A stretch of DNA of 64,000 nucleotides from a virus, in the IMG/VR virus record IMGVR_UViG_3300040770_000152, positions 17,287-81,286 of that record. One strand, 5' to 3'. Each line of letters starts with the position of its first letter. Position 1 is the stretch's first letter. The notes beneath the pieces are model-generated. The model saw nothing but the letters and a program-made list of their open reading frames with translations, was not told the origin of the DNA and ran no database searches. A program made the position numbers and the translations under genes. This document shows, in pieces, positions 1 through 64,000 of the stretch.

Positions 1-1
1 T

Positions 2-130
2 GTCCACTTTTGTAGTTGTATGCGAGGTCCTAAAGATATGAGTTCTGCTACTGTCACTTCTTTAGCTACGGGTATGTTCCGTTATGACAAAAGTGTTAAA
101 GATGAATTTTTTAAACTTCTAGGCAAATGA
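2..130 (+). CDS. C-terminal end of a hypothetical protein (cut by window start)
   Basis: An open frame runs in from the left edge and ends at a TGA overlapping the ATG of the next gene in an ATGA junction. Forty-two residues are visible, ending KLLGK. The ATGA coupling and shared strand suggest translational coupling to the gene at 127. No motif is recognisable in the visible part, so no function is offered. Confidence 0.6.
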   Translation, partial: VHFCSCMRGPKDMSSATVTSLATGMFRYDKSVKDEFFKLLGK

Positions 131-435
131 AAATAGCTACTACAACGCCCAGAAACCAAGAAGTCGTATTTCATAAATACTTAAATGATGCAGGAGATAT
201 ACCTATACTAATAGATATAATAACCGCTTCCGAACAGATACTTGTTCCTAAACCTGAGGAAGGTACGGAAGTTTTAATACGCTGGAATAGTGTTACAGGT
301 AAAGTTACCGTACCGGCTAATGGTATGGATGTAGAGATGCTACCAGGTGAATACTTAGTAGGGTACAAAAACAAAAAACTAGAGGTAGTAAGTTCTAGGT
401 ATTTTAGAGAAAATTTTAAACCAGTTAAAAATTAA
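127..435 (+). CDS. Hypothetical protein, 102 aa
   Basis: The start ATG overlaps the upstream stop (ATGA) and the gene ends six bases before the next one, so it belongs to a tight operon. The protein is soluble, with a beta-rich-looking middle (alternating V/I/T residues 45-80) and a basic C-terminus. I recognise no family. A shorter minus-strand frame lies inside it and is treated as a shadow. Confidence 0.7.
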   Translation: MKIATTTPRNQEVVFHKYLNDAGDIPILIDIITASEQILVPKPEEGTEVLIRWNSVTGKVTVPANGMDVEMLPGEYLVGYKNKKLEVVSSRYFRENFKPVKN

Positions 436-441
436 AGAATT

Positions 442-1065
442 ATGGAGTTATTTGTGTTGATTGTTTTCGGAGCATGGTTGTTACTAACTTTATTTATTAA
501 AGCACCTATAGTGGTGACTATACCAAAATTTTGGTACGAGGGAATAACTTTGGGTTGGTTAATTATTCTCAGGAGAGAAAGTTATTCGGATCGTTTAGTT
601 GCTCATGAGTACATACACTTTAAGCAACAGAAGGAGACACTTATTATTTTTGGTTACATTCTATACTTTACGGAATTTGTATGTAAGTCTATTTATTACA
701 GATCATTTTTAAGAGGCTACCAAAATATTAGTTTCGAGCGTGAGGCTACTTTAATGAGTGGCGCTAGTTCTTACGTACTGGATAGAAAACCTTTTATATT
801 TAGGCACTTTATATTTATGGATTCTATTGCCACTGTATCTGTAGATTCCCCACGTTCAGAACACCTAAAAGTGTTTAAAATTGGTAGAGGAGGAGTTTTT
901 AAGTGTGTAGGTAATCATACTACAGCTATAAAAATGCTTAACTTTTCGATACCTAAAGGTCAAAAATTTAAAATTCTCAAGGTTAAAAAAGGTACTTCCT
1001 TATACCAAGTGTACGGAGACAATACCTTCGTAGTCCTTGAAAACACTATGCTTCCCAAGGGTTAG
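442..1065 (+). CDS. Membrane-anchored HExxH (zincin-like) protein
   Basis: A hydrophobic N-terminal segment (about residues 3-28) is followed by a second hydrophobic stretch and the motif AHEYIHFKQQ near residues 53-62. HEYIH fits the HExxH zinc-binding signature. SFEREA about 45 residues later could supply the third ligand (E-x-x-A), as in many small Bacteroidota zincin-like proteins. The C-terminal 70 residues are a separate basic, beta-rich region. This suggests a membrane-bound metalloprotease or a catalytically dead relative. Substrate and role are unknown. It is the last gene before a terminator/promoter junction at 1090-1128. Confidence 0.6.
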   Translation: MELFVLIVFGAWLLLTLFIKAPIVVTIPKFWYEGITLGWLIILRRESYSDRLVAHEYIHFKQQKETLIIFGYILYFTEFVCKSIYYRSFLRGYQNISFEREATLMSGASSYVLDRKPFIFRHFIFMDSIATVSVDSPRSEHLKVFKIGRGGVFKCVGNHTTAIKMLNFSIPKGQKFKILKVKKGTSLYQVYGDNTFVVLENTMLPKG

Positions 1066-1089
1066 TAAATCTAAATTAAGAAATTAAAA

Positions 1090-1117
1090 AAGCCTACTTT
1101 GTAATTAAATTAGGCTT
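1090..1117 (+). terminator. Terminator-like hairpin after the 442 gene
   Basis: AAGCCTA (1090-1096) pairs with TAGGCTT (1111-1117), followed by a T-rich TCTTATTATT. It lies 24 bases after the stop of the preceding gene. The loop overlaps the promoter at 1098-1128, so termination and re-initiation are packed into about 40 bases. Confidence 0.6.
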
Positions 1118-1128
1118 TCTTATTATTG
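1098..1128 (+). promoter_or_regulatory. Putative Bacteroidota-type promoter (TTTG-N19-TATTATTG)
   Basis: TTTG at 1098-1101 and TATTATTG at 1121-1128 are 19 bases apart, matching the Bacteroidota -33/-7 arrangement with one change from TAnnTTTG. Similar pairs occur at 6161, 10650, 13927 and 30290. It would drive the acidic protein at 1193. Confidence 0.5.
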
Positions 1129-1192
1129 TCAATGTTCAAACGAAATAACTGAACAGATGTAAACTATTTTTAAACCATTAAATTATTGCAAG

Positions 1193-2179
1193 ATGCAAAA
1201 AACAATTATCCAGTCAAAAGTGACTATCGTATTACAGATTACTGCAGGACAACCATTAGACGCTATCGTACATGATGGTAAGGCGTACATTGAATATCCA
1301 ATGCCTGAAGGTATTACTATTGGTATGTCAGGTGGTTCAGATGCTCCACCAGTAGCTAAAAGTATTTCTAAAGTAGTTGAGACTGCTAGAGAAACTAAAA
1401 AAGTTGAGGACGTTGCCACTGCTAAAAAAGAAGTAGCTACTAAAGAGGCTGCTAAAGTTGCTAAGAAAGTTGCCAGTACCATAGTGTACACCGAGGAAGA
1501 GTTAATGGATGTTGCTACTTTCCCAGTTACCAAGCTTCTTAAAATTTGTGAGGAAAGAGGAATCGATATTCCTAAAGAAGGTAAGAATACCAACAAGAAA
1601 CTTCGCTTACTTATTATTGATGCGCAAAAAGATGTTGTTGACGAGGAGGAAGAGGAAGAAGACCCAATGGTAGATGCTGATACACCACCAGTAAAAAAAG
1701 CGGGTAAAAAAGCTCCAGTTGTTGACGAGGAGGAAGAAGAGGAAGATGAAGTTTCCACACTAGTTAAGTTGTTTACAGATTTCGATGATGTTGAAATTGA
1801 CGAGAAGCAATTGTTAGCAGGTTTGATTGACTTCGGTTATGTTAAGAAAGATGCCCAAGGTATCATCGATGATTTTAACAATGAGACTGAAATGGAAATT
1901 GCTGACTTCGTAGACGCGTTACTTTCTGAGGAGGAAGAAGAAGTTGAAGAAGAGGAAGAAGATGATGCCCCAGTTGCCAAAACTGGTAAAAAGAAAAAAG
2001 TTGAATTTGCTGACCTAGTAGTAGGTGACAGAGTTAGTGTTTACTTTGAAAGTGAAGAAGACTACTTTGATGGTACAGTAGCGTCCCTTGGTAGAGGCGG
2101 TAAAGTAACCGTAGACTACGATGATAACACATCGGACGTATTGACCAAAGAAGAGAACACAACAGTTTACAAAAAATAG
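1193..2179 (+). CDS. Highly acidic protein with HeH/SAP-like and Tudor-like segments
   Basis: 328 residues. An N-terminal region of about 60 residues is followed by a Lys/Ala/Val-rich linker, then a segment (about 101-145) resembling a helix-extension-helix or SAP-type DNA-binding unit. Several Glu/Asp runs follow. The C-terminal part (about 275-320: VGDRVSVYF, then FDGTVASLGRGGK) reads as an SH3/Tudor-like barrel. The mix of strongly acidic tracts with small nucleic-acid or peptide-binding folds suggests a DNA-mimic, chaperone or regulatory role; this is inference. It stands alone between a promoter at 1098 and a terminator at 2203, so it is probably well expressed. Confidence 0.7.
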   Translation: MQKTIIQSKVTIVLQITAGQPLDAIVHDGKAYIEYPMPEGITIGMSGGSDAPPVAKSISKVVETARETKKVEDVATAKKEVATKEAAKVAKKVASTIVYTEEELMDVATFPVTKLLKICEERGIDIPKEGKNTNKKLRLLIIDAQKDVVDEEEEEEDPMVDADTPPVKKAGKKAPVVDEEEEEEDEVSTLVKLFTDFDDVEIDEKQLLAGLIDFGYVKKDAQGIIDDFNNETEMEIADFVDALLSEEEEEVEEEEEDDAPVAKTGKKKKVEFADLVVGDRVSVYFESEEDYFDGTVASLGRGGKVTVDYDDNTSDVLTKEENTTVYKK

Positions 2180-2202
2180 TTAAGTTCCTTTATTTCAGTA
2201 TT

Positions 2203-2230
2203 AGCCCCGATTAGCGTTGGGGCTTTTATT
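2203..2230 (+). terminator. Rho-independent terminator
   Basis: AGCCCC (2203-2208) pairs with GGGGCT (2219-2224) across a 10-base loop, followed by TTTATT. It lies 24 bases after the stop of the acidic protein gene and isolates it from the following operon. Confidence 0.75.
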
Positions 2231-2252
2231 CGTTTAACTAAATTCTAATTTT

Positions 2253-2687
2253 ATGCCAGGTAAAAAAGCAGTAAGAAGACAGAAGAAAATTTTAGTTACT
2301 GTAACTCCAGAAGAGGTACGTAGTTACATTACCCTTAAAGATAGACACGCTAAAATAGGTAAACAACTTGAGACTTATAAAACCAAATTTAATGAGTATG
2401 CCGAGAGCGTAGGTTTTGAAGAGGACAGAAAAGTTGTTATTGAGCGAGAAGGTCACACAGTCACGGTTACTGAGACCGCACAAATTAAAGTTAGTCCTGA
2501 GGCTTTAAACATTATAGAAAGTAGCCGACGATTTCGACGATTCAAGGATTGTATTGAGACCGTTAAAGTAGTTAATTCAGAAATACTTATGCAGGATCTC
2601 GAAAAAGCTTTACTTAATAAAGAGATCACAAAGGAAGACTCAGACAAAATAATAACTACCACTTATGGTACTAGAGTAACAATGTAA
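2253..2687 (+). CDS. Hypothetical protein, 144 aa
   Basis: Begins with a basic stretch (MPGKKAVRRQKK). The middle (about residues 25-50) has heptad-like spacing suggesting helix or coiled coil, followed by a beta-type VVIEREGHTVTVTE segment. First gene after the terminator at 2203. Its stop overlaps the next start (TAATG). No family recognised. Confidence 0.7.
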   Translation: MPGKKAVRRQKKILVTVTPEEVRSYITLKDRHAKIGKQLETYKTKFNEYAESVGFEEDRKVVIEREGHTVTVTETAQIKVSPEALNIIESSRRFRRFKDCIETVKVVNSEILMQDLEKALLNKEITKEDSDKIITTTYGTRVTM

Positions 2688-2923
2688 TGAGAAAGATATA
2701 TTTTGAGTTATCGATATACGGCATAAATGCCCTTGAACTTAAAGACATAATTGCTACTCCCGTAGCTATGGCTTATGCTAATAAGAGCATCAATAGTATT
2801 ATTGACCCACTGCCCACTAGGTTCCTAGTTTATGTTTCTTACTATCCAGTTGAGGCTAATACCTTCGTTAGTGTGCTTAATTCTGCCTTAATTGCCTTAG
2901 GTAATCAACACTACAAAAAGTAA
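2687..2923 (+). CDS. Hypothetical protein, 78 aa
   Basis: Starts in a TAATG overlap with the preceding stop, so it is probably translationally coupled. Small, mixed hydrophobic, no Cys motif or transmembrane segment. Family unknown. Confidence 0.6.
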   Translation: MRKIYFELSIYGINALELKDIIATPVAMAYANKSINSIIDPLPTRFLVYVSYYPVEANTFVSVLNSALIALGNQHYKK

Positions 2924-2925
2924 GT

Positions 2926-3237
2926 ATGAAGAAACTAATGGTAGGAACTAAAGTGGGAGTGTTTTACAGTGTGGGTGAGTTATGCGATTTTTTAGATATA
3001 TCCGTTAGTTACTTACGCAAATTAGAGGAACGTAAAATTATTCCTGAGGCTAACTACAGGTACAAAAAAGCTAACTGGGTCAAAGCAGGTAACAGAATTT
3101 ACTCCGAGCAGTTAGTTAAGGAATTAGTACCTATAATTAGTTCTTTTAAACGTGGAGTTAAAATAGATGAAGAGTCCATTCGTTTAATCACAATGGCTTT
3201 TCAAAATGAGAAATTTTATTTTAATAGTAAAAATTAA
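2926..3237 (+). CDS. Helix-turn-helix DNA-binding protein (MerR/excisionase-like)
   Basis: 103 residues. The region FYSVGELCDFLDISVSYLRK (about 14-33) fits the winged-HTH of MerR/excisionase proteins: ys.gelc..l.is..yLRk.E. It is followed by a short wing and a YRYKKANW segment. There is no effector domain, so it is probably a small phage regulator or architectural DNA-binding protein. It sits in a run of early-type genes two bases from its neighbours. Confidence 0.6.
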   Translation: MKKLMVGTKVGVFYSVGELCDFLDISVSYLRKLEERKIIPEANYRYKKANWVKAGNRIYSEQLVKELVPIISSFKRGVKIDEESIRLITMAFQNEKFYFNSKN

Positions 3238-3240
3238 ATT

Positions 3241-3582
3241 ATGCCAGTAAGAAAAGTTCGCAGAGCAGTAAGTAAAAAAGTAGAGGAAGAAAAATCTAGA
3301 AAGAGAACCTCGCCCGACTTACATGAAGAGAGTAGTTCAGATATGCATGATGCTTCTAGTACTTCTAGAATATTAAATGCGTCAGGAGTACCAACCGTTT
3401 ATGTAGAGAAAGGTGTTACTAAAAACATGGGTGATTTTAATTCTGCCCGAGTTACTGTAGGTATGTCTTTACCTATAGACTACACACCAGAAGAGTTGGC
3501 CAAGGCTAAAAAAGCAATAGTAGTAATAGATGCCTTAGTGGTTGCCCACCTTGAGACTGAGATAGAAAAACTATTTGATTAA
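3241..3582 (+). CDS. Hypothetical protein with basic N-terminus, 113 aa
   Basis: The N-terminal 35 residues are Arg/Lys/Ser-rich and look disordered. The C-terminal half contains a helical segment (YTPEELAKAKKAIVVIDAL). It lies three bases from both neighbours. No known family recognised; a small nucleic-acid-associated protein is possible. Confidence 0.65.
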   Translation: MPVRKVRRAVSKKVEEEKSRKRTSPDLHEESSSDMHDASSTSRILNASGVPTVYVEKGVTKNMGDFNSARVTVGMSLPIDYTPEELAKAKKAIVVIDALVVAHLETEIEKLFD

Positions 3583-3585
3583 ATT

Positions 3586-4296
3586 ATGAATTGTATAAAC
3601 AAAGTAAAAGAACTTCCCGAGAATTTAACTACCCAAGAATTAACTGTGTATTTTTACTTGTTATCCCGATGCTACGAGGATAATAACCTTATAATTAGTC
3701 ATGTCACTGCTGATTCGTTAAAGAGGCAGTTTGTATTAGATGAAGAACAGCTGGACCAGGTGCTAGATGCTTTATTTGACAAGAACCTTATTTCTGAGGA
3801 GCATGGTATTATTGGTTTAGGTTACTTTGTTGATAAGACAGTAGTATTGTACACCGAAGAGGAAAGTAGTTCTGAAGCTCTAAATGTTTTTCCTGACTTG
3901 CTTGAGCGATCGGACACTTTTATGACTACTGCTAAGAGGGCAGTATCTAAGAATTTATCATATAACATTAAAGAGTCACTTATTGAATTGAGTAAAGTAA
4001 AAGCTGCGGAGTATAATACTCACCAGATGCTTAAACTATTTAAAAGTGTTTCGGAACTTGTTATGCAGGAAGAGTATCGTGCTTTTGATAAAGCTGAAGC
4101 AGGAAGCATGAAACGTTTACTTACTAATTTAGGTGGTGCTAAGCTTTTACCCTTAATTGTTACCTACTGCACCAACTTTGACAAATGGGGTAATTTTCCC
4201 AACGTTTTAAACCTTACTAAGAATAAGGACGCTATTTACGGAAGCTTCAAGGTAATAGAAAGTGATGAAAAGTTAGGCACGGAGAGTTTTGGATAA
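3586..4296 (+). CDS. Winged-helix protein resembling phage replisome organisers
   Basis: 236 residues. The first 85 (LTTQELTVYFYLLSRCYE, then a helix and LDALFDKNLISEE) look like a winged-helix domain of the kind found in phage replication-initiation or DnaD-like proteins. The C-terminal half is helical (about 130-200). It precedes an HNH endonuclease and a DnaC-like ATPase by under 2 kb, which supports a replication-initiation role. The family assignment is by pattern only. Confidence 0.45.
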   Translation: MNCINKVKELPENLTTQELTVYFYLLSRCYEDNNLIISHVTADSLKRQFVLDEEQLDQVLDALFDKNLISEEHGIIGLGYFVDKTVVLYTEEESSSEALNVFPDLLERSDTFMTTAKRAVSKNLSYNIKESLIELSKVKAAEYNTHQMLKLFKSVSELVMQEEYRAFDKAEAGSMKRLLTNLGGAKLLPLIVTYCTNFDKWGNFPNVLNLTKNKDAIYGSFKVIESDEKLGTESFG

Positions 4297-4307
4297 ATCT
4301 AAATACC

Positions 4308-4742
4308 ATGGATGGAAAATTTAAAAAAGGTCACGTACCACATAACAAAGATAAAAAAATAGAGGACTATCTTTCTCCCGAAGCAATACTCAAGGTTAAA
4401 AGCAGTCAATTCGTTAAAGGAGAGTGTTCGGGGGAAAATAACCTTTCTTGGAAAGGTGGTGTACAAAAAATATCTAATGACTGTGTGCATATTTGGGTAG
4501 GTACAAATTCTCGTAAAAGAAGACCCGTACTTAATTATGAAGCAGTACACGGTAAAATACCTTATCGTTGGATTATATATCACCTAGACCAAGACAAAGA
4601 TAATGACGAGGTAAGTAACCTTATCGCTATTCCTAGAGCCGTACTAATGGCTTTAAATAAAGGTCGCATAATCAATAGTCACGCAGAGATTACTGCAGCA
4701 GTACAAAACTACATAAACAAAAACCAGACTTATGACAACTAA
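4308..4742 (+). CDS. HNH homing-type endonuclease
   Basis: 144 residues. The N-terminus has the KKGHVPHNKDKK pattern seen in NUMOD-containing phage HNH proteins. The core reads YEAVHGKIPYRW, then IIYHLDQDKDND and EVSNLIAI, matching the HNH arrangement in which His, Asn/Asp and His coordinate the metal. Such genes are usually free-standing mobile endonucleases. It lies between a winged-helix protein and a small unknown, with its end overlapping the start of the next gene by 11 bases. Confidence 0.75.
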   Translation: MDGKFKKGHVPHNKDKKIEDYLSPEAILKVKSSQFVKGECSGENNLSWKGGVQKISNDCVHIWVGTNSRKRRPVLNYEAVHGKIPYRWIIYHLDQDKDNDEVSNLIAIPRAVLMALNKGRIINSHAEITAAVQNYINKNQTYDN

Positions 4743-4953
4743 ACTATTATATGGTTACAGGGAGGGAATATTGACAGCTACTATTTCTGCACTTGCAGGA
4801 CACAAACATTTGGTAGGTAGCTTAGTCAGGTATAAATTAGTCTCTAAAATTTGGTGCAACACAAGGCAAATGTATATACAAGGTAAAGAGTACCATTACT
4901 TAGATTTGAATAACAAAAATAAAGTTAGAACACCAAAATTTTTAATTGATTAA
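4732..4953 (+). CDS. Hypothetical protein, 73 aa
   Basis: Starts inside the last codons of the HNH gene. The pattern LTATISALAGHKHLVGSLVR, followed by VSKIWCNTRQMYIQGKEYHYLDL, suggests a compact beta-hairpin-rich fold. No family recognised. Confidence 0.55.
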   Translation: MTTKLLYGYREGILTATISALAGHKHLVGSLVRYKLVSKIWCNTRQMYIQGKEYHYLDLNNKNKVRTPKFLID

Positions 4954-4955
4954 AT

Positions 4956-5138
4956 ATGAGCGCGACAGATTTTATAGGTGTAATGACCATAATAATTTTT
5001 ACTTTTTGGTTGTTAATTAAGATTTTTAGATTAATAGTTCCTAAGAGGTACAATTGGAATAACTGCCCTAATGACCACGATACTATGGCTAGGTATGGTT
5101 ATAGTGGTAGATGTATTAAATGCGGTAACAAATTGTAA
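4956..5138 (+). CDS. Small membrane protein with zinc-ribbon tail
   Basis: 60 residues. One transmembrane helix (about 6-29), then a cytoplasmic-looking basic segment and two Cys pairs (CPNDH... and CIKC) that could form a minimal zinc ribbon. Unknown role. Confidence 0.55.
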   Translation: MSATDFIGVMTIIIFTFWLLIKIFRLIVPKRYNWNNCPNDHDTMARYGYSGRCIKCGNKL

Positions 5139-5140
5139 TT

Positions 5141-5776
5141 ATGAAAGAAAAAGAAAAACCTAGTCTAGTTAGTTTAGGCATACTACCAATTTGGCATGAT
5201 AAAAGTTGGGACGATTTCACCAATGACGAAAGAGCTAGAGAAGTAATTGTCACCTACAGTAAAAAGTTAGAGGCAGCGGAAAAAGATTGTGTAGGTTATT
5301 TTATTTACGGACTTCCAGGTGTGGGTAAATCTATGCTCGCTAACATTTTATTTAAAGATCTAGTTGACAAAAGTAAACGGGTAAAGGTTATCTCTCTTGG
5401 TGGGTTGGTAGACTTATTCACCGCTTCTTGGAGTGATAGTGACAAACGTGAAGATTTCCGCTATTTAGTACAAGTTGTAGATTACTTATGTATTGAAGAT
5501 TTTGGTAAAGAGTTTTATCGAAAAGATGGGGATGGTAAAAGTTTCGCTACTACCATTCTTGAAGATGTATTGGTTAAACGTTTAGGTTTCCGAAAGATTA
5601 CTTTTATCGTTAGTAGTATTGGTGCAGGTGAGGTAAGTAAAATTTACTCTAAAAACTTGGCTTCACTAGTACTAGAAACTTGTGTACCCTTACAAGTAGT
5701 AGGGAAAGATTTCCGTACAAAAATACAGGCACGCTTAAAAGGTAAGTGGCAACCGGATAAAGAAAAATTACAGTAG
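5141..5776 (+). CDS. DnaC/IstB-like AAA+ ATPase (putative helicase loader)
   Basis: 211 residues, close to the usual DnaC-type size. Walker A GLPGVGKS lies at about 57-64 and the Walker B-like YLCIEDFGKEF at about 113-123. The DFGKE form is typical of DnaC/DnaI/IstB proteins. A later FIVSSIGAGEV segment fits sensor 1. In phages such proteins load the replicative helicase (here encoded at 10850) onto DNA. The neighbouring winged-helix protein at 3586 could be its initiator partner. Confidence 0.7.
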   Translation: MKEKEKPSLVSLGILPIWHDKSWDDFTNDERAREVIVTYSKKLEAAEKDCVGYFIYGLPGVGKSMLANILFKDLVDKSKRVKVISLGGLVDLFTASWSDSDKREDFRYLVQVVDYLCIEDFGKEFYRKDGDGKSFATTILEDVLVKRLGFRKITFIVSSIGAGEVSKIYSKNLASLVLETCVPLQVVGKDFRTKIQARLKGKWQPDKEKLQ

Positions 5777-5778
5777 TT

Positions 5779-6159
5779 ATGAATACAATAGAAAAAAATA
5801 AAAATTTAGTGGAGCTTATAGGTAGAAAAGGTAACATAAATGAAAGTCTTTATACTTGGAAAGATATTGATAAACTTCTATCAGGTGGTTGGGTACCTTT
5901 AGAACAAATGAAATTTAGTACTGACTGGAACTGGTCAATGCAAGTAGTAGAGTACATCGAAAAAATAGGCTACCAAGTAGATATTAACTCAAGGCTACTT
6001 CCAGATAAGTCTGCAAAAGATCATTGGTGTACTATTTGGGATGATGCGCATGAAGTAAAGGTTTGTGAGATTGGTAGTGATGCCAGTAAGATTCTAGCTG
6101 TTCACGAAGCTTGTACCCACTTCGCAGTTTGGTATAAAAGCCAAAATACTAAATCTTAG
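5779..6159 (+). CDS. Hypothetical protein, 126 aa
   Basis: Two bases after the ATPase gene and last in its operon before the promoter at 6161. Trp-rich (WKDIDKLL, WVPLEQM, DWNWSMQVVEYIEK). The pattern MQVVEYIEKIGY...HEACTHFAVWY resembles small Bacteroidota phage proteins of unknown function. No catalytic motif seen. Confidence 0.7.
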   Translation: MNTIEKNKNLVELIGRKGNINESLYTWKDIDKLLSGGWVPLEQMKFSTDWNWSMQVVEYIEKIGYQVDINSRLLPDKSAKDHWCTIWDDAHEVKVCEIGSDASKILAVHEACTHFAVWYKSQNTKS

Positions 6160-6160
6160 G

Positions 6161-6191
6161 TTGTAGCTAAATTTAGTTTTCTGTATTATTA
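6161..6191 (+). promoter_or_regulatory. Putative promoter of the structured RNA (TTG-N20-TATTATTA)
   Basis: TTG at 6161-6163 and TATTATTA at 6184-6191 are 20 bases apart, as in the pair at 13927-13957. The predicted start, about 7 bases downstream, coincides with the first base of the 14-bp stem at 6198. This fits transcription of a dedicated RNA. Confidence 0.55.
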
Positions 6192-6197
6192 CAGTAT

Positions 6198-6282
6198 TAA
6201 AGTAAACAGTTTGAAGCCTGCTAATCAGAAAGGAAGGGACAGGCAAAACGTCAAAACTCCGACCCGTTAACTGTTTACTTTA
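6198..6282 (+). ncRNA. Structured RNA closed by a perfect 14-bp stem
   Basis: TAAAGTAAACAGTT (6198-6211) is perfectly complementary to AACTGTTTACTTTA (6269-6282). Inside, GCCTG (6216-6220) pairs with CAGGC (6240-6244), and GGGAC/GTC and GACCC tracts could form a further helix or pseudoknot. There is no open reading frame. It starts where the promoter at 6161 predicts and is followed four bases later by a tRNA-like element. I do not recognise it as a known riboswitch or tRNA. Confidence 0.6.
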
Positions 6283-6286
6283 TTTT

Positions 6287-6384
6287 GGGGAGGCAAGTCC
6301 ACTTGGAAGGGCAACATACAGTGTCGGGGCATAAAGATATAAGCTAATATCTCCCCAAGGTGGGTTCGATTCCCACCCTCTCCA
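6287..6384 (+). tRNA. tRNA-like element with non-canonical anticodon region
   Basis: GGGGAGG (6287-6293) pairs with CCTCTCC (6377-6383) as a 7-bp acceptor stem with one G-U. A textbook T arm follows (GTGGG, loop TTCGATT, CCCAC at 6360-6376). GTCC (6297-6300) and GGGC (6309-6312) form a D stem with GG in the loop. The 47 nt between D and T arms do not give a clean 5-bp anticodon stem; instead GGGG (6326-6329) pairs with CCCC (6353-6356) around a 6-bp AGATAT/ATATCT hairpin. CCA is not encoded. It could be a degenerate class II tRNA or a tRNA-like regulatory or processing signal. No amino acid is assigned. Confidence 0.5.
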
Positions 6385-6398
6385 CAAAAAACCATGAC

Positions 6399-6755
6399 AT
6401 GAAAGAAAAAGTAAAAAAAGCTGAATTATTAAGTATAGTTCCTAAGGAAGTAGATGGTAAGGTAAAAATAGAGGTTATATTTAGTGATATAGCTAAGTGG
6501 TTACCTAAGGAGTTACTTAAAATAGAAATTACTCTTGAGCAGTGGCTACAGTTTCTAGAGGACTGCTTTAAACAATTAAAAGATCCAGATCACGTAGTAG
6601 TTCCCTTTGATATTACCTTAGATTTCCAAAAGTCTCAGGTAAAAGTAATAGGTTTAGGAGAGTATGCATTTTCTTTCCCCAAAAGTAATTGGAAAAGATT
6701 TATTGAGGGAGAAGCGGAAAAGTTACTACTCACAGGAGTTATACAATTAGAATAA
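6399..6755 (+). CDS. Hypothetical protein, 118 aa
   Basis: The ATG at 6399 (MKEKVKK) is chosen because any upstream start in this frame would lie inside the T arm of the tRNA-like element. Mixed alpha/beta, with a repeated WL.KELL/WLQFLE helix pattern. No family recognised. It is probably co-transcribed with the RNA elements upstream. Confidence 0.65.
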   Translation: MKEKVKKAELLSIVPKEVDGKVKIEVIFSDIAKWLPKELLKIEITLEQWLQFLEDCFKQLKDPDHVVVPFDITLDFQKSQVKVIGLGEYAFSFPKSNWKRFIEGEAEKLLLTGVIQLE

Positions 6756-7012
6756 TATAAATACCACACACAGAAAGACGAATAAATAAAGAGATACTAC
6801 CTTGCTTACCTCACTAGTAAGAGATAGGGGTAACACAAATTTATGGTACTACAAGAAGTACTGTATTTGTTTAGTATGATGATAGTTTTGAAGATCGGTG
6901 TTAGGCAACAGGTTAGTTCGACTATGGCAGAATGTCGGTATGTGGAAGAAACAATATTCATTCCTATCTTGAAGGGTGTGTGGTTATTTTAATAAATTTA
7001 AAAACTAATTTT
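6756..7012 (+). other. 257-bp non-coding gap with hairpins
   Basis: No convincing ORF. ACAAAT (about 6835-6840) pairs with ATTTGT (about 6863-6868), enclosing a GTACT/AGTAC stem. Further on, TAGT-TCG-ACTA forms a small hairpin that only superficially resembles a T loop. It could be a 5' leader or a small RNA. I see no clear promoter. Confidence 0.4.
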
Positions 7013-7300
7013 ATGAGGACAATAACATTTAAACAAGTTAAAGATCATTTATCTGAGGCAATACTATTAATTAGATTTGACCCATACCAAGCCAACTTAC
7101 TTCTTAAAGCTGTTTCTATAATGAGTATAGACATGGTTACTGAGCAGTTTTTATTAGGTTATATAGGTTCTGATTTATTTTTGTATTCAGAGCCAGATCG
7201 TATCAGTACTAATGTTTATAAATTCGAGGATGGTAGAACTTACTCTGCGTATCTACCCGCTGGAGGAACTAAAGAAGACTTGATAATAAACAAGATGTAG
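7013..7300 (+). CDS. Hypothetical protein, 95 aa
   Basis: The start at 7013 (ATGAGGACAATAAC) follows an A/T-rich leader; the longer frame from 6932 would need a weak GTG inside the structured gap. Hydrophobic helices with a short C-terminal beta part. Unknown function. Confidence 0.6.
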   Translation: MRTITFKQVKDHLSEAILLIRFDPYQANLLLKAVSIMSIDMVTEQFLLGYIGSDLFLYSEPDRISTNVYKFEDGRTYSAYLPAGGTKEDLIINKM

Positions 7301-7320
7301 TACACGTAACTAATTATAAA

Positions 7321-7956
7321 ATGCAAGAAAAAAATAATTTAGGAGGTATCACTATTAGTACAGATGCAAGTTTTTGTCCCCGTACTAAAGTTGGAGGTTG
7401 GGCTTCTTATGTAGTTTGCAATCACTTTAAATTTAAGATTAGTGGTAAACTAAAAGGCTTTTTACTTTCACCACAAGAAGCTGAAATTAAAGCCATAGGT
7501 AACGTATTACATTACATACTTAGTAGTCCACATATTCCAGAATTTAGTTACATATATGTTAATACTGATTGTAAGAACGGAGCTAAAGCTATAGAAAACC
7601 CTAGTACACCTTTAGAATGGGCAGTAAATAAAAGTCTGCAACTTTTGGCTACTAGGACTAATTGCCCTAAAGTAGAATTTAGGTATGTTGCAGCGCACAC
7701 AAGTTCTACTACGCCAAGAAGCTACGTTAATGAATGGTGCGACAAACAGGCAAAAAAACACATGGCCGTAAGGCGTAAAGAAGTAAAAGATCAGGAATCA
7801 GCTAAACCTAAACCTTGTACTGTTTGTCCGTGGATCCAAAAAGGACAACCGGATATAACAGAAGAGCTTAAGTCACTTGCCAAATCAGGTGAATGGTTTT
7901 GTTGTCACAAAAATTTAGGCACTTGTATAGGTGCAGCTAACTATAAAAGTAAATAG
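7321..7956 (+). CDS. RNase HI-like nuclease with a C-terminal Cys-rich module
   Basis: 211 residues. The N-terminal 150 carry the RNase HI set: ISTDAS with D15, PQEAEIKA with E53/E55, VNTDCKNG with D83, and the late YVAAH...YVNEWCDKQA with H126 and D141. This domain would remove RNA from RNA:DNA hybrids during phage replication. Residues 166-202 add CTVCPW (C166, C169), WFCCHK (C194-H196) and TC (C202), a likely zinc-binding unit similar to the small CPW...CH proteins (DUF6283-like). The fusion is unusual; the Cys module may guide nucleic-acid binding. Confidence 0.75.
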   Translation: MQEKNNLGGITISTDASFCPRTKVGGWASYVVCNHFKFKISGKLKGFLLSPQEAEIKAIGNVLHYILSSPHIPEFSYIYVNTDCKNGAKAIENPSTPLEWAVNKSLQLLATRTNCPKVEFRYVAAHTSSTTPRSYVNEWCDKQAKKHMAVRRKEVKDQESAKPKPCTVCPWIQKGQPDITEELKSLAKSGEWFCCHKNLGTCIGAANYKSK

Positions 7957-8346
7957 ATGGGAGTACTTATAAAATACCACGTTAATGAGTATGGAGTTGT
8001 TTCCCACCCAACAGAAATTTGGAACTACACTAAAGATAGAAGGTTGTTTAGTATTAATATTGGTAGTAAAGATGGTTTTATGTGGGCTGTGGGTACTAGA
8101 GGTTATCTAAGTTTACAGGGTTGGGGATCTCCCGTATCTATGTTTAATTTTATTTCACGTGACCAAGCTATTGCTTATGGTGTTCACTGGATGTACAAGG
8201 AGTTAAAAAAATTAGAAAACTCTGAACTACCTACCAAAGATTTAGTACTAGTAAAAGAAGCCTTAAAGAGCTTACATAGTAACTATGATATTAAGGTTCC
8301 CTTTGTTTTAAATGATAACATTATCCTTATAGCACTAATATTATGA
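7957..8346 (+). CDS. Hypothetical protein, 129 aa
   Basis: Starts directly after the RNase H stop and overlaps the next gene by four bases (ATGA). Aromatic-rich first half with a WAVGTRGYLSLQGWG segment. Family unknown. Confidence 0.65.
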   Translation: MGVLIKYHVNEYGVVSHPTEIWNYTKDRRLFSINIGSKDGFMWAVGTRGYLSLQGWGSPVSMFNFISRDQAIAYGVHWMYKELKKLENSELPTKDLVLVKEALKSLHSNYDIKVPFVLNDNIILIALIL

Positions 8347-8642
8347 GTAAAGCGGTTAAAAGAAAATTGTACTATTGGAATAGTAAATTTGCTATTAGTA
8401 AGAGACGGGACAAAAATACAACTAATCACTATGAGATAATAACTCTTCTTACTGGTGAAGTTTTACCTAGTGGGCATAGAACAGATATGCTACAATTAAA
8501 AAAATTTTGTGAGAAGCAACTGTTTAGTATGAAGTACGATGAAGATTTATTAATTAAACAAGGAAAACCTCGTAGTGCTAGACGCGAGAAACTAAAAAAT
8601 AGTCTACTTGAAGAAGCTTATGAATGGGTAACGAGTATTTAA
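8343..8642 (+). CDS. Hypothetical basic protein, 99 aa
   Basis: ATGA overlap with the preceding gene. Lys/Arg-rich, with RRDKNTTNHYEIITLLTGEV suggesting a small nucleic-acid-binding fold. No known motif. Confidence 0.6.
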   Translation: MSKAVKRKLYYWNSKFAISKRRDKNTTNHYEIITLLTGEVLPSGHRTDMLQLKKFCEKQLFSMKYDEDLLIKQGKPRSARREKLKNSLLEEAYEWVTSI

Positions 8643-8660
8643 CATAAAAATTATACAGGT

Positions 8661-8990
8661 ATGAGAATAAATTTAATTAGCCAAAAAGAGTACCTTAAAA
8701 TTCAGGACATTTATAAAATGTTTCCTAACCTTACTTTGCAGAATGTAGGTTATGAGAAAATAAATAAAGAAGTACTTTCGCCTACCACTAAGTTAGTACT
8801 ACAGGAAGTAGAAACAATACTTAGTAAATCTATAGTAGGATTTATAAATTTTAGTAATTTTAAGATCACCTCAGAGGGTTTCCTACTACTTAGATTTAAG
8901 TACAATTATAACTACGATGGACGTGGTATACCCTTTACAGGTGTAGGATACATTTTATTAGAAGAATTATTAAAAGGGTTTAAAGAATAA
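8661..8990 (+). CDS. Hypothetical protein, 109 aa
   Basis: Soluble, Tyr/Phe-rich. The middle (about 55-90) is beta-rich. It lies between two small unknown genes upstream of the methyltransferase. No family recognised. Confidence 0.6.
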   Translation: MRINLISQKEYLKIQDIYKMFPNLTLQNVGYEKINKEVLSPTTKLVLQEVETILSKSIVGFINFSNFKITSEGFLLLRFKYNYNYDGRGIPFTGVGYILLEELLKGFKE

Positions 8991-8995
8991 TAATT

Positions 8996-9226
8996 ATGCA
9001 AGGAAAAGTAAAAAAGAAGACAAAAAAAGAATTAGCCTCTTTAAAATTAGCAACACTTTTAGAAGTGGGTGATAGTTTTTCTATGGAGGATGCGGTAATT
9101 GAAATGTATAATAATTACGACTTTTATCTTAGAAGAAGCTATGATGTTCATTTAGCAGCAGCAAAGAAAATGTTTCCAGATCGTACATTTAGAACTATTC
9201 AAGGACAACTAACACGTATAACATAA
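8996..9226 (+). CDS. Small basic protein upstream of the methyltransferase, 76 aa
   Basis: Ends two bases before the methyltransferase start, so it is probably coupled. Basic N-terminus, with a C-terminal FPDRTFRTIQGQLTRIT helix that could be a recognition helix of a small HTH. This is suggestive only. Confidence 0.55.
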   Translation: MQGKVKKKTKKELASLKLATLLEVGDSFSMEDAVIEMYNNYDFYLRRSYDVHLAAAKKMFPDRTFRTIQGQLTRIT

Positions 9227-9227
9227 G

Positions 9228-10643
9228 ATGGTAAAAGAATTCGTCATAGACTTATTTTGTGGTGCTGGAGGTACAGCTACCGGAATACATTTAGCTAATT
9301 GTGATAGTGAGGTAGTTGCTTGTGTTAACCATGATGCCAAAGCAATAGAAAGCCATAAACTCAACCACCCTAAAGCTGTACACTACACAGAGGATATTAG
9401 AAATCCTGAGGTAGTTGCCAAATTAAAAATACAAGTGCAAGAACTAAGGTATAAATACCCACTATGCGTAATTACTATTTGGGCAAGTTTGGAGTGTACT
9501 AATTTTAGTAAAGCCAAGGGCGGTTTGCCTAGGGATGCTGATAGTCGTACACTTGCGGAACACCTTAATATGTACGTGGAAGCTATTAATCCAGAATACC
9601 TAATGATTGAAAATGTACAGGAGTTCATGAGTTGGGGTCCTTTAGATACTTTAGGTAAACCTATTAGTCGCTTCAAGGGTTCTGATTATACTGCTTGGGT
9701 AGACAGTATTAAAAAATATGGTTATGATTTTGACTATAGAATACTAAATTCAGCTGATTTTGGTGCGCCACAGTCGAGGAAACGTTACTTTTCTCAATTT
9801 GCTAAAATTGGTATGCCTATAGAGTTTCCGTTGCCCACACACAATAAAAAAGGAACTGACGGACTTTTAAAACATTCGGCCGTTAGACACGTTTTAGATT
9901 TGACTGATATTGGAGCGTCCATATTCAATCGAAAAAAGTTGCACGTAGAGAACACACATAAAAGAATACTTGCGGGTCTAAAAAAGAGCGTAGTTTCTAC
10001 AGATAAAGATTTTCTAACTACTTATTACGGTAGTGGAGCTTGTGTACATTCCGTTGATAGACCCAGTCCTTGCCTGACAACTAAAGACAGGGTTGCTAAG
10101 GTTCATTTTTTAATGCTTAGTTACACTACAGGTGATAACGTTAAAGATATAGATGGTCCAGCAGGTACAGTAATGGTAAATGATAAGCACAATTTTGTTA
10201 CCGCAGAACACTTTGTTTATAATCCTCAATACAAGAATACAGGCAGTAGTATTGAACGCCCTAGCCCTACAGTAATTGCTAGACAAGATAAAGCGCCACT
10301 TTATTTGATTAGTTACGTTTTTGATAGTGAGTTGAAGATACCTATTTATGAGACAGACAATCCTACGTTAGTTAAGATCAAAGAATTCATGGCTGCTAAT
10401 GGTATTGTAGATGTTCTTATGCGCCTTTTCTATGTTCCAGAGTTATTAGCAGTTCAAGGTTTCCCCAAAGATTACAAATTAGTAGGTACTTTAGCAGAAC
10501 AGAAAAAGTTTATAGGTAACGCAGTAGAGACTACTATCGCTAAAAAACTATTCGAGGCGCACTCTAGTTCTATCGACTACTTAAGATCTTTAGACTCTGC
10601 CGTGCTAAGAACTATGCTTTGTACTAATTTAATAATTGGATAA
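9228..10643 (+). CDS. DNA (cytosine-5)-methyltransferase
   Basis: 471 residues. Motif I DLFCGAGG (8-15) binds SAM. Motif IV reads ASLECTNFS with the catalytic Cys at 90, instead of the usual PCQ; phage enzymes with PECTNHS-type loops are known. Motif VI is IENV, motif VIII QSRKRYF, and motifs IX/X are AVQGFPKDY and FIGNAV. The long segment between VIII and IX (about 200-380) is the target-recognition region and contains two RPSP repeats (DRPSPCLTT, ERPSPTVIA). It probably protects phage DNA from host restriction alongside deazaguanine substitution. No cognate restriction enzyme is adjacent. Confidence 0.88.
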   Translation: MVKEFVIDLFCGAGGTATGIHLANCDSEVVACVNHDAKAIESHKLNHPKAVHYTEDIRNPEVVAKLKIQVQELRYKYPLCVITIWASLECTNFSKAKGGLPRDADSRTLAEHLNMYVEAINPEYLMIENVQEFMSWGPLDTLGKPISRFKGSDYTAWVDSIKKYGYDFDYRILNSADFGAPQSRKRYFSQFAKIGMPIEFPLPTHNKKGTDGLLKHSAVRHVLDLTDIGASIFNRKKLHVENTHKRILAGLKKSVVSTDKDFLTTYYGSGACVHSVDRPSPCLTTKDRVAKVHFLMLSYTTGDNVKDIDGPAGTVMVNDKHNFVTAEHFVYNPQYKNTGSSIERPSPTVIARQDKAPLYLISYVFDSELKIPIYETDNPTLVKIKEFMAANGIVDVLMRLFYVPELLAVQGFPKDYKLVGTLAEQKKFIGNAVETTIAKKLFEAHSSSIDYLRSLDSAVLRTMLCTNLIIG

Positions 10644-10649
10644 AGTAAG

Positions 10650-10681
10650 TTTGTTTTGTAGTTTAGGTATACCTATTATTG
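10650..10681 (+). promoter_or_regulatory. Putative promoter (TTTG-N20-TATTATTG)
   Basis: TTTG at 10650-10653 and TATTATTG at 10674-10681 have 20 bases between them, matching the same phage promoter pattern as at 1098. It lies in the gap after the methyltransferase and just ahead of the replication genes starting at 10701. Confidence 0.5.
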
Positions 10682-10700
10682 TCCTAATAAAATAAACCAA

Positions 10701-10847
10701 ATGAAACGTAAAAAGGTAATAGCCGTTATTAAAGTAGTCACGGACATACACCCAGACGTATTACAGTCTAGGATAGATGCAGCCATACTACGTGAATTAA
10801 AATATCTAGAAGTAACCAAAATAGAAACCATTATTTACCCAGATTAA
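10701..10847 (+). CDS. Small hypothetical protein, 48 aa
   Basis: An uninterrupted frame from ATGAAACGTAAA to TAA, ending two bases before the helicase start. Beta-alpha-beta-like (KVIAVIKVVT, then a helix, then TIIYPD). First gene after the promoter at 10650, which supports it being real despite its size. Confidence 0.55.
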   Translation: MKRKKVIAVIKVVTDIHPDVLQSRIDAAILRELKYLEVTKIETIIYPD

Positions 10848-10849
10848 TT

Positions 10850-12121
10850 ATGACTGCAGGAGAGAGCCTTTTTATTAAAATACTAATTGATGCGGACACT
10901 AAAAGTTTAGTACTTGTAGATTTTGAGTGGTTGGAAGGTGACGAGATACCTATGTATAATTTCATCACCAACTATTTTAAGGAGTACACCAAGTTACCCT
11001 CAATAAAATTATTTAAGAGTAAGTTTTCTATCAGGGATATTTCCGTAGAAGACGAAGCAGCTTATTTTTTAGATGCCCTCAGAGACAGGTACGTTTATGT
11101 TACACTAGTTGATAAGGTTCCTAAAATTATAAAAGATGCTAAAAAATCAAGTAAGGAATCACTTGTAAGTTTACGAGATTTAATTGCTAAGTTATCTGCT
11201 ACTGGTAAAGATACGGAACTATCCAATTACGGTTCTAAAGGTAAAGAACGTTTGGAAGAGTATGAGAATCGTATAGTTTCAGGCGGTATCACTTACTTAC
11301 CTACAGGTGATAAATTCTTAGACAGTTTAATGTTTGGTTACTCAGAGTCAGATTTAATTACTATTGGTGGAAGACCAGGTACAAAGAAAACTTGGATACT
11401 AATTTATTTAACACTCGCACTGGATAAATTACTAGGTGACTATTTAAAAGATCGCCCATTATTATTTGTTAGTAATGAGATTGGTGTTAGTGAATTAATG
11501 GATCGTATGGATTGTATGAAATATAAGATGCCCTATACTGACTTCTTAAAAGGGGAACTAGATACCCGTACTCATGCTAGGTATGAAAGAGGTCTCAAAT
11601 CCAAAAGAGTTTCCAACATACAAATTACTACTAAATGTAGACACTTGGCTGACCTAGAATTACTAGTTAAACTTTACAGACCTGCAGCTATATTTTTAGA
11701 TGGTAGTTACCTTATGGAACCTAAGATGTCAGTTGGTTGGGAGAAAGTTACATTTATTACACAGAATTTAAAAGCTATAGCCCTTAGTAATGGAACTCCC
11801 GTTATTAATACCACACAGTCACGAAGACGCTCGGGTACTTCTAGTACTAAGGGACCTAAGAGCGCAGTTGCAGCACAAGATGATTTTGCTTTTGCCGATA
11901 GTTACTCGCAGGATAGTGATTTAGCTATGCTTCTATATCCAAAAGATGACAGTAAATGGAGTAATGAAATTGCAGGTATAGTCGCCAAAGGACGTAGTAT
12001 CGATATAGAGAAGTCTAACTTTAAAGTAATGGCGTCACTAACCAGTATGGACTTTAAATTTGTTCAAGATTTTATCGATGATGAAGAAGAAGATGAAAAA
12101 GATAAAACCATAAGTTACTAG
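10850..12121 (+). CDS. DnaB-like replicative helicase
   Basis: 423 residues. The C-terminal RecA-type domain starts near residue 145 (YLPTGDKFLDSLMFGYSESD, as in DnaB 'tG...LD.l..G'). Walker A reads GGRPGTKKT (173-181); the residue before the catalytic Lys is Lys rather than Gly. LLFVSNEIGVSELMDRM corresponds to the DnaB H1a region, AAIFLDGSYLM to Walker B and INTTQSRRR to the L2/sensor segment. The N-terminal part is short and divergent. It would unwind the fork with the primase at 13065 and the loader at 5141. No intein or frameshift seen. Confidence 0.8.
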   Translation: MTAGESLFIKILIDADTKSLVLVDFEWLEGDEIPMYNFITNYFKEYTKLPSIKLFKSKFSIRDISVEDEAAYFLDALRDRYVYVTLVDKVPKIIKDAKKSSKESLVSLRDLIAKLSATGKDTELSNYGSKGKERLEEYENRIVSGGITYLPTGDKFLDSLMFGYSESDLITIGGRPGTKKTWILIYLTLALDKLLGDYLKDRPLLFVSNEIGVSELMDRMDCMKYKMPYTDFLKGELDTRTHARYERGLKSKRVSNIQITTKCRHLADLELLVKLYRPAAIFLDGSYLMEPKMSVGWEKVTFITQNLKAIALSNGTPVINTTQSRRRSGTSSTKGPKSAVAAQDDFAFADSYSQDSDLAMLLYPKDDSKWSNEIAGIVAKGRSIDIEKSNFKVMASLTSMDFKFVQDFIDDEEEDEKDKTISY

Positions 12122-12123
12122 TT

Positions 12124-12456
12124 ATGAAATTACAATACCTCGCTACAAGATTCGCATATAAAGATGCTGTTACCGAAAAGTACACTATAGGTTTCAAAAG
12201 ATACCCAATGAACTGCGTGTTTAGTTACGCAGGTTTGGTGTGGTGTATAGATCCAGAAACCCTAAATATTACTGAGACTACCACAGGGTATAAAATACTA
12301 CCCCTAGGAGTTAAGCCTGACTATTCTGAATACAATCTTAGATTAATTAAAGAACTTATTGTTACCTTTATAGACAGTAAAATGGGTGATTTGCCTAAAA
12401 GGATCACAGCTTGTCGTAATGGTTACATAGAACCTTTTATACATACATTACTATGA
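12124..12456 (+). CDS. Hypothetical protein, 110 aa
   Basis: Two bases after the helicase and overlapping the next gene by four. Predicted beta-sheet N-terminal half. No family recognised; its position in the replication operon is the only clue. Confidence 0.6.
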   Translation: MKLQYLATRFAYKDAVTEKYTIGFKRYPMNCVFSYAGLVWCIDPETLNITETTTGYKILPLGVKPDYSEYNLRLIKELIVTFIDSKMGDLPKRITACRNGYIEPFIHTLL

Positions 12457-12764
12457 TGGAACAACTATTAGTATCTACTATGCATAATAATGAGGTAGAC
12501 ATAAGAAACATATTGCAGCAAGCAATAAAAAATTATTTTCAACATCTTATAAAGTCTGACAAGAGTAAAAATTTATCAGATATAGTAATAATTATGGATG
12601 TAGACAAGGACAGTGATATACTAAAAAGTAAAGACCGTATTAGTGGTAGACTTCTTGACAATATAGCCACAGTTATCCACACTGAAAGAGCTTTTACTAT
12701 AACTTCAAAATACTTAGAGGATGCGAATATTATTGACGGCAGTTTCTTTATTTGCCTTAATTAA
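12453..12764 (+). CDS. Hypothetical protein, 103 aa
   Basis: Starts ATGATG overlapping the previous stop. The pattern IAIK...KSKDRISGRLLDNIATVIHTE is helical. The 3' end overlaps the next gene by 44 bases. Unknown function. Confidence 0.55.
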   Translation: MMEQLLVSTMHNNEVDIRNILQQAIKNYFQHLIKSDKSKNLSDIVIIMDVDKDSDILKSKDRISGRLLDNIATVIHTERAFTITSKYLEDANIIDGSFFICLN

Positions 12765-13062
12765 CGGACTATACATTTATTTTCTTTGGGACACCCATGT
12801 AATAAATATTTGGGAAATGCGTTTCTACTTATTCTACGCTTGGGTTATAGGAGCGCTTATAGCCTTTGGTATTCTCAGAGTGTACAATGCAGTAGTTAGC
12901 AATACTCTGTATCTTCTTAAATTAAGACAAGAAATAAGAAGTTTTGTTACTAGTGCAAAAAATTTGGAGCGAAGTACTAGTTCTTATGCTAAGGTTGTTA
13001 CACCTCTTAAGGTAGCTATAGTAAAGCTTACTACAGCAATTACCTTGAATAAAAAACGCTAG
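12721..13062 (+). CDS. Membrane protein with two transmembrane helices and helical tail
   Basis: 113 residues. Hydrophobic helices at about 3-22 and 34-56, then an amphipathic basic helix. Starts within the 3' end of the preceding gene. A membrane protein in the middle of the replication operon could be an inhibitor of superinfection or of host functions, but nothing proves this. Confidence 0.6.
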   Translation: MRILLTAVSLFALINGLYIYFLWDTHVINIWEMRFYLFYAWVIGALIAFGILRVYNAVVSNTLYLLKLRQEIRSFVTSAKNLERSTSSYAKVVTPLKVAIVKLTTAITLNKKR

Positions 13063-13064
13063 TT

Positions 13065-13916
13065 TTGGAACTTATCGACATAGTAGGGGACTTTTCTCCT
13101 AGACTTTCAGGATCTCAGATACGTATGCAATGCCCCTTTAGAGATAAGCATACCGATGGTAGTGGGCAGGTATCAATGTTTTTAACACCAGATATTAATG
13201 CGTACCATTGCTTTTCTTGTAAGAGTAAAGGTAAATTAACCCAGTTGCTTGTAAGGGAGTTTGATATTAGTCTTACGGATGCCTATGACTATATAAATAT
13301 GGACGCGTACCTTACAGGTAGTCGTACTACTATAAAAGAAGCTATACGTGAAGATCCTTACTATAAATTAGCTACGCCTAAGATGTATAGTAAAAGAAAA
13401 ATTTCGGAAAGTGTTCTACGTAATTTTAAACTGGGTTACAATTCTGAAGATGTTGTAATACCTTATATTGAGAATAATAAAATTGTCGGTTACATAAAAA
13501 GAAACATTGAAAATCCCACCCGATACAATTTAGATTTTAAACGTGGAAAGTACGTATACAACTATAAGCCTAAGAACAGTTCTGCTATTATAGTTGAAGG
13601 TGCAGCAGACGTTTGGCGATTGGTTAGTTGGGGGTTACACGCAGAGGGTTTAGGAGGTACTGAATTTTCCTTAGAGATTGTTGAAAAACTAAAAGCGCAT
13701 AAAGAATTATACTTTGCATTAGACAACGATATAGCTGGAATACGATGTGCCGATAAACTTTATCAGGCGTTGTACCGAGATGTAGAAATACATTTTATTG
13801 AATATGATGGTGAAGACCCTGAGAAGTCCACCCGTTCTAGTTTTTTTGAGGGTTATAAAGATCCAAAAGATTACTACGAATTTAAGAGTACGTTTATTGA
13901 TATTTTAGAATACTAA
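13065..13916 (+). CDS. DnaG-like primase (CHC2 zinc finger plus TOPRIM)
   Basis: 283 residues, shorter than cellular DnaG. The N-terminal zinc finger has C23, H29, C49 and C52 (CPFRDKH ... YHCFSCKSKG), the CHC2 pattern. The TOPRIM core follows: AIIVEGAADVWRL with the catalytic Glu, GLGGTEF, and YFALDNDIAGIRCAD with the DxD-like metal site. It would make primers for the polymerase at 14847. It starts with TTG two bases after the preceding stop; there is no ATG upstream of the zinc finger in frame. The C-terminal helicase-interaction domain of DnaG appears to be missing, typical of phage primases. Confidence 0.85.
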   Translation: MELIDIVGDFSPRLSGSQIRMQCPFRDKHTDGSGQVSMFLTPDINAYHCFSCKSKGKLTQLLVREFDISLTDAYDYINMDAYLTGSRTTIKEAIREDPYYKLATPKMYSKRKISESVLRNFKLGYNSEDVVIPYIENNKIVGYIKRNIENPTRYNLDFKRGKYVYNYKPKNSSAIIVEGAADVWRLVSWGLHAEGLGGTEFSLEIVEKLKAHKELYFALDNDIAGIRCADKLYQALYRDVEIHFIEYDGEDPEKSTRSSFFEGYKDPKDYYEFKSTFIDILEY

Positions 13917-13926
13917 TAAATTAGGC

Positions 13927-13957
13927 TTGTGATTAAATTTAGAATTGAGTATTATTA
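13927..13957 (+). promoter_or_regulatory. Putative promoter (TTG-N20-TATTATTA)
   Basis: TTG at 13927-13929 and TATTATTA at 13950-13957 are separated by 20 bases; a second TATTATTG lies at 13959-13966. It directly precedes the abundant-type ssDNA-binding protein gene. The surrounding TTAGGnTTG...AAATTTAG text resembles the promoter at 6161. Confidence 0.5.
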
Positions 13958-13987
13958 GTATTATTGAAACCTTAAAATTTGAGAAGT

Positions 13988-14794
13988 ATGCCAGTATCAA
14001 GACGAAGAGCAGTAAAAGCTCGTGAAGAAGATGAAGATGTAAAGCCAAAAAGAAGAGCCTTACGTAGTGAAGAAAGTGAAGAATATGAAGAGCGCCCTAA
14101 GAGAAGTTCTAGACGTGCCGATGATGATGATGAAGATGAACCAGCTAGAAAACCTCGCAGGTCTGCTAGTAGAGATGATTCAGATGATGGTTCTCCTAAA
14201 GCTACTGCTACAAGTGGTTCCGGCTGGGGAAAAGTTGCCAGTAAAGCAAAACAAGTAGAAGACAATGCTAAAAACAATGTTAATGAGTTTTGGTTAGCTG
14301 ATGGTGAGAGTGCCATAATACAGTTTTATGAAGACGAACCTTACTGCACAGAAGGACACACTGTACAGCAGGGTAAGAAGTACACTTTTGTACCTTGTCA
14401 ATTAACTAAACAAAGACACTGTTTATTATGTGAAGAAGCAGTTACTCATTCTTGGAAAGCGGCGTTTAAAGTTTTTGACCACCGTGGTACTTGGGATAAG
14501 GACAAACGTAGATTCAAACATGATAAATTAGTTGAGAAAGTTTGGTTGATTGGTCCAGCATTAACTGAACAACTAAAAGCTTATGTTGATAAAAAAGGTA
14601 AGACTTTAAGTAAAATAGTTCTAGAAGTATCTCGCACTGGTGCAGGTAAAAAAGCAGCTTATAATATTGAGGTTGCTTGGGATGAAGATGAAGATAGACC
14701 TATGAAACCTAAAGTTGTTAAAAGTGAATTGGATAGTTTGGATGTTCTGTATGCACCGCCTACGGATGAGTTCATAGCTGACAATTACATTTAG
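13988..14794 (+). CDS. Single-stranded DNA-binding protein (gp32-like, zinc-containing)
   Basis: 268 residues; the ATG at 13988 is preferred over an in-frame TTG at 13979. Residues 1-75 are an unusual charged tail of alternating basic and acidic runs. The core contains FWLADGESAIIQF, then PYCTEGHTV and CQLTKQRHCLLCEEAV, the Cys pattern seen in phage gp32-like ssDNA-binding proteins, followed by VWLIGPALTEQLKAY and an OB-type strand set. The usual acidic C-terminal tail is absent; the charged region is N-terminal instead. It is flanked by its own promoter (13927) and terminator (14806), as expected for an abundant protein. Confidence 0.72.
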   Translation: MPVSRRRAVKAREEDEDVKPKRRALRSEESEEYEERPKRSSRRADDDDEDEPARKPRRSASRDDSDDGSPKATATSGSGWGKVASKAKQVEDNAKNNVNEFWLADGESAIIQFYEDEPYCTEGHTVQQGKKYTFVPCQLTKQRHCLLCEEAVTHSWKAAFKVFDHRGTWDKDKRRFKHDKLVEKVWLIGPALTEQLKAYVDKKGKTLSKIVLEVSRTGAGKKAAYNIEVAWDEDEDRPMKPKVVKSELDSLDVLYAPPTDEFIADNYI

Positions 14795-14805
14795 TATTAA
14801 TCAGT

Positions 14806-14836
14806 AAGCCTAACGAAATACTTAGGCTTATTTTTA
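14806..14836 (+). terminator. Rho-independent terminator
   Basis: AAGCCTAA (14806-14813) pairs perfectly with TTAGGCTT (14822-14829), 8-base loop, followed by ATTTTTATTTT. It lies 11 bases after the SSB stop. Confidence 0.8.
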
Positions 14837-14846
14837 TTTTATATGC

Positions 14847-16715
14847 ATGCGGATAGAAAAAGAAATAATAACCACAGAATCTAGGTTACTACAAGTACTC
14901 ACTAAGCTGGTTCCTTATGAGATCGTTTTTGATACTGAGAGTACAGGACTAGTTTACTCTTCCTTACTTTTAGGTACCTCTTTTTACTCGCCAGAATTTA
15001 ATACTGCCTATTGGGTAGCTACGAATTACTTTTTTGAGCAGGGAATTTCTGTAGAGGCTATTGCTAGAGTAATGAACCAATTTACTTTCAAAAGTATATT
15101 CCATAATGCTAAGTATGACTTTACAGTTTTTGCTAGAAATAAAGTGGACTTAGAAGTTTTTGATTTGGTAGACGACACTATACTACTTATACATTTACAC
15201 GACCCAGAGCTACTTAAAAAAATGGAGGAACGTATAAAGTTAGATTTTGGTGTTAAGAAGAAAACGTTCAAGGAAATTGTTGGTAAAAACTGGGATAGAA
15301 TTGATTGGAATAAAGATGTGATTCGCTTCGAGGGTGACACAGGTTGTTTTACCTTTGAACAATTAGCCGATTATGCTTGCTCAGATGTTTACTGGACTTA
15401 TCGTTTACGAGAATACTACTTACCTAAAGTTTTGGCAGATACTAGATTGTATAAAGTTTACACAGATATAGAACTACCCTTAGTTCCCGTTTTATGTGAG
15501 ATGTATATGCAAGGAGTAAATATTCGTCCTGAGGTACTGACTGCCATGGATGGTGTTTTACTTTCTGAAATCGAGAGAACAAAAGAGAGTATATTTAAAC
15601 AGTGTGGAGTAGTATTTAATATGAACTCGCCCCAGCAGAAAGCTGATGTTCTATACAATACTTTAGGCTACCCAGTATTAGGATACACTAAAACTGGAAA
15701 TCCTAGCACTGATGCTTCAACACTGGATCAGTTAGCAGATATGGACTATGATGTTTGCGTTACTATGCGAGAATACTCAACACTGCAAAAACTTTACAGC
15801 GGCTATGTAAATGGAATTCCTAGTTTACTGGATTACGATGGTAGGTTACGGGGTAACTTTAATAGTACAGGTACCAAAACTGGTAGATTTAGTTCTGATA
15901 AACCTAATTTACAAAACCAGCCTAATAACAAGGCGTACCCAGTAAGGGCTGCTTTTATTCCCAGACCCGGATATAAGATGATAGTTGCCGATTATTCGCA
16001 GATTGAGTTACGTTTCATGGCACACGTATCTAAAGATGAAATTTTTACCTCTGCTTTTTGGCGTGGTGATGATGTACACCAGCAAGTTGCTGACGATTTA
16101 GGTATAACACGTAAACAAGCTAAGATTGTAAACTTTGCCGTTCTTTATGGTATGACTTTTATGGGATTAGCTCTAAGTTTAAAGATCACAGAGAAAAAGG
16201 CTAAAAAAATAATTGCCGATTACGAGAGTACGTACAAAGGTTACTACCGTTGGAAAACACGTGTAGAAGAAAAAGTAATCAAGGATAAAATGTCTAGAAC
16301 AATATTCGGAAGAATAAGACGTATGCCCTATGTTAATAATCCTAAGATGCACAATTCCGCATTACGTCAAGGAGTAAATGCAGAAGTACAAGGAGGTGCA
16401 GCCGATGTTATTAAACTAGCCATGATTAAAATACACAAAAAATGGTGCGGAGAAAATGACTACGGTGCTAGGATGTTAATGCAGGTACATGATGAACTTA
16501 TATGCGAGGCTCCTATAGAACACGCTGAAAGAGCTTACGCTGAACTTATTTATGAAATGGAGAATTGCGTTAAACTAGACGTACCATTACTTGTAGAGGG
16601 AATACTTTGTGATAGTTGGGATGCTATGAAAGGTGGTGATGTTCCAGATTACTTACAAGACGTCTTTTCTCCCGTTGATACCAGTTTTTCAGCCTATTTA
16701 TACCCTATAAATTAA
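14847..16715 (+). CDS. Family A DNA polymerase with 3'-5' exonuclease domain
   Basis: 622 residues. The exonuclease domain (about 20-190) has FDTESTGL (ExoI Asp/Glu), FHNAKYDFTVF (ExoII) and YACSDVYWTYRL (ExoIII), so proofreading residues are intact. The polymerase domain has GRFSSDKPNLQNQPN, motif A DYSQIELR (about 381-388), motif B QAKIVNFAVLYGMT (about 424-437) and motif C MQVHDEL (about 545-551). No 5'-3' exonuclease domain is present, as in T7-type enzymes. ATG at 14847 is used; an overlapping ATG at 14843 is out of frame. This is the phage replicative polymerase. Confidence 0.93.
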   Translation: MRIEKEIITTESRLLQVLTKLVPYEIVFDTESTGLVYSSLLLGTSFYSPEFNTAYWVATNYFFEQGISVEAIARVMNQFTFKSIFHNAKYDFTVFARNKVDLEVFDLVDDTILLIHLHDPELLKKMEERIKLDFGVKKKTFKEIVGKNWDRIDWNKDVIRFEGDTGCFTFEQLADYACSDVYWTYRLREYYLPKVLADTRLYKVYTDIELPLVPVLCEMYMQGVNIRPEVLTAMDGVLLSEIERTKESIFKQCGVVFNMNSPQQKADVLYNTLGYPVLGYTKTGNPSTDASTLDQLADMDYDVCVTMREYSTLQKLYSGYVNGIPSLLDYDGRLRGNFNSTGTKTGRFSSDKPNLQNQPNNKAYPVRAAFIPRPGYKMIVADYSQIELRFMAHVSKDEIFTSAFWRGDDVHQQVADDLGITRKQAKIVNFAVLYGMTFMGLALSLKITEKKAKKIIADYESTYKGYYRWKTRVEEKVIKDKMSRTIFGRIRRMPYVNNPKMHNSALRQGVNAEVQGGAADVIKLAMIKIHKKWCGENDYGARMLMQVHDELICEAPIEHAERAYAELIYEMENCVKLDVPLLVEGILCDSWDAMKGGDVPDYLQDVFSPVDTSFSAYLYPIN

Positions 16716-16721
16716 GAACCT

Positions 16722-16928
16722 ATGATTTTTTATGACCACGATTCGGGAGAATCATTATCACTAGAAGAACTGTGCAAGCGGTTAGTAGACGCTAAACATT
16801 TAATTACCACGGAGGTTAAAATGGCTAGAGAAGTAACTACCAGTACTACTAGAAAACCGTATTATCTTATAGATAGTACGAATACAGCATACAAAATTGA
16901 ACCAAATAAATATACAGTATATGAGTGA
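16722..16928 (+). CDS. Hypothetical protein, 68 aa
   Basis: Sits between polymerase and recombinase and overlaps the recombinase start by 8 bases. Helical first half, with a Ser/Thr-rich strand pattern later. No family recognised. Confidence 0.6.
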   Translation: MIFYDHDSGESLSLEELCKRLVDAKHLITTEVKMAREVTTSTTRKPYYLIDSTNTAYKIEPNKYTVYE

Positions 16929-18054
16929 TGATTTAGGAGTAACGCTTAAAGCGCTACAAAAAAAGTATGGTGAGAACGTTATTACATACGGAAACCAGTT
17001 GCAACCAATACGAAAGATACCTTTGGGTATACCTGCTTTTGACTACGTAACTACTGGGGGATTTCCAGTACATAGGTTTACTGAACTCTACGGAGATTTT
17101 AGTTCTCTTAAAAGTTATTTTACTTACGTAGGTATAGGAAAATTTCAAAAATATGATTGGGCTAACAACTTTAATGATGTACTATCTGTGGATGTTAAAG
17201 TGGGTAAAGATGGTTTACCAAAGGTAACCAAGATTAAAACACCTAGGTCTTATAAACCTAAATTAGACCCAGTTTATAAGTTTTGCGTTCTTATAGATCT
17301 AGAAGGTACTTATGACAGAGCTTGGGGTAAAAAACTTGGTATTGACAACGAGGCTTTAATTTACATTAATCCAAGTTCCTTAAACGTTTCTATAGATTTG
17401 TTAGACGCGTTCCTTAGTAACGTAGATATTTCTTTAGTGGTTTTTGATAGTATGATTGCTATAGGTGCCGATGCCGAAGCAGATGCTAGTATGGAGAAAG
17501 AACAAATGGGTGTAAATGCTAAGTTTTGGAATAAGGCTATGCGTAAAATTACTGCAGCCATGAATCGAAATCCAGAAAAAGATGTAACGTTAGCCATGAT
17601 TAATGGTGCTTATGAAAAGTTAGGTATGGTATTCGGGGACCCCGAACAAACTAAAAATGGTAAAGGTGTAGGTTTAGCTAAAAGTATGTCTATTCGTAGT
17701 AGTGCTTTAAAGACTCAGAGTGATACTGTAGAAGGTGTTACACTGGTTAAAGGTAGAAACATCACTTTACGTAATAAGAAGAACAAAGTGGGCGCACCAT
17801 TCAGAGAAGCTTCTCTATACTTTTCTTTTGTTGATGATGGTATAATGGAAGCTGGCGACACAGATATTGTTTCCCAGTTAGTGACCTTGGCTACTTCTCA
17901 CGGTTTAATTACCCGAAAAGGTGCTTACTATAGTTACAAGGACTATAAGATTAATGGTTTTGACAACTTCTGTAACGTTTTCATAGAAGATGTAGAAAAA
18001 CGTAATGATTTATTTGACACTGTTTATAAAGAAATAATTTTTAAAGATGCGTGA
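16921..18054 (+). CDS. RecA/UvsX-like recombinase
   Basis: 377 residues from the ATG at 16921 (MSDDLGVTL); a longer frame uses TTG at 16897 and is less likely. KIPLGIPAFDYVTTGGFPVHRFTELYG matches the RecA N-terminal core ('G...LD...GGG.P.GR..E.yG'). The P-loop reads GDFSSLKS (58-65), with Leu where RecA has Gly, similar to the modified P-loop of T4 UvsX. FCVLIDLEGTYDRAWGKKLGID matches RecA 'FIDAEhalDp.yA..lGvd', and LVVFDSMIAI is the Walker B strand. LAMINGAYEKLGMVFG replaces the L1/L2 region. It would drive strand exchange with the SSB and nucleases nearby. Confidence 0.82.
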   Translation: MSDDLGVTLKALQKKYGENVITYGNQLQPIRKIPLGIPAFDYVTTGGFPVHRFTELYGDFSSLKSYFTYVGIGKFQKYDWANNFNDVLSVDVKVGKDGLPKVTKIKTPRSYKPKLDPVYKFCVLIDLEGTYDRAWGKKLGIDNEALIYINPSSLNVSIDLLDAFLSNVDISLVVFDSMIAIGADAEADASMEKEQMGVNAKFWNKAMRKITAAMNRNPEKDVTLAMINGAYEKLGMVFGDPEQTKNGKGVGLAKSMSIRSSALKTQSDTVEGVTLVKGRNITLRNKKNKVGAPFREASLYFSFVDDGIMEAGDTDIVSQLVTLATSHGLITRKGAYYSYKDYKINGFDNFCNVFIEDVEKRNDLFDTVYKEIIFKDA

Positions 18055-18538
18055 GGATAAAACTGTTACACAATTTAGAGATATAGCCAGTTCCCCGATA
18101 GTAAAATTTTCGGGGAAAGCTACTATGCTCATAAAAGCCAATACTACAGGTAATCTGTTAACTTACCCTATACTGTTACCTTTTGATGGAGACGAGACAA
18201 ACTTTAGGATAGACTACTTTAACGAACTTAATAAACTACACGCACAAGGTAAATTAGAGGAGTTGTTGCAATTTAATTTTTTACATTCCTCAGGTGAAGA
18301 AGAAAAGTTACTTACTAGTCAGGAACTATTTGACTTACTAAATGAGAGTATAGAGACGAATACTAAGGTTTGTACGCTTGAAGAGGTAACTAAAAAAGTA
18401 CCTAAATTTTATAGACCCGTTGTTAGGTTTATGGCAGATAAACGAAATACAGGATTATTTATTATAATTCTTGTATCTGTAGTAGCTAATATAGCCACCT
18501 TAATAAATATTTTTATATGGCTCTTCCTAAACACCTAA
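18047..18538 (+). CDS. C-terminally membrane-anchored hypothetical protein, 163 aa
   Basis: Overlaps the recombinase end by 8 bases. The N-terminal 135 residues are soluble and helical. The final 30 (GLFIIILVSVVANIATLINI) form one transmembrane helix, making this a tail-anchored type protein. Unknown function. Confidence 0.6.
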   Translation: MREDKTVTQFRDIASSPIVKFSGKATMLIKANTTGNLLTYPILLPFDGDETNFRIDYFNELNKLHAQGKLEELLQFNFLHSSGEEEKLLTSQELFDLLNESIETNTKVCTLEEVTKKVPKFYRPVVRFMADKRNTGLFIIILVSVVANIATLINIFIWLFLNT

Positions 18539-18870
18539 GACCTCCGGATACTCCACAAGTAAAAGGTCGAAAATATGAGACGGTACTGGCTAAAACTCTC
18601 GGTGGTAGAGTTGCAGTAAATTCAGGTGCTACTTTTGGTGAGAACGATATTATAGCTGACTTTTGTGAAGTAGAAGCTAAATTAACTACCAACGAAAGTT
18701 ACAGTTTAAAAGCTAAGTATTTTCGGGAAGTAAAGAAGAAGTGTAGCATTAAAAAAATTCCTATAATGGTGGTAAACTTTGAAAAGTACAAGGACAGTTA
18801 CGCTATTGTACCAATGGAAGATTTTGAGTTCTTACTGGAAACCTTAGAAAACCTAAAAAATAAGCTGTAA
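18517..18870 (+). CDS. PD-(D/E)XK nuclease, Holliday-junction-resolvase-like
   Basis: 117 residues. The pattern G.KYE.VLAK.LGGRVAVNSGATFGENDIIADFCEVEAKLT carries the Asp (NDII) and E-x-K (EAK) of the PD-(D/E)XK fold, in the layout of phage and archaeal-type Holliday junction resolvases. YSLKAKYFREV and IPIMVVNFE complete the fold. It overlaps the previous gene by 22 bases and follows RecA, which supports a recombination role. Confidence 0.68.
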   Translation: MALPKHLRPPDTPQVKGRKYETVLAKTLGGRVAVNSGATFGENDIIADFCEVEAKLTTNESYSLKAKYFREVKKKCSIKKIPIMVVNFEKYKDSYAIVPMEDFEFLLETLENLKNKL

Positions 18871-18914
18871 AAATGTATTAGTTACGCAATTTAAAAATCT
18901 TTATAATTACACCA

Positions 18915-19112
18915 ATGCAAAGTAAACCAAAGTACAGATTTGAGTTCAAGATAAAGCAGCACCCTACAACAGGTGTATGCAAGATTACCAAATACAAGGT
19001 AAACGTAATTACAGGTAAAGTGCTTTCTTATAGTACTGCCTACAAAAATTTAGATTTGTCTACTGCTAATGAGTATATGTACTTTTTAGAACGAGGCAAA
19101 CTTCCTATCTAA
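18915..19112 (+). CDS. Hypothetical protein, 65 aa
   Basis: Short, basic, beta-rich (YRFEFKIKQHP ... GVCKITKYKVNVITGKV). A TATAATTA at 18902-18909 could be a promoter -7 element, but no convincing -33 partner is seen. Unknown function. Confidence 0.5.
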   Translation: MQSKPKYRFEFKIKQHPTTGVCKITKYKVNVITGKVLSYSTAYKNLDLSTANEYMYFLERGKLPI

Positions 19113-19143
19113 CAAAGAGTTTAATTTTAAAAAATCTATATAA

Positions 19144-20331
19144 ATGTATTTAATAACTGTAGTTGAAGAACGCACGGGGTATAAGTTACGCCCAGTCGCA
19201 GGACAAGTAGATCCTGATGGCAATGATATTGATAATTCCATGAATGTTCAGGGAGACACCGCAATAAGATCACTACTAGGTGTAGGAGCAATTCTTTATG
19301 CACCAAAGTTAATTGCCCGAGGAAAGTACTACCAAACTGATGGAGTTTTCTGCTGTGATGCAGCCTTAGCAAAGGTACACTCGCTAACTTTAGCACCACC
19401 TGAGGGTCTAGAGCTTTACAATAAGTACTTAATGAGTGTTAAAAAAGGTAAACCCTTAAGTACGGTAGCCGAAATCGACAAGACTAGTTTTCTAGGTAAG
19501 TTAATGAAGCATCCTAAGTATGGTATTCCCGATTTTGAGGAAACTGGTTTTCACGTAGATAAAGACGACTGGTTCCTATTACTAAGGAATTTGAAACGCA
19601 AAGAAAGTACCATGATTTATGGACCTACAGGTTCAGGTAAAACTGAGTTAGTAATGCTCATGGCTCAATCTCTTAAAGTGGACATAGAAATTTTTGATAT
19701 GGGTTCTGCTTTAGATCCTACCGCTACCCTTGTAGGTGTGCATAGATTAGAAGATGGTGCTTCCATATTTGACTATTCCAGATTTTACCATGCAATACAA
19801 AAACCAGGTATTGTACTTTTAGATGAATTATCCAGAGCGCCAGAGAATACAACAAATTTATTGCTTCCTTGTTTAGATTCCCGTAGAACATTGTATACTG
19901 ATATAGGTAGTGGTAAAGTAGCTAGAGAAGTTTCTGTACACCCTGACTGCGTTTTTATAGCTACCGCAAACGTAGGTAGTGAATACGTGGGTGTAAACTT
20001 ACTCGATAAAGCTGTACTTTCTAGATTTTTTAAACTAGAGCTTGACTACCCTAGTAGAGAAATAGAAATAAGTATTTTGGAGAATCGTACTGGTATCGAT
20101 AGAAAAGATGCTGAAACAGTAACTAAAATTTGCCAAGATATTAGAGGCGGTTATCTAAAGGGTACCTTATCTAGAGATGTGAGTATAAGAGAAAGTCTAA
20201 GTATAGGTAACTTAATCAGGGATGGTTACGATACACTAACGGCACTAAAATTAGTTTTAATTCCTTGCTTTGAAGGTTCTGTAGATGGAGGAGACCGTTC
20301 TGTAGTACTTGCAAAAATAATAGCCCACTAA
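19144..20331 (+). CDS. MoxR-type AAA+ ATPase
   Basis: 395 residues. Walker A GPTGSGKT (160-167), Walker B VLLDELSRAP (about 222-231), then TANVGSEYVGVNLLDKAVLSRFFKLELDYP, which carries sensor 1 and the arginine finger region of MoxR/CobS-type ATPases. The N-terminal 140 residues are phage-specific. It is followed two bases later by a VWA-domain protein, the standard MoxR partner arrangement; CobS/CobT-like pairs occur in large phages. They probably act as a chaperone-like remodelling complex; the substrate is unknown. Confidence 0.8.
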   Translation: MYLITVVEERTGYKLRPVAGQVDPDGNDIDNSMNVQGDTAIRSLLGVGAILYAPKLIARGKYYQTDGVFCCDAALAKVHSLTLAPPEGLELYNKYLMSVKKGKPLSTVAEIDKTSFLGKLMKHPKYGIPDFEETGFHVDKDDWFLLLRNLKRKESTMIYGPTGSGKTELVMLMAQSLKVDIEIFDMGSALDPTATLVGVHRLEDGASIFDYSRFYHAIQKPGIVLLDELSRAPENTTNLLLPCLDSRRTLYTDIGSGKVAREVSVHPDCVFIATANVGSEYVGVNLLDKAVLSRFFKLELDYPSREIEISILENRTGIDRKDAETVTKICQDIRGGYLKGTLSRDVSIRESLSIGNLIRDGYDTLTALKLVLIPCFEGSVDGGDRSVVLAKIIAH

Positions 20332-20333
20332 CC

Positions 20334-22166
20334 ATGCCTAGACTATCACCAAAAACAAAAAGTATAGATTCCGAGCCTATACCTCTAGAACCAATATCGC
20401 CCCTAGAGGCACTATTAGATAATTGGATCACCAAACGTGGCGATTATTTTGTTACCGCTTTCCTAGATAGTACAGTTATGTGGGAAGAAAAAATAGACAT
20501 AGAATCAGTACCTTTTATCCAGTATTTAGTTACATCACTAAAGTTAGACAAGTTTTATAAAACTAAAGAGCTTATTAGAATAAAGGCTTTTGCTTTCGCT
20601 AGAAACACTCTTCATTCAATAGATGTAAATACCTTGGAATATCATCTTAGAATTTCTGATGGTACTGATAGTTTTACGGACGGTAAAAAAATTGTAATAT
20701 CAGGAAAAGTACTTGAACTAAAAGAGTCTAAGTATGAAGATCTAAGTGGTTATGATGTTTTCATTGGTTTAGCGTTGCATGAGGGTTGCCACATACTCTA
20801 CACTGATTTTAAAGAGTACTCAGAATTCCTAGCGTCCAAAGATTTACCTAAGGGTGCTTCTGCCTTACTACATACAATTGTAAATATTCTAGAGGACGAA
20901 CGCATAGAAAGAAAGTTGTTAGATAAATATCCGGGACACGGTAACTTTCTAGCACGCCTTAAGGAATACTACTTTGGGGGTATTAGAAAAAAAGACGAGT
21001 TGAGTGAGGAGGAGAATGTAACTGAATTTTTAAATTTATTTTTACAGATCATTAGATACCCAAAATACCTAGATAGTTTGCTTGTAGAGCGCTATATAGA
21101 CTTACTGTTTAGTATTAAAGAAATACTGCTACCCTACCCAGAGGAAATGGGTGAGTGTTTAGATAAATCTTATGAAGTTTTTGAACTTATACTAGAGTAC
21201 TTTGATTTACGTTTTGAACGTGAAGAAGATGATGAAGAACTAGCTAAAGCTTCTGATGAAATATCTAAAGCAGGTGGTGGGGGTGTTTCTAAAATAGCCG
21301 TATCTTCTAGTGAAGACTCCTCTGACACTGGGGGTAGTATGCCTTCCAAAGGTAAGGAAGAATCAATATTAGATGGTGAGTATTCTTTCAGCGAAGAAGG
21401 TTTAAAAGTTCTAGCTGATAATAGTACTAAAGAAAAGTATAATGAAATACTGGATAGACTAAGAAAGTACTTGCCAGGTTTTAGACACTTTTTATTTTAT
21501 AACACTTATGTTAAGCACAGAAATTTAGTGGGTTTAAAAAGTGGTAACTTAGATACTAATAAATTAGTTGAGGGTTTCCAAGGCGTGCAAAGTATTTATG
21601 CACGTAAAGAAAAGCCAGTACTAAAACGTTTAACAGTATCGCTATTAGTTGACATGAGTGGAAGTATGGGCGGTGATTGTATTAAAAGAGCTAGGGAGTG
21701 TGCCGTTTTACTTACTGAGGTATTTTCTACTAATAAAATGGTGGATCTATATGTGTACGGATATACTGGTCAGGACATAACTAGTCATAAGGCTGAATTG
21801 TATGAGTACTACACCCCTAAGAACCCTAGAAAGTACAGCCTTGTTAACATGGTTGCTAAATCTCAGAACTTGGATGGATTTTCACTATTGCAAATGAGAA
21901 ACGAGATTAGAAAAGATACCAATAATGATGTTCTTACTTTTATGATTTCTGACGGAGAGCCTTATGCTACAGGGTACTCAGGTAGGGCAGCAATAGACCA
22001 TTTAAAAGGGGCTGTTACCGAATTGGAGAAAGATAAATTTAAAATTATTCACATAGCTGTAGGCTACAGTGGTTTACCTGACGTATATAAAAATTTGGTA
22101 CTGGTGGAAGATGTTGCTACCTTAGCAAATGATTTATACATATTGGTAAAGCGTACTATAAAATAA
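20334..22166 (+). CDS. VWA-domain protein with HExxH motif (CobT-like MoxR partner)
   Basis: 610 residues. The N-terminal half has ALHEGCHILYTD with HEGCH (149-153) and, about 40 residues on, ILEDERIERK. Together these fit an HExxH...E zincin-like layout. A low-complexity acidic/Gly-Ser linker spans about 295-345. The C-terminal third is a von Willebrand A domain with an intact MIDAS (DMSGSMGG, about 439-446; later Thr and FMISDGEP). CobT-like VWA partners of MoxR ATPases often contain this HExxH-plus-VWA arrangement. With the ATPase upstream it should form a two-component remodelling or proteolytic machine. Confidence 0.78.
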   Translation: MPRLSPKTKSIDSEPIPLEPISPLEALLDNWITKRGDYFVTAFLDSTVMWEEKIDIESVPFIQYLVTSLKLDKFYKTKELIRIKAFAFARNTLHSIDVNTLEYHLRISDGTDSFTDGKKIVISGKVLELKESKYEDLSGYDVFIGLALHEGCHILYTDFKEYSEFLASKDLPKGASALLHTIVNILEDERIERKLLDKYPGHGNFLARLKEYYFGGIRKKDELSEEENVTEFLNLFLQIIRYPKYLDSLLVERYIDLLFSIKEILLPYPEEMGECLDKSYEVFELILEYFDLRFEREEDDEELAKASDEISKAGGGGVSKIAVSSSEDSSDTGGSMPSKGKEESILDGEYSFSEEGLKVLADNSTKEKYNEILDRLRKYLPGFRHFLFYNTYVKHRNLVGLKSGNLDTNKLVEGFQGVQSIYARKEKPVLKRLTVSLLVDMSGSMGGDCIKRARECAVLLTEVFSTNKMVDLYVYGYTGQDITSHKAELYEYYTPKNPRKYSLVNMVAKSQNLDGFSLLQMRNEIRKDTNNDVLTFMISDGEPYATGYSGRAAIDHLKGAVTELEKDKFKIIHIAVGYSGLPDVYKNLVLVEDVATLANDLYILVKRTIK

Positions 22167-22173
22167 CTAAATT

Positions 22174-22425
22174 GTGAGGTACAAGAAAGCCAAAGTAGAG
22201 ACACTATGGGAGCAGAGTGCTATTTTTCACAGCCTTATTGATGATTTGTTACACAATAATCCTGAGATAATATTAACAAGAACTTTTACGGGTAGACAAA
22301 GTGTGATAATAGAATTACCATGTTCTTGCAAAGAGTATCAGTTTACCCAACTACTTAGCCCTGATTGTTTCTACGAGGCTAGTTATTACTTTTGTGCCTA
22401 CCATAAAAAACTATTAAATGAGTAA
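22174..22425 (+). CDS. Hypothetical protein, 83 aa (GTG start)
   Basis: Starts with GTG and overlaps the next gene by 8 bases. Three Cys/His-bearing spots (LPCSCKEYQF, SPDCFY, YFCAYHKK) could bind a metal. No family recognised. Confidence 0.55.
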   Translation: MRYKKAKVETLWEQSAIFHSLIDDLLHNNPEIILTRTFTGRQSVIIELPCSCKEYQFTQLLSPDCFYEASYYFCAYHKKLLNE

Positions 22426-23263
22426 AAGCCTAAAAAAATTACTGACAGCTAAAGTTGGTGCAGATTCTAAAATAGCTACTCTAGAGGATGCTATATACCG
22501 AGCCATTAAAGACAAACCCATAAGAGACGATAAAAAAATAGTAGAGTCCGCCAAAAAACTTACCCGAGCGCTTATGCTAGTAGCTAGAGGAGAGTACGTA
22601 GACTTTGATACTATTAATAATCTATACCTAAACTTTTCCTCAGAGTACCATGCTGAACCTCCTAGAGATAAAAGAAAAGTTCACCCAAGTTCCCTTAGGC
22701 GTGAGTGTGAAAGAAATATGTATTACTCTCTAGGGGGTTTTGCATACAGTGATAGAGTAGCCGACTTTATTGATGGTAGGCTACAATTAATATTTGACCA
22801 AGGACACTGGTTTCATAGTTACATACAATCAGCCCTTTACAGAGCAGGAATACTTATTCAAGCAGAAGTTCCTATTGTAGACAAAAAAAGGTTTATTGGT
22901 GGTAGGATGGACGGTAAAATAATTTGGCAGGGAGAAGTAATGGCTCTCGAAGTTAAAACTATGAACTCTTTTCGTTTCCGTACAGGTAAAATAGCTCCTT
23001 TCGAGGATAACATCTATCAGAATAGTTTTTACGCAAATCATTTAGGCATTAAAAAAATTCTGTTTCTATACTTCAATAAAGATACTTCGGAGATTGCTAT
23101 ACACATACTGAAGACTAATACTACTATGGCTACTTTAGCTAATGAGAAAATAGATGCTGTTCTACACAGTATAGAAATTGAAAAAGCCCCTAGGAGAGTT
23201 TGTACTAGTAAAGATTCAGATCAAGCCAAAAAATGTCCTTTCAGAACTTTATGTTTTAAATAG
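22418..23263 (+). CDS. Cas4/RecB-like PD-(D/E)XK exonuclease
   Basis: 281 residues. HPSSLRRECERNMYY carries the first Cys. QGHWFHSYIQSAL supplies the His of RecB-type motif I, GGRMDGKI the Asp (motif II), and ALEVKTM the E-x-K (motif III). QNSFYANHLGIKK is the QxxxY motif. The C-terminal CTSKDSDQAKKCPFRTLC gives three more Cys for a 4Fe-4S cluster. This is the signature of the Cas4/AddB-type nuclease family, common in phages outside CRISPR loci. No CRISPR array is in the window. It is likely a recombination or end-processing exonuclease working with RecA and SSB. Confidence 0.82.
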   Translation: MSKSLKKLLTAKVGADSKIATLEDAIYRAIKDKPIRDDKKIVESAKKLTRALMLVARGEYVDFDTINNLYLNFSSEYHAEPPRDKRKVHPSSLRRECERNMYYSLGGFAYSDRVADFIDGRLQLIFDQGHWFHSYIQSALYRAGILIQAEVPIVDKKRFIGGRMDGKIIWQGEVMALEVKTMNSFRFRTGKIAPFEDNIYQNSFYANHLGIKKILFLYFNKDTSEIAIHILKTNTTMATLANEKIDAVLHSIEIEKAPRRVCTSKDSDQAKKCPFRTLCFK

Positions 23264-23301
23264 TCGTGCAAAAAAGATACAAAAATTAAAGTAAACTAAC
23301 C

Positions 23302-23421
23302 ATGAAAAAAAGACACAAAAATTATATTAGAATAGCCGTTGTAGTACTAATTTTAGACATATTTGCGGCTATTGTATTAGCAAGTTACATTTTGGTTGCA
23401 ACCTATAAATACTTAAACTAG
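23302..23421 (+). CDS. Small single-pass membrane peptide, 39 aa
   Basis: Frame MKKRHKNYIRIAVVVLILD followed by a hydrophobic run to LVATYKYLN. Positive N-terminus and one transmembrane helix (about 9-33). Stop to next start is one base, so it fits the operon. Unknown role. Confidence 0.5.
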   Translation: MKKRHKNYIRIAVVVLILDIFAAIVLASYILVATYKYLN

Positions 23422-23422
23422 A

Positions 23423-23908
23423 ATGAAAGAAATACCTAAAAGAAGAAGAGGCACACCCGCTAAATTTCCTGATGAAGTAGCCAAAAGACCGAGTGCTTAC
23501 ACTAAATTTAGAGCTGGGTTTTCTGTACTTAAAAAACCAGAACTAGATAGTCCCACTATGCCCAAGAGAGTTTCCGTACTAAGTTCAGATGCAATATCTG
23601 ACCTAATGTTTAGGATTAGTGCTTGGCGTGATTACACGGACGACCTTATTTACGAGGCTACTACCGAGTACTTAATGGCTAAGGAAAAGCACCAGTATCA
23701 GTGGGATATTTCGATTATTGTCGCTAAGGGATCTTCTGTAAAAGAAAAAGAGGCTAATGTTAGAGTACTTCAAAAAGTAAAAATACTACGTGAAGATATG
23801 CTAGAGAAAGAGATGTATCTAGATTTACTTGAACGTAAGCATGAAAATTATAGTAACAATATTTCGATAATTTCTAGAGAGATAAGTCGTAGGTCTAATC
23901 TTAGTTAG
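23423..23908 (+). CDS. Hypothetical coiled-coil protein, 161 aa
   Basis: Basic N-terminus (KRRRGTPAKFPDEV). The C-terminal 100 residues are nearly all helix with heptad spacing (KEKEANVRVLQKVKILREDM, then EKEMYLDLLERKHENY). A structural or accessory replication protein is possible. Family unknown. Confidence 0.65.
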   Translation: MKEIPKRRRGTPAKFPDEVAKRPSAYTKFRAGFSVLKKPELDSPTMPKRVSVLSSDAISDLMFRISAWRDYTDDLIYEATTEYLMAKEKHQYQWDISIIVAKGSSVKEKEANVRVLQKVKILREDMLEKEMYLDLLERKHENYSNNISIISREISRRSNLS

Positions 23909-23909
23909 T

Positions 23910-24545
23910 ATGAAAGAGGAAAAAGAAAATGAGTATGAAAAAAACTTTGAGTACTGGTTACAGGAATTACTAGAGTTGGATTTAATACTAGCCTACACAC
24001 ACCAACCAAAGACCTTTGAACTTTACCCACCTTTGGAAGTACCCTATCTAGAGAAACTTAAAACTAAAGACAAACCAAAATTCTTTAATATACTCAGAGA
24101 CATTAAGTACACGGCTGACTTTAGTTTTATAGTAAACAAGAACAAAAATCTTGCTCACCTAATAGGTCACTTAAATAAGGATTTTTTGTACTCTGACCCC
24201 AGAGAATTTCTGTTTTACACTACTCAGGTTACTAGATCAGGACATCCTATAGTAATAGTCGATATTAAACCCTCTAGTCAAGCTACTAGGTTTAGTAGTG
24301 CTTTAGGTTCGTCCAGAGAGTTCCCCGTTAAGCAGAGAATACTTTATGATAAACAAGGTATATTCGTTAACAAGGTGGTTCCCTACGGTTCTAAGGATTG
24401 TCTTTTTGGTAAAACGTTTACTCCAGAGAATTTCTACTTCACTGATAAGCGCACAAAAATAAGGTCGGTCCCAAAAGATAAAGATAAAAAACCTTTATAC
24501 GTTCCCATACTAATTAACAGTTGGAAATTAATTCACGAACACTAA
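23910..24545 (+). CDS. Putative PD-(D/E)XK endonuclease
   Basis: 211 residues. KYTADFSFIV gives the Asp, and HPIVIVDIKPSSQ gives a D-x-K in place of E-x-K. REFPVKQRILYDKQGIFVNKVVP follows the layout of small phage nucleases (DUF1064-like, 'K......gi....v.P'). The first 90 residues are helical. It sits at the end of the recombination block, one base after the coiled-coil protein. The nuclease call rests on motif order only. Confidence 0.55.
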   Translation: MKEEKENEYEKNFEYWLQELLELDLILAYTHQPKTFELYPPLEVPYLEKLKTKDKPKFFNILRDIKYTADFSFIVNKNKNLAHLIGHLNKDFLYSDPREFLFYTTQVTRSGHPIVIVDIKPSSQATRFSSALGSSREFPVKQRILYDKQGIFVNKVVPYGSKDCLFGKTFTPENFYFTDKRTKIRSVPKDKDKKPLYVPILINSWKLIHEH

Positions 24546-24563
24546 CCAATAATTATAATAGAT

Positions 24564-24734
24564 ATGAAAGAATTACAAATTTGGAAGCATGATAGTCTCA
24601 TTAAGAGTATTTCAGTAAGTAGTAAAAAAGAAGCCTTAGAAGAAAAGACCCGTTACTTGGGGGTACAATTGAAACATGAAGAAAATAAAGCTAAAGATTA
24701 TTTGTTCATTTATTTCGTAAGACAAACACTTTAG
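24564..24734 (+). CDS. Small hypothetical protein, 56 aa
   Basis: Uninterrupted frame MKELQIWKHDS to FVRQTL, ending four bases before the next start. Compact alpha/beta with a charged helix (SSKKEALEEKTRYLG). No family recognised. Confidence 0.5.
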   Translation: MKELQIWKHDSLIKSISVSSKKEALEEKTRYLGVQLKHEENKAKDYLFIYFVRQTL

Positions 24735-24738
24735 AATT

Positions 24739-25020
24739 ATGAAGACAACAATATTACAGATAATTATTTTTTTAGTTTGTATTTTATTTGTTTCCCGACC
24801 TACTGTAAATTTTAGACCCTTTAGTTTACAGTTTGAGCGTGGTTACTACGCACTAGGCTTATTCTTAGTTTTGCTTGGTGTACAATTTATAGTCCACGGA
24901 ATTAGAAAAGAAACTAAAATGGAGATGTACGATTTCTTAGAAGATAAAATTTCTGAATTAGCTAAAATTAAAAAAGAAGAAAAAGAAAAAACAGAGGAAA
25001 TAAATCGGTTAATACCGTAA
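24739..25020 (+). CDS. Two-helix membrane protein with coiled-coil tail, 93 aa
   Basis: Hydrophobic helices at about 3-20 and 36-54, then a charged coiled coil (DKISELAKIKKEEKEKTEEI). Architecture resembles small phage accessory membrane proteins. Last gene before a hairpin and promoter region. Confidence 0.6.
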   Translation: MKTTILQIIIFLVCILFVSRPTVNFRPFSLQFERGYYALGLFLVLLGVQFIVHGIRKETKMEMYDFLEDKISELAKIKKEEKEKTEEINRLIP

Positions 25021-25032
25021 GTAGGGGTAAGA

Positions 25033-25064
25033 GACTTGCAGTTTTGTAGATTTCTCTGCAAGTC
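25033..25064 (+). terminator. Perfect 9-bp hairpin downstream of the 24739 gene
   Basis: GACTTGCAG (25033-25041) and CTGCAAGTC (25056-25064) with a 14-base loop, 13 bases after the stop. There is no U-run directly after it, so it may be a terminator without U-tract or an RNA-stability element. Confidence 0.5.
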
Positions 25065-25143
25065 ACCACTACTGTAGCTAACTAATTTATTTTGTACACA
25101 TAAAAAATTACCTAGGCTGTATGCATCGTGCGTTAATATTTTG

Positions 25144-25151
25144 TAGTTTTG
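25144..25151 (+). promoter_or_regulatory. Putative promoter -7 element (TAGTTTTG)
   Basis: TAGTTTTG matches the Bacteroidota TAnnTTTG element exactly and lies 17 bases before the SpoVS-like gene. No clear -33 TTTG at 19-21 bases upstream, so support is moderate. Confidence 0.4.
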
Positions 25152-25167
25152 AGCAAAACAAATTATT

Positions 25168-25470
25168 ATGGCGCAAGATTCAGAAAACTCAAAAGTTTTT
25201 AAAGTGGCTTCTACTACCAGTTGTACGGTACTAGCCTCTGGATTATTCAAAGAATTAACTAAAAGTCCTCCAACAGAGTTACGTGTTAGAGCTGTAGGTG
25301 CTTCCGCACTTAACCAAGCTATAAAAGCTGTAGCTAATTTAAACAGTTTATTGGCTTCTAAAAATAAGTGGGCTTCTGTAGTTCCTTATTTTGACCAAGT
25401 TAAATTTCCTGATTCAGATAAGCTGTACACCGTACTGGAGATGAAATTAATACTACACGAGGTATGTTAG
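25168..25470 (+). CDS. SpoVS/Alba-like protein
   Basis: 100 residues. FKVASTTSCTVLASGLFKEL, then LRVRAVGASALNQAIKAVAN, matches the SpoVS pattern (lkVs..S....ag.ia..l, then v.iqaiGagAvNQAvKAiA) nearly position by position, including the central GA-x-A-x-NQA. The C-terminal VVPYFDQVKF and VLEMKLILHEV complete the Alba-like fold. SpoVS is a sporulation regulator in Firmicutes; small SpoVS-fold proteins elsewhere are thought to bind nucleic acids. In a phage it is likely a DNA- or RNA-binding regulator. It overlaps the protease gene by 7 bases. Confidence 0.75.
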   Translation: MAQDSENSKVFKVASTTSCTVLASGLFKELTKSPPTELRVRAVGASALNQAIKAVANLNSLLASKNKWASVVPYFDQVKFPDSDKLYTVLEMKLILHEVC

Positions 25471-25856
25471 GAAAATTTGTTTACTTAGAAAAATTTCAAG
25501 ATGGTATAAGAATGGTACTTGAATTATCTATTAATGGTAACAAGATTAAAGCTCTTATTGACACGGGTGCTTCTGTAAATTACTTTTGCAGTTCGCTTAA
25601 ATTTTTAGAGGTAAATAAAAAAGACTATGCCAGTGTTACTGGTTTCACGGGACATACTAAAAGAGCGTACGGTATCAAGGTATTTAAAACAGATCTACTA
25701 GACTTGGAGTTCTCCAATTTTTACCAGTTAAGTTTAGATCACCTAGGTGTTAACTGCGTTATGGGTATTGACTTTTTAGTTAAGAATGGTATTCAGTTAA
25801 ACATTCCAGAGTGCAACTATGAAAAAATTACGGGCGTAAATGTAATTGTATTGTAA
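25464..25856 (+). CDS. Retropepsin-like aspartic protease
   Basis: 130 residues, the size of a single retropepsin monomer. LSINGNKIKALIDTGASVNYF carries the catalytic D-T-G-A-S (33-37) after the usual beta strands. A flap-like VTGFTGHTKRAYG follows, then CVMGIDFLVKNGI, the hydrophobic-G-x-D-F-L motif that follows the fireman's grip in DDI1/retropepsin families. It would act as a homodimer. There is no reverse transcriptase or integrase nearby, so it is not part of a retroelement. Possible roles are processing of a phage precursor such as scaffold or tagged virion proteins, or attack on a host protein. It overlaps the SpoVS-like gene. Confidence 0.72.
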   Translation: MLGKFVYLEKFQDGIRMVLELSINGNKIKALIDTGASVNYFCSSLKFLEVNKKDYASVTGFTGHTKRAYGIKVFKTDLLDLEFSNFYQLSLDHLGVNCVMGIDFLVKNGIQLNIPECNYEKITGVNVIVL

Positions 25857-25863
25857 AAATTGT

Positions 25864-25871
25864 TATATTTG
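25864..25871 (+). promoter_or_regulatory. Putative promoter -7 element (TATATTTG)
   Basis: TATATTTG matches TAnnTTTG exactly, just after the protease stop and 86 bases before the basic KAPA-repeat gene. A TTG lies upstream but at shorter than ideal spacing. Confidence 0.45.
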
Positions 25872-25957
25872 GGTCTCTAAAGGTATTAGTCTTGTTCCAG
25901 CCGATAACGGACTTTTATTTGTCAATTCAATACACGGCAAAGAAAAAATCAAACATT

Positions 25958-26107
25958 ATGAAAAATGTACATTTTTTAACAACTGGAGCAGGTGCAGCTA
26001 AAGCACCCGCTAAAAAAACACCAGGTAAAAAAGCACCAGCTAAAAAAGCACCTGCTAAAAAAGCACCTGCTAAAGCACCTGCTAAAAAAACTAGAGTTAG
26101 AAAGTAA
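25958..26107 (+). CDS. Histone-H1-like Lys/Ala/Pro repeat protein, 49 aa
   Basis: From ATG 25958: MKNVHFLTTGAGAAKAP, then tandem KKAPA/KKTP units, ending KKTRVRK. The composition is that of histone-H1-tail-like proteins (as in AlgP and Hc1), which bind and condense DNA. The longer frame from 25892 is rejected because it would read through the leader of the promoter at 25864. The first residues (MK-x-x-HFLTT) are shared with the scaffold-like protein at 48837. It has its own promoter and terminator, suggesting strong expression. Confidence 0.65.
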   Translation: MKNVHFLTTGAGAAKAPAKKTPGKKAPAKKAPAKKAPAKAPAKKTRVRK

Positions 26108-26129
26108 TTTCTGCTCTATGGAACAAAGT

Positions 26130-26161
26130 AAAAAGGAACTCTTCATTGGGTTCCTTTTTTT
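26130..26161 (+). terminator. Rho-independent terminator
   Basis: AAAAAGGAAC (26130-26139) pairs with GTTCCTTTTT (26150-26159), 10-base loop, ending in a run of seven T. It lies 22 bases after the KAPA-protein stop. Confidence 0.8.
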
Positions 26162-26164
26162 AGT

Positions 26165-26172
26165 TATATTTG
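26165..26172 (+). promoter_or_regulatory. Putative promoter -7 element for the queC-dpdA genes (TATATTTG)
   Basis: TATATTTG lies directly after the terminator T-run and 18 bases before queC. A TTG is present upstream inside the terminator stem at about 16 bases, shorter than the 19-20 seen elsewhere. Confidence 0.45.
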
Positions 26173-26190
26173 TAAAATAAACCAGTTACT

Positions 26191-26871
26191 ATGGATTCGA
26201 TTCTACTATTTTCGGCGGGTAAGGAAAGTCTATACCAGTTACACCATAAACAAAAAGTGATAGGCAAACTTATTATGTTTGACTACGGACAACTTTCTTT
26301 TCCAGCAGAGTTTACCTCACTTAGGTATTATGCTAAACTTTACGATAAACCGTATCAGGTAATCAAACTAGACTTCTTTATTTTACCACCAGCAATAAAA
26401 GATGGTATTGACTGCAATCCTTACGTAGCGCAAAGAAATTTAGTTTTTTGTAGTATTGCGCTATCTCTTGCAGAAGTAGGCGGTTATAAGAAAGTATTTT
26501 TAGGAGCCGTAGCTGATGCAGTAGATTTCGATGGTTCTCCAAGATTTGTAGATGATATGAATTACCTACTAGCTAGTAGTAGTGTAAAAGTCGAAAGTTT
26601 TTCTCGTAGGTATACTACAGGACAGATACTTGCTTCCCTAGTAAAAAATAAAGTAGACATATCCCACCTTTGGAGTTGCGATAATCCCAGAGATGCACCT
26701 ACATTTTGTGGATCTTGTGCTAAGTGTACTAGTGCTTTAAGAAACCTCAGAGACCATTATTCCAATAATAAGTTAGTTAGAAAATTCTACGACCAGAAAT
26801 ATAAAAATTCGGACATCCTAAATGTTTTAAGTTATGAGTTTGGACAGGAGCAAAAAATATGCGAGCGATAG
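26191..26871 (+). CDS. queC: QueC-like 7-cyano-7-deazaguanine (preQ0) synthase
   Basis: 226 residues, near the usual QueC length. The N-terminal PP-loop reads FSAGKES (7-13) in place of SGGxDS. FDYGQLSFPAE follows QueC 'fdYGQrh..E'. CNPYVAQRNLVF fits 'fVPgRNl.f', and VFLGAVADAVDFDGSPRF fits the 'i.iGa...D...YPDcR' region. Four zinc-ligand Cys (C163, C173, C176, C179: SCDNP...FCGSCAKC) complete the signature. QueC converts carboxydeazaguanine to preQ0 with ATP and ammonia. Its neighbours DpdA, QueE and QueD show that the product is meant for DNA rather than only tRNA. Confidence 0.85.
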   Translation: MDSILLFSAGKESLYQLHHKQKVIGKLIMFDYGQLSFPAEFTSLRYYAKLYDKPYQVIKLDFFILPPAIKDGIDCNPYVAQRNLVFCSIALSLAEVGGYKKVFLGAVADAVDFDGSPRFVDDMNYLLASSSVKVESFSRRYTTGQILASLVKNKVDISHLWSCDNPRDAPTFCGSCAKCTSALRNLRDHYSNNKLVRKFYDQKYKNSDILNVLSYEFGQEQKICER

Positions 26872-27790
26872 TAATAAGGATAAGGCAGTAATGTTTTTTT
26901 CCGCTTCCTCTTACAAGGATGCTCTAGCAGTACTAGATTCAGGTATAAATGATATTCTTACTTCCTACCACTATATAATGAAGCGTGAAAAAGGTTTCAC
27001 TGAAGACGTAATGCCCCGTATAAAAGCTAACGGAGGTTTATTTATGACAGATAGTGGTGCGTTTACTTTCTTTGCTAAACCTACTCCTGAGATGTACACC
27101 GAAGAATACTGGGAACCCTATATTGAAGAGTACGTTAAGTTTCTACGAGATAACGCTCACCAAATTTATTGTGCGGCTAACATGGATATTGATATTTTTG
27201 TAGGTCAAGAAATTGTAGATCGCTGGAACAAAAAGTATTTTGAACCTTTAAAAGGTATTGTTCAGATAGTTTACATTGTGCATGGTAATAAAGCTATACG
27301 TAGAGATGATGAATATGGAATAAAACGCTTTAAAGAATACGCAGCTAAATATGAATACTTAGGTATGGGTTCTTCTATGTTTAAGAAAAACTCTCGTTCA
27401 GACAACCGTTACTACGCCCTTGCTAGGTTGCTTAAAGTTAGGCTACATGGTTTTGGTTGGACTTCTATTCCCTCTTTAAAAGAGTTTCCTTTCTTTAGTG
27501 TGGATTCAACTACTTGGCTTGGGGGTGTTCGTTATGGAACTACCTATACCTATGATGGTGCTAACGATAGAGTACTGGACCACAAGAAAAAATTTAGACG
27601 TAAGGGTATGAAATCCTTATGTAAAGATTTAGGAATAAATCACGAAAACTTGTTATTAGAGAAGAGGGATGAAATAAATGCACTAAATTTGTATGGATGG
27701 AAAGGTTTTAGGTTTGAGTTTCTTAAGGCCGCCAATACTAAATTAAAGTATAACCCAGCACGTAGTTACGCTAAATACCTAGAAAAATGA
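26834..27790 (+). CDS. dpdA: DpdA-like DNA deazaguanine transglycosylase (TGT fold)
   Basis: 318 residues from the first ATG, which lies 38 bases inside queC; ATG 26891 (MFFSASSYKDAL) is an equally plausible start behind an A/G-rich leader. FMTDSGAFTFF (D73-S-G) corresponds to the DSGGFQ substrate loop of tRNA-guanine transglycosylases. NMDID (D118, D120) corresponds to the catalytic Asp region. YLGMGSSMF and RLHGFGWTS follow the TIM-barrel glycine turns (GG.. and H.lG), and FFSVDSTTWL gives the late Asp. The tRNA-binding zinc site of TGT is absent, as expected for phage DpdA. It swaps guanine for preQ0-type bases in DNA, blocking host restriction. Confidence 0.8.
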   Translation: MSLDRSKKYASDSNKDKAVMFFSASSYKDALAVLDSGINDILTSYHYIMKREKGFTEDVMPRIKANGGLFMTDSGAFTFFAKPTPEMYTEEYWEPYIEEYVKFLRDNAHQIYCAANMDIDIFVGQEIVDRWNKKYFEPLKGIVQIVYIVHGNKAIRRDDEYGIKRFKEYAAKYEYLGMGSSMFKKNSRSDNRYYALARLLKVRLHGFGWTSIPSLKEFPFFSVDSTTWLGGVRYGTTYTYDGANDRVLDHKKKFRRKGMKSLCKDLGINHENLLLEKRDEINALNLYGWKGFRFEFLKAANTKLKYNPARSYAKYLEK

Positions 27791-28092
27791 GAAGTACTGT
27801 AAAACAACATAAGAGAAAAGTCAAGAACAAAGTAGTAACCGTTACTAGGCACGCTAGAGGTAAGTACGGTAAAAAACCTAAGAATGATAAATACCCACCT
27901 AGAGATAACGCTAGTGTTGACCTTGCCACATTGCAGGCACACTATAAAAAGTATCAAGAGGAATTTACTAAGCTACTCAATGGACAATTAACTTCTAGTG
28001 ACCAACATAAAAGTTTTATTGCCCGTAGACTAAGAGCAGCCGCTAGAGCAATAAAGTTAAAACAAAAGAGAAACAAAAATTCGGATAACTAA
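27787..28092 (+). CDS. Basic protein with HxR tag, next to dpdA
   Basis: 101 residues, ATGA-coupled to dpdA. The N-terminus has two V-[KR]-x-H-x-R-like units (TVKQHKRKV and TVTRHARGK), the same tag as in five proteins at 52905-55034. The rest is helical and basic (LATLQAHYKKYQEEFTKL and IARRLRAAARAIKLKQKRN). It could be a DNA-binding cofactor of DpdA or a virion protein encoded early. Its position away from the other tagged genes is notable. Confidence 0.6.
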   Translation: MRSTVKQHKRKVKNKVVTVTRHARGKYGKKPKNDKYPPRDNASVDLATLQAHYKKYQEEFTKLLNGQLTSSDQHKSFIARRLRAAARAIKLKQKRNKNSDN

Positions 28093-28108
28093 TTAGAAAC
28101 ACTTTATT

Positions 28109-28702
28109 ATGCTAACACTACCAAAATTTATTAAGCGCACAAAAAATTCTTACCACACTATTAAGCCTTACGTAGCTGAGGTTATTTTCACACCCGATGA
28201 ATGTAAAATATTAGTCGAAGCAATTACTTCCAGTCAAGTAGGTAATAGGGAATTTATACCAGGTAAAGAGGGAAAAGATTCTAGTCGTTACGATTTAGAT
28301 AGTACCAAGTATGCTTGGGTATACGCTCGTATTTATGAATTTATGTTGAAAGCCAACAAAGAGAATTTTGGTTTAGATCCTAATTTTTGTTTGTCAGAGC
28401 CAGTATACCTTAATGAGTATAAGGGTAAGGAGTACTGCGGTTGGCATACAGATGGTTTTATATCTGATGGTGAAAAATACCTTTACAGAAAACTTACTTG
28501 CGTAATTCAGATGAGTGAACCTAAGGATTACACTGGAGGAGATTTTGAATTGTTTTCTTACCATGCAATACACGAAGATATTAGACCTATTGGTACTGCC
28601 TACATTATACCGGCTTTCGAGTGGCACAGAGTTACCCCTATTGAAAGTGGTACTAGAAGAAGTTTAATAATGTTTCTTGAAGGAACAGAACGCTTAAAAT
28701 AA
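28109..28702 (+). CDS. Fe(II)/2-oxoglutarate-dependent dioxygenase (prolyl-hydroxylase type)
   Basis: 197 residues. The double-stranded beta-helix iron site is complete: H113 and D115 in GWHTDGF and H173 in EWHRVTPIE, with R183/R184 in GTRRSL to hold 2-oxoglutarate. YTGGDFELF and GTAYIIPAFEWH are the typical 'y.GGeL.l' and 'G..v.Fps...H' strands of PKHD-type hydroxylases. It could hydroxylate a protein or a nucleobase. Its place between dpdA and queE suggests a role in deazaguanine metabolism, but this is inference from neighbourhood only. Confidence 0.82.
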   Translation: MLTLPKFIKRTKNSYHTIKPYVAEVIFTPDECKILVEAITSSQVGNREFIPGKEGKDSSRYDLDSTKYAWVYARIYEFMLKANKENFGLDPNFCLSEPVYLNEYKGKEYCGWHTDGFISDGEKYLYRKLTCVIQMSEPKDYTGGDFELFSYHAIHEDIRPIGTAYIIPAFEWHRVTPIESGTRRSLIMFLEGTERLK

Positions 28703-29541
28703 TGCCTAGAAAAAGTAAACGTTTAGAAGAAGCAATAGTATCTGTAGAGGAAGTATCTCCAGAATTACTAGATAAAACACCTAAAAAAGAAGTCTCCCTT
28801 ATACTTAAGGAAGGGGAGTTTATGCATGACCTAGTTGGTGAGATAACAGAAGTTGAGGACTTACGTAATGTTGTCTGTCCTTTCTACAAAAACGGTAGAG
28901 CTGTTAAATGTATAGGCTGTAAAAAAGAAGATGATATTGTAGAAGGTTGCAAGGAGGAACTAATAGCCGGTTTATTACGTAGACCTACTTACGGACTTTC
29001 GGGAGCCTTTTATGATACTGCATTTGATTTGCCCATAGTGTTACCTAGGGTAGCAAAAGTTTCTGTATTAGACACAGTAGCAATGGGATTGATTTGTAAT
29101 ACTTGTCACGTTTCAGACAATTGCCCACTTTATGTAGAGAATCATGAGTGTGGTATTGACTGGAAAGAGGGAGTAGACACCACAGACACAAAAGCTGTCT
29201 TAGGCCACATGATTGACTTACAGATGCAGCGCGTTACTCGTGCTAGAAATATGGAGTTAATCGATGGTGGTATGCCTGACCAAACCACTTCGGGAGAAAT
29301 GGATCGCCTTACGGGTCTTATAGGTATGAAAGACAACTTGGATGCTGACCGATTTTCTGTTCGTATTGATGCCAGTAGTAAGAGTGGTAGCGAAGGCGGC
29401 GGAATACTCGCTAAACTTTTCGGAGGTGGAGGTAGTGGTAGTAATACCGAGAATCTCCCTGAGTTAGAAGCTAAAACAATTGATTTTGAAGAACTGGAAG
29501 TAAAACCCGCTACCAAAGATAAAAGAAAAAAAGATGAATAA
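28702..29541 (+). CDS. Cys-rich hypothetical protein in the deazaguanine cluster
   Basis: 279 residues, TAATG-coupled to the oxygenase gene and overlapping queE by 8 bases. Two Cys groups: CPFYKNGRAVKCIGCKK...GC (about 53-76) and CNTCHVSDNCPLYVENHEC (about 132-150); both could bind Zn or Fe-S. A helical part follows (MIDLQMQRVTRARNMELID, then SGEMDRLTGLIG) and a Gly/Ser-rich C-terminus. A Cys cluster followed by an EMDRL helix and a Gly-rich end faintly recalls some phage DNA-packaging accessory (small terminase-type) proteins; alternatively it is a partner in base modification. Unassigned. Confidence 0.6.
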   Translation: MPRKSKRLEEAIVSVEEVSPELLDKTPKKEVSLILKEGEFMHDLVGEITEVEDLRNVVCPFYKNGRAVKCIGCKKEDDIVEGCKEELIAGLLRRPTYGLSGAFYDTAFDLPIVLPRVAKVSVLDTVAMGLICNTCHVSDNCPLYVENHECGIDWKEGVDTTDTKAVLGHMIDLQMQRVTRARNMELIDGGMPDQTTSGEMDRLTGLIGMKDNLDADRFSVRIDASSKSGSEGGGILAKLFGGGGSGSNTENLPELEAKTIDFEELEVKPATKDKRKKDE

Positions 29542-30274
29542 GTTAAGACTAAACACTATCTACATTACCTATCAAGGTGAGGTAAACCATTTCGGAATCG
29601 GTACTCCCGTAATCTTTTTACGTTTACAAGGATGTCCTATTCGTTGCTACAAAGATACTATGGGTGTTCTTTGTGACACTCCAGAGGCTTTAGAAAAAGG
29701 TACTAGCAACTCTCTTGAGGTTACTGAAATAGTAAACCGATTAAAAGACGTTAAGAAGTACACAGGAATTAATCTTATCTGTTTAAGTGGTGGAGACCCT
29801 CTTTGGCAGAATAAGGAATCACTACATGATTTGTTTCAGCAGTTAGAGGCGAATAAATTTAATGTGAGTGTTGAGACTTCGGGAGTAATATCTATAAAAC
29901 CTTACAGTAAGTACAAGAATGTTTTTTGGGTAGTTGACTATAAATTATTGTCTGCAGGTGTAAAGACAGATTTCCATAAAGATAACTACGCTACCCCTGA
30001 GGGAACTATTATAAAATTCGTTGTTTATGACGAGGCTGATTTAGCTGAGGCTATACACATATATAGACTGGGTGTGTTTAGTTTAAATACTAAATTTACT
30101 TTTGGTTTATATTGGGGAACTACAAAAATCACTTACTCCGAATTAACGGGTCGCCTTGTACGGGAGAATATGTTAGGCCTAGTAGGGGTAAATTTCCAAG
30201 TACATAAAATGGCTGAGTTTTATGACCAAAACAGTGTAGCTGCCCATGAAACAGTAGTTAGAGCTAAAATTTAG
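29534..30274 (+). CDS. queE: QueE-like radical SAM 7-carboxy-7-deazaguanine synthase
   Basis: 246 residues. IYITYQGEVNHFGIGTPVIFLRLQGC matches the QueE start ('fysiQGEg...G.p.vFiRL.GC'). The cluster ligands are C34, C38 and C47, spaced C-x3-C-x8-C and followed by DTP; most QueE have C-x3-C-x2-C-DT, so about six residues are inserted between the second and third Cys. LICLSGGDPLWQ is the SAM-binding GGEP-type motif with Asp for Glu, and VSVETSG is the next strand. It converts carboxytetrahydropterin to carboxydeazaguanine, feeding QueC. It overlaps the upstream Cys-rich gene. Confidence 0.82.
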   Translation: MNKLRLNTIYITYQGEVNHFGIGTPVIFLRLQGCPIRCYKDTMGVLCDTPEALEKGTSNSLEVTEIVNRLKDVKKYTGINLICLSGGDPLWQNKESLHDLFQQLEANKFNVSVETSGVISIKPYSKYKNVFWVVDYKLLSAGVKTDFHKDNYATPEGTIIKFVVYDEADLAEAIHIYRLGVFSLNTKFTFGLYWGTTKITYSELTGRLVRENMLGLVGVNFQVHKMAEFYDQNSVAAHETVVRAKI

Positions 30275-30289
30275 TTTCAGAATATTTAA

Positions 30290-30321
30290 TTTGATTATTA
30301 ATTTAGGTTTGTGTATAATTA
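30290..30321 (+). promoter_or_regulatory. Putative queD promoter (TTTG-N20-TATAATTA)
   Basis: TTTG at 30290-30293 and TATAATTA at 30314-30321 are 20 bases apart, in the 73-base gap between queE and queD. The gap contains nothing else, so this is a reasonable promoter. Confidence 0.45.
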
Positions 30322-30347
30322 CATATTCCAATAAAAACAAGTAGCCC

Positions 30348-30782
30348 ATGTTTACGGAATCCACTATCATTAAAGATTACCATTTTTATACTGCTCACAG
30401 GAACGAAAACTTACGAGATAAATGTCGTAATATCCACGGACACACGTACTATCTAAAAATAGGTTTACGCTTTTTAACCTCTGAATTTAATGTAGAATCA
30501 GGTATTTACTTAAACTTTAATGATGTGGATGCCCACATGGAACCTTTAGTTAAATCTTTAGATCATGCAACACTAGTATCTAAAAAAGATTCCCTACTTG
30601 TAGAGTGTGTTAGTCAATACCCAGATATTTTTGGCAAAATAGTTTTAATGCCCGAAGCTACTTCTGTGGAGAACTTAACACAATTTATTGCTAATTTAAT
30701 ACGTACAACACCGCTAGGTAAGAACCTAGCTTTTATATCAATTAAAGAAACAACCACATCGGAAGTAGTTCTTAACTTCTAA
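30348..30782 (+). CDS. queD: QueD-like 6-carboxytetrahydropterin synthase
   Basis: 144 residues, typical PTPS/QueD length. Zinc ligands H17 (YTAHRN), H30 and H32 (IHGHTYYLKI) and catalytic C26 (DKCRNIHGH) are present. LNFNDVDAHMEPLVKSLDHATL carries the D-x(11-12)-LDH segment (D72-H73), and PEATSVENLTQFIA is the 'PT.EN.a..i' motif. KETTTSEVVL supplies the late Glu. It makes carboxytetrahydropterin from dihydroneopterin triphosphate, the step after FolE. FolE itself is not in the window. Confidence 0.88.
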   Translation: MFTESTIIKDYHFYTAHRNENLRDKCRNIHGHTYYLKIGLRFLTSEFNVESGIYLNFNDVDAHMEPLVKSLDHATLVSKKDSLLVECVSQYPDIFGKIVLMPEATSVENLTQFIANLIRTTPLGKNLAFISIKETTTSEVVLNF

Positions 30783-30797
30783 AAACAACAAATTTTT

Positions 30798-31664
30798 ATG
30801 GAAAGTAAACCTAATTTAGCTATCGGGGAAGTAGTCTTGTTCCCTATTGAAGATGGTTCCTATTTAAGAGGAACTATATTATCATTCTTGCGTTCAGATA
30901 AAAAAGCTCGCATAGAAGAAGAAATTACAGGAGATATATACAAGTGTCCTACTGTTTCCTTAGACAAGATAGTTAGTAATGATGTCAACTGGAGATTTAA
31001 GTATTATGAAGATTTAGCCACACTCACAATTTTTAAAGAGCTTAAAAGTATTTTCGTTGCTGGAGAGGGAGGTCTTGGTAAGTCCTACATAATACAACAA
31101 ATTTTAGAGAGTGAGGAGTTTCGTGAAGATAGAGATTACGTGTACGTTAAAGGTCATGTGTCTGCTTACGCTTTATTTCAGTTATTACAAGATCACCCGA
31201 GCAAACCTTTCATATTTGATGATTGCGATGGGATATTAAAAGATCCTATAGCTTTAAATATTCTTAAAGGTGTTATTGATAGTTACAGTGTACGTAAAGT
31301 TAAATGGCTTACTAACTCGGGAGTTGCTTCTAGGGTAAGTAGAACCTTTGAGTTTACAGGATCAATAATATTCCTATCTAATTTAAACGTTGAGAATGTA
31401 CCGCAACCTATAGTTTCTAGAACTACTATGGTAGATGTTTCTATGACTAGTAAAGAGAAGATGGAACGTATGCGCCACATTGTAAAGCACATGCCAGAGA
31501 TGGAAGCCATTAGTTTAGTTGACAGAGAAAAACTCCTCGATATTCTAGACAGTTATAAAATGATTGTAAAAGATTTCAACTTGCGTAGTTTAGTAAAAGC
31601 GGCAAATATGTTTAATAAAACAGGCGACTGGTCTTACGTTAAAGCAAGTATTTTAGCCTCGTAA
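30798..31664 (+). CDS. AAA-family ATPase
   Basis: 288 residues. Walker A GEGGLGKS (about 89-96), Walker B PFIFDDCDGIL (about 137-147), a sensor region SIIFLSNLNVENVPQPIVSRT (about 191-211) with Arg after it, and a helical C-terminal lid. A short N-terminal domain begins AIGEVVLFPIEDGSYLRGTI and looks like a small barrel. The layout is common in phage AAA proteins of unknown function, often in replication or DNA-handling regions. It follows the deazaguanine genes without an obvious promoter. Confidence 0.7.
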   Translation: MESKPNLAIGEVVLFPIEDGSYLRGTILSFLRSDKKARIEEEITGDIYKCPTVSLDKIVSNDVNWRFKYYEDLATLTIFKELKSIFVAGEGGLGKSYIIQQILESEEFREDRDYVYVKGHVSAYALFQLLQDHPSKPFIFDDCDGILKDPIALNILKGVIDSYSVRKVKWLTNSGVASRVSRTFEFTGSIIFLSNLNVENVPQPIVSRTTMVDVSMTSKEKMERMRHIVKHMPEMEAISLVDREKLLDILDSYKMIVKDFNLRSLVKAANMFNKTGDWSYVKASILAS

Positions 31665-31675
31665 AAGTAATAACC

Positions 31676-31951
31676 ATGGGAATAATAGTAAAGGGCAGTA
31701 TAAATTTTGTAGTTGAGATTCAAGGTAATGACTTACACTTATACAAAGAAGTAATTCAGTTACTCGCTAGACGCGAACCAGTAGCTATGGAAGACCTAGA
31801 AATCCTATTCGGTTTATCAGGTATGGTTATTACTAGTAGTACAAAACGTGAACAACAAGAAATAGCTACGCACGCTAATTACAAAAATCTAGATAGCACA
31901 TTTAATAGAGTAGTTTACTTAAATATGGACTGCTCAGAACCTACTAAATAA
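31676..31951 (+). CDS. Hypothetical protein, 91 aa (paralogue of next gene)
   Basis: Contains IQLLARREPVAMEDLEILFGLSG, matched by the following protein's VLQNFVHRKHIHFEELDFLVGLS. The two look like a tandem duplication with strong drift. No known family. Confidence 0.55.
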   Translation: MGIIVKGSINFVVEIQGNDLHLYKEVIQLLARREPVAMEDLEILFGLSGMVITSSTKREQQEIATHANYKNLDSTFNRVVYLNMDCSEPTK

Positions 31952-31957
31952 AGTTAT

Positions 31958-32206
31958 ATGCGTACTATAATTAGGTTACAGTTAGATCTAGAAGCCGACC
32001 TAACCCCACATTTACAGGAAGTTTTACAAAACTTTGTGCATAGAAAGCACATACATTTTGAGGAATTAGATTTTCTTGTTGGGCTGTCCAGAAGAGTTTG
32101 TCTTTTAAAAGAAGCCAACTTCTCCCATTCCGCAGTTGCCTTAGATCCCTACGCTTTACCAATAAAACTTTTGGAAATTAAATGCAGTTTATCAGATGAA
32201 AGTTAG
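31958..32206 (+). CDS. Hypothetical protein, 82 aa (paralogue of previous gene)
   Basis: Shares the helix-then-EELDFLVGLS core with the upstream gene. Overlaps the next gene by 11 bases. Unknown function. Confidence 0.55.
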   Translation: MRTIIRLQLDLEADLTPHLQEVLQNFVHRKHIHFEELDFLVGLSRRVCLLKEANFSHSAVALDPYALPIKLLEIKCSLSDES

Positions 32207-32549
32207 AGAATTAGTATACGGTTTACATTCAGATCACGTTGCTTCTGAGCATACCAGTAATGTTAGGTTTATTCACGATTTGGCTGTAATGTTAAATTGG
32301 AATTATACACTTGTTTATAAAATAGGGCAATACCATGTAGCGTTTGTTCCTTCTAGTTGTATGAGACCTATAAGTTACTTAGAGAGTGAATATTGCCTAG
32401 GCAGTCTTTATTATGGTTCGTACTACCTTTTAACACCTCAGCAGGTAGTCGCACAAAACCTAGGATATAATACAGTAGTATTATCAGATGACTACCTTGG
32501 TTATAAACCTATAGAGGAACAATTAATTTTTTATGCTTTATTCTTATGA
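32196..32549 (+). CDS. Hypothetical protein, 117 aa
   Basis: Overlaps both neighbours slightly, so part of a tight operon. Aromatic-rich with alternating strands. No recognisable motif. Confidence 0.6.
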   Translation: MKVRELVYGLHSDHVASEHTSNVRFIHDLAVMLNWNYTLVYKIGQYHVAFVPSSCMRPISYLESEYCLGSLYYGSYYLLTPQQVVAQNLGYNTVVLSDDYLGYKPIEEQLIFYALFL

Positions 32550-33019
32550 TGCAGATAGTAATAGAAACAACTTGTGTGACAGACAACTTTTTGGATGAGG
32601 GTAGTAACTCTTTCACCAATAGAAAAAATTTCACTTCGGTAGAAGTAGAAAAAATATTTAAGGAACATAATTTTGGTAGTAATGTAGTACCCTCACTTTA
32701 TTACATGGCTGACTTGGGTAACAATCCAAACATATTTACACCTCCAGATGGTAGAGACTACTTCGTGCAGATTCATGAAGTTTCCTTATGCTACATTTTA
32801 CCTCAAGACTGTTACGAAACCGGAAAAGATATTGAAGATTTGTTACTACTTGTAACTAAGGGTTTACGTGACGAGGATAAAGTAGTTGAGTTAATAAACA
32901 AAGCTTTTGTAGAATTGGATCAACGTATGTTATGGATGACCGACTTACCAAACAAAGAGAAGTTCAAGGAAATACCAGGTTTAGCAGCCATAGTAAATAA
33001 ACGTTTAAAAAAGAAATAG
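32546..33019 (+). CDS. Hypothetical protein, 157 aa
   Basis: ATGATG start overlapping the previous stop. Acidic, with a DIEDLLLLVTKGLRDEDKVVELIN helical region near the C-terminus (quoted here in part: EDLLLLVTKGLRDEDK). No family recognised. Confidence 0.6.
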   Translation: MMQIVIETTCVTDNFLDEGSNSFTNRKNFTSVEVEKIFKEHNFGSNVVPSLYYMADLGNNPNIFTPPDGRDYFVQIHEVSLCYILPQDCYETGKDIEDLLLLVTKGLRDEDKVVELINKAFVELDQRMLWMTDLPNKEKFKEIPGLAAIVNKRLKKK

Positions 33020-33020
33020 T

Positions 33021-33707
33021 ATGAAAAACGTGTTCGTATTACCAACAGATAAACCAAGTAGAGTATATTACAATAATAATGACGAAGAATTACAAGTATG
33101 TGAAGTTTATAGAAAAACTACTTTATTGAAAGAAAACAGAAACATCTACATCACTTCTGATGAAGAAATTAAAAAGGGAGATTGGTTCTATTGTTTTCAA
33201 AATAATAATGTGTTAAAATGTTTTAAAAAAGAAAATTCATTATTGAATGATTATCATACAAGATATGCTAAAATCATACTAACAACAGACCCAGACCTAA
33301 TCAAAGATAGTGTACAAGCTATTGATGATGATTTTTTAGAGTGGTTTGTTAAGAATCCGAGTTGTAAAGAAATAGAAGTAATACCAATAGGTTTTGAAGA
33401 AAGAGAAAATTACTTAACAATCATTCCAAAAGAAGAACCTAAGCAAGGTGTACACAAAGTAAAAGAGCAACTTATTATTCAAAGAGAACCTGACTACTTT
33501 AATTATGATGATGGAAAAAAACTTAATTTTTCCGAACAACAAGAGATAGAAAAGCAGATAGAAAAAACTGAAAAAAGATATAGTGAAGAAGAAGTTTTAG
33601 GGCAACTAAACCTTTTGCACAGTATGAAAAACTCTACTGTAGATACTTTTACAGATGAGAACGACTATATCACAATTAAGTGGTTTGAACAATTTAAAAA
33701 GAAATAA
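33021..33707 (+). CDS. Conserved Bacteroidota phage/prophage protein of unknown function
   Basis: 228 residues. NIYITSDEEIKKGDWFYC and KIILTTDPDLIKDSVQAI, then DDDFLEWFVKNPSC, are hallmarks of a family I recognise as recurrent in flavobacterial phages and prophages, with no known function. The DNA is visibly more A-rich and uses fewer GTA/GGT/AGT codons than adjacent genes, suggesting recent exchange with other Bacteroidota elements. Ends overlapping the next start by one base. Confidence 0.68.
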   Translation: MKNVFVLPTDKPSRVYYNNNDEELQVCEVYRKTTLLKENRNIYITSDEEIKKGDWFYCFQNNNVLKCFKKENSLLNDYHTRYAKIILTTDPDLIKDSVQAIDDDFLEWFVKNPSCKEIEVIPIGFEERENYLTIIPKEEPKQGVHKVKEQLIIQREPDYFNYDDGKKLNFSEQQEIEKQIEKTEKRYSEEEVLGQLNLLHSMKNSTVDTFTDENDYITIKWFEQFKKK

Positions 33708-33916
33708 TGGCAGCAGTACCTACAGGAATAAAATATAAGGCCACATTTAAAGCCTACGGAGACCCTAATTACGTTAAGAGTAAAGAGTACGTAATAGTAA
33801 TACACGATAATTCCAGTTTTACTATTAGTCTAGAGGATGGTACAGGTAAAAGATACCATGGTTCATTAAAGAATTTCTTTGCTCATTGGGATAAAGTTTC
33901 TGAACTAACAGAGTAA
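33707..33916 (+). CDS. Hypothetical protein, 69 aa
   Basis: Compact beta-rich sequence (GIKYKATFKAYGD, EYVIVIHDNSSFTISLEDGTG) that may form a small barrel. Last gene before the terminator at 33947. Confidence 0.55.
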   Translation: MAAVPTGIKYKATFKAYGDPNYVKSKEYVIVIHDNSSFTISLEDGTGKRYHGSLKNFFAHWDKVSELTE

Positions 33917-33946
33917 GTAATTTTAACCTTTATAAATAATAACATG

Positions 33947-33976
33947 TAGGCATCACTTTACTGTAGTGCCTATTTT
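33947..33976 (+). terminator. Terminator-like hairpin
   Basis: TAGGCA (33947-33952) pairs with TGCCTA (33967-33972), with inner CAC/GTG pairing, followed by TTTTAAAA. It lies 31 bases after the preceding stop. Confidence 0.65.
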
Positions 33977-33990
33977 AAAATACTAGTTTT

Positions 33991-34494
33991 ATGAATACAG
34001 TTCAGCGAAAATACATTATAGATAAACTTACAGAGAAAACCAAACTTACGATTGAATTATTAAAGAAGTCTGTTCCTGAGCCACTGTCACTAAATGTGAA
34101 TATACTTCATAGGGTAATGTCAAATGATTTTGAAATTAGAACTACTGAGGAACTCAAAAAAATAATACTTGAAAAAGCCCTTAAAGCGGGTAGTAATAAA
34201 AATATTAGAGAAGATTGGTTAGGTAACTCTTGGGGAACTAGTAACAGAACTGGAGTGCATTTCACGTTCGATGAATTTTTTATCATACCTGAGGAGTACA
34301 TTAAGTTACGAGAAGAAAGAGAAGCAGCAGTAAAAAGTGTTGAAGCTGAAATAAGAACTTTGCAGGTACAACTTGAAACATTAGAGATCAGGATTATGGT
34401 AGCTTCTGATAAAACATTACAAACTTTAATAAATGAGGTTGATGATATGGGTAGTGTAACCCTAATAGATACCAAATTAAAATTACTTTCATAA
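33991..34494 (+). CDS. Hypothetical protein with C-terminal coiled coil, 167 aa
   Basis: The N-terminal 100 residues are mixed. Residues about 108-165 form a coiled coil (REEREAAVKSVEAEIRTLQV, then LETLEIRIM). No family recognised. Confidence 0.6.
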   Translation: MNTVQRKYIIDKLTEKTKLTIELLKKSVPEPLSLNVNILHRVMSNDFEIRTTEELKKIILEKALKAGSNKNIREDWLGNSWGTSNRTGVHFTFDEFFIIPEEYIKLREEREAAVKSVEAEIRTLQVQLETLEIRIMVASDKTLQTLINEVDDMGSVTLIDTKLKLLS

Positions 34495-34526
34495 ACAATA
34501 AAATAGCAACAATAAAAATTTACATT

Positions 34527-35024
34527 ATGATAAAAATAGTCGTATTAATGCCAATAAAAGACTCTTCTGTGGAGGAAGTAATAAAAAATCTTTCGGAAAA
34601 ACAAAAAGCTACAGGTATTGCCAATAGTCACCATATTGAATACTCTTTAGAAATAGCAGAAAATTTTAACAGGGTTGAGTGGTACTGTCCTGATAAGTTT
34701 ATAGATGCTAAGTACATTCCTATTGTTGAGGAGGTAGTAAGTGGGATTAGGGAATACTTGGATTCTTTTTTAGTAGCGGTAAATAAAGAAGAGAAGACTT
34801 TAAATTATGATAGTCCCGTTTGCACGGACCCCGTTAGGCATTTAGCAGAGTTGATGGCTATTGAACTTATGAGTGGTAGATCGCTATCGGAACAAAATAA
34901 AATCTTGATTAGTGTTAAGAAATTACTACTTATAGATAGGGAACAAAAATTGCTGAAATCAGAGGAAGAGGCTTTACTACTTCGTCAGAGTATTATTGAA
35001 CTTAATACACTTTTATCGGATTAA
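34527..35024 (+). CDS. Hypothetical protein, 165 aa
   Basis: Hydrophobic strand at the N-terminus (IKIVVLMPIKDS), helical C-terminal third (EQKLLKSEEEALLLRQSI). Unknown function. Confidence 0.58.
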   Translation: MIKIVVLMPIKDSSVEEVIKNLSEKQKATGIANSHHIEYSLEIAENFNRVEWYCPDKFIDAKYIPIVEEVVSGIREYLDSFLVAVNKEEKTLNYDSPVCTDPVRHLAELMAIELMSGRSLSEQNKILISVKKLLLIDREQKLLKSEEEALLLRQSIIELNTLLSD

Positions 35025-35028
35025 AATT

Positions 35029-35400
35029 ATGCTAGTTAGAAATTTGCATATAGTAACATGGGAAACATTATTCGTATTAAAGGTAAGTGTGGATAGTTTT
35101 ACTATGCGCAGATTTAAAGTAGTTCTTAATACTCACGTAAAAGATTTAGAAACCGTTGAATTAATTTTCACTATTCAAGTAGGTTCCTATAAGGGTATCA
35201 CTTCCTTATTAGACTACCTACTTGAATACTCAGGTTACCCTAGTTATTATTCTATAATATTCCCGAGTGTAGTAGTAGCGGATAGTCAATTTGTTACACC
35301 AGATCAATTACACTTACATTTGTTTAAAGTTTTTCAAGATTTATTTTTTGATACACCACAACCTAAGAGGTTAAAGAGAACTAAAAAATTAAAGAAGTAA
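35029..35400 (+). CDS. Hypothetical protein, 123 aa
   Basis: ATG at 35029 (MLVRNLHIVTWE) chosen; the longer frame from 34996 would overlap the previous gene. Beta-rich, with a basic C-terminus (PKRLKRTKKLKK). It resembles in general layout the proteins at 36675 and 37043, with LLDYLLEYSGYPSYYSI parallel to LNYPDKFLV and LSFPLYFSV segments, so a diverged family is possible. Confidence 0.55.
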   Translation: MLVRNLHIVTWETLFVLKVSVDSFTMRRFKVVLNTHVKDLETVELIFTIQVGSYKGITSLLDYLLEYSGYPSYYSIIFPSVVVADSQFVTPDQLHLHLFKVFQDLFFDTPQPKRLKRTKKLKK

Positions 35401-35405
35401 AATAA

Positions 35406-35580
35406 AATTCTAACTGCCGAGAATAGATAACATATACTGTAGTTAAAGTAACTACGGATAGACTAGTCACCATTATTAAACTTAGTGGGTTTGTGCAGAT
35501 AACACATGAAGGGGTTAACTTTTCCGATTCTACTGGGATAACTCTCCCTTGAACAACTCCACAATGAGGCAGTTAGAATT
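35406..35580 (+). ncRNA. Structured RNA closed by a perfect 13-bp stem, about 175 nt
   Basis: AATTCTAACTGCC (35406-35418) is perfectly complementary to GGCAGTTAGAATT (35568-35580). Inside, GTAGTTA (35439-35445) and TAACTAC (35449-35455) form a 7-bp hairpin, GGGA/TCCC forms another, and other G-rich/C-rich segments can pair. There is no ORF. It starts just after the preceding gene, so it may be processed from the operon transcript. I recognise no Rfam family by eye. Confidence 0.6.
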
Positions 35581-35608
35581 AATATTAAATAATTAAAAAA
35601 CAAAAGGT

Positions 35609-35851
35609 ATGTTTATAGATTTTAACCATCACATAGGTGACCAGTTAGGAAAAATGGCACATGATAATTTATACGAAGTAAGTATGTTACAGATGATTGC
35701 CCTTTTAAAACCTACATTTGCTAAAGAGGGAGATATGTTTTGTTACTTGTATGGTGAAAACTTACATTCGGGAATTGCTGGATTCGGTAGTACTCCTTAT
35801 GAGGCTATGGTTTCTTTTTGTACTGCTTTCAAGACAGAAAAGGCTAAATAA
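35609..35851 (+). CDS. Hypothetical protein, 80 aa
   Basis: First gene after the RNA element. Its C-terminal half (FCYLYGEN...GFGSTPYEAMVSFCTAF) resembles short phage proteins of the 'g.G.TP.eA...f...' kind. Unknown function. Confidence 0.55.
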   Translation: MFIDFNHHIGDQLGKMAHDNLYEVSMLQMIALLKPTFAKEGDMFCYLYGENLHSGIAGFGSTPYEAMVSFCTAFKTEKAK

Positions 35852-35863
35852 ATTCGGAACGAT

Positions 35864-36091
35864 ATGATAGTAATAGAAATAGGAACGCCACAACCAGTAG
35901 ATTGCCCAAACTGTAAGTGTAAAAATGGTTACAGGATTATTCAATTGGTACAGCTTTATAGTTTCAACTGCTTTGATAAAGATGGTAATTATTTTACAGA
36001 AATTAATTCAGAGTCCAGAAAAGTAATTAGGCAGTTGAAGAAAGTTTGTTGTCACGAGTGTCTAGTTATACTACCTTTTAGGGTTAGTTAG
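35864..36091 (+). CDS. Small Cys-rich protein, putative zinc ribbon, 75 aa
   Basis: CPNCKC near residue 15 and VCCHEC near residue 62 make a four-Cys zinc-ribbon-like arrangement around a beta-rich core. Could bind nucleic acid. Followed by a 583-bp non-coding stretch. Confidence 0.55.
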   Translation: MIVIEIGTPQPVDCPNCKCKNGYRIIQLVQLYSFNCFDKDGNYFTEINSESRKVIRQLKKVCCHECLVILPFRVS

Positions 36092-36674
36092 TTGTTATTA
36101 GCTACACAGTAAGAGTATCTGATACAAGGGTAAAATGCTTTTGCGGGTAGTAGTAAATCTACCAGTAGCTACTAATGTATACACAGACGCATTTACTAGG
36201 GTTACACACAGCTAGTATATGATACACGAAGTACCAGTAGCGAAAATCATCGGTTAGAGATGCGTAAAAAGTAAAATTTGCCCCATAAGAAGTCAGGCAC
36301 AATGGTAATAGTATACTAATATGACTGATAACGTTGGGAAACCCCTTGAATACTGCCTTAAACCATACTAGAAAAATATGCGGGCAAAGTGTTAATGGTA
36401 AGTTTATCTATGTTATGTATAGTATAAGTATATGGTAGTAGATGTTTATGTGTGATGTAGGTACGGAGAGATACCAAAAGAAAGAAAGAAGTTCTGTAGC
36501 CACAGGTACACGTAGCTGCGTAGGGTAATTAGTTACACAGAGAGATTCTACACACACAGAGATTAGCTAACTACACACACGCACACACAGGGAATTTTAC
36601 ACAGGTAAATTTTACACACGCAGTTACAAGCGTAGCTGGGTAATAAATTAAATATAACTACACGCACAGAGAAT
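36092..36674 (+). ncRNA. 583-bp non-coding region, probable large structured RNA or regulatory region
   Basis: No credible ORF in either strand. Complementary pairs include AAATGC (36133-36138)/GCATTT (36189-36194), GGTAG (36146-36150)/CTACC (36159-36163), ACTAG (36195-36199)/CTAGT (36212-36216), TTTGCCC (36277-36283)/GGGCAAA (36382-36388) and a GGGAAACCCC hairpin inside the last. From about 36530 the sequence becomes a CA-rich tract (many ACACAC). CGTAGCTG and GGTAAT words occur twice (about 36511 and 36629). It may be an RNA of GOLLD/ROOL-like scale or an origin region. Confidence 0.45.
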
Positions 36675-37019
36675 ATGCTTAAAGATACACACGCACATTT
36701 AGGGAGAGTTTTTGGTAATCTACACACAGACTATCTAGCCATTATTGATTATAAAACTGCTGGCAGTCCATCACGTAAATTAGTTCTAGTTAGTATGAGC
36801 GTAGATTATTCTTCTTGGTTAGTAACTACTGGAACTATTTCTAAATTCTACGGGGAGGAAGATGTAGATGATATGTTAGTTAATATATTAGAACACTTAA
36901 ATTACCCAGATAAATTTCTAGTAACTAGTCAATCTGAATTTACTGGAATAGTTCCTTATACTACTCAGCAAATGCTTAGGCACTTGTGTAGTTACTTACC
37001 AGTTAATTTTAAGCCTTGA
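36675..37019 (+). CDS. Hypothetical protein, 114 aa
   Basis: Beta-rich N-terminal half (DYLAIIDYKT...KLVLVSMSVD), helical end. Related in layout to the next gene (LEHLNYPDKFLV here, LERLSFPLYFSV there). Flanked by the CA-rich tract. Unknown function. Confidence 0.55.
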   Translation: MLKDTHAHLGRVFGNLHTDYLAIIDYKTAGSPSRKLVLVSMSVDYSSWLVTTGTISKFYGEEDVDDMLVNILEHLNYPDKFLVTSQSEFTGIVPYTTQQMLRHLCSYLPVNFKP

Positions 37020-37042
37020 AAAAATAATAAAATATTATACAC

Positions 37043-37588
37043 ATGACTTCATCAAATACTTGGCACGTATGGGAAACTGCTACTACCGGATTAGATCCAC
37101 AGGACTTAATATTACTTATCGAATACCAAGAATCAGAACGTACTTTTACTATTAAAACAATTAACGCTTTTAGTAGGATAGTAGGAGAAGAAAAAGAATT
37201 AAACTCTTCGCAACTAGTAATGGAGATACTAGAACGTTTAAGTTTCCCGTTGTACTTTTCTGTAATAAGTTTGACTGGTAAGGAAACTGCAAAAAAACGC
37301 ATGAGTATAGAGAGGGTAGTTAGTTATATTATAAATGCTACTACTTTAATTAAGGCTACGAGGATGCGTGATTCTTTAAGTCCTACGGGTGTTACACCTT
37401 TTAAGCCTGAAAAACTTTCGGACGCTTCAGGTAGTGTAAGTGGTAGGTCTATTACTCCTTTTCCACGTGGTATGTTTAGAGAGACTGATATAAAAGGTAG
37501 TGTTCATACTTCTGATATGATGGATGCTTACATTAGTGCGCTTAGTGATGTGCTTGATTTAACTATACTAAAAGATAAAGAAAAATAA
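37043..37588 (+). CDS. Hypothetical protein, 181 aa
   Basis: N-terminal part resembles the 36675 protein (PQDLILLIEYQES, FTIKTINAFSRI, MEILERLSFPLYF). The extra C-terminal 85 residues are Ser/Pro-rich and end in a helix. Probable duplication of its neighbour. Confidence 0.55.
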   Translation: MTSSNTWHVWETATTGLDPQDLILLIEYQESERTFTIKTINAFSRIVGEEKELNSSQLVMEILERLSFPLYFSVISLTGKETAKKRMSIERVVSYIINATTLIKATRMRDSLSPTGVTPFKPEKLSDASGSVSGRSITPFPRGMFRETDIKGSVHTSDMMDAYISALSDVLDLTILKDKEK

Positions 37589-37590
37589 CT

Positions 37591-37974
37591 ATGATAAGAA
37601 TCGTAAAGTTTTATTTCCGTAGTGAAGAGAAAGTTAGTACAGCTTGTTGTATTATTATAAAGTATGGTGTTCTTACTCGAAGAGTTAGTGCCAGCTACAA
37701 TTTTACGCATACTGGAGAAGGTACTGTAATACGCAATGAGGGTAAAGAGTCTCTATTGTATGAACTGGAGTTATTATTGCTGGATATAAACAATTACGGA
37801 AATAATATAATTGTTGGTATTACACTACATGAGGATAAAGTAGTAGTTAAAATGTACAGAGTTATCTTTATGCTCCGTGTAGTTATAGACTCTTTAATTG
37901 GAGGTGTATCTGTTAATGAAGATGTAATGATACGTAACTATTGTTTAGAATCTAGACATGATATATTTAGCTAG
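37591..37974 (+). CDS. Hypothetical protein, 127 aa
   Basis: Third of the trio between the CA-rich and GT-rich tracts. Beta-rich (RIVKFYFRSEE, TACCIIIKYGVLTRR) with a LLYELELLLLDINNYG helix parallel to the LERL/LEHL helices of the two preceding proteins. Confidence 0.52.
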   Translation: MIRIVKFYFRSEEKVSTACCIIIKYGVLTRRVSASYNFTHTGEGTVIRNEGKESLLYELELLLLDINNYGNNIIVGITLHEDKVVVKMYRVIFMLRVVIDSLIGGVSVNEDVMIRNYCLESRHDIFS

Positions 37975-38234
37975 GAACGGAGTGGATGAAACTGTGTGTG
38001 TGTTTAGCTGGCTTGGATTAGACCCCCCCACCAAAGTTCGTCAACGGCTGGGTAAAAGCTTGGCTTAGTAGTGATACAAAAAAGCTAGATACCGTAGAAC
38101 ACAAGTATAATTATTAACTATCGAAAGGTAAACAATGTGTGCGTGTGTGTTAGGTAACTGGGATGTGTGTGTACGGGTGTAGTGTGTGGATGGGGTGAGG
38201 TTAGTGTGTAGGTAAAAAATTTGTGTGTGATGTG

Positions 38235-38264
38235 TTGTGTGTAAGATAAAAATTGGTATATTTG
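38235..38264 (+). promoter_or_regulatory. Putative promoter (TTG-N19-TATATTTG)
   Basis: TTG at 38235-38237 and TATATTTG at 38257-38264 with 19 bases between, an exact TAnnTTTG match. No gene follows for 550 bases, so the transcript is probably non-coding or a long leader. Confidence 0.55.
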
Positions 38265-38552
38265 AAAAGCCCTTGATGGTTGGGGCTAGAATCTTTCATA
38301 CATTTATATCTATTGGTTAGTTAGGTGGGAGTTCCTCTACTGTAATGGTAGGGGAATTTTTGCGTTTGGTAGGTGCGTAATGGTGCAATCAGAGCCTTCG
38401 CTTGTGTAGTTTGACTGGGTTGTGTTGTTCACAGGTAAGTAGTAAAATGATGGTGAAAGTCGGCATAGTGCCTTATTTGGTCGTTTTTGGTGGCTATCTG
38501 ATTAACTTACGTAAATTTAACAAAAATTTAACATTTCTACCTTGTTTAACTA

Positions 38553-38583
38553 TTGTAGGTTAATCAATGTTGTCGTATCTTTG
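38553..38583 (+). promoter_or_regulatory. Putative promoter (TTG-N20-TATCTTTG)
   Basis: TTG at 38553-38555 and TATCTTTG at 38576-38583 with 20 bases between, an exact TAnnTTTG match. One of the best promoters in the window. It would drive the 38820-43482 operon behind a leader of about 230 nt. Confidence 0.6.
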
Positions 38584-38681
38584 TATGGTAATACAATACG
38601 AGGGGCAAGTTCCTTCGACGTTTGAGAGAAGAACGGATTAAAACTCTTAGGTGGTACTTCCCACTTTCCTGCCAAGGGAGC

Positions 38682-38749
38682 CTATAAGCACTAGCGAATA
38701 CGAGGCCACCCAGACATCACAGGCAAATGAGGTAACTATAAGCACTAGC
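38682..38749 (+). repeat. Direct repeat CTATAAGCACTAGC in a long 5' leader
   Basis: CTATAAGCACTAGC occurs exactly at 38682-38695 and 38736-38749, spacing 54 bases start to start. Flanking words are also alike (GCGAATACGAGG and TTGCTAAGG). It may be a protein-binding site or part of an RNA fold. Confidence 0.6.
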
Positions 38750-38819
38750 TTGCTAAGGTTAACTGATGAGGCTTCAATAGCCGAAACCATTTAGGTATTA
38801 ACCATTAAAATTTACGGAT

Positions 38820-39011
38820 ATGAAACTTACAAAAGAACAAAGTGAAGCAATTAGTACACTTAAAATGTTTAAGAGAACCCATATAACTAAGCTTGCTAAA
38901 AAAGAAATTACTTTGAAGCAGTATCATGACGACTTCCAGATAGCCTTGGAAACTGCCGTTCAAAAAACGGGTTTAGAAACTAGTGAAGTCGGATTTTTAA
39001 TACTATCATAA
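38820..39011 (+). CDS. Hypothetical protein, 63 aa
   Basis: Helical (LTKEQSEAISTLKMFKRTH). First gene after the promoter and leader at 38553. Unknown function. Confidence 0.55.
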   Translation: MKLTKEQSEAISTLKMFKRTHITKLAKKEITLKQYHDDFQIALETAVQKTGLETSEVGFLILS

Positions 39012-39012
39012 T

Positions 39013-39405
39013 ATGAAAGCGATAAAACACATAGTAGCCATTAAATTGGTTGAGCAAGTATTGGACTTAGTTCCAGTAATAAATTCGGGAACTTATAATA
39101 TGGTTGACCCTACTCACTACGAGAATGGGTTTTCCGATTTGGGTTGGTGTACTGTTGGGTATAATGATGTGACTTGGGGAGTGACTTTGACTATAAAAGA
39201 TAAAGAAGCTGGAAGTCGTGGTCGTAGCATTTACTTCGATGGTGAGGATTTAACTCCACAGGATAATTGGGTTAAGGGTTCTTTTTTAATGTTACGTGAG
39301 ATATTGAAAGATATGCGTAAAGCGGGTATGCGTTCTAAACGTGAGGCGTACTTTGAGGAACGTAGTATGGTTGACCCAATGGGATGTTTAGAGGATTATA
39401 TTTAA
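39013..39405 (+). CDS. Hypothetical protein, 130 aa
   Basis: One base after the previous gene. A mixed fold with a Trp-rich centre (FSDLGWCTVGYNDVTWGVT). No family recognised. Confidence 0.58.
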   Translation: MKAIKHIVAIKLVEQVLDLVPVINSGTYNMVDPTHYENGFSDLGWCTVGYNDVTWGVTLTIKDKEAGSRGRSIYFDGEDLTPQDNWVKGSFLMLREILKDMRKAGMRSKREAYFEERSMVDPMGCLEDYI

Positions 39406-39424
39406 TTTAAAAAAGATAGAAATT

Positions 39425-39736
39425 ATGAAAGCAATGTACAACGCATGGAAAGAGAGTGACAACGTAATAGCAGTGGATGGCGGTTTTAAAACTCAATGCA
39501 CTCAATACACGATAACGTTCACGGAAGATGAATTGAGAAAATACTACTTGCAAGAGTATGGCAGGGATGATGATGCTACTATTTATAGCTTGAAGTGTGA
39601 CTATTACCACAAGGAGTTTCCTACGTTGGAAGCTTTGGTGGCTGACTTCTACGGTAGCGGTATGGACCCTAGTTATGAGGTTACCAAAAATGGTCGTGGA
39701 ATTGGAGAATTACTAGAAGATTTTTTAACTTATTAA
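39425..39736 (+). CDS. Hypothetical protein, 103 aa
   Basis: Acidic, Tyr-rich. The C-terminal SYEVTKNGRGIGELLEDFL resembles ends of other short phage proteins. Unknown. Confidence 0.57.
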   Translation: MKAMYNAWKESDNVIAVDGGFKTQCTQYTITFTEDELRKYYLQEYGRDDDATIYSLKCDYYHKEFPTLEALVADFYGSGMDPSYEVTKNGRGIGELLEDFLTY

Positions 39737-39747
39737 ATTTAGATATT

Positions 39748-39942
39748 ATGGATATTACACAAGCACTTTCTTGTAGAGAACAAGCAGAAAATATTAGAGA
39801 AATTAGTAACAACTACCTTATGGGTTTAATTTCGGGGGTCGATTTCCTGCTACAAGTGGAGGTCGTTGTTGAAGTAAAAAAGCGGGAATACGCTGAAATA
39901 CAAAAAGAGTTGGATAAGCTACTAAAACCTAAAACTAAGTAA
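39748..39942 (+). CDS. Hypothetical helical protein, 64 aa
   Basis: Almost fully helical, charged. Ends one base before the next gene. Unknown. Confidence 0.52.
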   Translation: MDITQALSCREQAENIREISNNYLMGLISGVDFLLQVEVVVEVKKREYAEIQKELDKLLKPKTK

Positions 39943-39943
39943 T

Positions 39944-40291
39944 ATGGATGGATTACCAATAGTAACGGGAATAGCAATTATACTAATAGTAAGATGGGCG
40001 GCATTAATCGCCCTAAAAAGAAAAAAACCTGAATTATTTAAGATAAAAATTATGGCAGAGAAAACAGTAATATTTGAAAAAGGTGTGGTTCTAATGAATA
40101 CACGCACAACAACAAAAAGATACGTTAGTGTAGTAGAGTGTGATGAAGATGGAAAAGAGACTGATGCTATTTATTGCATGGAGAGTAGTAGTGACAGTCA
40201 AATAAATGTTTGGGTGGATGCTTACGGTGAGCGTGTAAGTCCTGAGAAAAGTCACCATTTGAATAGAGCGTTATTAACAAGTAAATTTTAG
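39944..40291 (+). CDS. Hypothetical protein with N-terminal membrane helix, 115 aa
   Basis: Residues about 3-23 form a hydrophobic helix followed by KRKK (inside-positive). The remainder is soluble and beta-rich. An internal ATG at about 40051 (MAEKTVIFEKG) could give a soluble version starting after the helix. Confidence 0.5.
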   Translation: MDGLPIVTGIAIILIVRWAALIALKRKKPELFKIKIMAEKTVIFEKGVVLMNTRTTTKRYVSVVECDEDGKETDAIYCMESSSDSQINVWVDAYGERVSPEKSHHLNRALLTSKF

Positions 40292-40295
40292 TAAG

Positions 40296-40808
40296 ATGCC
40301 AGGTAAAGCTAAACCAATCGAAAAGACTGTAACTTCAAAAATTGCAGCAGTAAAAACTTCTAGAAGAAAAGTAGTTGTTGAGGAAGAAATTTCAGAATTA
40401 CAAAAAATCGTAAATCGTGTGGCTGATGTTCGCCTTGACGAGATCGAGAATAATATGCTTGAATCTGAATTAATTGAAGAGGGGGAGCGTCACGAAAGAG
40501 GTACTGAAATATATCGATTATTTAAAATGTGGAGAGCACAAATGACGGATATAGGACTTCCTGATGTTAACTACCAAAAGTTAAAAGATTTGATTCTAGA
40601 GGTATTTGATTCTAATGAATTTAATTACTGGTTAATGGGTGAGGAACGCTACCTACAAAAAATACTTTGGAGCGTACTGAAACAAGATGGTTTTTGTGAA
40701 GAGTACAAAATAAGAAGAAACAAAACATTGGGCCTTATGAGTGAAGATCATCGTTGGGCTTATGTTATCACCACATTTGGAAGTAAAACAACAATGTATA
40801 GAGATTAG
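40296..40808 (+). CDS. Hypothetical protein, 170 aa
   Basis: Basic, probably disordered first 35 residues, then a helical domain with acidic patches (IENNMLESELIEEGERHERG). The C-terminal YLQKILWSVLKQDGFCEEYKIRR is helical. Unknown function. Confidence 0.58.
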   Translation: MPGKAKPIEKTVTSKIAAVKTSRRKVVVEEEISELQKIVNRVADVRLDEIENNMLESELIEEGERHERGTEIYRLFKMWRAQMTDIGLPDVNYQKLKDLILEVFDSNEFNYWLMGEERYLQKILWSVLKQDGFCEEYKIRRNKTLGLMSEDHRWAYVITTFGSKTTMYRD

Positions 40809-40812
40809 TATT

Positions 40813-41124
40813 ATGGAGACAGAAATTAAGTATTGGAAATTTAGTACCACGGCGGTTGAGACACCGCCAATGAAAGAAGAGTACTTGACTGAACCAAAAG
40901 ATTTTCTAGCACATAAATTTGCTAACCGGCACGACTTCGGTACTTTTGAATTAGCCACTACGGGTATGTATAAGTTATTGGGCTGGGTTTATGATTTCAG
41001 ACCCGTGATGAAAAAATATGTTGTAAAACAGCATGGTAATTGGCGAGAATACTTTGCCCCGAATAGGACACTGATTAGAAAATACGCTTACGGAAGAGTT
41101 GATAAAATATTAGAAGTAAAATAA
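40813..41124 (+). CDS. Hypothetical protein, 103 aa
   Basis: ATG 40813 (METEIKYWKF) chosen because the longer frame from 40741 would lie inside the previous gene. Basic and aromatic. Unknown function. Confidence 0.55.
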   Translation: METEIKYWKFSTTAVETPPMKEEYLTEPKDFLAHKFANRHDFGTFELATTGMYKLLGWVYDFRPVMKKYVVKQHGNWREYFAPNRTLIRKYAYGRVDKILEVK

Positions 41125-41142
41125 CCATTAAAATATTAAACC

Positions 41143-41697
41143 ATGGAAATAAAGTATAAGAATTTAATTGTAGATTTTATTTACGAGCAAAATGATTTGG
41201 AAATGTTAATGGGTTACGGAAGAACTGTAATACCACATAAACTGTTTTTAGCTTATGTCACTTACTTGGATGTAGATGATGATAGAGTACAGTTGGAGTA
41301 TGGTGAAGATGAGGTAAACGAGTGGTTGTCTAGTGGTAACGAGAAGGAGGAGGATTTTGAAACTTATAATACGGATTTGTCAATACTATTTTTTAACTGG
41401 TGTTTAGATCAGGATACTGAATGTGAATTTGAACACTTAGGCGAAAGTCCTTTGTGGTTGTTACACGATTTTATGCACGCTGAGAATGATGTTTACTCAG
41501 GTGTGATAAACGAGGGTTCTTATTTTGAAACTAATGCTGTTTACGCTAGTATGGAATTAGCCAAAAGATTAGGTATGATTTGTCTTTTCACCGTAAAGTA
41601 TTTTGAAGAATTAGATTCTGAATACTTATCCAGATGGAAAGAAAATTTCCCCGTAGGTGAAGCGATAAATTATTTAAACGAACTAACACAAAATTAG
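41143..41697 (+). CDS. Acidic hypothetical protein, 184 aa
   Basis: Strongly acidic, with about one in five residues Asp/Glu and few basic residues. A WLLHDFMHAENDVYSG segment (about 107-122) has an HD...HAEND pattern. Acidic proteins of this size can act as DNA mimics or anti-restriction proteins; no specific family can be named. Confidence 0.55.
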   Translation: MEIKYKNLIVDFIYEQNDLEMLMGYGRTVIPHKLFLAYVTYLDVDDDRVQLEYGEDEVNEWLSSGNEKEEDFETYNTDLSILFFNWCLDQDTECEFEHLGESPLWLLHDFMHAENDVYSGVINEGSYFETNAVYASMELAKRLGMICLFTVKYFEELDSEYLSRWKENFPVGEAINYLNELTQN

Positions 41698-41701
41698 AGT
41701 T

Positions 41702-42043
41702 ATGATTACACCAGCAATAATAGTTCCTAGAGCTACACGTTTTTTAGTATTCTCAGGAGAGGATTTATTAGTTGATTGTTATAGTAGACAAGAGGCTGAA
41801 TTTTGGGTTATGATTGATACCCTACACAAAAAAGAACTGCAGCAGGAGGTAAAACAACAGTTTTACGTTCACGAGAGAACCGGATACCGTATGGTAAAAA
41901 TGTTTTCTAAAAATAGGTTAGATGAGACCGAAGAAGCTTTTTGGCATTGCCGAATATATACGGAAGAGGGTATCACTTACGCTACGTATTCTGAATCAGC
42001 GATACTAGAACATTTTAAACCATTTAGTTTTCCTAAGCACTAA
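41702..42043 (+). CDS. Hypothetical protein, 113 aa
   Basis: Hydrophobic beta start (PAIIVPRATRFLVFSGEDLL) then mixed helices. Unknown function. Confidence 0.55.
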   Translation: MITPAIIVPRATRFLVFSGEDLLVDCYSRQEAEFWVMIDTLHKKELQQEVKQQFYVHERTGYRMVKMFSKNRLDETEEAFWHCRIYTEEGITYATYSESAILEHFKPFSFPKH

Positions 42044-42073
42044 CCAAAAGTATAAATCAAAAACCATAACAGT

Positions 42074-43309
42074 ATGACAACGGAAACAGTAAAAGTTGGA
42101 AACACAACTTACGTAATAACGGACCCAGAAAATAAAAAGGTAAAAAAATTGTACAGTTTCGATAACTTGGAGGAGCTGATAACAATGGATCAAACTTTCC
42201 AAGATAGTTTTATGAATACACTTCATGGTTATCTTAGAGAAAAAGATGAAGTTACTACCACTAGGAGAAAAGATAAAGTCGGTGATTGGATAATGTGTAG
42301 AGGTTATAAAATTCAAGTGGATGATGAATTAGGTTTTACTATAAGCGATATGCAAAATTACGCTAGAGTATGTGAAGAGTTTGATAATCCTTGCCCTACT
42401 CCTAGGGAAGTTTGGGACTTTATTAATAGTAGCACCCATCGTAAAAAGAGTAAAGAAGTATTTGTAAAAGTAACGCCTAAGGTAGTTGTTGAAAAAGAAG
42501 AAAAGCACTATACTGAAAAAGCGGAAGATGAATTGGTTTCCAGTGAGTATGAATTATTGAGGGCTGATTTACTTAACGAACTAGAAGGACTATCAGTACC
42601 TAAGATGGTAGAGATGGTTTACAAGTACATACCGAATAGAAAATTCAACCACAGGGTAAATAAATTATGTAATGCCTACCTAGCTAAAGAAATGCGAGGA
42701 TTAAAATTTCGTAACGAGCTTACGGAACTAATAAATACGCACAAGTTTGAAGAGGTTAAAAAAGTAGCCAAAAAATTCGTGGGTCTTGGTTGGTACAATA
42801 TTAATACTTTAGAGGTAGTGAAAGACAGTATATCATTTGTTACAAAAACTGAGGGGCGTTTCCACTTTAGTAAGAGTGAGTTTTTAGCTAGATACTTATT
42901 ACACCTAGAGCCTAAAATAATGCCTCAAATGTGGAGGTTTATAAATGGTTTCCTGACTAGAGAGCAGTTCTTAGAAGCACCATTACTTACGGGTGATACT
43001 GAGGCAAAATATATAGATTTTGATATTAGCTGCCTTAGAAAACCTAATGAGGAACTTGATGCAATATGTAACAAGATTCTAAAAATTTGGGAAGAGCCTA
43101 ATCCATTAGGTATATGCTACAAGAACGACCTTACTACCGAATTAAAAGTGGGTGATTACGTTGAAGTACAATGGAAAGATTTTCATACTTCTTACGAGGG
43201 TAAAGTTATAGGTTTTAATGGTGGTATTCGTATACGCTACGAGGACGGGGAGGTTATGCCTTTATATAAGTGGCAAGAAGTTGAGGTGTTATCTAAAAGA
43301 CCTGAGTAA
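42074..43309 (+). CDS. Hypothetical protein with C-terminal Tudor/SH3-like segment, 411 aa
   Basis: The N-terminal 340 residues are helical and charged without a known motif. The last 55 (LKVGDYVEVQWKD, then SYEGKVIGFNGGIRIRYEDG) are built like a Tudor/SH3-type barrel, parallel to the tail of the acidic protein at 1193. It could bind methylated or otherwise modified ligands, or nucleic acid. TAATG overlap with the next gene. Confidence 0.6.
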   Translation: MTTETVKVGNTTYVITDPENKKVKKLYSFDNLEELITMDQTFQDSFMNTLHGYLREKDEVTTTRRKDKVGDWIMCRGYKIQVDDELGFTISDMQNYARVCEEFDNPCPTPREVWDFINSSTHRKKSKEVFVKVTPKVVVEKEEKHYTEKAEDELVSSEYELLRADLLNELEGLSVPKMVEMVYKYIPNRKFNHRVNKLCNAYLAKEMRGLKFRNELTELINTHKFEEVKKVAKKFVGLGWYNINTLEVVKDSISFVTKTEGRFHFSKSEFLARYLLHLEPKIMPQMWRFINGFLTREQFLEAPLLTGDTEAKYIDFDISCLRKPNEELDAICNKILKIWEEPNPLGICYKNDLTTELKVGDYVEVQWKDFHTSYEGKVIGFNGGIRIRYEDGEVMPLYKWQEVEVLSKRPE

Positions 43310-43482
43310 TGAGTAAGAAACCCAGAAAGCGTATAGCGGTAGGTCAACTAGTTTACTCTACCAACAAAAAACAAAACTATTGTTTAATAGGTCAAATAGT
43401 TTTACACTTCTATAGGCCCCTAAGTTATCTAAGAGTTAGGCGAACCGTTCCCCCTACTTTAGATGAGAATCAGATAATCTAA
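43309..43482 (+). CDS. Small basic protein, 57 aa
   Basis: Starts in a TAATG overlap with the previous stop. IAVGQLVYST...CLIGQIVLHF gives two strands like a minimal barrel. Followed by a terminator. Confidence 0.5.
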   Translation: MSKKPRKRIAVGQLVYSTNKKQNYCLIGQIVLHFYRPLSYLRVRRTVPPTLDENQII

Positions 43483-43509
43483 ACAACACACAAAAGAAAA
43501 TTGTAAATT

Positions 43510-43537
43510 AGCCCTTAGTAATGAGGGCTTAATAAAA
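43510..43537 (+). terminator. Terminator-like hairpin
   Basis: AGCCCT (43510-43515) pairs with AGGGCT (43524-43529), followed by TAATAAAA. The T-run is poor, so confidence is moderate. It separates the small-gene operon from the next block. Confidence 0.55.
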
Positions 43538-43544
43538 AGTAAAA

Positions 43545-43829
43545 ATGAAAAAGACGCGAAAAACTAAGTTCCATGTGAGCTTAGCAGAAATTAAACAAAC
43601 GCTTATAAACAAGATCGTAGAACAGTACGGTTCGATTAATAAGTTTTCGCTACACGAGGATGCCAAGTCTTTAGGTGTAGAGAAATCCGTTAAAACTATT
43701 TTATCCAAGGGCGGTAGAAACAGTTTAATTGTTATTAATAAACTGCAAGTGTATTACGGACTTCCGGCCATCTACAAGGAAGAGGAAATTATAAGAAACA
43801 TAACGTACTTTAGAGAACCAAAAAAATAA
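43545..43829 (+). CDS. Small HTH protein (XRE-like), 94 aa
   Basis: INKFSLHEDAKSLGVEKSVK (about 25-44) and VINKLQVYYGLPA have the spacing of a small XRE/Cro-type HTH, as seen in Bacteroidota proteins that begin 'n..i..k..e.yGsinkF'. Possibly a regulator of the secreted-protein genes that follow. Confidence 0.5.
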   Translation: MKKTRKTKFHVSLAEIKQTLINKIVEQYGSINKFSLHEDAKSLGVEKSVKTILSKGGRNSLIVINKLQVYYGLPAIYKEEEIIRNITYFREPKK

Positions 43830-43835
43830 AAGCTT

Positions 43836-44117
43836 ATGTACAAATATCTTATTACATGGATTGTTGTTTCGATACAAGCAGCATCATGTCCAGACGTTAT
43901 TAAGGAAAGTGAATTTGGTACTTTAAATAGGTCACCAATAACTTGCGCAGTTTACCACGTTAAAGAGGTAAGGGAAAACAAGTGCAAAGAGTTCCAGTCA
44001 AGAGATTCCGCAATGAGTTTTACTAAAAGACTTAAAAATTACAAGCCAGAAGGTTTCAGTACTTCCTTAGAAGACAAAATAGAAAATATAAAAATTGATA
44101 GTTTAATTATTAAATAA
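43836..44117 (+). CDS. Exported protein, possible lipoprotein, 93 aa
   Basis: Hydrophobic N-terminus (KYLITWIVVSIQAASC) ends in AASC, which could be a lipobox; alternatively a Sec peptide. The mature part contains two further Cys and is mostly helical. It pairs with the outer-membrane-barrel-like protein next to it by one base. Confidence 0.5.
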   Translation: MYKYLITWIVVSIQAASCPDVIKESEFGTLNRSPITCAVYHVKEVRENKCKEFQSRDSAMSFTKRLKNYKPEGFSTSLEDKIENIKIDSLIIK

Positions 44118-44118
44118 G

Positions 44119-44712
44119 ATGAAAAAATTAATTGCAACTTTAGTAACGGCTTTTGTGCTTACAGTAGTACAAGGTCAAGATCGTGATTCCTACATAGGTT
44201 TAAGTACGGGTATCGATATAAGAAATGCTATAGTAGGTAGCGCACCCACTGATAATAAAAGTGCAGCAGACCTAAACTTAATACTTAGCCTAGTATCTAA
44301 AAACTGGGAAGTAACTGCTGGATATGAACACTTCGAGAAAATAAATTTTTCAAAGTACAGTATTGGAGTTGGCTACCGATTCCCCCTATACTGCTACATA
44401 GGAAATAAACAAGTAAGGACAACTGTAGCACCATCTATTGAGTATAACATTATAAATAGATGGGATAAGTGGGGTAACAGTCTTAGCTATGATGAACCTA
44501 GTTCCCACCTAGCTCCTAGTGCTTCGCTACGTATTCATTGGGAGTTAGGAGAACGTTTAGGCTTAGGTCTTTTACTTAATGCACAAGTCAGAGCAGACCT
44601 AGGCGCAAAGTACCCTAACACTAGTTGGCATCAAAAAGCCACTGCTTTTAATTCTCCCGTTGTAGGTTCTACGTTTCTAGTTATATCATACAAATTGAAG
44701 AAGTACTTTTAA
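44119..44712 (+). CDS. Putative outer-membrane beta-barrel protein with signal peptide
   Basis: 197 residues. A Sec signal peptide (MKKLIATLVTAFVLTVVQGQ, cleavage after QG or GQ) is followed by alternating strands such as WEVTAGYEHFEKINFSKYSI and VGYRFPLY, then LAPSASLRIHWELG and LGLGLLLNAQVRAD, ending FLVISYKLKKYF. The terminal aromatic fits a barrel. This looks like an 8-strand outer-membrane protein such as those common in Bacteroidota. Phage-encoded ones can change host surface receptors and block superinfection. That role is inference. Confidence 0.65.
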   Translation: MKKLIATLVTAFVLTVVQGQDRDSYIGLSTGIDIRNAIVGSAPTDNKSAADLNLILSLVSKNWEVTAGYEHFEKINFSKYSIGVGYRFPLYCYIGNKQVRTTVAPSIEYNIINRWDKWGNSLSYDEPSSHLAPSASLRIHWELGERLGLGLLLNAQVRADLGAKYPNTSWHQKATAFNSPVVGSTFLVISYKLKKYF

Positions 44713-44791
44713 TAATCTAAAAATTGGTACAATATCTAATAAAAAGTACTTAATTTTTAACTCTATTTTACTACCTTAAAAACCTTAAAAA

Positions 44792-45181
44792 ATGCTTAAA
44801 CACACTATAAAGTCAATCGGTACTGAAAAACTCGGGAAACAGTCTCTAAATAAGTCAAAAAATCCAACTAAAAAACGTGCTATTCCTACGGTAGCCAATA
44901 AAAACGCACTAAAGATAAATCCTAATGTACGTAAGGTCGATAGTAAAAGTAGTATAGTTAGGCGAAAGGGTATAGCGTTCACAACCGTGGAATCTTCTAA
45001 CTTAAAAGGTTTTTTCCACGATGTAACTAAGAGAGAATTGTTGATTCTTTTTAATACTAATAGAGTTTACAGGTATGCTAGAGTACCTAATTACGTTGTG
45101 GCTGGATTAGCCAACGCTTCCAGTAAAGGGATTTATTTTACTGCCAACATTAGATACAAATATTCCAAGAAAGAATTATAG
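44792..45181 (+). CDS. KTSC-domain protein, 129 aa
   Basis: The C-terminal 65 residues (VESSNLKGFFHDVTKRELLI, then VYRYARVPNYVVAGLANASSKG) match the KTSC domain, whose pattern is 'S...i....y......L.v.F..g..Y.Y..VP..v...l..a.SkG.yf...I'. The N-terminal 60 are basic and disordered. KTSC domains are frequent in phage and lysyl-tRNA-synthetase-fused proteins; their role is unknown. Sits just upstream of the terminase. Confidence 0.75.
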   Translation: MLKHTIKSIGTEKLGKQSLNKSKNPTKKRAIPTVANKNALKINPNVRKVDSKSSIVRRKGIAFTTVESSNLKGFFHDVTKRELLILFNTNRVYRYARVPNYVVAGLANASSKGIYFTANIRYKYSKKEL

Positions 45182-45213
45182 TAATTAAAAATAGTACACA
45201 CTAAACTAGCAAC

Positions 45214-45238
45214 AGCTCCCTATATGGGGGCTTTTTTT
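45214..45238 (+). terminator. Rho-independent terminator before the packaging genes
   Basis: AGCTCCC (45214-45220) pairs with GGGGGCT (45226-45232, one G-U), loop TATAT, then a seven-T run. It lies 32 bases after the KTSC gene stop. Confidence 0.8.
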
Positions 45239-45278
45239 ATGGCTTTTTTTGTCTATATTTACGGAAAATATTTCGGTT

Positions 45279-46937
45279 ATGGCTAAAAAGAAAATAAAAG
45301 AGCGTATTAATGATACAGCCTTTACAACCTCGGGAGCTAGTATAGACAGTATTGAAAACCTTATAGAGAAAGAGTTAGGATCAATATCTTTCGATGCACA
45401 TTTTGTTACTGCCAAGACTATGCAGTTTGGTAAGCTACTTACGGGTATACCTTTGTACTCATATCAAGAAATGATTGCTTATAGAATCATATATGCGGTA
45501 CTTACTTTAGAGAATACTACAATTACTATGTTACTTTCTAGGCAGTCGGGTAAGTCCGAAACTTTGGCTTTCGTGGTTAATACTCTTTCCACACTACTTC
45601 CAGCACTTGCTACTGTTTTTGAGGACTTGGATCAGTTCAAGCTTGGTATTAAGATAGGTTTATTTGCACCACAAGCCGACCAGGTATTTACTACTTACAA
45701 TAGAGCCTTACTTCGTTTAGATAATGAGAACGCTGAAATGGTACTAGGAGACCCAGACTTGAATGTTGAACTTACTAAGCCTACAAAGTATGAGCTTACC
45801 AATGGTAGTTACATGATGGGTCAAGTAGCAAGTAAACAATCAAAAATAGAATCGAAAACTTATGACCTTATACTTCTTGAAGAGGCACAAGATTTGGATA
45901 CTACACTAGTACAAAAGTCTATTGAGCCAATGGTTTCCGCAGTAGGAGGAACAATTATAAAATGTGGAACTACCGGAACTAGTAAGTCTGATTTTTGGCA
46001 GGAGATACAATACAATATTAAGCGATCGGTACAAATTGCTGATGGACGTTTAAAGTATCATTTAGAATTTAATCACAAAATGATTTTTAAAAGTAAGAGG
46101 GAACAGTTCGCTATAGATGGTAAAAAATTTCACCTACTGTACGAACGTGATGTTGAGGCCAAAGAAAAAAAGTGGGGTAGGGATGCCACACCTTTCCGTT
46201 TAGGTTATGCACTTGAATGGGACTTGGATAGTGGTATGCTTATCTCAGATAAACTATTTAAAAAAGTTTGTAACCGTAGAAAGGGTCTTGGTGTTTTTGA
46301 AGATGAAGACATTATGGTTGCAGGACTAGATATTGGTAAAGATCAATCCTCTACAATTGTTACTATAGGTAAAGTAATTTTCAATCCTATAGATGACTTA
46401 GGAGACCAAGATATTAAAAAGGAACTGGTTGACTGGATGGAATTACACAAGGTAGACTATGAGACACAATTTAATGAGGTTGTCGATTTTTTACTAGAAT
46501 ATAATGTTTCAGCAGTAACTTGTGATTATACAGGTGTAGGTAAACCTTTTGTTGATAGGTTACGTGCAGCAGTAGGTGATGTTATACATATTATAGAGTA
46601 CCCATTTAGTACTTCTAGTAAATCAGATTTGTGGTTAAATCTTTTAAGCTACTTTGAAACTGGTAGATTTATATTGCCCGCAAATTCGCAGGCTCAGAAA
46701 ACAGAAACTTGGGACCGCTTTAAAGAACAATTATTAAATATGCAAAAATGGTACAACGGAGCGTACCTATGCGCTGAAAAAGGTGACGGATACCAAGATG
46801 ATTACATCGATAGTTTAGCGCTGATGTTAATGACCGATGGTTTTGAGATACAAGAATTTTTGGAAGAAGAAGATGATAACCCATTTTTTGATACCTTTGC
46901 TACACAGCAGCAGATTTTAAATAGTAGATACCAATAG
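45279..46937 (+). CDS. terL: Terminase large subunit (DNA packaging ATPase/nuclease)
   Basis: 552 residues; ATG 45279 (MAKKKIKERIND) preferred over TTG 45249. Walker A is LLSRQSGKSE (86-95, the RQxGKS form). Walker B is YDLILLEEAQDLD (about 197-209), followed by a motif III-like KCGTTGTSKSDF. The C-terminal RNase H-like nuclease has AGLDIGKDQSS (about 349), VTCDYTGVGKPF (about 413) and DDYIDSLAL (about 507), the three acidic sites. It cuts and translocates phage DNA into the prohead. A small terminase subunit is not obvious nearby. Confidence 0.92.
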   Translation: MAKKKIKERINDTAFTTSGASIDSIENLIEKELGSISFDAHFVTAKTMQFGKLLTGIPLYSYQEMIAYRIIYAVLTLENTTITMLLSRQSGKSETLAFVVNTLSTLLPALATVFEDLDQFKLGIKIGLFAPQADQVFTTYNRALLRLDNENAEMVLGDPDLNVELTKPTKYELTNGSYMMGQVASKQSKIESKTYDLILLEEAQDLDTTLVQKSIEPMVSAVGGTIIKCGTTGTSKSDFWQEIQYNIKRSVQIADGRLKYHLEFNHKMIFKSKREQFAIDGKKFHLLYERDVEAKEKKWGRDATPFRLGYALEWDLDSGMLISDKLFKKVCNRRKGLGVFEDEDIMVAGLDIGKDQSSTIVTIGKVIFNPIDDLGDQDIKKELVDWMELHKVDYETQFNEVVDFLLEYNVSAVTCDYTGVGKPFVDRLRAAVGDVIHIIEYPFSTSSKSDLWLNLLSYFETGRFILPANSQAQKTETWDRFKEQLLNMQKWYNGAYLCAEKGDGYQDDYIDSLALMLMTDGFEIQEFLEEEDDNPFFDTFATQQQILNSRYQ

Positions 46938-46952
46938 TTTATACCCTAGTTT

Positions 46953-48473
46953 ATGAATACACAGAATCCCAATCAGAGGCTTACTAATAAGATAAGTTCC
47001 ATGGATGCTCAGGTTTTCGAGAGCAACATAAAAAGTTCCGTTGCATCTAATTTAATTAGTGATAATGCAAAAGAGATTGAACGTGTAGTTAAGTACCACC
47101 TATACTGGAAATTCTATCAGGGGCTTCATTATAATCAAGCTAATGATGCGTTCATTACTTTTAATTATGTTAGAGCATTTATTGATAAAATAAACCAATT
47201 TTTATTGGGTGATGATGGTTTCAGTTTTAAGGTTCAGGGCTACTATTCCGATACTGTAGATGAAGTAATTGAGGATAGTGTTGGTAAACTTATTATGGGT
47301 GTTTGGAGAAAAAATAAACATAAGCAACTTGCACAAGAACTATTACAGATGGGTAGTGTATGTGGAGATAGTTGGATAGGTGTATTCTTTAAGGATGGTC
47401 TAGGAATAGAACTTAAATTATTCGATAGTAGAAAATGTTTTCCCGAGTTTACAGATGGTGATACGGATAACCTAAAATCTTTTAAAGTTATCAATACTCT
47501 TGAAGAAGGTGGGGACTACAAGATCATGGTATACGTATACACTAAGACACACGTAACTACTTGGAAGCAAAAAACTACACAATCTAAAAATGTAAAAGAT
47601 AGGGATATGTACGATTATGTTACTACGGAGCATGGTCTAGGTAAAGTGCCAGTAGTACATTTTAAAAACAAGCCTACCAGTAACGGGTACTATGCTAGTT
47701 CTGATGCGGAGGATATTCTAAAATTAAATAAGGTTTATAATGAATTGCACCAAGAGTTAAAAGGTATCATCGATTACCATTCAGCTCCTACAACTGTAGT
47801 AACTGGGGCAACTGTAAAAAATATGTCTAGGGGTATCGGTAAAGTTTGGAGTGGTTTACCACCAGAGGCAAACGTTTTTAACCTAGGCTTGGATGTTGAC
47901 TTGTCTGCTTCTATGGAATTTCTTGACCGCTTAAAAACTGCCATGCACGAACTATCAGATATTCCTGAGGGCGTACTGGGTAAGATTCAATCTATATCAG
48001 GTACTTCTGCGGCAGCTTTAAAACTTACGTACCAACCAATTTACCAGAGAGCAGCTCTAAAGGGACTATCGTATGGTGAGGGAATAAAAATGGTTAATGA
48101 CCTAATAATGGATTACCTGCCTATACTTAAAGCTGGAGGTAAGTTAACTACTAAAGAGACAGAACTTTTAGGTAAGATACCCAATAATTTTAGTGAGGAG
48201 TATGAATGTGCAGCTGTTTGGTCTTATGGTTTCCCTATAGATAGAATGTCTTTACTGCAGGAGTTACAGATAGAGTTCCAGTTAGACTTGGCTTCTATAG
48301 CTGAAGCACTTAAACGCCTAGGAAAAAATAATATCCCAGACTTATTAGAAGAAATACAGGAAGATAAAGTTAAACGAGCGAAGTTGCAACAAGAAATTGC
48401 TGAAATTTTAGGTACTGATGCTACAGCTGGTTGGGATACTCAAGGTACAGATAACACACAACCAGTAAATTAA
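46953..48473 (+). CDS. Portal protein
   Basis: 506 residues directly after the terminase. KYHLYWKFYQGLHY, then FNYVRAFIDKINQFLLGDDG matches the start of SPP1/HK97-type portal proteins ('YY.G.h......n..r..v....fl.G...'). GLGKVPVVHFKNKP, IPEGVLGKIQSISGTSAAAL and a helical stem near 400-450 follow the portal fold order. It forms the dodecameric entry for DNA. Confidence 0.85.
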   Translation: MNTQNPNQRLTNKISSMDAQVFESNIKSSVASNLISDNAKEIERVVKYHLYWKFYQGLHYNQANDAFITFNYVRAFIDKINQFLLGDDGFSFKVQGYYSDTVDEVIEDSVGKLIMGVWRKNKHKQLAQELLQMGSVCGDSWIGVFFKDGLGIELKLFDSRKCFPEFTDGDTDNLKSFKVINTLEEGGDYKIMVYVYTKTHVTTWKQKTTQSKNVKDRDMYDYVTTEHGLGKVPVVHFKNKPTSNGYYASSDAEDILKLNKVYNELHQELKGIIDYHSAPTTVVTGATVKNMSRGIGKVWSGLPPEANVFNLGLDVDLSASMEFLDRLKTAMHELSDIPEGVLGKIQSISGTSAAALKLTYQPIYQRAALKGLSYGEGIKMVNDLIMDYLPILKAGGKLTTKETELLGKIPNNFSEEYECAAVWSYGFPIDRMSLLQELQIEFQLDLASIAEALKRLGKNNIPDLLEEIQEDKVKRAKLQQEIAEILGTDATAGWDTQGTDNTQPVN

Positions 48474-48485
48474 TTTTTAAAAACT

Positions 48486-48516
48486 TTCGTGGATATTAAA
48501 AATTACTATACATTTG
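48486..48516 (+). promoter_or_regulatory. Putative promoter of the capsid genes (TACATTTG)
   Basis: TACATTTG (48509-48516) matches TAnnTTTG. A TTTC at 48485-48488 sits at -33-like distance. It lies in the 140-base gap after the portal and would drive the small protein, scaffold and capsid genes. Confidence 0.5.
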
Positions 48517-48612
48517 TAAGAGGTTAGTCTTTTGGATTATTATTTCGGAACAGGATGCCACCTACCAGAGAAGTAAATTAAAAACAATTATTAATTATCT
48601 AAATCTTAAAAG

Positions 48613-48804
48613 ATGGACACAAATCAAAACGCAGAAAGTTTGCACGAGGTAGGAAAAGGAAAAGCCTCTCCTACAGCACCGGCTTTTGTAAATGCAGGAA
48701 CACCTGCAGCACCTTTAGTTACTATGGAAACAAGTAAAACTAATCCTGAGGTTTCTAAAGAAGCTTCTAGTGCATTACAGGCTAACCTTGTCTCAGGCAA
48801 GTAA
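48613..48804 (+). CDS. Small Ala/Pro-rich protein, 63 aa
   Basis: Low-complexity and probably disordered (SPTAPAFVNAGTPAAPLV). It could be a minor head component or decoration peptide. First gene after the promoter at 48486. Confidence 0.55.
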   Translation: MDTNQNAESLHEVGKGKASPTAPAFVNAGTPAAPLVTMETSKTNPEVSKEASSALQANLVSGK

Positions 48805-48836
48805 AAATTATTAAAAACAATCTTGGAAAAAACACT

Positions 48837-49679
48837 ATGAAAAAATTTCATTTTTTGACAACAACTACGCACACTACTTCGGAACAGACAACAGGACCAC
48901 AAAGAGTAACAATACCAAGAACTATCAACATTGGGGGACAAGAGTTCTCTGTTGCTGATACACCAGAGCTTAATAGCTTGGTTTCATTAATCAGACAAGA
49001 CGCAGCAGCTATCGAAAAAGGTAAACTGTACCCAGCGTTTGAAAAATTACAAAGAGACTACCAAACTTTAGCTACTGCCGAAATTATTAATCCCAGTAAA
49101 GGTAATGCGGGGGAGGAAGTAATTTTAGCAACTGCGGAAGCTAAGTTAGATCAATTGTTTAAAGCTTTCACTGATAAATTAGAACCATTGTTATCTGCTA
49201 ATGCTAGAAATGAAGAAGCTAGTCTTGAGGCTTACAAAAGTAAACTTCTACAAGAAAATTTAGGTAAAGTTATTCCCGAATTAGTAGTTGGTACTACTAG
49301 AGAAGAAATAGACGCATCCCTTGAAAGTTCTAAAAGTTTATGCGCTAAGTACGCACCACAATTTGGAGTTACAAATATTGAGTATCAGATGCAGCATGCA
49401 CCTATAGCCAAAGTTACACCACCACAGGTAGTAAATCAAACGGCACCGCAAGTAGCTCCTAATACCGTTGCTCCACAGACACAAACAGCTCCAGTAACTA
49501 ACGCAAACCCAGAAACTAACGCTATTGCTCCAGAACGAACAGTTGTTTTACCTAGTTCTCCAGCAAGTACTGAAATAGCAAGTACAGAAGCACCTAACGT
49601 TGGCTCAATGTCAATGGACGAGTTCTCACGAAGACGCGAAGAGTTACGTGCAGGATTATCTAATGTTTTAGGCAACTAG
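48837..49679 (+). CDS. Scaffold-like head protein with HFLTT N-terminus
   Basis: 280 residues. Begins MKKFHFLTTTTHTT, shared with the KAPA protein at 25958. The middle is helical (AKLDQLFKAFTDKLEPLLSA, then NARNEEASLEAYKSKLLQEN) as in scaffolding proteins. The C-terminal third is Pro/Thr/Ala-rich with a basic end (FSRRREELRAGLSNVLGN). Its position between portal and major capsid protein, helical content and length favour scaffold, or a protease-less head-maturation protein. A retropepsin-like protease at 25464 may be the missing maturation protease. Confidence 0.65.
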   Translation: MKKFHFLTTTTHTTSEQTTGPQRVTIPRTINIGGQEFSVADTPELNSLVSLIRQDAAAIEKGKLYPAFEKLQRDYQTLATAEIINPSKGNAGEEVILATAEAKLDQLFKAFTDKLEPLLSANARNEEASLEAYKSKLLQENLGKVIPELVVGTTREEIDASLESSKSLCAKYAPQFGVTNIEYQMQHAPIAKVTPPQVVNQTAPQVAPNTVAPQTQTAPVTNANPETNAIAPERTVVLPSSPASTEIASTEAPNVGSMSMDEFSRRREELRAGLSNVLGN

Positions 49680-49733
49680 TCGTTCAAAAACGAGAACATT
49701 AAAAAAGAATCCTAATCTTATAATTAAATAACT

Positions 49734-50726
49734 ATGTTATTATCAATTTTTTCATTCATTTTATTGGCTGTATTTTCTTTTGCGGAAGTTACATCACAGT
49801 CTACATCAGCTGCAGGGTATACTCCAATCCCAGAGGCAGTAAGAGCTTTTTACTCTAAAGAGGTACTTTTTCAAGCACAACCTATCTGTAAATTTTTACA
49901 ATTCGCCAAGCAAAAAAGAGACTTGCAAGCAATTAGAGGTAAGTCAATCACATTTACTAAGTACGGTAATTTAGCAGGTGGAGGTTCTATTAACGAAGAG
50001 GACATTCTTGCAGCTAACAATTTAGTTACAAGTGAGATCACTATTACAGTTAAAGAACAGGCTAACATGGTTACATTAACCGAGTTATTGCTTAGAACTT
50101 CTTTACTTGACGTAATGGGAGATGCTTCTAAATTACTTGCTAATAACTTAGCTACAGTTCTAGACAAACAATTTAGAGACGCTTGTTTAAGCACTACTAA
50201 TGTTGTGTTTGGAGATGGAGCTGCTTCTACTACAGGTATGTCTACTTCTTCTGTATTTAATAGTAAAACTGTTAAAGATGCCGTAGAGATATTAGCTACT
50301 AACAATGCACCTAAATTCAACGGAGAGTACTATGTATGCGTTGCGCACCCTAAGCAGTTACGTCAATTGAGAGATGATGCAGCTTGGATTAATGCTAATA
50401 CTTACATGGGTAGAAGACAATTATACATTGGTGAGGTAGGTATGTACGAAGGAGTCGTATTTATCGAGACTACTAATATGTCTTTATTAACGTCTGCTCA
50501 GACCGTGGCTAAATACGGAGGTACTTTTGCACCAGCAGCTTCTTGTGAAGCAGTAATTTTTGGAGAAAACGCTTATGCTTGGGCAGTTGCGTTGGACGTA
50601 GAATTACGTGACGATGGTGTTAAAGAAATGGGACGTAAGAGAACATTAGGTTGGTACGGTATATGGGGAATCGGTTTAATCGAGGAAGATAACGTAATCA
50701 AAATTCTAACCGCAGCTACCCTTTAA
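49734..50726 (+). CDS. Major capsid protein (N4-gp56 family, HK97 fold)
   Basis: 330 residues. SKEVLFQAQPICKFLQFAKQ, then KSITFTKYGNLAGGGSINE and VTLTELLLRTSLLDVM follow the N4-gp56 major capsid pattern. YYVCVAHPKQLRQLRDDAAW and GEVGMYEGVVFIETTNM complete it. The N-terminal 18 residues (LLSIFSFILLAVFSFAEV) are strongly hydrophobic and look like a signal peptide, unexpected for a capsid protein; there is no in-frame ATG downstream. A terminator hairpin overlaps its stop codon, probably setting its expression relative to downstream genes. Confidence 0.85.
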   Translation: MLLSIFSFILLAVFSFAEVTSQSTSAAGYTPIPEAVRAFYSKEVLFQAQPICKFLQFAKQKRDLQAIRGKSITFTKYGNLAGGGSINEEDILAANNLVTSEITITVKEQANMVTLTELLLRTSLLDVMGDASKLLANNLATVLDKQFRDACLSTTNVVFGDGAASTTGMSTSSVFNSKTVKDAVEILATNNAPKFNGEYYVCVAHPKQLRQLRDDAAWINANTYMGRRQLYIGEVGMYEGVVFIETTNMSLLTSAQTVAKYGGTFAPAASCEAVIFGENAYAWAVALDVELRDDGVKEMGRKRTLGWYGIWGIGLIEEDNVIKILTAATL

Positions 50727-50745
50727 TAGGGTGGTTGCTTTTTAT
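50712..50745 (+). terminator. Terminator overlapping the capsid stop codon
   Basis: GCAGCTACCCT (50712-50722) pairs with AGGGTGGTTGC (50728-50738), two G-U pairs, loop TTAAT containing the stop, then TTTTTATTTT. The position suggests a partial terminator that makes capsid transcripts more abundant than those of later genes. Confidence 0.72.
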
Positions 50746-50756
50746 TTTAAAATACT

Positions 50757-51170
50757 ATGAGTACAAGAAAAAGATCAGCGGCACAAGTCGTTAAAGAACC
50801 AGTAGTTGCAACAACAGCAACACCAGTAGAAACAGTAGTAACTACAGAAGAAGTAGTAAAAGCTGAAAAACTAGAAGTTTTAGGTGAACAAGTAGTCGAT
50901 AACAAAGGTACGGGAGTTGCAGAAACTACCGCACCAGCAGTAGTTGAACCAGTAGCTAAAGCGGCTAAATTGGCTAAAGTAGAAGAACCTATTGCAGAAG
51001 CAGCTTCGGTTGAAGAAGCTACTGAAAAAATGTACGATTGTATGGGTCTTAAAGATCATACTTGCCGTATCGGAGGTAACGTTGTAACTGTAATTAAGGA
51101 TAAGTATCAGACTTTCCCAGCTACCGTTGCTATGGTGCTTCAAACAGCTAGAATTGTTATCGTAAAATAA
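50757..51170 (+). CDS. Head-associated protein with disordered N-terminus, 137 aa
   Basis: Residues 1-90 are Ala/Val/Glu/Lys-rich and repetitive. The last 45 (MYDCMGLKDHTCRIGGNVV, then FPATVAMVLQTARIVIVK) form a folded domain. Follows the major capsid protein, so a head decoration or connector-type protein is likely; not assignable further. Confidence 0.6.
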   Translation: MSTRKRSAAQVVKEPVVATTATPVETVVTTEEVVKAEKLEVLGEQVVDNKGTGVAETTAPAVVEPVAKAAKLAKVEEPIAEAASVEEATEKMYDCMGLKDHTCRIGGNVVTVIKDKYQTFPATVAMVLQTARIVIVK

Positions 51171-51187
51171 TTTAATTAGCAAACACA

Positions 51188-52108
51188 ATGGTTAAAGATA
51201 ATATACTATCCACAGTTAGAAGATACATTTTTGACAACTACCCAATTCAGGTAATGACTTTGGGTGGTTTAGTGGGTAGTACGTTTTCTTTAAGCGCCAC
51301 CAGACTTAAAATAGTTAAAACTGGAGATGCTCCAGAAACCCCTTTTTTGGATTCCGATGTTACAGGAAAAACTTTTGGGGAGTTACTAGAACTCTTGGTA
51401 GGCAAAAATGTACCGTTGGCTTTTACCGCTTCATTCCGTTCTGATGAACCCATAGCTTCCATTATTAGCATGACTGAGGTTCCTATGACTGGAGAAATTA
51501 AACTCTACACAAAAACCTTTTATTCGGATAAGAGTGTTATGGATTTTGTTCGTTTGTATTTAGTAGGTTTCATGGATTACCCAGAAGCTATGTCTACAGA
51601 GGAAATAGATGCATTACTCGAATCCTTTACTGGTAGGTCTTTTGACCATTTATGCTTGTATGTGGCTATACTTCTTGTAGATTACAGAAGAGTTTTTGCT
51701 TACGCTCAAACTATTTTTGATGGATCCACTTTTAGTGATGGTACTGGTAGTGATGTGGGAGGACAATTAACGGGAGGACTAGACAACATAACTGTTACTA
51801 TAGGCAATACATTCAGTCTTTCGGACTCAGAAGATTTACAAAAATTGTACCCTACTAGTGATAATGGAACTGCAATCGGTTCAGAAAATTTCTTTGGAGA
51901 TGTTAACTCTATTTGGTACAAATTATTTTTATGGTTAAGGGATAAATTAGAACAAGGTTTTTCTGACTACTCATTTAGAAAAAATAACGGAATGTGGTCT
52001 AGAGCTACTTTAGACAGACCACTATCATACTTCCAATACTTTGACAGCTATCCTTACTCAGAACAAACACAGCAAATACGCTCAGGCTTTTCACGAGGCA
52101 GTGACTAA
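51188..52108 (+). CDS. Hypothetical virion protein, 306 aa
   Basis: Lies between head and tail genes. Beta-strand N-terminal half and a Gly/Ser/Asp-rich stretch in the middle (about 175-205), with a helical C-terminus. Candidate head-tail connector or tail protein. Its end overlaps the next gene if that gene starts at its first possible codon. Confidence 0.6.
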   Translation: MVKDNILSTVRRYIFDNYPIQVMTLGGLVGSTFSLSATRLKIVKTGDAPETPFLDSDVTGKTFGELLELLVGKNVPLAFTASFRSDEPIASIISMTEVPMTGEIKLYTKTFYSDKSVMDFVRLYLVGFMDYPEAMSTEEIDALLESFTGRSFDHLCLYVAILLVDYRRVFAYAQTIFDGSTFSDGTGSDVGGQLTGGLDNITVTIGNTFSLSDSEDLQKLYPTSDNGTAIGSENFFGDVNSIWYKLFLWLRDKLEQGFSDYSFRKNNGMWSRATLDRPLSYFQYFDSYPYSEQTQQIRSGFSRGSD

Positions 52109-52478
52109 TTCCCCAAAGGTAGTTACTATTATACTAGTACAATTACCTCAAGAGGGAGAACCAGCAACATTTGAAAACTTTACCGGAATACAAGCAGCCG
52201 AGGTAACTAAGACAGTTACCTTAAATTGTTTATACAACAAAAATGACCTAGACTTTGACGAAAGTTACGCAGGATACCAGAACATAGCTTCCGGAACACT
52301 ATACTTTTCTCCTAAGCAACTTATACAGGCATTTGGTACTTTTCGCCTAGATGGTAGAGAGGTACGTTTTGTATTGGACGGTAAGGAGTATAATACTATA
52401 GATGTATCTCTTTCTGAGGAACTTTTCGATACTTGTATAGCAGTCGAATTTAATATTAAAGATAAACTTCGCGGATAA
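52101..52478 (+). CDS. Hypothetical virion protein, about 125 aa (start uncertain)
   Basis: GTG 52101 within GTGACTAA would overlap the previous stop by 8 bases; the longest frame uses TTG 52041 and overlaps by 68. The body is beta-rich (VVTIILVQLPQEG, TKTVTLNCLY, IASGTLYFSP), as in small head-completion or tail proteins. Ends coupled to the next gene. Confidence 0.55.
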   Translation: MTNSPKVVTIILVQLPQEGEPATFENFTGIQAAEVTKTVTLNCLYNKNDLDFDESYAGYQNIASGTLYFSPKQLIQAFGTFRLDGREVRFVLDGKEYNTIDVSLSEELFDTCIAVEFNIKDKLRG

Positions 52479-52903
52479 TGAACAAAGCAGCTATAATATC
52501 TAGAGGTATGAAAGTGGCTAGTTCCCACCCAAAAGCTAAAGCACCTAATGTCGCTAAAGATTTTCCAAAGGGTATGGAACTTTTTGCTGAATCTATGGCT
52601 GTTTACTTCGTTAAGTACGTTACTGAAAGAGTTGAAGAAGAGTACAAAATTCCGCTACTGGGTATAACGCTAAGTAAAGGTGAATTGTTACGTAGTGTGG
52701 AGCAAAAAGAAAGCGTTGTTACTATCACTAACGGTAGAATTCAAGATGTAAAGTATCGAGAAATCTGGCGTTACTTTGAGTATGGACGTATGGATAAAGG
52801 TGTGATTCCTGACCCTATTCTAAAGAAAATATTTTTAGAATTTCGTCCAGTGTACAAAGAAGCTTTGAAAAAACACATAAAGTCTAAGTCAAGTAAGAGA
52901 TAG
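52478..52903 (+). CDS. Hypothetical minor virion protein, 141 aa
   Basis: Helical with a short beta hairpin (SVVTITNGRIQDVKYREIWR). Its size, position after the head genes and the EIWRYFEYGR segment recall minor tail/head-closure proteins of the HK97 gp10 type. Tentative. Confidence 0.5.
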   Translation: MNKAAIISRGMKVASSHPKAKAPNVAKDFPKGMELFAESMAVYFVKYVTERVEEEYKIPLLGITLSKGELLRSVEQKESVVTITNGRIQDVKYREIWRYFEYGRMDKGVIPDPILKKIFLEFRPVYKEALKKHIKSKSSKR

Positions 52904-52904
52904 T

Positions 52905-53081
52905 ATGAGAAAAGTAAAAAAACATTTGCGTAAAGGGCGTATAGTAAAAGCCCACAGTAGAAAAGTTAGTTGGACTTTTGGTGGTAAGAGGTACTCAGGT
53001 ACTGAACTTCTTAGTAAAGAAACTTCCACTCACCGATTTGCTAGAACTGAGAACGGAAAAATTAAACGTATTAAAAAATAA
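52905..53081 (+). CDS. Small basic protein with HxR tag, 58 aa
   Basis: An uninterrupted frame starting one base after the previous stop (MRKVKKHLRKG, RIVKAHSRKV). Two [VR]K-x-H-x-R units as in the following genes, then a short Ser/Gly/Thr-rich tail. Five bases separate it from the next member. Confidence 0.6.
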   Translation: MRKVKKHLRKGRIVKAHSRKVSWTFGGKRYSGTELLSKETSTHRFARTENGKIKRIKK

Positions 53082-53086
53082 AAATT

Positions 53087-53452
53087 ATGGCTACAACGGT
53101 AAGGTCACACTCAAGAAGTGTAAAAGGTAAAAAGAATACTAGTGTTAAGCGTCATGCACGTACAGTAAAGAGCCACTCTAGGTATGGTACTGAAGCGTAC
53201 AACCTTAAACGTAGATTATCTAGTTCTATGACAGGTGCAGGAAAGGACAAAGCTGGAACCAACAAAATGTCAACAGTTAACGTGGACAAATTAGTTGCTA
53301 ACGACAGACGTAGAGACAAGAGGGCAGGTATTCCTCAGGCGACTAGTAAGATTCATAACCTTAGACGTATTATTGCTAATGATGGAGGTAATACGTTTGG
53401 TAGCTCCCACGATTCTGATGGTAGAAGAATACTTAAAAAGAAAAAGAAATAG
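53087..53452 (+). CDS. HxR-tagged basic protein, 121 aa
   Basis: The N-terminus carries three V-[KR]-x-H-x-R units: TVRSHSR, SVKRHAR and TVKSHSR, linked by VKGKKN. The C-terminal part is basic and includes VDKLVANDRRRDKRAG. Part of a run of four complete tagged genes with 2-5-base spacing. No known family for the C-terminus. Confidence 0.65.
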   Translation: MATTVRSHSRSVKGKKNTSVKRHARTVKSHSRYGTEAYNLKRRLSSSMTGAGKDKAGTNKMSTVNVDKLVANDRRRDKRAGIPQATSKIHNLRRIIANDGGNTFGSSHDSDGRRILKKKKK

Positions 53453-53454
53453 TT

Positions 53455-54054
53455 ATGAATTACACTACAGTTAAAAGGCATACTAGGGTTGGTAAGAATA
53501 AAGTATCTACGGTACGCAGGCACGCAAGAAGTGTTGCTCCTAGTAAACTTGTTTCCCAATTCAAGAATCGTTACGCTATTAAGTCGGGTGTTACCGTTAC
53601 CAAAGGTGATTATCCTGACCCAGAGGGTACTTCTATGGCTTTAACTGAAAGTAAGGTCTCTAAACACTCTAAAATTCCTACGGATCATAAAATTACTCTC
53701 AAAGACAAGAAAATTAAATCCTCGGGCGAAAATCAGGATACTCTTGTACACCACGAGCTTTCCCACATACTTGCTAGAGAGAAAAAATTAAAGACTTTGC
53801 CCGAATTTAAAGACTTGATTACTGAGGTTAGAAAAACCCCAACCTATAAGAACCAGGTAAAGAACGATGATACTTATGGTAAGGACACAGAGGAAATTTT
53901 TGCCCGTTTATATTCTCAGGTAAATACGGGTGATACAAGTTCAAATGATTACCTATTTAATAAAAAAGAATTACGTAAATTAGCTCCATTAATGGGGAAA
54001 CTATTAACAAAAGTTTCAGGTACTAAAAATAGTATTAGAGGCACTAAAAAATAA
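53455..54054 (+). CDS. HxR-tagged zincin-like metallopeptidase, 199 aa
   Basis: The N-terminal tag is TVKRHTRVGKNKVSTVRRH. The catalytic domain contains DTLVHHELSHILARE with HELSH (HExxH, about residue 99), and a downstream TEEIFARLYSQV whose Glu could be the third ligand. Metallopeptidases in this position might process virion or host-envelope proteins. That the tag joins an enzyme domain here and unrelated tails in its neighbours argues that it is a separable targeting module. Confidence 0.7.
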   Translation: MNYTTVKRHTRVGKNKVSTVRRHARSVAPSKLVSQFKNRYAIKSGVTVTKGDYPDPEGTSMALTESKVSKHSKIPTDHKITLKDKKIKSSGENQDTLVHHELSHILAREKKLKTLPEFKDLITEVRKTPTYKNQVKNDDTYGKDTEEIFARLYSQVNTGDTSSNDYLFNKKELRKLAPLMGKLLTKVSGTKNSIRGTKK

Positions 54055-54059
54055 GAGGT

Positions 54060-54470
54060 ATGGCAACTACAGTAAAATCACATTCAAGATCGGTTAAGGG
54101 TAAAGGAAATACTTCGGTTAAGAGGCATAGTCGTAAAGCTGGTAAACAAACTTTAGGCCACAAGGTTAAGACCAGTCTAGCATACAAGGGAGTAAAAAAC
54201 CCTATTCGTAGCGATATGGAAAGTACCAGAGAACAACTTAAAGATGGTGGTTTTAAAACCTCTTTATCTGCTATGAAAAAAGGAGGTATAGCTGAAAAGC
54301 GTGCCTATATAATGGCTCACAAATTAGACGATTTTACAGGTTCCCACAAAGTAGATGGTACTAAAAAGTCACGTAAAAGCTCTAAGTTGCACAAGCCTAT
54401 GGTTAAGAAAAAGGTAGCTGCAAACTCTGTTGAGGCATATAAAAGATTCACCACTAAAAAAAGAAGATAA
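54060..54470 (+). CDS. HxR-tagged basic protein, 136 aa
   Basis: Tag TVKSHSRSVKGKGNTSVKRH then SRKAG. The remainder includes ESTREQLKDGGFKTSLSAM and a very basic C-terminus (KSRKSSKLHKPMVKKKV). DNA- or membrane-binding is plausible from the charge alone. Confidence 0.62.
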   Translation: MATTVKSHSRSVKGKGNTSVKRHSRKAGKQTLGHKVKTSLAYKGVKNPIRSDMESTREQLKDGGFKTSLSAMKKGGIAEKRAYIMAHKLDDFTGSHKVDGTKKSRKSSKLHKPMVKKKVAANSVEAYKRFTTKKRR

Positions 54471-54473
54471 AAT

Positions 54474-55034
54474 ATGGCAACTACAGTAAAGTCACACGCT
54501 AGAAGCGTAAAGGGAAAAGGTAACACCAGTGTTAAAAGGCACTCTAGAGTTAGTAAGGGTAAAAACTCTAAATGTTCTAGTATGTCTATGGAGATGTGCA
54601 AGGAAAAATACGCTATGATGGTAGAGAAGTATGGTAAAGATTCTCCACAGGCTGAAAAAATGGCTATGAAAATGGAGAGTATGGATACCGTTGAAAAATC
54701 TTCACGTATGAAGAAAGTAAAAAAATATTCTAGAGAATCTTCTCGTACTCCTATTGACGAGGAGATATTGGTTAAGAATGCTAAGAAAAAATTTGGAGAC
54801 CGCAGAGTTAGTAAAAAAGTTGGTCCTAAAGGTGTAGACGCTATTTACGCCAAAACTCCAGAACTGGATAACCCAAACTATAAGAAAAAGATACACAGGG
54901 GGACTAAGATGGGAACTTCTGTAATTTCTATAGCTGCAGATAAAAAAAGATACAGGGTAGCGTCTAACGGTAAAACTCCAGATACTTGGCATGAAGTTAA
55001 AAAATACGGTACTAAGAAAAGTAGAAAAAAATAA
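54474..55034 (+). CDS. HxR-tagged basic protein, 186 aa
   Basis: Tag TVKSHARSVKGKGNTSVKRH nearly identical to that of the preceding gene. Then a Met/Lys-rich helix (CKEKYAMMVEKYGKDSPQAE) and a C-terminal domain (about 110-180: GVDAIYAKTPELDNPNYKKK, KRYRVASNGKT, TWHEVKKYG) that may be a small folded unit. Unknown function. Confidence 0.62.
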   Translation: MATTVKSHARSVKGKGNTSVKRHSRVSKGKNSKCSSMSMEMCKEKYAMMVEKYGKDSPQAEKMAMKMESMDTVEKSSRMKKVKKYSRESSRTPIDEEILVKNAKKKFGDRRVSKKVGPKGVDAIYAKTPELDNPNYKKKIHRGTKMGTSVISIAADKKRYRVASNGKTPDTWHEVKKYGTKKSRKK

Positions 55035-55040
55035 ACCGCT

Positions 55041-55634
55041 ATGCTACTAACACTGCAAGATGTCCATGAGGGATTTTTTAAACTATTCCAGCCAAAGGTT
55101 ACTGTTTCATTAGGTACAGTTCCCTTGGACATTTCTGTTGTGTATGCTAGGCACTCTAACAGAGAGTACGCTAAAAAACTTGAAGAGGCTTACCCTAGGA
55201 TAGTACTTCTAGACAAAACAATTAGTTTTTCTAGTGATTGGAGACCTAATGAAGAAAAGACTATACTTGCTTACGAGTACGACCCAGAGGGAAAAGTTAT
55301 AGGCGCTCATTTAGGTAAGGATCCTATAGAGCTAGTATTTGAGTATCAGGTATCAGGTTACTTTGATAACTTACTACATAAGTTAGCTTTCATGCAGTGG
55401 GTATTTGAAAATTTCCGTGCTTTTGGAGGTTTATTATTCAACCCTATTGAAGTAGAGGGGGAACTGGTTGGTGACAAGGTTACTTACTCTATGTACACAG
55501 ATGAGTTTGAGAGAACTGATGGTATTTTTGAGTACACTTTATTTTTTACTCTTAGACCATTAGTTCATTTAGAAAAGGTAGAGTTACTAGACCTAGTAGA
55601 AACACACAACATAAATATTAATTTAAAGAATTAA
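55041..55634 (+). CDS. Hypothetical tail-region protein, 197 aa
   Basis: Beta-rich, with YDPEGKVIGAHLGKDPIELV and VFENFRAFGGLLFNPIEVEG. Located between the tagged genes and the fibre, so likely a tail or baseplate-type component. No specific family recognised. Confidence 0.55.
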   Translation: MLLTLQDVHEGFFKLFQPKVTVSLGTVPLDISVVYARHSNREYAKKLEEAYPRIVLLDKTISFSSDWRPNEEKTILAYEYDPEGKVIGAHLGKDPIELVFEYQVSGYFDNLLHKLAFMQWVFENFRAFGGLLFNPIEVEGELVGDKVTYSMYTDEFERTDGIFEYTLFFTLRPLVHLEKVELLDLVETHNININLKN

Positions 55635-55637
55635 AGT

Positions 55638-56114
55638 ATGCCTATCCCAGCTATAATTGTTACCTCACTAGCCACAATAAAAGAGTGGTTTAAAACAGGT
55701 GCTAGACCTGACCAATCACAGTTTTCTGCTACTTGGGATAGTTTTTGGCACAAACACGAAGGAGTAGTTGTAAAGCACCCATCGCAAGAAGATATTGATA
55801 ACCAAGTTAAGACCTTAGAGGTTCTTACCAACCAAGGCCCCGTAAAAATTCCCACAGCTGGAAACTATACTGGATCCATGCAGGACCTAGCTGCTTCTTT
55901 AGGTGTAGGTACTGTAAGAAGTCCTGCCACACTTTTTAAGTTTATACAAAAAGGTGTAGGTAACGAAGACTTAGGTGTTGATGAAGTAGGAGACGTTTTT
56001 TGTGGCTGGAAAAATGACGGTACTGAAAGGTATCCAGAAGCAGAATGGTTAGGTGGTGATTTAAGTAATTCAGATAACTTCAAACCATTAATAAGAGTGA
56101 TAATTGAAAACTAA
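55638..56114 (+). CDS. Hypothetical tail-region protein upstream of the fibre, 158 aa
   Basis: The N-terminal region contains LATIKEWFKTGARPDQSQFS, then TWDSFWHK, which resembles the start of Bacteroidota phage tail-fibre proteins ('n....f..G..Pt.a.F...wdSf'). GDVFCGWKNDGTERYPEAEW follows. Possibly a fibre-attachment protein. Its last bases overlap only an alternative start of the fibre gene. Confidence 0.58.
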   Translation: MPIPAIIVTSLATIKEWFKTGARPDQSQFSATWDSFWHKHEGVVVKHPSQEDIDNQVKTLEVLTNQGPVKIPTAGNYTGSMQDLAASLGVGTVRSPATLFKFIQKGVGNEDLGVDEVGDVFCGWKNDGTERYPEAEWLGGDLSNSDNFKPLIRVIIEN

Positions 56115-56127
56115 AAATAAATATAAA

Positions 56128-59100
56128 ATGAAAAGATTATTATTATTGTTGCTCTTAGCAACATCTTTAGGTACGTTAGGTCAAAAAATAGCTCCTACAA
56201 AATTACTAATTACTAATAATATTTCCAGTCCTAATGCCACTAGGGTAAATGTTCAGGAAAATAATGGTGAGGTTAATTATATTTCTAAAGCAGACTTAGT
56301 AGACGTTTTAGAGTATACTGCAGCAGTTAATTTACCTACTGTAGGCTCTACGGGTAAAATATACATGACTACTACAGACAACAAATTATACCGCTGGAAT
56401 GGCACTATATACCAACCCTTAGTAGTAGTAGACATTAGTGGTAAAGTGGATAAAGTTACGGGTAAATCTTTAATTTTAGATACCGAAATTTCTAGGTTGG
56501 CGGGTGTTACTAATTTTGACAACTCAGGTAACGTAACCGCACTAGGTAACAAGGTTGACAAAGTTACGGGTAAGTCTCTAGTTTCGGATACTGAGATCAC
56601 ACGTTTAGCGGGTATAACTAATTTCGATAATTCAGGCAATATAACTGCCCTAGGTACTAAAGTAGACAAAGTAACGGGGCAATCCTTAATTTCAGACTCA
56701 GAAATTACTCGTCTAGCAGGTGTAACTAATTATACACACCCAACTAATCACCCGCCAAGTATAATCACACAAGATGCAAGCAATCGTTTTGTTAGCGATA
56801 CAGAAAAAGAAACATGGAATTCAAAGCAACCGGCTTTAGGTTTTACTCCTGAAAATGTAGCAAATAAATCAGATAGTTTCACTTCTTCAAGCTCAACTAC
56901 CTATGCAAGTACCAAAGCTTTAGTAGATGGTTTGGCGACAAAACTAACAGGTACAGGAACTTCTAGTGGAACTAATACAGGAGACGAAACTACAAGTACA
57001 ATACAGAGTAAAAGACCTTTAAAGACTATTGAAAATCAGTCTTTAGAAGGAGCAGGTAATATTGATTTAACAAAGTTAGATGTTGGTTTGGCAAATGTGG
57101 ATAACACAAGCGATTTAAGTAAACCAATAGCAACTGCGACACAAAATGCCTTAAATTTAAAAGCAAATTTAGCTTCACCAACCTTTACAGGTACAGTTGT
57201 TGGTATAACTAAATCTATGGTAGGATTAAGTACTGTGGATAACACAAGCGATGTAAACAAACCCGTTTCCACCGCTCAACAAACAGCTTTAAATCTAAAA
57301 GAAAATTTGTCAAATAAACAAAACTCACTAACAGCCGACGGTACAAATACAAAATACCCAACAGTTACCGCTGTTAATGCGGGGTTAGCTAGTAAAGAAA
57401 ATACTATACCTACGGGTACTGCAGCACAGTATATAAAAGGAGACAAAACTTTAGGAACATTTCCAGCAAATAGTAACTTACAAAGTGTGTTAGACGCAGG
57501 TGGTACATACACAACAACAAGTACTGGCGATAATGTAATAATGAATAACACTATTGGAGTAAATAAGAAATTATCATTTGGACCATATAACGGAATTACT
57601 CTAGGTGAATTTGATGGGATTAGTACATTTATTCAGCTGAAAGCAGATAATATTAGATTTGGTAACGCTACTAAATATTCGCTATTGCAAATGGATGCTA
57701 CGCAAGCTAATGGTACAATCGCATTAACTCTTCCTAAAATAGCTGGAACCATAGCTCTTAAATCTGACATACCAACAGCTCAAGATTTAAGTACTTATGC
57801 TCCTTTAGAAAGTCCAGCATTAACAGGAATACCCACAGCTCCAACAGCTACAGTAGGGACTAATACGACTCAGGTCGCTACAACAGCTTTTGTATTAGCA
57901 AATGCTGGAACTAGTGTAGGTACAGGGAGAACTTTTTATGTTTCAAATTCAGGTAACGATTCAAATAATGGTTTATCTCAGAACACTCCTTTTCTAACAG
58001 TAACAAAAGTAAATACACTTACATTATTGCCAGGAGATAAAGTGTTATTTATGAAAGACAATACTTTTACTAACAGTTTATTAATAAAAGATTCAGGAAC
58101 ACTTATTGCTCCAATATACATTGGTTCTTATGGAGCAGGTAAAAATCCTATTATAGTTCCTTCAAACACTGAAGCTGCTATAAAAGTATTAAACTCTTCT
58201 TATGTAACTTTAGAAAATTTAGACACTGTTGAAGATGATAGAGTCACAGAATTTGGAATAATGTTAGCTGTTACTTCAGCTACATCAAATAATATAAAAG
58301 TACTTAGTTGTAACGCATCAGGATTTAAAAGTGCTGGTTTTTATGGTTATAGTGATAATGCAACTTTTGGATATTCAGACGTTAGGGTTATAGGAGGTAA
58401 CTATTTTAATAATGGTACAGGAGTATCAATGGACAATTGGACCACTACTAAAAACCTAAACAATATTTTATTTAAGGGTATAAAAGCATATAATAATGAA
58501 GGTGATTTTACTTTAACTACTAGCAATTCAGGTAATGGAATTGTTTTAGGTTGTGCGGTAAATTCATTAATAGAGGAATGCGAAGCGTATGGAAATGGGC
58601 AAAGAAACAATTTTACAGGTGGTCCAGTAGGTATATGGGTTTGGGAATGTACTAATACTACAATTAGAAAAAGTGAATCACACCATAATAAAACTGGCTC
58701 AAGAGAAATAGATGGGGGTGGATTTGATATTGATGGGGGTTCTGTAAATTGTGTAATTGAATATTGCTATTCACATGACAATGATGGTATAGGGTATGGT
58801 ATATTTCAATATGATGGTGCAAGTCAAATAAGTAACAATATAGTTAGATACAATCTTTCTGTAAATGACTCTAGACGTCTTTTACAAGATGGTGGGTCTT
58901 TAGGAGTTTGGGCAGGAGCATCTAATTCAACAGGAACACAAATTTTCCATAATAACACTGTTTATGTTTCAAGAAAAAACTCAGTAAAAGCGACAAATGC
59001 TGGTATTAGTTTTAGTGGCTCACAATTAGCTGGAGTTCAATTTAGAAATAATATATTCTATTTAGATGGCGTAGGAACTGTTACTTCTTCAGGAACTAAA

Positions 59101-61869
59101 TATGGAACGTTTAGTAACAATATTGTCTATGGAGTAAATGGAGCTACAACAGATGCTACTGTTGGTACAGTAACAGATCCTAGATTCGCGGATCCAGGAT
59201 TTTCACAGAGTATAGGAATTGCTAATTTTCCTTTACAAGACCAGTTAGATGCTTATAAAGTGCAATCTAATTCTCCAGCTGTTAATGCTGGATTTACATT
59301 TTCTTTACCTACAAAAGATTTCTTTTTTAATAATATACTAAGTACTAGAGATATTGGATTTCACGATTTTCAAGGAACTCCTAATGTAGTAAATTACCAA
59401 AGCGCTTTAGTTGCTGATAAATTTATTAAAACAGGAGGCACTTCAACTCAATTTTTAAAAGCTGATGGTAGTGTAGATGCAACTGTTTACGCAAATCTAA
59501 ATACACCAGCATTAACAGGTACGCCAACAGCACCAACAGCAACAGCGGGAACAAACACAACACAAATTGCAACTACAGCTTTTGTATTAGCAAATTCTTT
59601 AATACCTCATTTAGAATTTAATAACACTGAAAAGACTGTTTGGAATAACGGGAATAACAATTTGCTTACTAATACTTCTTTTGGAGAAGAAGCCTTAATT
59701 TCTACTACTGGAGATATTAGTTCCGCATTTGGATATAGAGCTTTAAAAGCTAATACTAGCGGAGTAAGAAATTCTGCTTTTGGAGCAAATAGTTTATTAG
59801 GAAACACTACAGGACAAAACAATACTGCAATAGGTCAGTTTTCATTATTTAGAAGTATTACTGGAGACGAAAATACTGCAGTAGGTGGCGGATCATTAGC
59901 TTGGATAACATCAGGGTCTCAAAATATAGGAATGGGTAGAGAAGCAGGAATGGGTGTAGCAAATACGCAAATCACAACTTTAAATCAAGGAGTTTATTTG
60001 GGAGCATTTTCCCAAGCATTAGCAACCAATCAAACAAACGAAATTGTAATAGGTGCTTTTGCGAATGGGGCAGGTTCTAATACTGTTACATTAGGAAACG
60101 ACAACATTACAAAAACTATATTAAAAGGAAAAATTGCTTTACCTACTATTCCAACAACAGTAACGGGAACACCAGATCTTTTAACAAGAAATGCAACGAG
60201 TGGCGAAATTGAAAGAGTGGCTTATCCTAGTGGTGGTGGTGGAGCAACACCTAATTTACAATCAGTTTTAGATGCAGGAAGTACTGCTAACGCTGACAGT
60301 AATCAAGCTAGAGTAAATTTATTTGAGGGACCTTTAGGCTCTAAGTACCACCAACTATTAATTAATTACGGCGGAAATTTTTCAGAATTAAGATTGACTG
60401 ATAACACAGCAACTTTATCATCTGCGACACCAACTGGACAACAGACAGATATACAATCTACAAATGGTTTATTTAGTGTATACCAATCTAACCCAGCAAA
60501 TGGATTTAGAACTGTTGTAACAATTAAAGACGCATTAGCTGATACTGATATAAGTTTTCCATCACCGCCTGTACCTGGTAATTACACGTTAGCAACAACA
60601 GCAGATGTTGCAGCAGCTAGCGGTGGTGGTGGAACAACACCTAACTTACAAGATGTTTTAAGTATTAGTAATGGGCTTAACGCTGAATTAGTAAGCCCTG
60701 ATACATTTTCTTCTGCAGGAGCTTATTTTCAAGCCGCAAATGGTATTTCAAATTCTGCAATATTCAGTAATGGACCTACTTATAATTCTACAATACAATC
60801 AGCTAATGGAATAGTAGATATAGTACAGCAAAATACAACTTCTACAAACGCAACTACTTTAAGGTTTTTAGACCCTACAGTTAGTACAACAATAAATTTA
60901 CCAGCACCACCAGTTGTAGGTAATTATACATTGGCGACAACTCTTGACATACCACTGTCTGCAGTAAATGAAGGCAATGGAGTAGGGTATAGACTATCTA
61001 GTGCTAATCCACTAAACTTTGGTAATATTGGAGCTGATGCAATCGATTTAAGTTATAGTGAAACAGCAGGTAACTTTGGAGCAACAGGTTCTAGTTCTTT
61101 TGCTATGGGTTCTGATGTCAAAGCTAGAAATCTTTTTACTTCTGTTTTTGGATATTTAGTAGATGGAAATGGATCAGGAAGTTTTTTAAACGGTTATAAT
61201 TTAAAAGATAATGGTTACACAAATAGTGTTTTTGGGACTGGTCATGATGTAACTTCTATGAACACTACAGTAGTAGGACAAGCAGCAAACATAATAAATC
61301 AGAACACAACAGATTATAATGCATTTCCTAAAAGACCATTATTTGTTGTTGGTAATGGAAACATAAACAATGCAGATGCTAATTATGGAGTAGCAAGCAG
61401 AAGCGATGCTTTAGTAGTTGTAAAAGATGGTTCAGTCACATTACCATCAACTACTAACACTCTTATTGATGCGGATACAACAGGTAAAATAGCTGTTACA
61501 AAAGAATGGGTGACTGCTACAGTACCCAAAGTTATACAAATAGCTTGCTCAGACTTAGTAACAAATATTACTACGGGTATCACAAAAGGCTACTTTAGAA
61601 TGCCTTATAGTATGACAGTAACAGATGTTAGAGTTTCACTGCTTAATGCGGGAACAACCACTGGCTTGTCTGTAGATATTAAAAAGAATGGCACTTCTGT
61701 TTTTGGAACTCTATTAAGCACAGATGCCACTGAAAAAACAAGCACTACAGCTAGTGTTCCTTATACTTTAGCTACTACTGTTTTAGAAAATGATTCGGAA
61801 ATAATAGTAGATTTTACGGGTGTACCAACAGGTGGTAAAGGAGTAATATTAACCATTAAAGGAATATAA
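56128..61869 (+). CDS. Large modular tail-fibre protein with signal-peptide-like start
   Basis: 1,914 residues from ATG 56128 (MKRLLLLLLLATSLGTLGQK, a classical signal-peptide-like start); TTG 56104 is an alternative. Modules in order: a domain to about 100; three repeats of a 36-37-residue unit with VDKVTGKSLI and RLAGVTNFDNSG; a Gly/Thr-rich segment; an ALTGIPTAPTAT repeat (also later at about 59510); a parallel beta-helix region (about 608-1070, TFYVSNSGNDSNNG, with many G/N turns), like pectate-lyase or capsule depolymerase folds; YadA-head-like repeats (SAFGYRALKANTSG, NTAIGQFSLF); and a beta C-terminus. Likely receptor-binding fibre or depolymerase. Confidence 0.85.
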   Translation: MKRLLLLLLLATSLGTLGQKIAPTKLLITNNISSPNATRVNVQENNGEVNYISKADLVDVLEYTAAVNLPTVGSTGKIYMTTTDNKLYRWNGTIYQPLVVVDISGKVDKVTGKSLILDTEISRLAGVTNFDNSGNVTALGNKVDKVTGKSLVSDTEITRLAGITNFDNSGNITALGTKVDKVTGQSLISDSEITRLAGVTNYTHPTNHPPSIITQDASNRFVSDTEKETWNSKQPALGFTPENVANKSDSFTSSSSTTYASTKALVDGLATKLTGTGTSSGTNTGDETTSTIQSKRPLKTIENQSLEGAGNIDLTKLDVGLANVDNTSDLSKPIATATQNALNLKANLASPTFTGTVVGITKSMVGLSTVDNTSDVNKPVSTAQQTALNLKENLSNKQNSLTADGTNTKYPTVTAVNAGLASKENTIPTGTAAQYIKGDKTLGTFPANSNLQSVLDAGGTYTTTSTGDNVIMNNTIGVNKKLSFGPYNGITLGEFDGISTFIQLKADNIRFGNATKYSLLQMDATQANGTIALTLPKIAGTIALKSDIPTAQDLSTYAPLESPALTGIPTAPTATVGTNTTQVATTAFVLANAGTSVGTGRTFYVSNSGNDSNNGLSQNTPFLTVTKVNTLTLLPGDKVLFMKDNTFTNSLLIKDSGTLIAPIYIGSYGAGKNPIIVPSNTEAAIKVLNSSYVTLENLDTVEDDRVTEFGIMLAVTSATSNNIKVLSCNASGFKSAGFYGYSDNATFGYSDVRVIGGNYFNNGTGVSMDNWTTTKNLNNILFKGIKAYNNEGDFTLTTSNSGNGIVLGCAVNSLIEECEAYGNGQRNNFTGGPVGIWVWECTNTTIRKSESHHNKTGSREIDGGGFDIDGGSVNCVIEYCYSHDNDGIGYGIFQYDGASQISNNIVRYNLSVNDSRRLLQDGGSLGVWAGASNSTGTQIFHNNTVYVSRKNSVKATNAGISFSGSQLAGVQFRNNIFYLDGVGTVTSSGTKYGTFSNNIVYGVNGATTDATVGTVTDPRFADPGFSQSIGIANFPLQDQLDAYKVQSNSPAVNAGFTFSLPTKDFFFNNILSTRDIGFHDFQGTPNVVNYQSALVADKFIKTGGTSTQFLKADGSVDATVYANLNTPALTGTPTAPTATAGTNTTQIATTAFVLANSLIPHLEFNNTEKTVWNNGNNNLLTNTSFGEEALISTTGDISSAFGYRALKANTSGVRNSAFGANSLLGNTTGQNNTAIGQFSLFRSITGDENTAVGGGSLAWITSGSQNIGMGREAGMGVANTQITTLNQGVYLGAFSQALATNQTNEIVIGAFANGAGSNTVTLGNDNITKTILKGKIALPTIPTTVTGTPDLLTRNATSGEIERVAYPSGGGGATPNLQSVLDAGSTANADSNQARVNLFEGPLGSKYHQLLINYGGNFSELRLTDNTATLSSATPTGQQTDIQSTNGLFSVYQSNPANGFRTVVTIKDALADTDISFPSPPVPGNYTLATTADVAAASGGGGTTPNLQDVLSISNGLNAELVSPDTFSSAGAYFQAANGISNSAIFSNGPTYNSTIQSANGIVDIVQQNTTSTNATTLRFLDPTVSTTINLPAPPVVGNYTLATTLDIPLSAVNEGNGVGYRLSSANPLNFGNIGADAIDLSYSETAGNFGATGSSSFAMGSDVKARNLFTSVFGYLVDGNGSGSFLNGYNLKDNGYTNSVFGTGHDVTSMNTTVVGQAANIINQNTTDYNAFPKRPLFVVGNGNINNADANYGVASRSDALVVVKDGSVTLPSTTNTLIDADTTGKIAVTKEWVTATVPKVIQIACSDLVTNITTGITKGYFRMPYSMTVTDVRVSLLNAGTTTGLSVDIKKNGTSVFGTLLSTDATEKTSTTASVPYTLATTVLENDSEIIVDFTGVPTGGKGVILTIKGI

Positions 61870-61871
61870 TT

Positions 61872-62747
61872 ATGAAAAAGATTTTTTATTCACTAATTTT
61901 TGTTTGTGCCACATTTACTACAAGTGTGGCTCAGGCACAAATCATCAACAGTTATGCTAATGTAGCAGCGGTAGCTGGTTTTGATACTGATGCTCAATTA
62001 GCAATTAATGCTATTGGAACATTAACAGAGCCACAAAAAACAGCTTTAAATAATCTAGTAGTTGGGTTTAAAAACGCAGGGACTTGGAGCAAGTTTAAAG
62101 CTATTTACCCATTAATTGGAGGTACTGCAGCAAGTCATAAATGGAACATTAAAGACCCAAGAGATTTAGATGCTGCTTATAGATTAACTTTTGTAAATGG
62201 AGGTGGAAGTTTTACTCATAGTAGCAATGGCATTTCAAACACAGGTTCGTCTTATGCTAGAACTTATGCAATAGGCTCTTCTGTTCTATCACAAAATAGT
62301 GGTCATTTATCTATATACTCTAAAACTAATGGTGATTTTGGTGGAGCGGCTGAAATGGGAGGTATTAAACTGGATGAAAGCAACGGAGCAATGATTTTAA
62401 TTAAATGGGGGATTAGCTACTCTGCTATGAATGACAATAAAGTTTCAGGTGGATTCAGCCCTCCTTTTGTTAATGAACTAGGTTTATACGTAACAAATAG
62501 AATAGATGCCAACACTCTTAAAATATCTAGAAATGGAACTACTGTAAACATAGCTGCAACCTCATTACCTCCAATAAATTTTGAGTTGTATCTTTGTGGG
62601 GCTAATAGAGAAAACAATAGTGTTTTTTCAAGTAGACGTCTTTTAGCTTTTGGATCATTTGGAGAGGGTTTTACTGATGCCGAAATAGTAGCTAATAATA
62701 CAGTAATACAAGCTTATCAAGAAGCTTTAGGAAGAAAAGAGTTATGA
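61872..62747 (+). CDS. Secreted-type fibre/LamG-like protein, 291 aa
   Basis: Signal-peptide-like start (KKIFYSLIFVCATFTTSVAQ, then AQ). The body (FDTDAQLAINAIGTLTEPQK, KAIYPLIGGTAASHKWNIK, DPRDLDAAYRLTF) belongs to a family I recognise as recurrent in Bacteroidota phages, usually next to fibre genes and with a LamG-like beta fold. Probably a receptor-binding or adhesion tip. ATGA-coupled to the next gene. Confidence 0.7.
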   Translation: MKKIFYSLIFVCATFTTSVAQAQIINSYANVAAVAGFDTDAQLAINAIGTLTEPQKTALNNLVVGFKNAGTWSKFKAIYPLIGGTAASHKWNIKDPRDLDAAYRLTFVNGGGSFTHSSNGISNTGSSYARTYAIGSSVLSQNSGHLSIYSKTNGDFGGAAEMGGIKLDESNGAMILIKWGISYSAMNDNKVSGGFSPPFVNELGLYVTNRIDANTLKISRNGTTVNIAATSLPPINFELYLCGANRENNSVFSSRRLLAFGSFGEGFTDAEIVANNTVIQAYQEALGRKEL

Positions 62748-62875
62748 GAATAATTATATTCATAGTATTTATTATCTTTAGCTGCGCTCCGGCTAAGGAT
62801 AATACAATACAAGTAAAAGAAAAAACAATAGTGTACCCAGATCCAACATTTAATAACCTACTAATTATTCCTTAA
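62744..62875 (+). CDS. Small lipoprotein, 43 aa
   Basis: MRIIIFIVFIIFSCAPAKDN has a hydrophobic stretch followed by FSC, a lipobox-like site. The ATGA overlap upstream and TAATG overlap downstream support reality. Small phage lipoproteins near holin-like genes can be outer-membrane spanin subunits (Rz1-like); this is inference. Confidence 0.5.
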   Translation: MRIIIFIVFIIFSCAPAKDNTIQVKEKTIVYPDPTFNNLLIIP

Positions 62876-63054
62876 TGCCGTCAGAACATTTTATAGAAAC
62901 AGTAGAAAGAAGCAAGCTATCTTTGTCAAACTTACCAGAAGGATTATCTGCAATACATAAAGCGTTTATCGCTAAGATAGCTGTAGAGAATTATAACTTA
63001 GGATTTAGAGAAGGCTTAAAACATAACTTAAAAACCCTTAAAACCCCAAACTAA
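62875..63054 (+). CDS. Small helical hypothetical protein, 59 aa
   Basis: TAATG overlap with the previous stop. Helix-rich (IHKAFIAKIAVENYNLGFRE). No membrane segment. Ends one base before the holin-like gene. Unknown. Confidence 0.5.
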   Translation: MPSEHFIETVERSKLSLSNLPEGLSAIHKAFIAKIAVENYNLGFREGLKHNLKTLKTPN

Positions 63055-63055
63055 A

Positions 63056-63379
63056 ATGGAAAATTTTTTAAAAGACTTTAACTTAGAATTTTTTGGAAGC
63101 ATAAGCCCTTCGCAATATGTGGCTTGGTTACTCATAGCTTTAGTAGGAGCCGTACTAGGTATATTAATCAGAAAAGTGTACAGTGGCTTAAAAGATTATC
63201 CAACTACTTGGGAGCAGATGGTTGTAGGGTTCTTGATAACTTTTATCTCAATAAGGTTTTCTAACGAAGTACTAAACTTAAACCCAACTTCATTTGGAGC
63301 ATTCGTAAGCGGTCTAACCTACAATGAAATTGCACTTGGGTTGCTAAAAAAATATTTAAACAAAAAAGAAGATAACTAA
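63056..63379 (+). CDS. Holin-like membrane protein, 107 aa
   Basis: Two to three transmembrane stretches (about 21-40, 56-75 and possibly 78-95), with a short basic tail (KKYLNKKEDN). Size and position after fibre genes fit a holin, but no family can be named. Confidence 0.55.
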   Translation: MENFLKDFNLEFFGSISPSQYVAWLLIALVGAVLGILIRKVYSGLKDYPTTWEQMVVGFLITFISIRFSNEVLNLNPTSFGAFVSGLTYNEIALGLLKKYLNKKEDN

Positions 63380-63409
63380 AAATTACATACCCCCCCAAAT
63401 ATTTAAAAA

Positions 63410-63730
63410 ATGATAAATTTTTTAGCAAACAGCCCCGATTATGAAGACATGGGTGTTAAGACTCTTTTAATTACAGCTGTAATTTCTTTATCTGTTGTTA
63501 TTAGATACTTATATAAAGAAAGAGGAATTTTAGACGATAAACATGCAGCAGCTCTTAAAGAAAAAGACGAAAAACACTTAACAGCTATCAAAGAAAAAGA
63601 CGCAAAAATAATGGAAGTTGTTTCTGACCACCAAGATGATTTAAAATTAACTAAGTCAGACATGAAAGAAGTTATTACTATGTATCACAAATTTACGGAC
63701 GAAATTAAAAGTTTAGTCAATGGAAAATAA
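63410..63730 (+). CDS. Single-pass membrane protein with long coiled coil, 106 aa
   Basis: One transmembrane helix (about 17-36) followed by a charged coiled coil (DDKHAAALKEKDEKHLTAIK). This is the layout of i-spanin (Rz-like) or of phage tail/lysis accessory proteins. Preceded by a poly-C run (63392-63398). Overlaps the next gene by 11 bases. Confidence 0.55.
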   Translation: MINFLANSPDYEDMGVKTLLITAVISLSVVIRYLYKERGILDDKHAAALKEKDEKHLTAIKEKDAKIMEVVSDHQDDLKLTKSDMKEVITMYHKFTDEIKSLVNGK

Positions 63731-64000
63731 TTATGAAATAATTATTGCTCAGCTAAAAAAAGACAGAGCTTTACAAAGAGAACAAATTCAGGAAATAACG
63801 CAATCTACTGAGAAAGCCATGAATTCGTTTCGCGGCATTGGAACTGAATATATGGTCAGTAGTGAAGAACTCAAAGAGTTCAAAATAGGCTATGTGGTTA
63901 GGGTTTCTGAAAAGGTAACGTTTGTAAAATATTATGAAGACCTAATAAAAATGTGTTTTAGAACGTATTTAGAAGCAGGTGGAAGATACAGTCAACACAA
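63720..64000 (+). CDS. Hypothetical protein, start only (cut by window end)
   Basis: Starts ATG 63720 within the end of the previous gene and stays open to the window end (at least 93 residues). Begins MENNYEIIIAQLKKDRALQR, then QREQIQEITQSTE; helical at first, then a mixed fold (GIGTEYMVSSEELKEFKIGY). Neither stop nor family is visible. Confidence 0.6.
   Translation, partial: MENNYEIIIAQLKKDRALQREQIQEITQSTEKAMNSFRGIGTEYMVSSEELKEFKIGYVVRVSEKVTFVKYYEDLIKMCFRTYLEAGGRYSQH

Follow-up and report, generated by a model that had tools for sequence, protein, structure and literature searches.

Tagged genes at the locus

The window analysed here comprises 64,000 of the 81,286 bases of a virus record, and counts of the tag described below were taken over the whole record, with its 128 predicted genes. 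Five consecutive ORFs between a neck gene and a probable tail terminator gene, together with a sixth ORF beside dpdA, all exhibit near their N-terminus a short tag of V-[KR]-x-H-x-R units (Table 1). Each gene has two such units, except that tagged protein 2 has a third (residues 27-32). The initial annotation had described six genes with a shared basic tag of two or three units, and on both points the ORFs bear it out. Within the array the intergenic gaps are 1-6 bp, the neck gene lies directly upstream and the terminator gene downstream; a scan of the array for promoter or terminator signals revealed none that stands out.

Table 1. Tagged genes, their tags and neighbouring genes of the late operon, in window coordinates
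Feature	Coordinates	Strand	Profile match or basis of assignment
Tag of tagged protein 1, two units, short KGR turn	52914..52961	+	
Tagged protein 1, 58 aa, pI 11.8, small basic cargo	52905..53081	+	no Pfam/PHROG match
Tag of tagged protein 2, three units	53099..53182	+	
Tagged protein 2, 121 aa, pI 11.6	53087..53452	+	
Tag of tagged protein 3 (zincin), predicted beta-hairpin, strands at residues 2-12 and 16-26	53470..53529	+	
Tagged protein 3, 199 aa, SprT-like zincin-type cargo, HELSH motif	53455..54054	+	
Tag of tagged protein 4	54072..54134	+	
Tagged protein 4, 136 aa, pI 10.9	54060..54470	+	
Tag of tagged protein 5	54486..54548	+	
Tagged protein 5, 186 aa, pI 10.2	54474..55034	+	
Tag of tagged protein 6 (dpdA-linked)	27799..27858	+	
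Tagged protein 6, 101 aa, pI 10.9, beside dpdA	27787..28092	+	cargo in common with BS162P1 62609-62929
Major capsid protein	49734..50726	+	phrog_1357 E 2e-52; Pfam PF13252
Probable scaffold, acidic, pI 5.2	48837..49679	+	named by position before capsid gene
Neck / tail-completion (Neck1) protein, borders slot	52478..52903	+	phrog_5 weak E 0.009; relative L010: phrog_222 E 2e-16
Probable tail terminator, other slot border	55041..55634	+	position and conserved order in relatives; no profile match

Two-unit genes make up 6 of the 128 predicted genes of the record, and no tagged protein arose in 2000 shuffles of the whole proteins or of their N-termini. Single V[KR]xHxR units occur 12 times against an expectation of 0.17, all 12 of them inside the six tagged genes; the corresponding DNA pattern likewise matches 12 times in the record, whereas the reversed pattern has no match. 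The search expression V[KR].H.R.{6,12}V[KR].H.R put forward in the initial annotation is somewhat too narrow, catching four of the six genes and missing tagged protein 1, whose linker between units is 4 residues, and tagged protein 6, whose second unit reads VTRHAR. The six proteins have strongly basic pI values of 10.0-11.8, while the genome median is 6.7. The tags of tagged proteins 4 and 5 are identical at 24 of 25 residues despite 13 synonymous codon differences. They are thus not the product of a fresh duplication, and selection keeps the protein sequence of the tag.

A variable slot in the late operon

Relatives of this phage were gathered through the major capsid protein (MCP). They include the Bacteroides phage BS162P1 and one human-gut record, and those in cellular genomes are limited to two distant Clostridia-type MAG contigs. 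The gene order common to the relatives is portal, small gene, scaffold, capsid, connector genes, neck gene, slot and tail terminator, several of these names being given by position only. The slot holds from 0 to 12 tagged genes: twelve in L021, five in the window phage, and one or two each in L010, L012, L024, L025 and L027. The slot of L009 is without a tagged gene, one being found just after the terminator gene instead; L020 contains degenerate tagged copies, and L024 and L027 have further tagged or degenerate genes upstream of the portal gene. In L163, a distant relative, the neck gene runs a few bases into the terminator gene, the slot is absent and there is no tag; the arrangement in L173 and L178 is similar. 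Since the tagged genes occupy one variable place that is missing in L163-type relatives, the slot is a lineage-specific insertion hotspot in the late operon.

A tag profile run against 76 mostly distant MCP loci gave a clear match to L164 only (score 8.9; best decoy 7.0). Tags are confined to the closer MCP relatives, L164 alone scoring among the more distant ones, and they are retained even where capsid protein identity between phages is only about 50%. The initial annotation had pointed to the surroundings of head genes in other phages, and in related phages tagged genes do cluster next to the capsid gene: all 12 tagged genes of G006 and five of the six of the window phage lie within 13 kb of it (binomial tails of 4e-11 and 5e-4, respectively, with tandem duplication ignored). 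Short-peptide tblastn searches against named phages have almost no power for a motif of this kind.

The MCP itself begins (window 49734-49800) with a signal-peptide-like hydrophobic stretch, MLLSIFSFILLAVFSFAEV, which is unusual for a capsid protein. Such a start is seen in most relatives (L009, L010, L012, L020, L022, L024, L025 and L027), L021 not being among them.

One tag on mostly unrelated cargoes

The tag is modular. In a BLASTP comparison of 28 tagged proteins most of the cargoes are unrelated to each other, and alignment statistics detect no kinship between the cargoes within the window. A Pfam scan of the tagged window proteins gave no domain above the cut-off, and PDB sequence and fold searches returned nothing usable, the 'Cake' matches in the PDB search having been set aside as compositional. 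The cargo of tagged protein 1 was also considered as a shortened form of that of L009, an idea dropped at an alignment z of 1.3.

The cargo of tagged protein 3 had been described as a zincin-like peptidase. This assignment gains support from its HELSH motif, from a second tagged zincin in L021 (34-35% identity; E 2.7e-10 for the cargo alone) and from Foldseek matches to phage SprT-like proteins, which have a probability of 1.0 but a weak E-value (8e-3) and were obtained with a model of moderate quality (mean pLDDT 67). No other relative of this zincin than that of L021 was found in viral_contigs or in named phages.

Two other cargo types have homologues without the tag. The L009 cargo corresponds to phrog_7595, and its match to phrog_220, a family described as 'minor head protein and DNA pilot', covers part of that family (E 4e-5). 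Untagged copies of it occur in many marine phages, and in the cyanophage KBS-S-2A the untagged gene lies between minor-head and coat genes. Proteins outside the tagged set also contain the cargo domain shared by L017, L025 and L027: it lies C-terminally in GMA6, a prohead protease-like protein, forms part of proteins annotated as capsid maturation proteases, closes a portal protein, and exists as a stand-alone gene between MuF-like and scaffold genes. Recognisable relatives of the cargoes outside the tagged set are thus usually located in head modules. Several L021 cargoes exhibit glycine-rich hydrophobic stretches and could enter membranes.

Predicted hairpin and similar hairpins in other viral proteins

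AlphaFold, applied to an alignment of 23 tags, predicts a beta-hairpin with a pLDDT of 89-94 over residues 1-20, and the model of the zincin, tagged protein 3, also begins with a hairpin. The two units are spaced by 10, 11, 14 or 15 residues, with a turn-like GK, DG or SG in the middle. An antiparallel pairing in which position k of the first unit faces position 6-k of the second would be consistent with this model, and would bring the K, H and R residues of the tag onto one face of the hairpin.

Look-alike hairpins were found by the DNA pattern in unrelated viral contigs. G009 (L036 / L091-L096, 17968-62037) encodes at least ten large proteins with starts near 'LLKALIQV[KR]xHTRKDGTxVRAHTRN'. 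One of them exhibits DarA_C and phrog_1926, 'released from the phage upon host infection', two end in zincins, and the array also includes a SNF2-type helicase domain; as a whole it resembles an extensive set of injected polyvalent proteins. A 2903-aa protein of L139 with an LPD1 domain has a similar hairpin near its N-terminus. In some Neck1 (Phage_tail_S) proteins the hairpin occupies a variable loop between HQFG and IPARPFL. This loop holds a basic hairpin in L251, L255, L259, L261, L250, L241 and L244, among which L251, L259 and L244 have a profile match to Neck1 / Phage_tail_S. The loop hairpin is missing in DMS3 and in the Vibrio and Rhodobacter relatives, and the loop is short or different in DMS3 and the window phage. 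The kinship of the tag with the hairpins of G009, L139 and Neck1 is best regarded as a set of leads, as convergence could produce a motif this short (20 residues).

Other matches were set apart as coincidence or as something of another kind. These are a conserved LDEEVKVHKRPTFVVRIHQR protein that fits the tag pattern, and a recurring group of proteins, about 330-570 aa long (where complete, mostly about 390-570 aa), with a C-terminal 'RKRIFHxVRPHVRADGTxVKMHFRGExxFxWAGY' hairpin, found in L105, L106, L111, L113, L115, L118, L120, L121, L123, L125, L126, L132, L134, L135 and L137. For the protein of L120, the sole member of this group to be scanned, neither Pfam nor PHROG gave a match. The signal-peptide proteins VRGHTRKDGTYVQPHVRS contain a motif that resembles the tag by eye and likewise looks like a separate thing.

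The dpdA-linked tagged gene

Tagged protein 6 lies about 22 kb from the late operon, in a region (window 26191-30782) of probable queC, dpdA, queE and queD genes, the que names coming from a reading of the sequence and not from profiles. This gene set suggests a 7-deazaguanine modification of the DNA. The same cluster encodes a 197-aa protein (28109-28702) that reads like a 2-oxoglutarate/Fe(II) oxygenase and might take part in DNA modification. A small ORF (25892-26107) immediately ahead of queC is histone-H1-like and ends in KAPAKKTPGKKAPAKKAPAKK repeats.

BS162P1, a phage of B. salyersiae BSC162, has two tagged genes (BS162P1_00026, 18272-18580, and BS162P1_00089, 62609-62929). The second, about 44 kb from the late operon, is the counterpart of tagged protein 6: it is likewise located among queC, dpdA and queE genes, and the two cargoes align with z = 7. 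The dpdA gene is present in all five near-complete tagged relatives (G000, G002, G006, W01 and W02). It is also present in untagged relatives, so modification and tag are not strictly coupled, and the idea that the tag is tied to DNA modification through dpdA was dropped.

Comparison with known phage proteins

The internal proteins of T4 have no homology to each other except in the leader that directs their packaging (PMC12373910, PMC3012670). They are packaged, injected and inhibit different restriction enzymes, and are encoded in a variable locus (PMC3012670, PMC12373910). Their capsid-targeting sequence (CTS) is a propeptide of 10-20 residues that is removed by the prohead protease (PMC5694885). 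The tagged proteins are similar in two respects: one conserved N-terminal leader is found on otherwise unrelated proteins, and the genes are in a variable locus that differs between relatives (0-12 genes in the slot). In contrast to the CTS, the tag is basic and about 20-25 residues long, is predicted to fold as a hairpin and is not known to be cleaved, and the tagged phages have a different capsid protein and a dpdA gene. The resemblance would be one of working principle, and we do not claim membership in the T4 system.

Polyvalent proteins such as DarA and DdrB of P1 are predicted to be packaged and injected, and metallopeptidase domains are frequent among them (Iyer et al. 2017, PMC5512222). 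A putative metallopeptidase cargo is a common feature, and members with LPD1 or DarA_C have a similar hairpin close to their N-terminus. However, polyvalent proteins have 2-15 domains, whereas the tagged proteins of the window are 58-199 aa long with at most one recognised domain, and lack this multidomain architecture; the main text of PMC5512222 contains no match to 'HxR'. Some members of Phage_tail_S / Neck1 (PF05069, phrog_26, phrog_5) carry a V+xHxR..SG..V.V+xHxR hairpin in their variable loop, and the slot of the window phage adjoins a Neck1-like gene, although the tagged window proteins themselves give no Neck1 profile match. Crassviruses, with hosts of the same phylum as the tagged phages, store accessory cargo proteins in head and tail; unlike the tagged proteins these are large and of RNA-polymerase type, and the part of the account considered here (PMC10172136) notes no shared tag.

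A putative virion-loading label

With moderate confidence, we propose that the tag is a virion-loading label which works like the T4 capsid-targeting leader with a different sequence. Accessory proteins with unrelated activities would be made late, in the head-to-tail operon with the head and neck proteins. Their stand-alone basic hairpin (V-K-x-H-x-R, turn, V-K/R-x-H-x-R) would serve as the docking element, either in the growing head or at the neck, for which the acidic scaffold (pI 5.2), the neck ring and the DNA are candidate partners. The docked proteins would be packaged and then delivered along with the DNA into the next host, on which the cargoes may act. In the initial annotation one tag on many cargoes was taken to suggest targeting. 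The unrelated cargoes, the selection on the tag and the proximity to capsid genes agree with this much, and from them we infer virion loading and a binding partner. The head-module relatives of the cargoes, and the hairpins in Neck1 and in large polyvalent-type proteins, narrow the options towards the head or neck and the injected set. Counting against loading, two tagged genes (tagged protein 6 and its BS162P1 counterpart at 62609) are far from the late operon, only the closer MCP relatives and L164 have the tag, and neither a prohead protease nor cleavage of the tag was identified.

The tag and most cargoes are so basic (pI 10-11.8) that DNA binding explains much without targeting. According to this main rival, the hairpin is a general DNA-binding element, and the proteins cover the DNA of the phage or the host in the cell or act on it, in replication, modification, compaction or host takeover, and are not selectively packaged. 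It accords with a pI of at least 10 in all tagged proteins against the genome median of 6.7, with the K/R and H residues that would line one face of the predicted hairpin, and with a conserved tagged gene in the dpdA cluster. However, a fold search matched no DNA-binding fold (no E below 2), and DNA binding leaves unexplained the concentration of tagged genes in the head-tail operon slot, the head-associated relatives of two cargoes and the hairpin inside Neck1 proteins; we hold it to be unlikely.

The tagged proteins might instead serve as minor structural components of neck or connector, their hairpin plugging into the portal, neck or terminator rings, with no delivery to the host. The position of the slot exactly between the neck and terminator genes would suit such parts, as would the same kind of hairpin in the Neck1 loop of other phages. 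But their number (0 to 12 per phage) and identity vary, and L163 lacks the slot altogether, so that no tagged protein is a required part; moreover one cargo is a putative zincin and L021 cargoes have glycine-rich hydrophobic stretches. A structural role is, to our judgement, quite improbable. Tandem arrays of small genes sharing one end could also be recombination debris, a small basic leader having spread by duplication in a gene-rich hotspot with no function of its own. Against this, a nearly identical tag protein sequence with 13 synonymous codon differences shows selection, and tags are kept where the capsid proteins are only about 50% identical; we give such an origin very little credence.

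Implications

Beyond the virion-loading label proposed for these phages, a portable basic hairpin of 20-25 residues might be a general loading signal used independently by unrelated phages, a reading that we advance tentatively and consider doubtful. In Bacteroides-type phages it would stand N-terminally on the small accessory proteins; in other phages it would lie close to the start of giant polyvalent effectors, and it would also form part of Neck1 proteins. Injected effectors would in that case be predictable directly from a sequence motif.

A search of the open-access literature found no published description for the tag motif and BS162P1. BS162P1 is an isolated phage with two tagged genes, hence the question is directly testable. 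If the tag loads particles, injected effectors of Bacteroides-type gut phages, for which that search found no such signal described, could be recognised by a sequence rule, and the tag would be a tool with which to pack chosen proteins into these phages. A phage with DNA-modification genes and a variable set of loaded proteins would then parallel T4, whose internal proteins defend its modified DNA.
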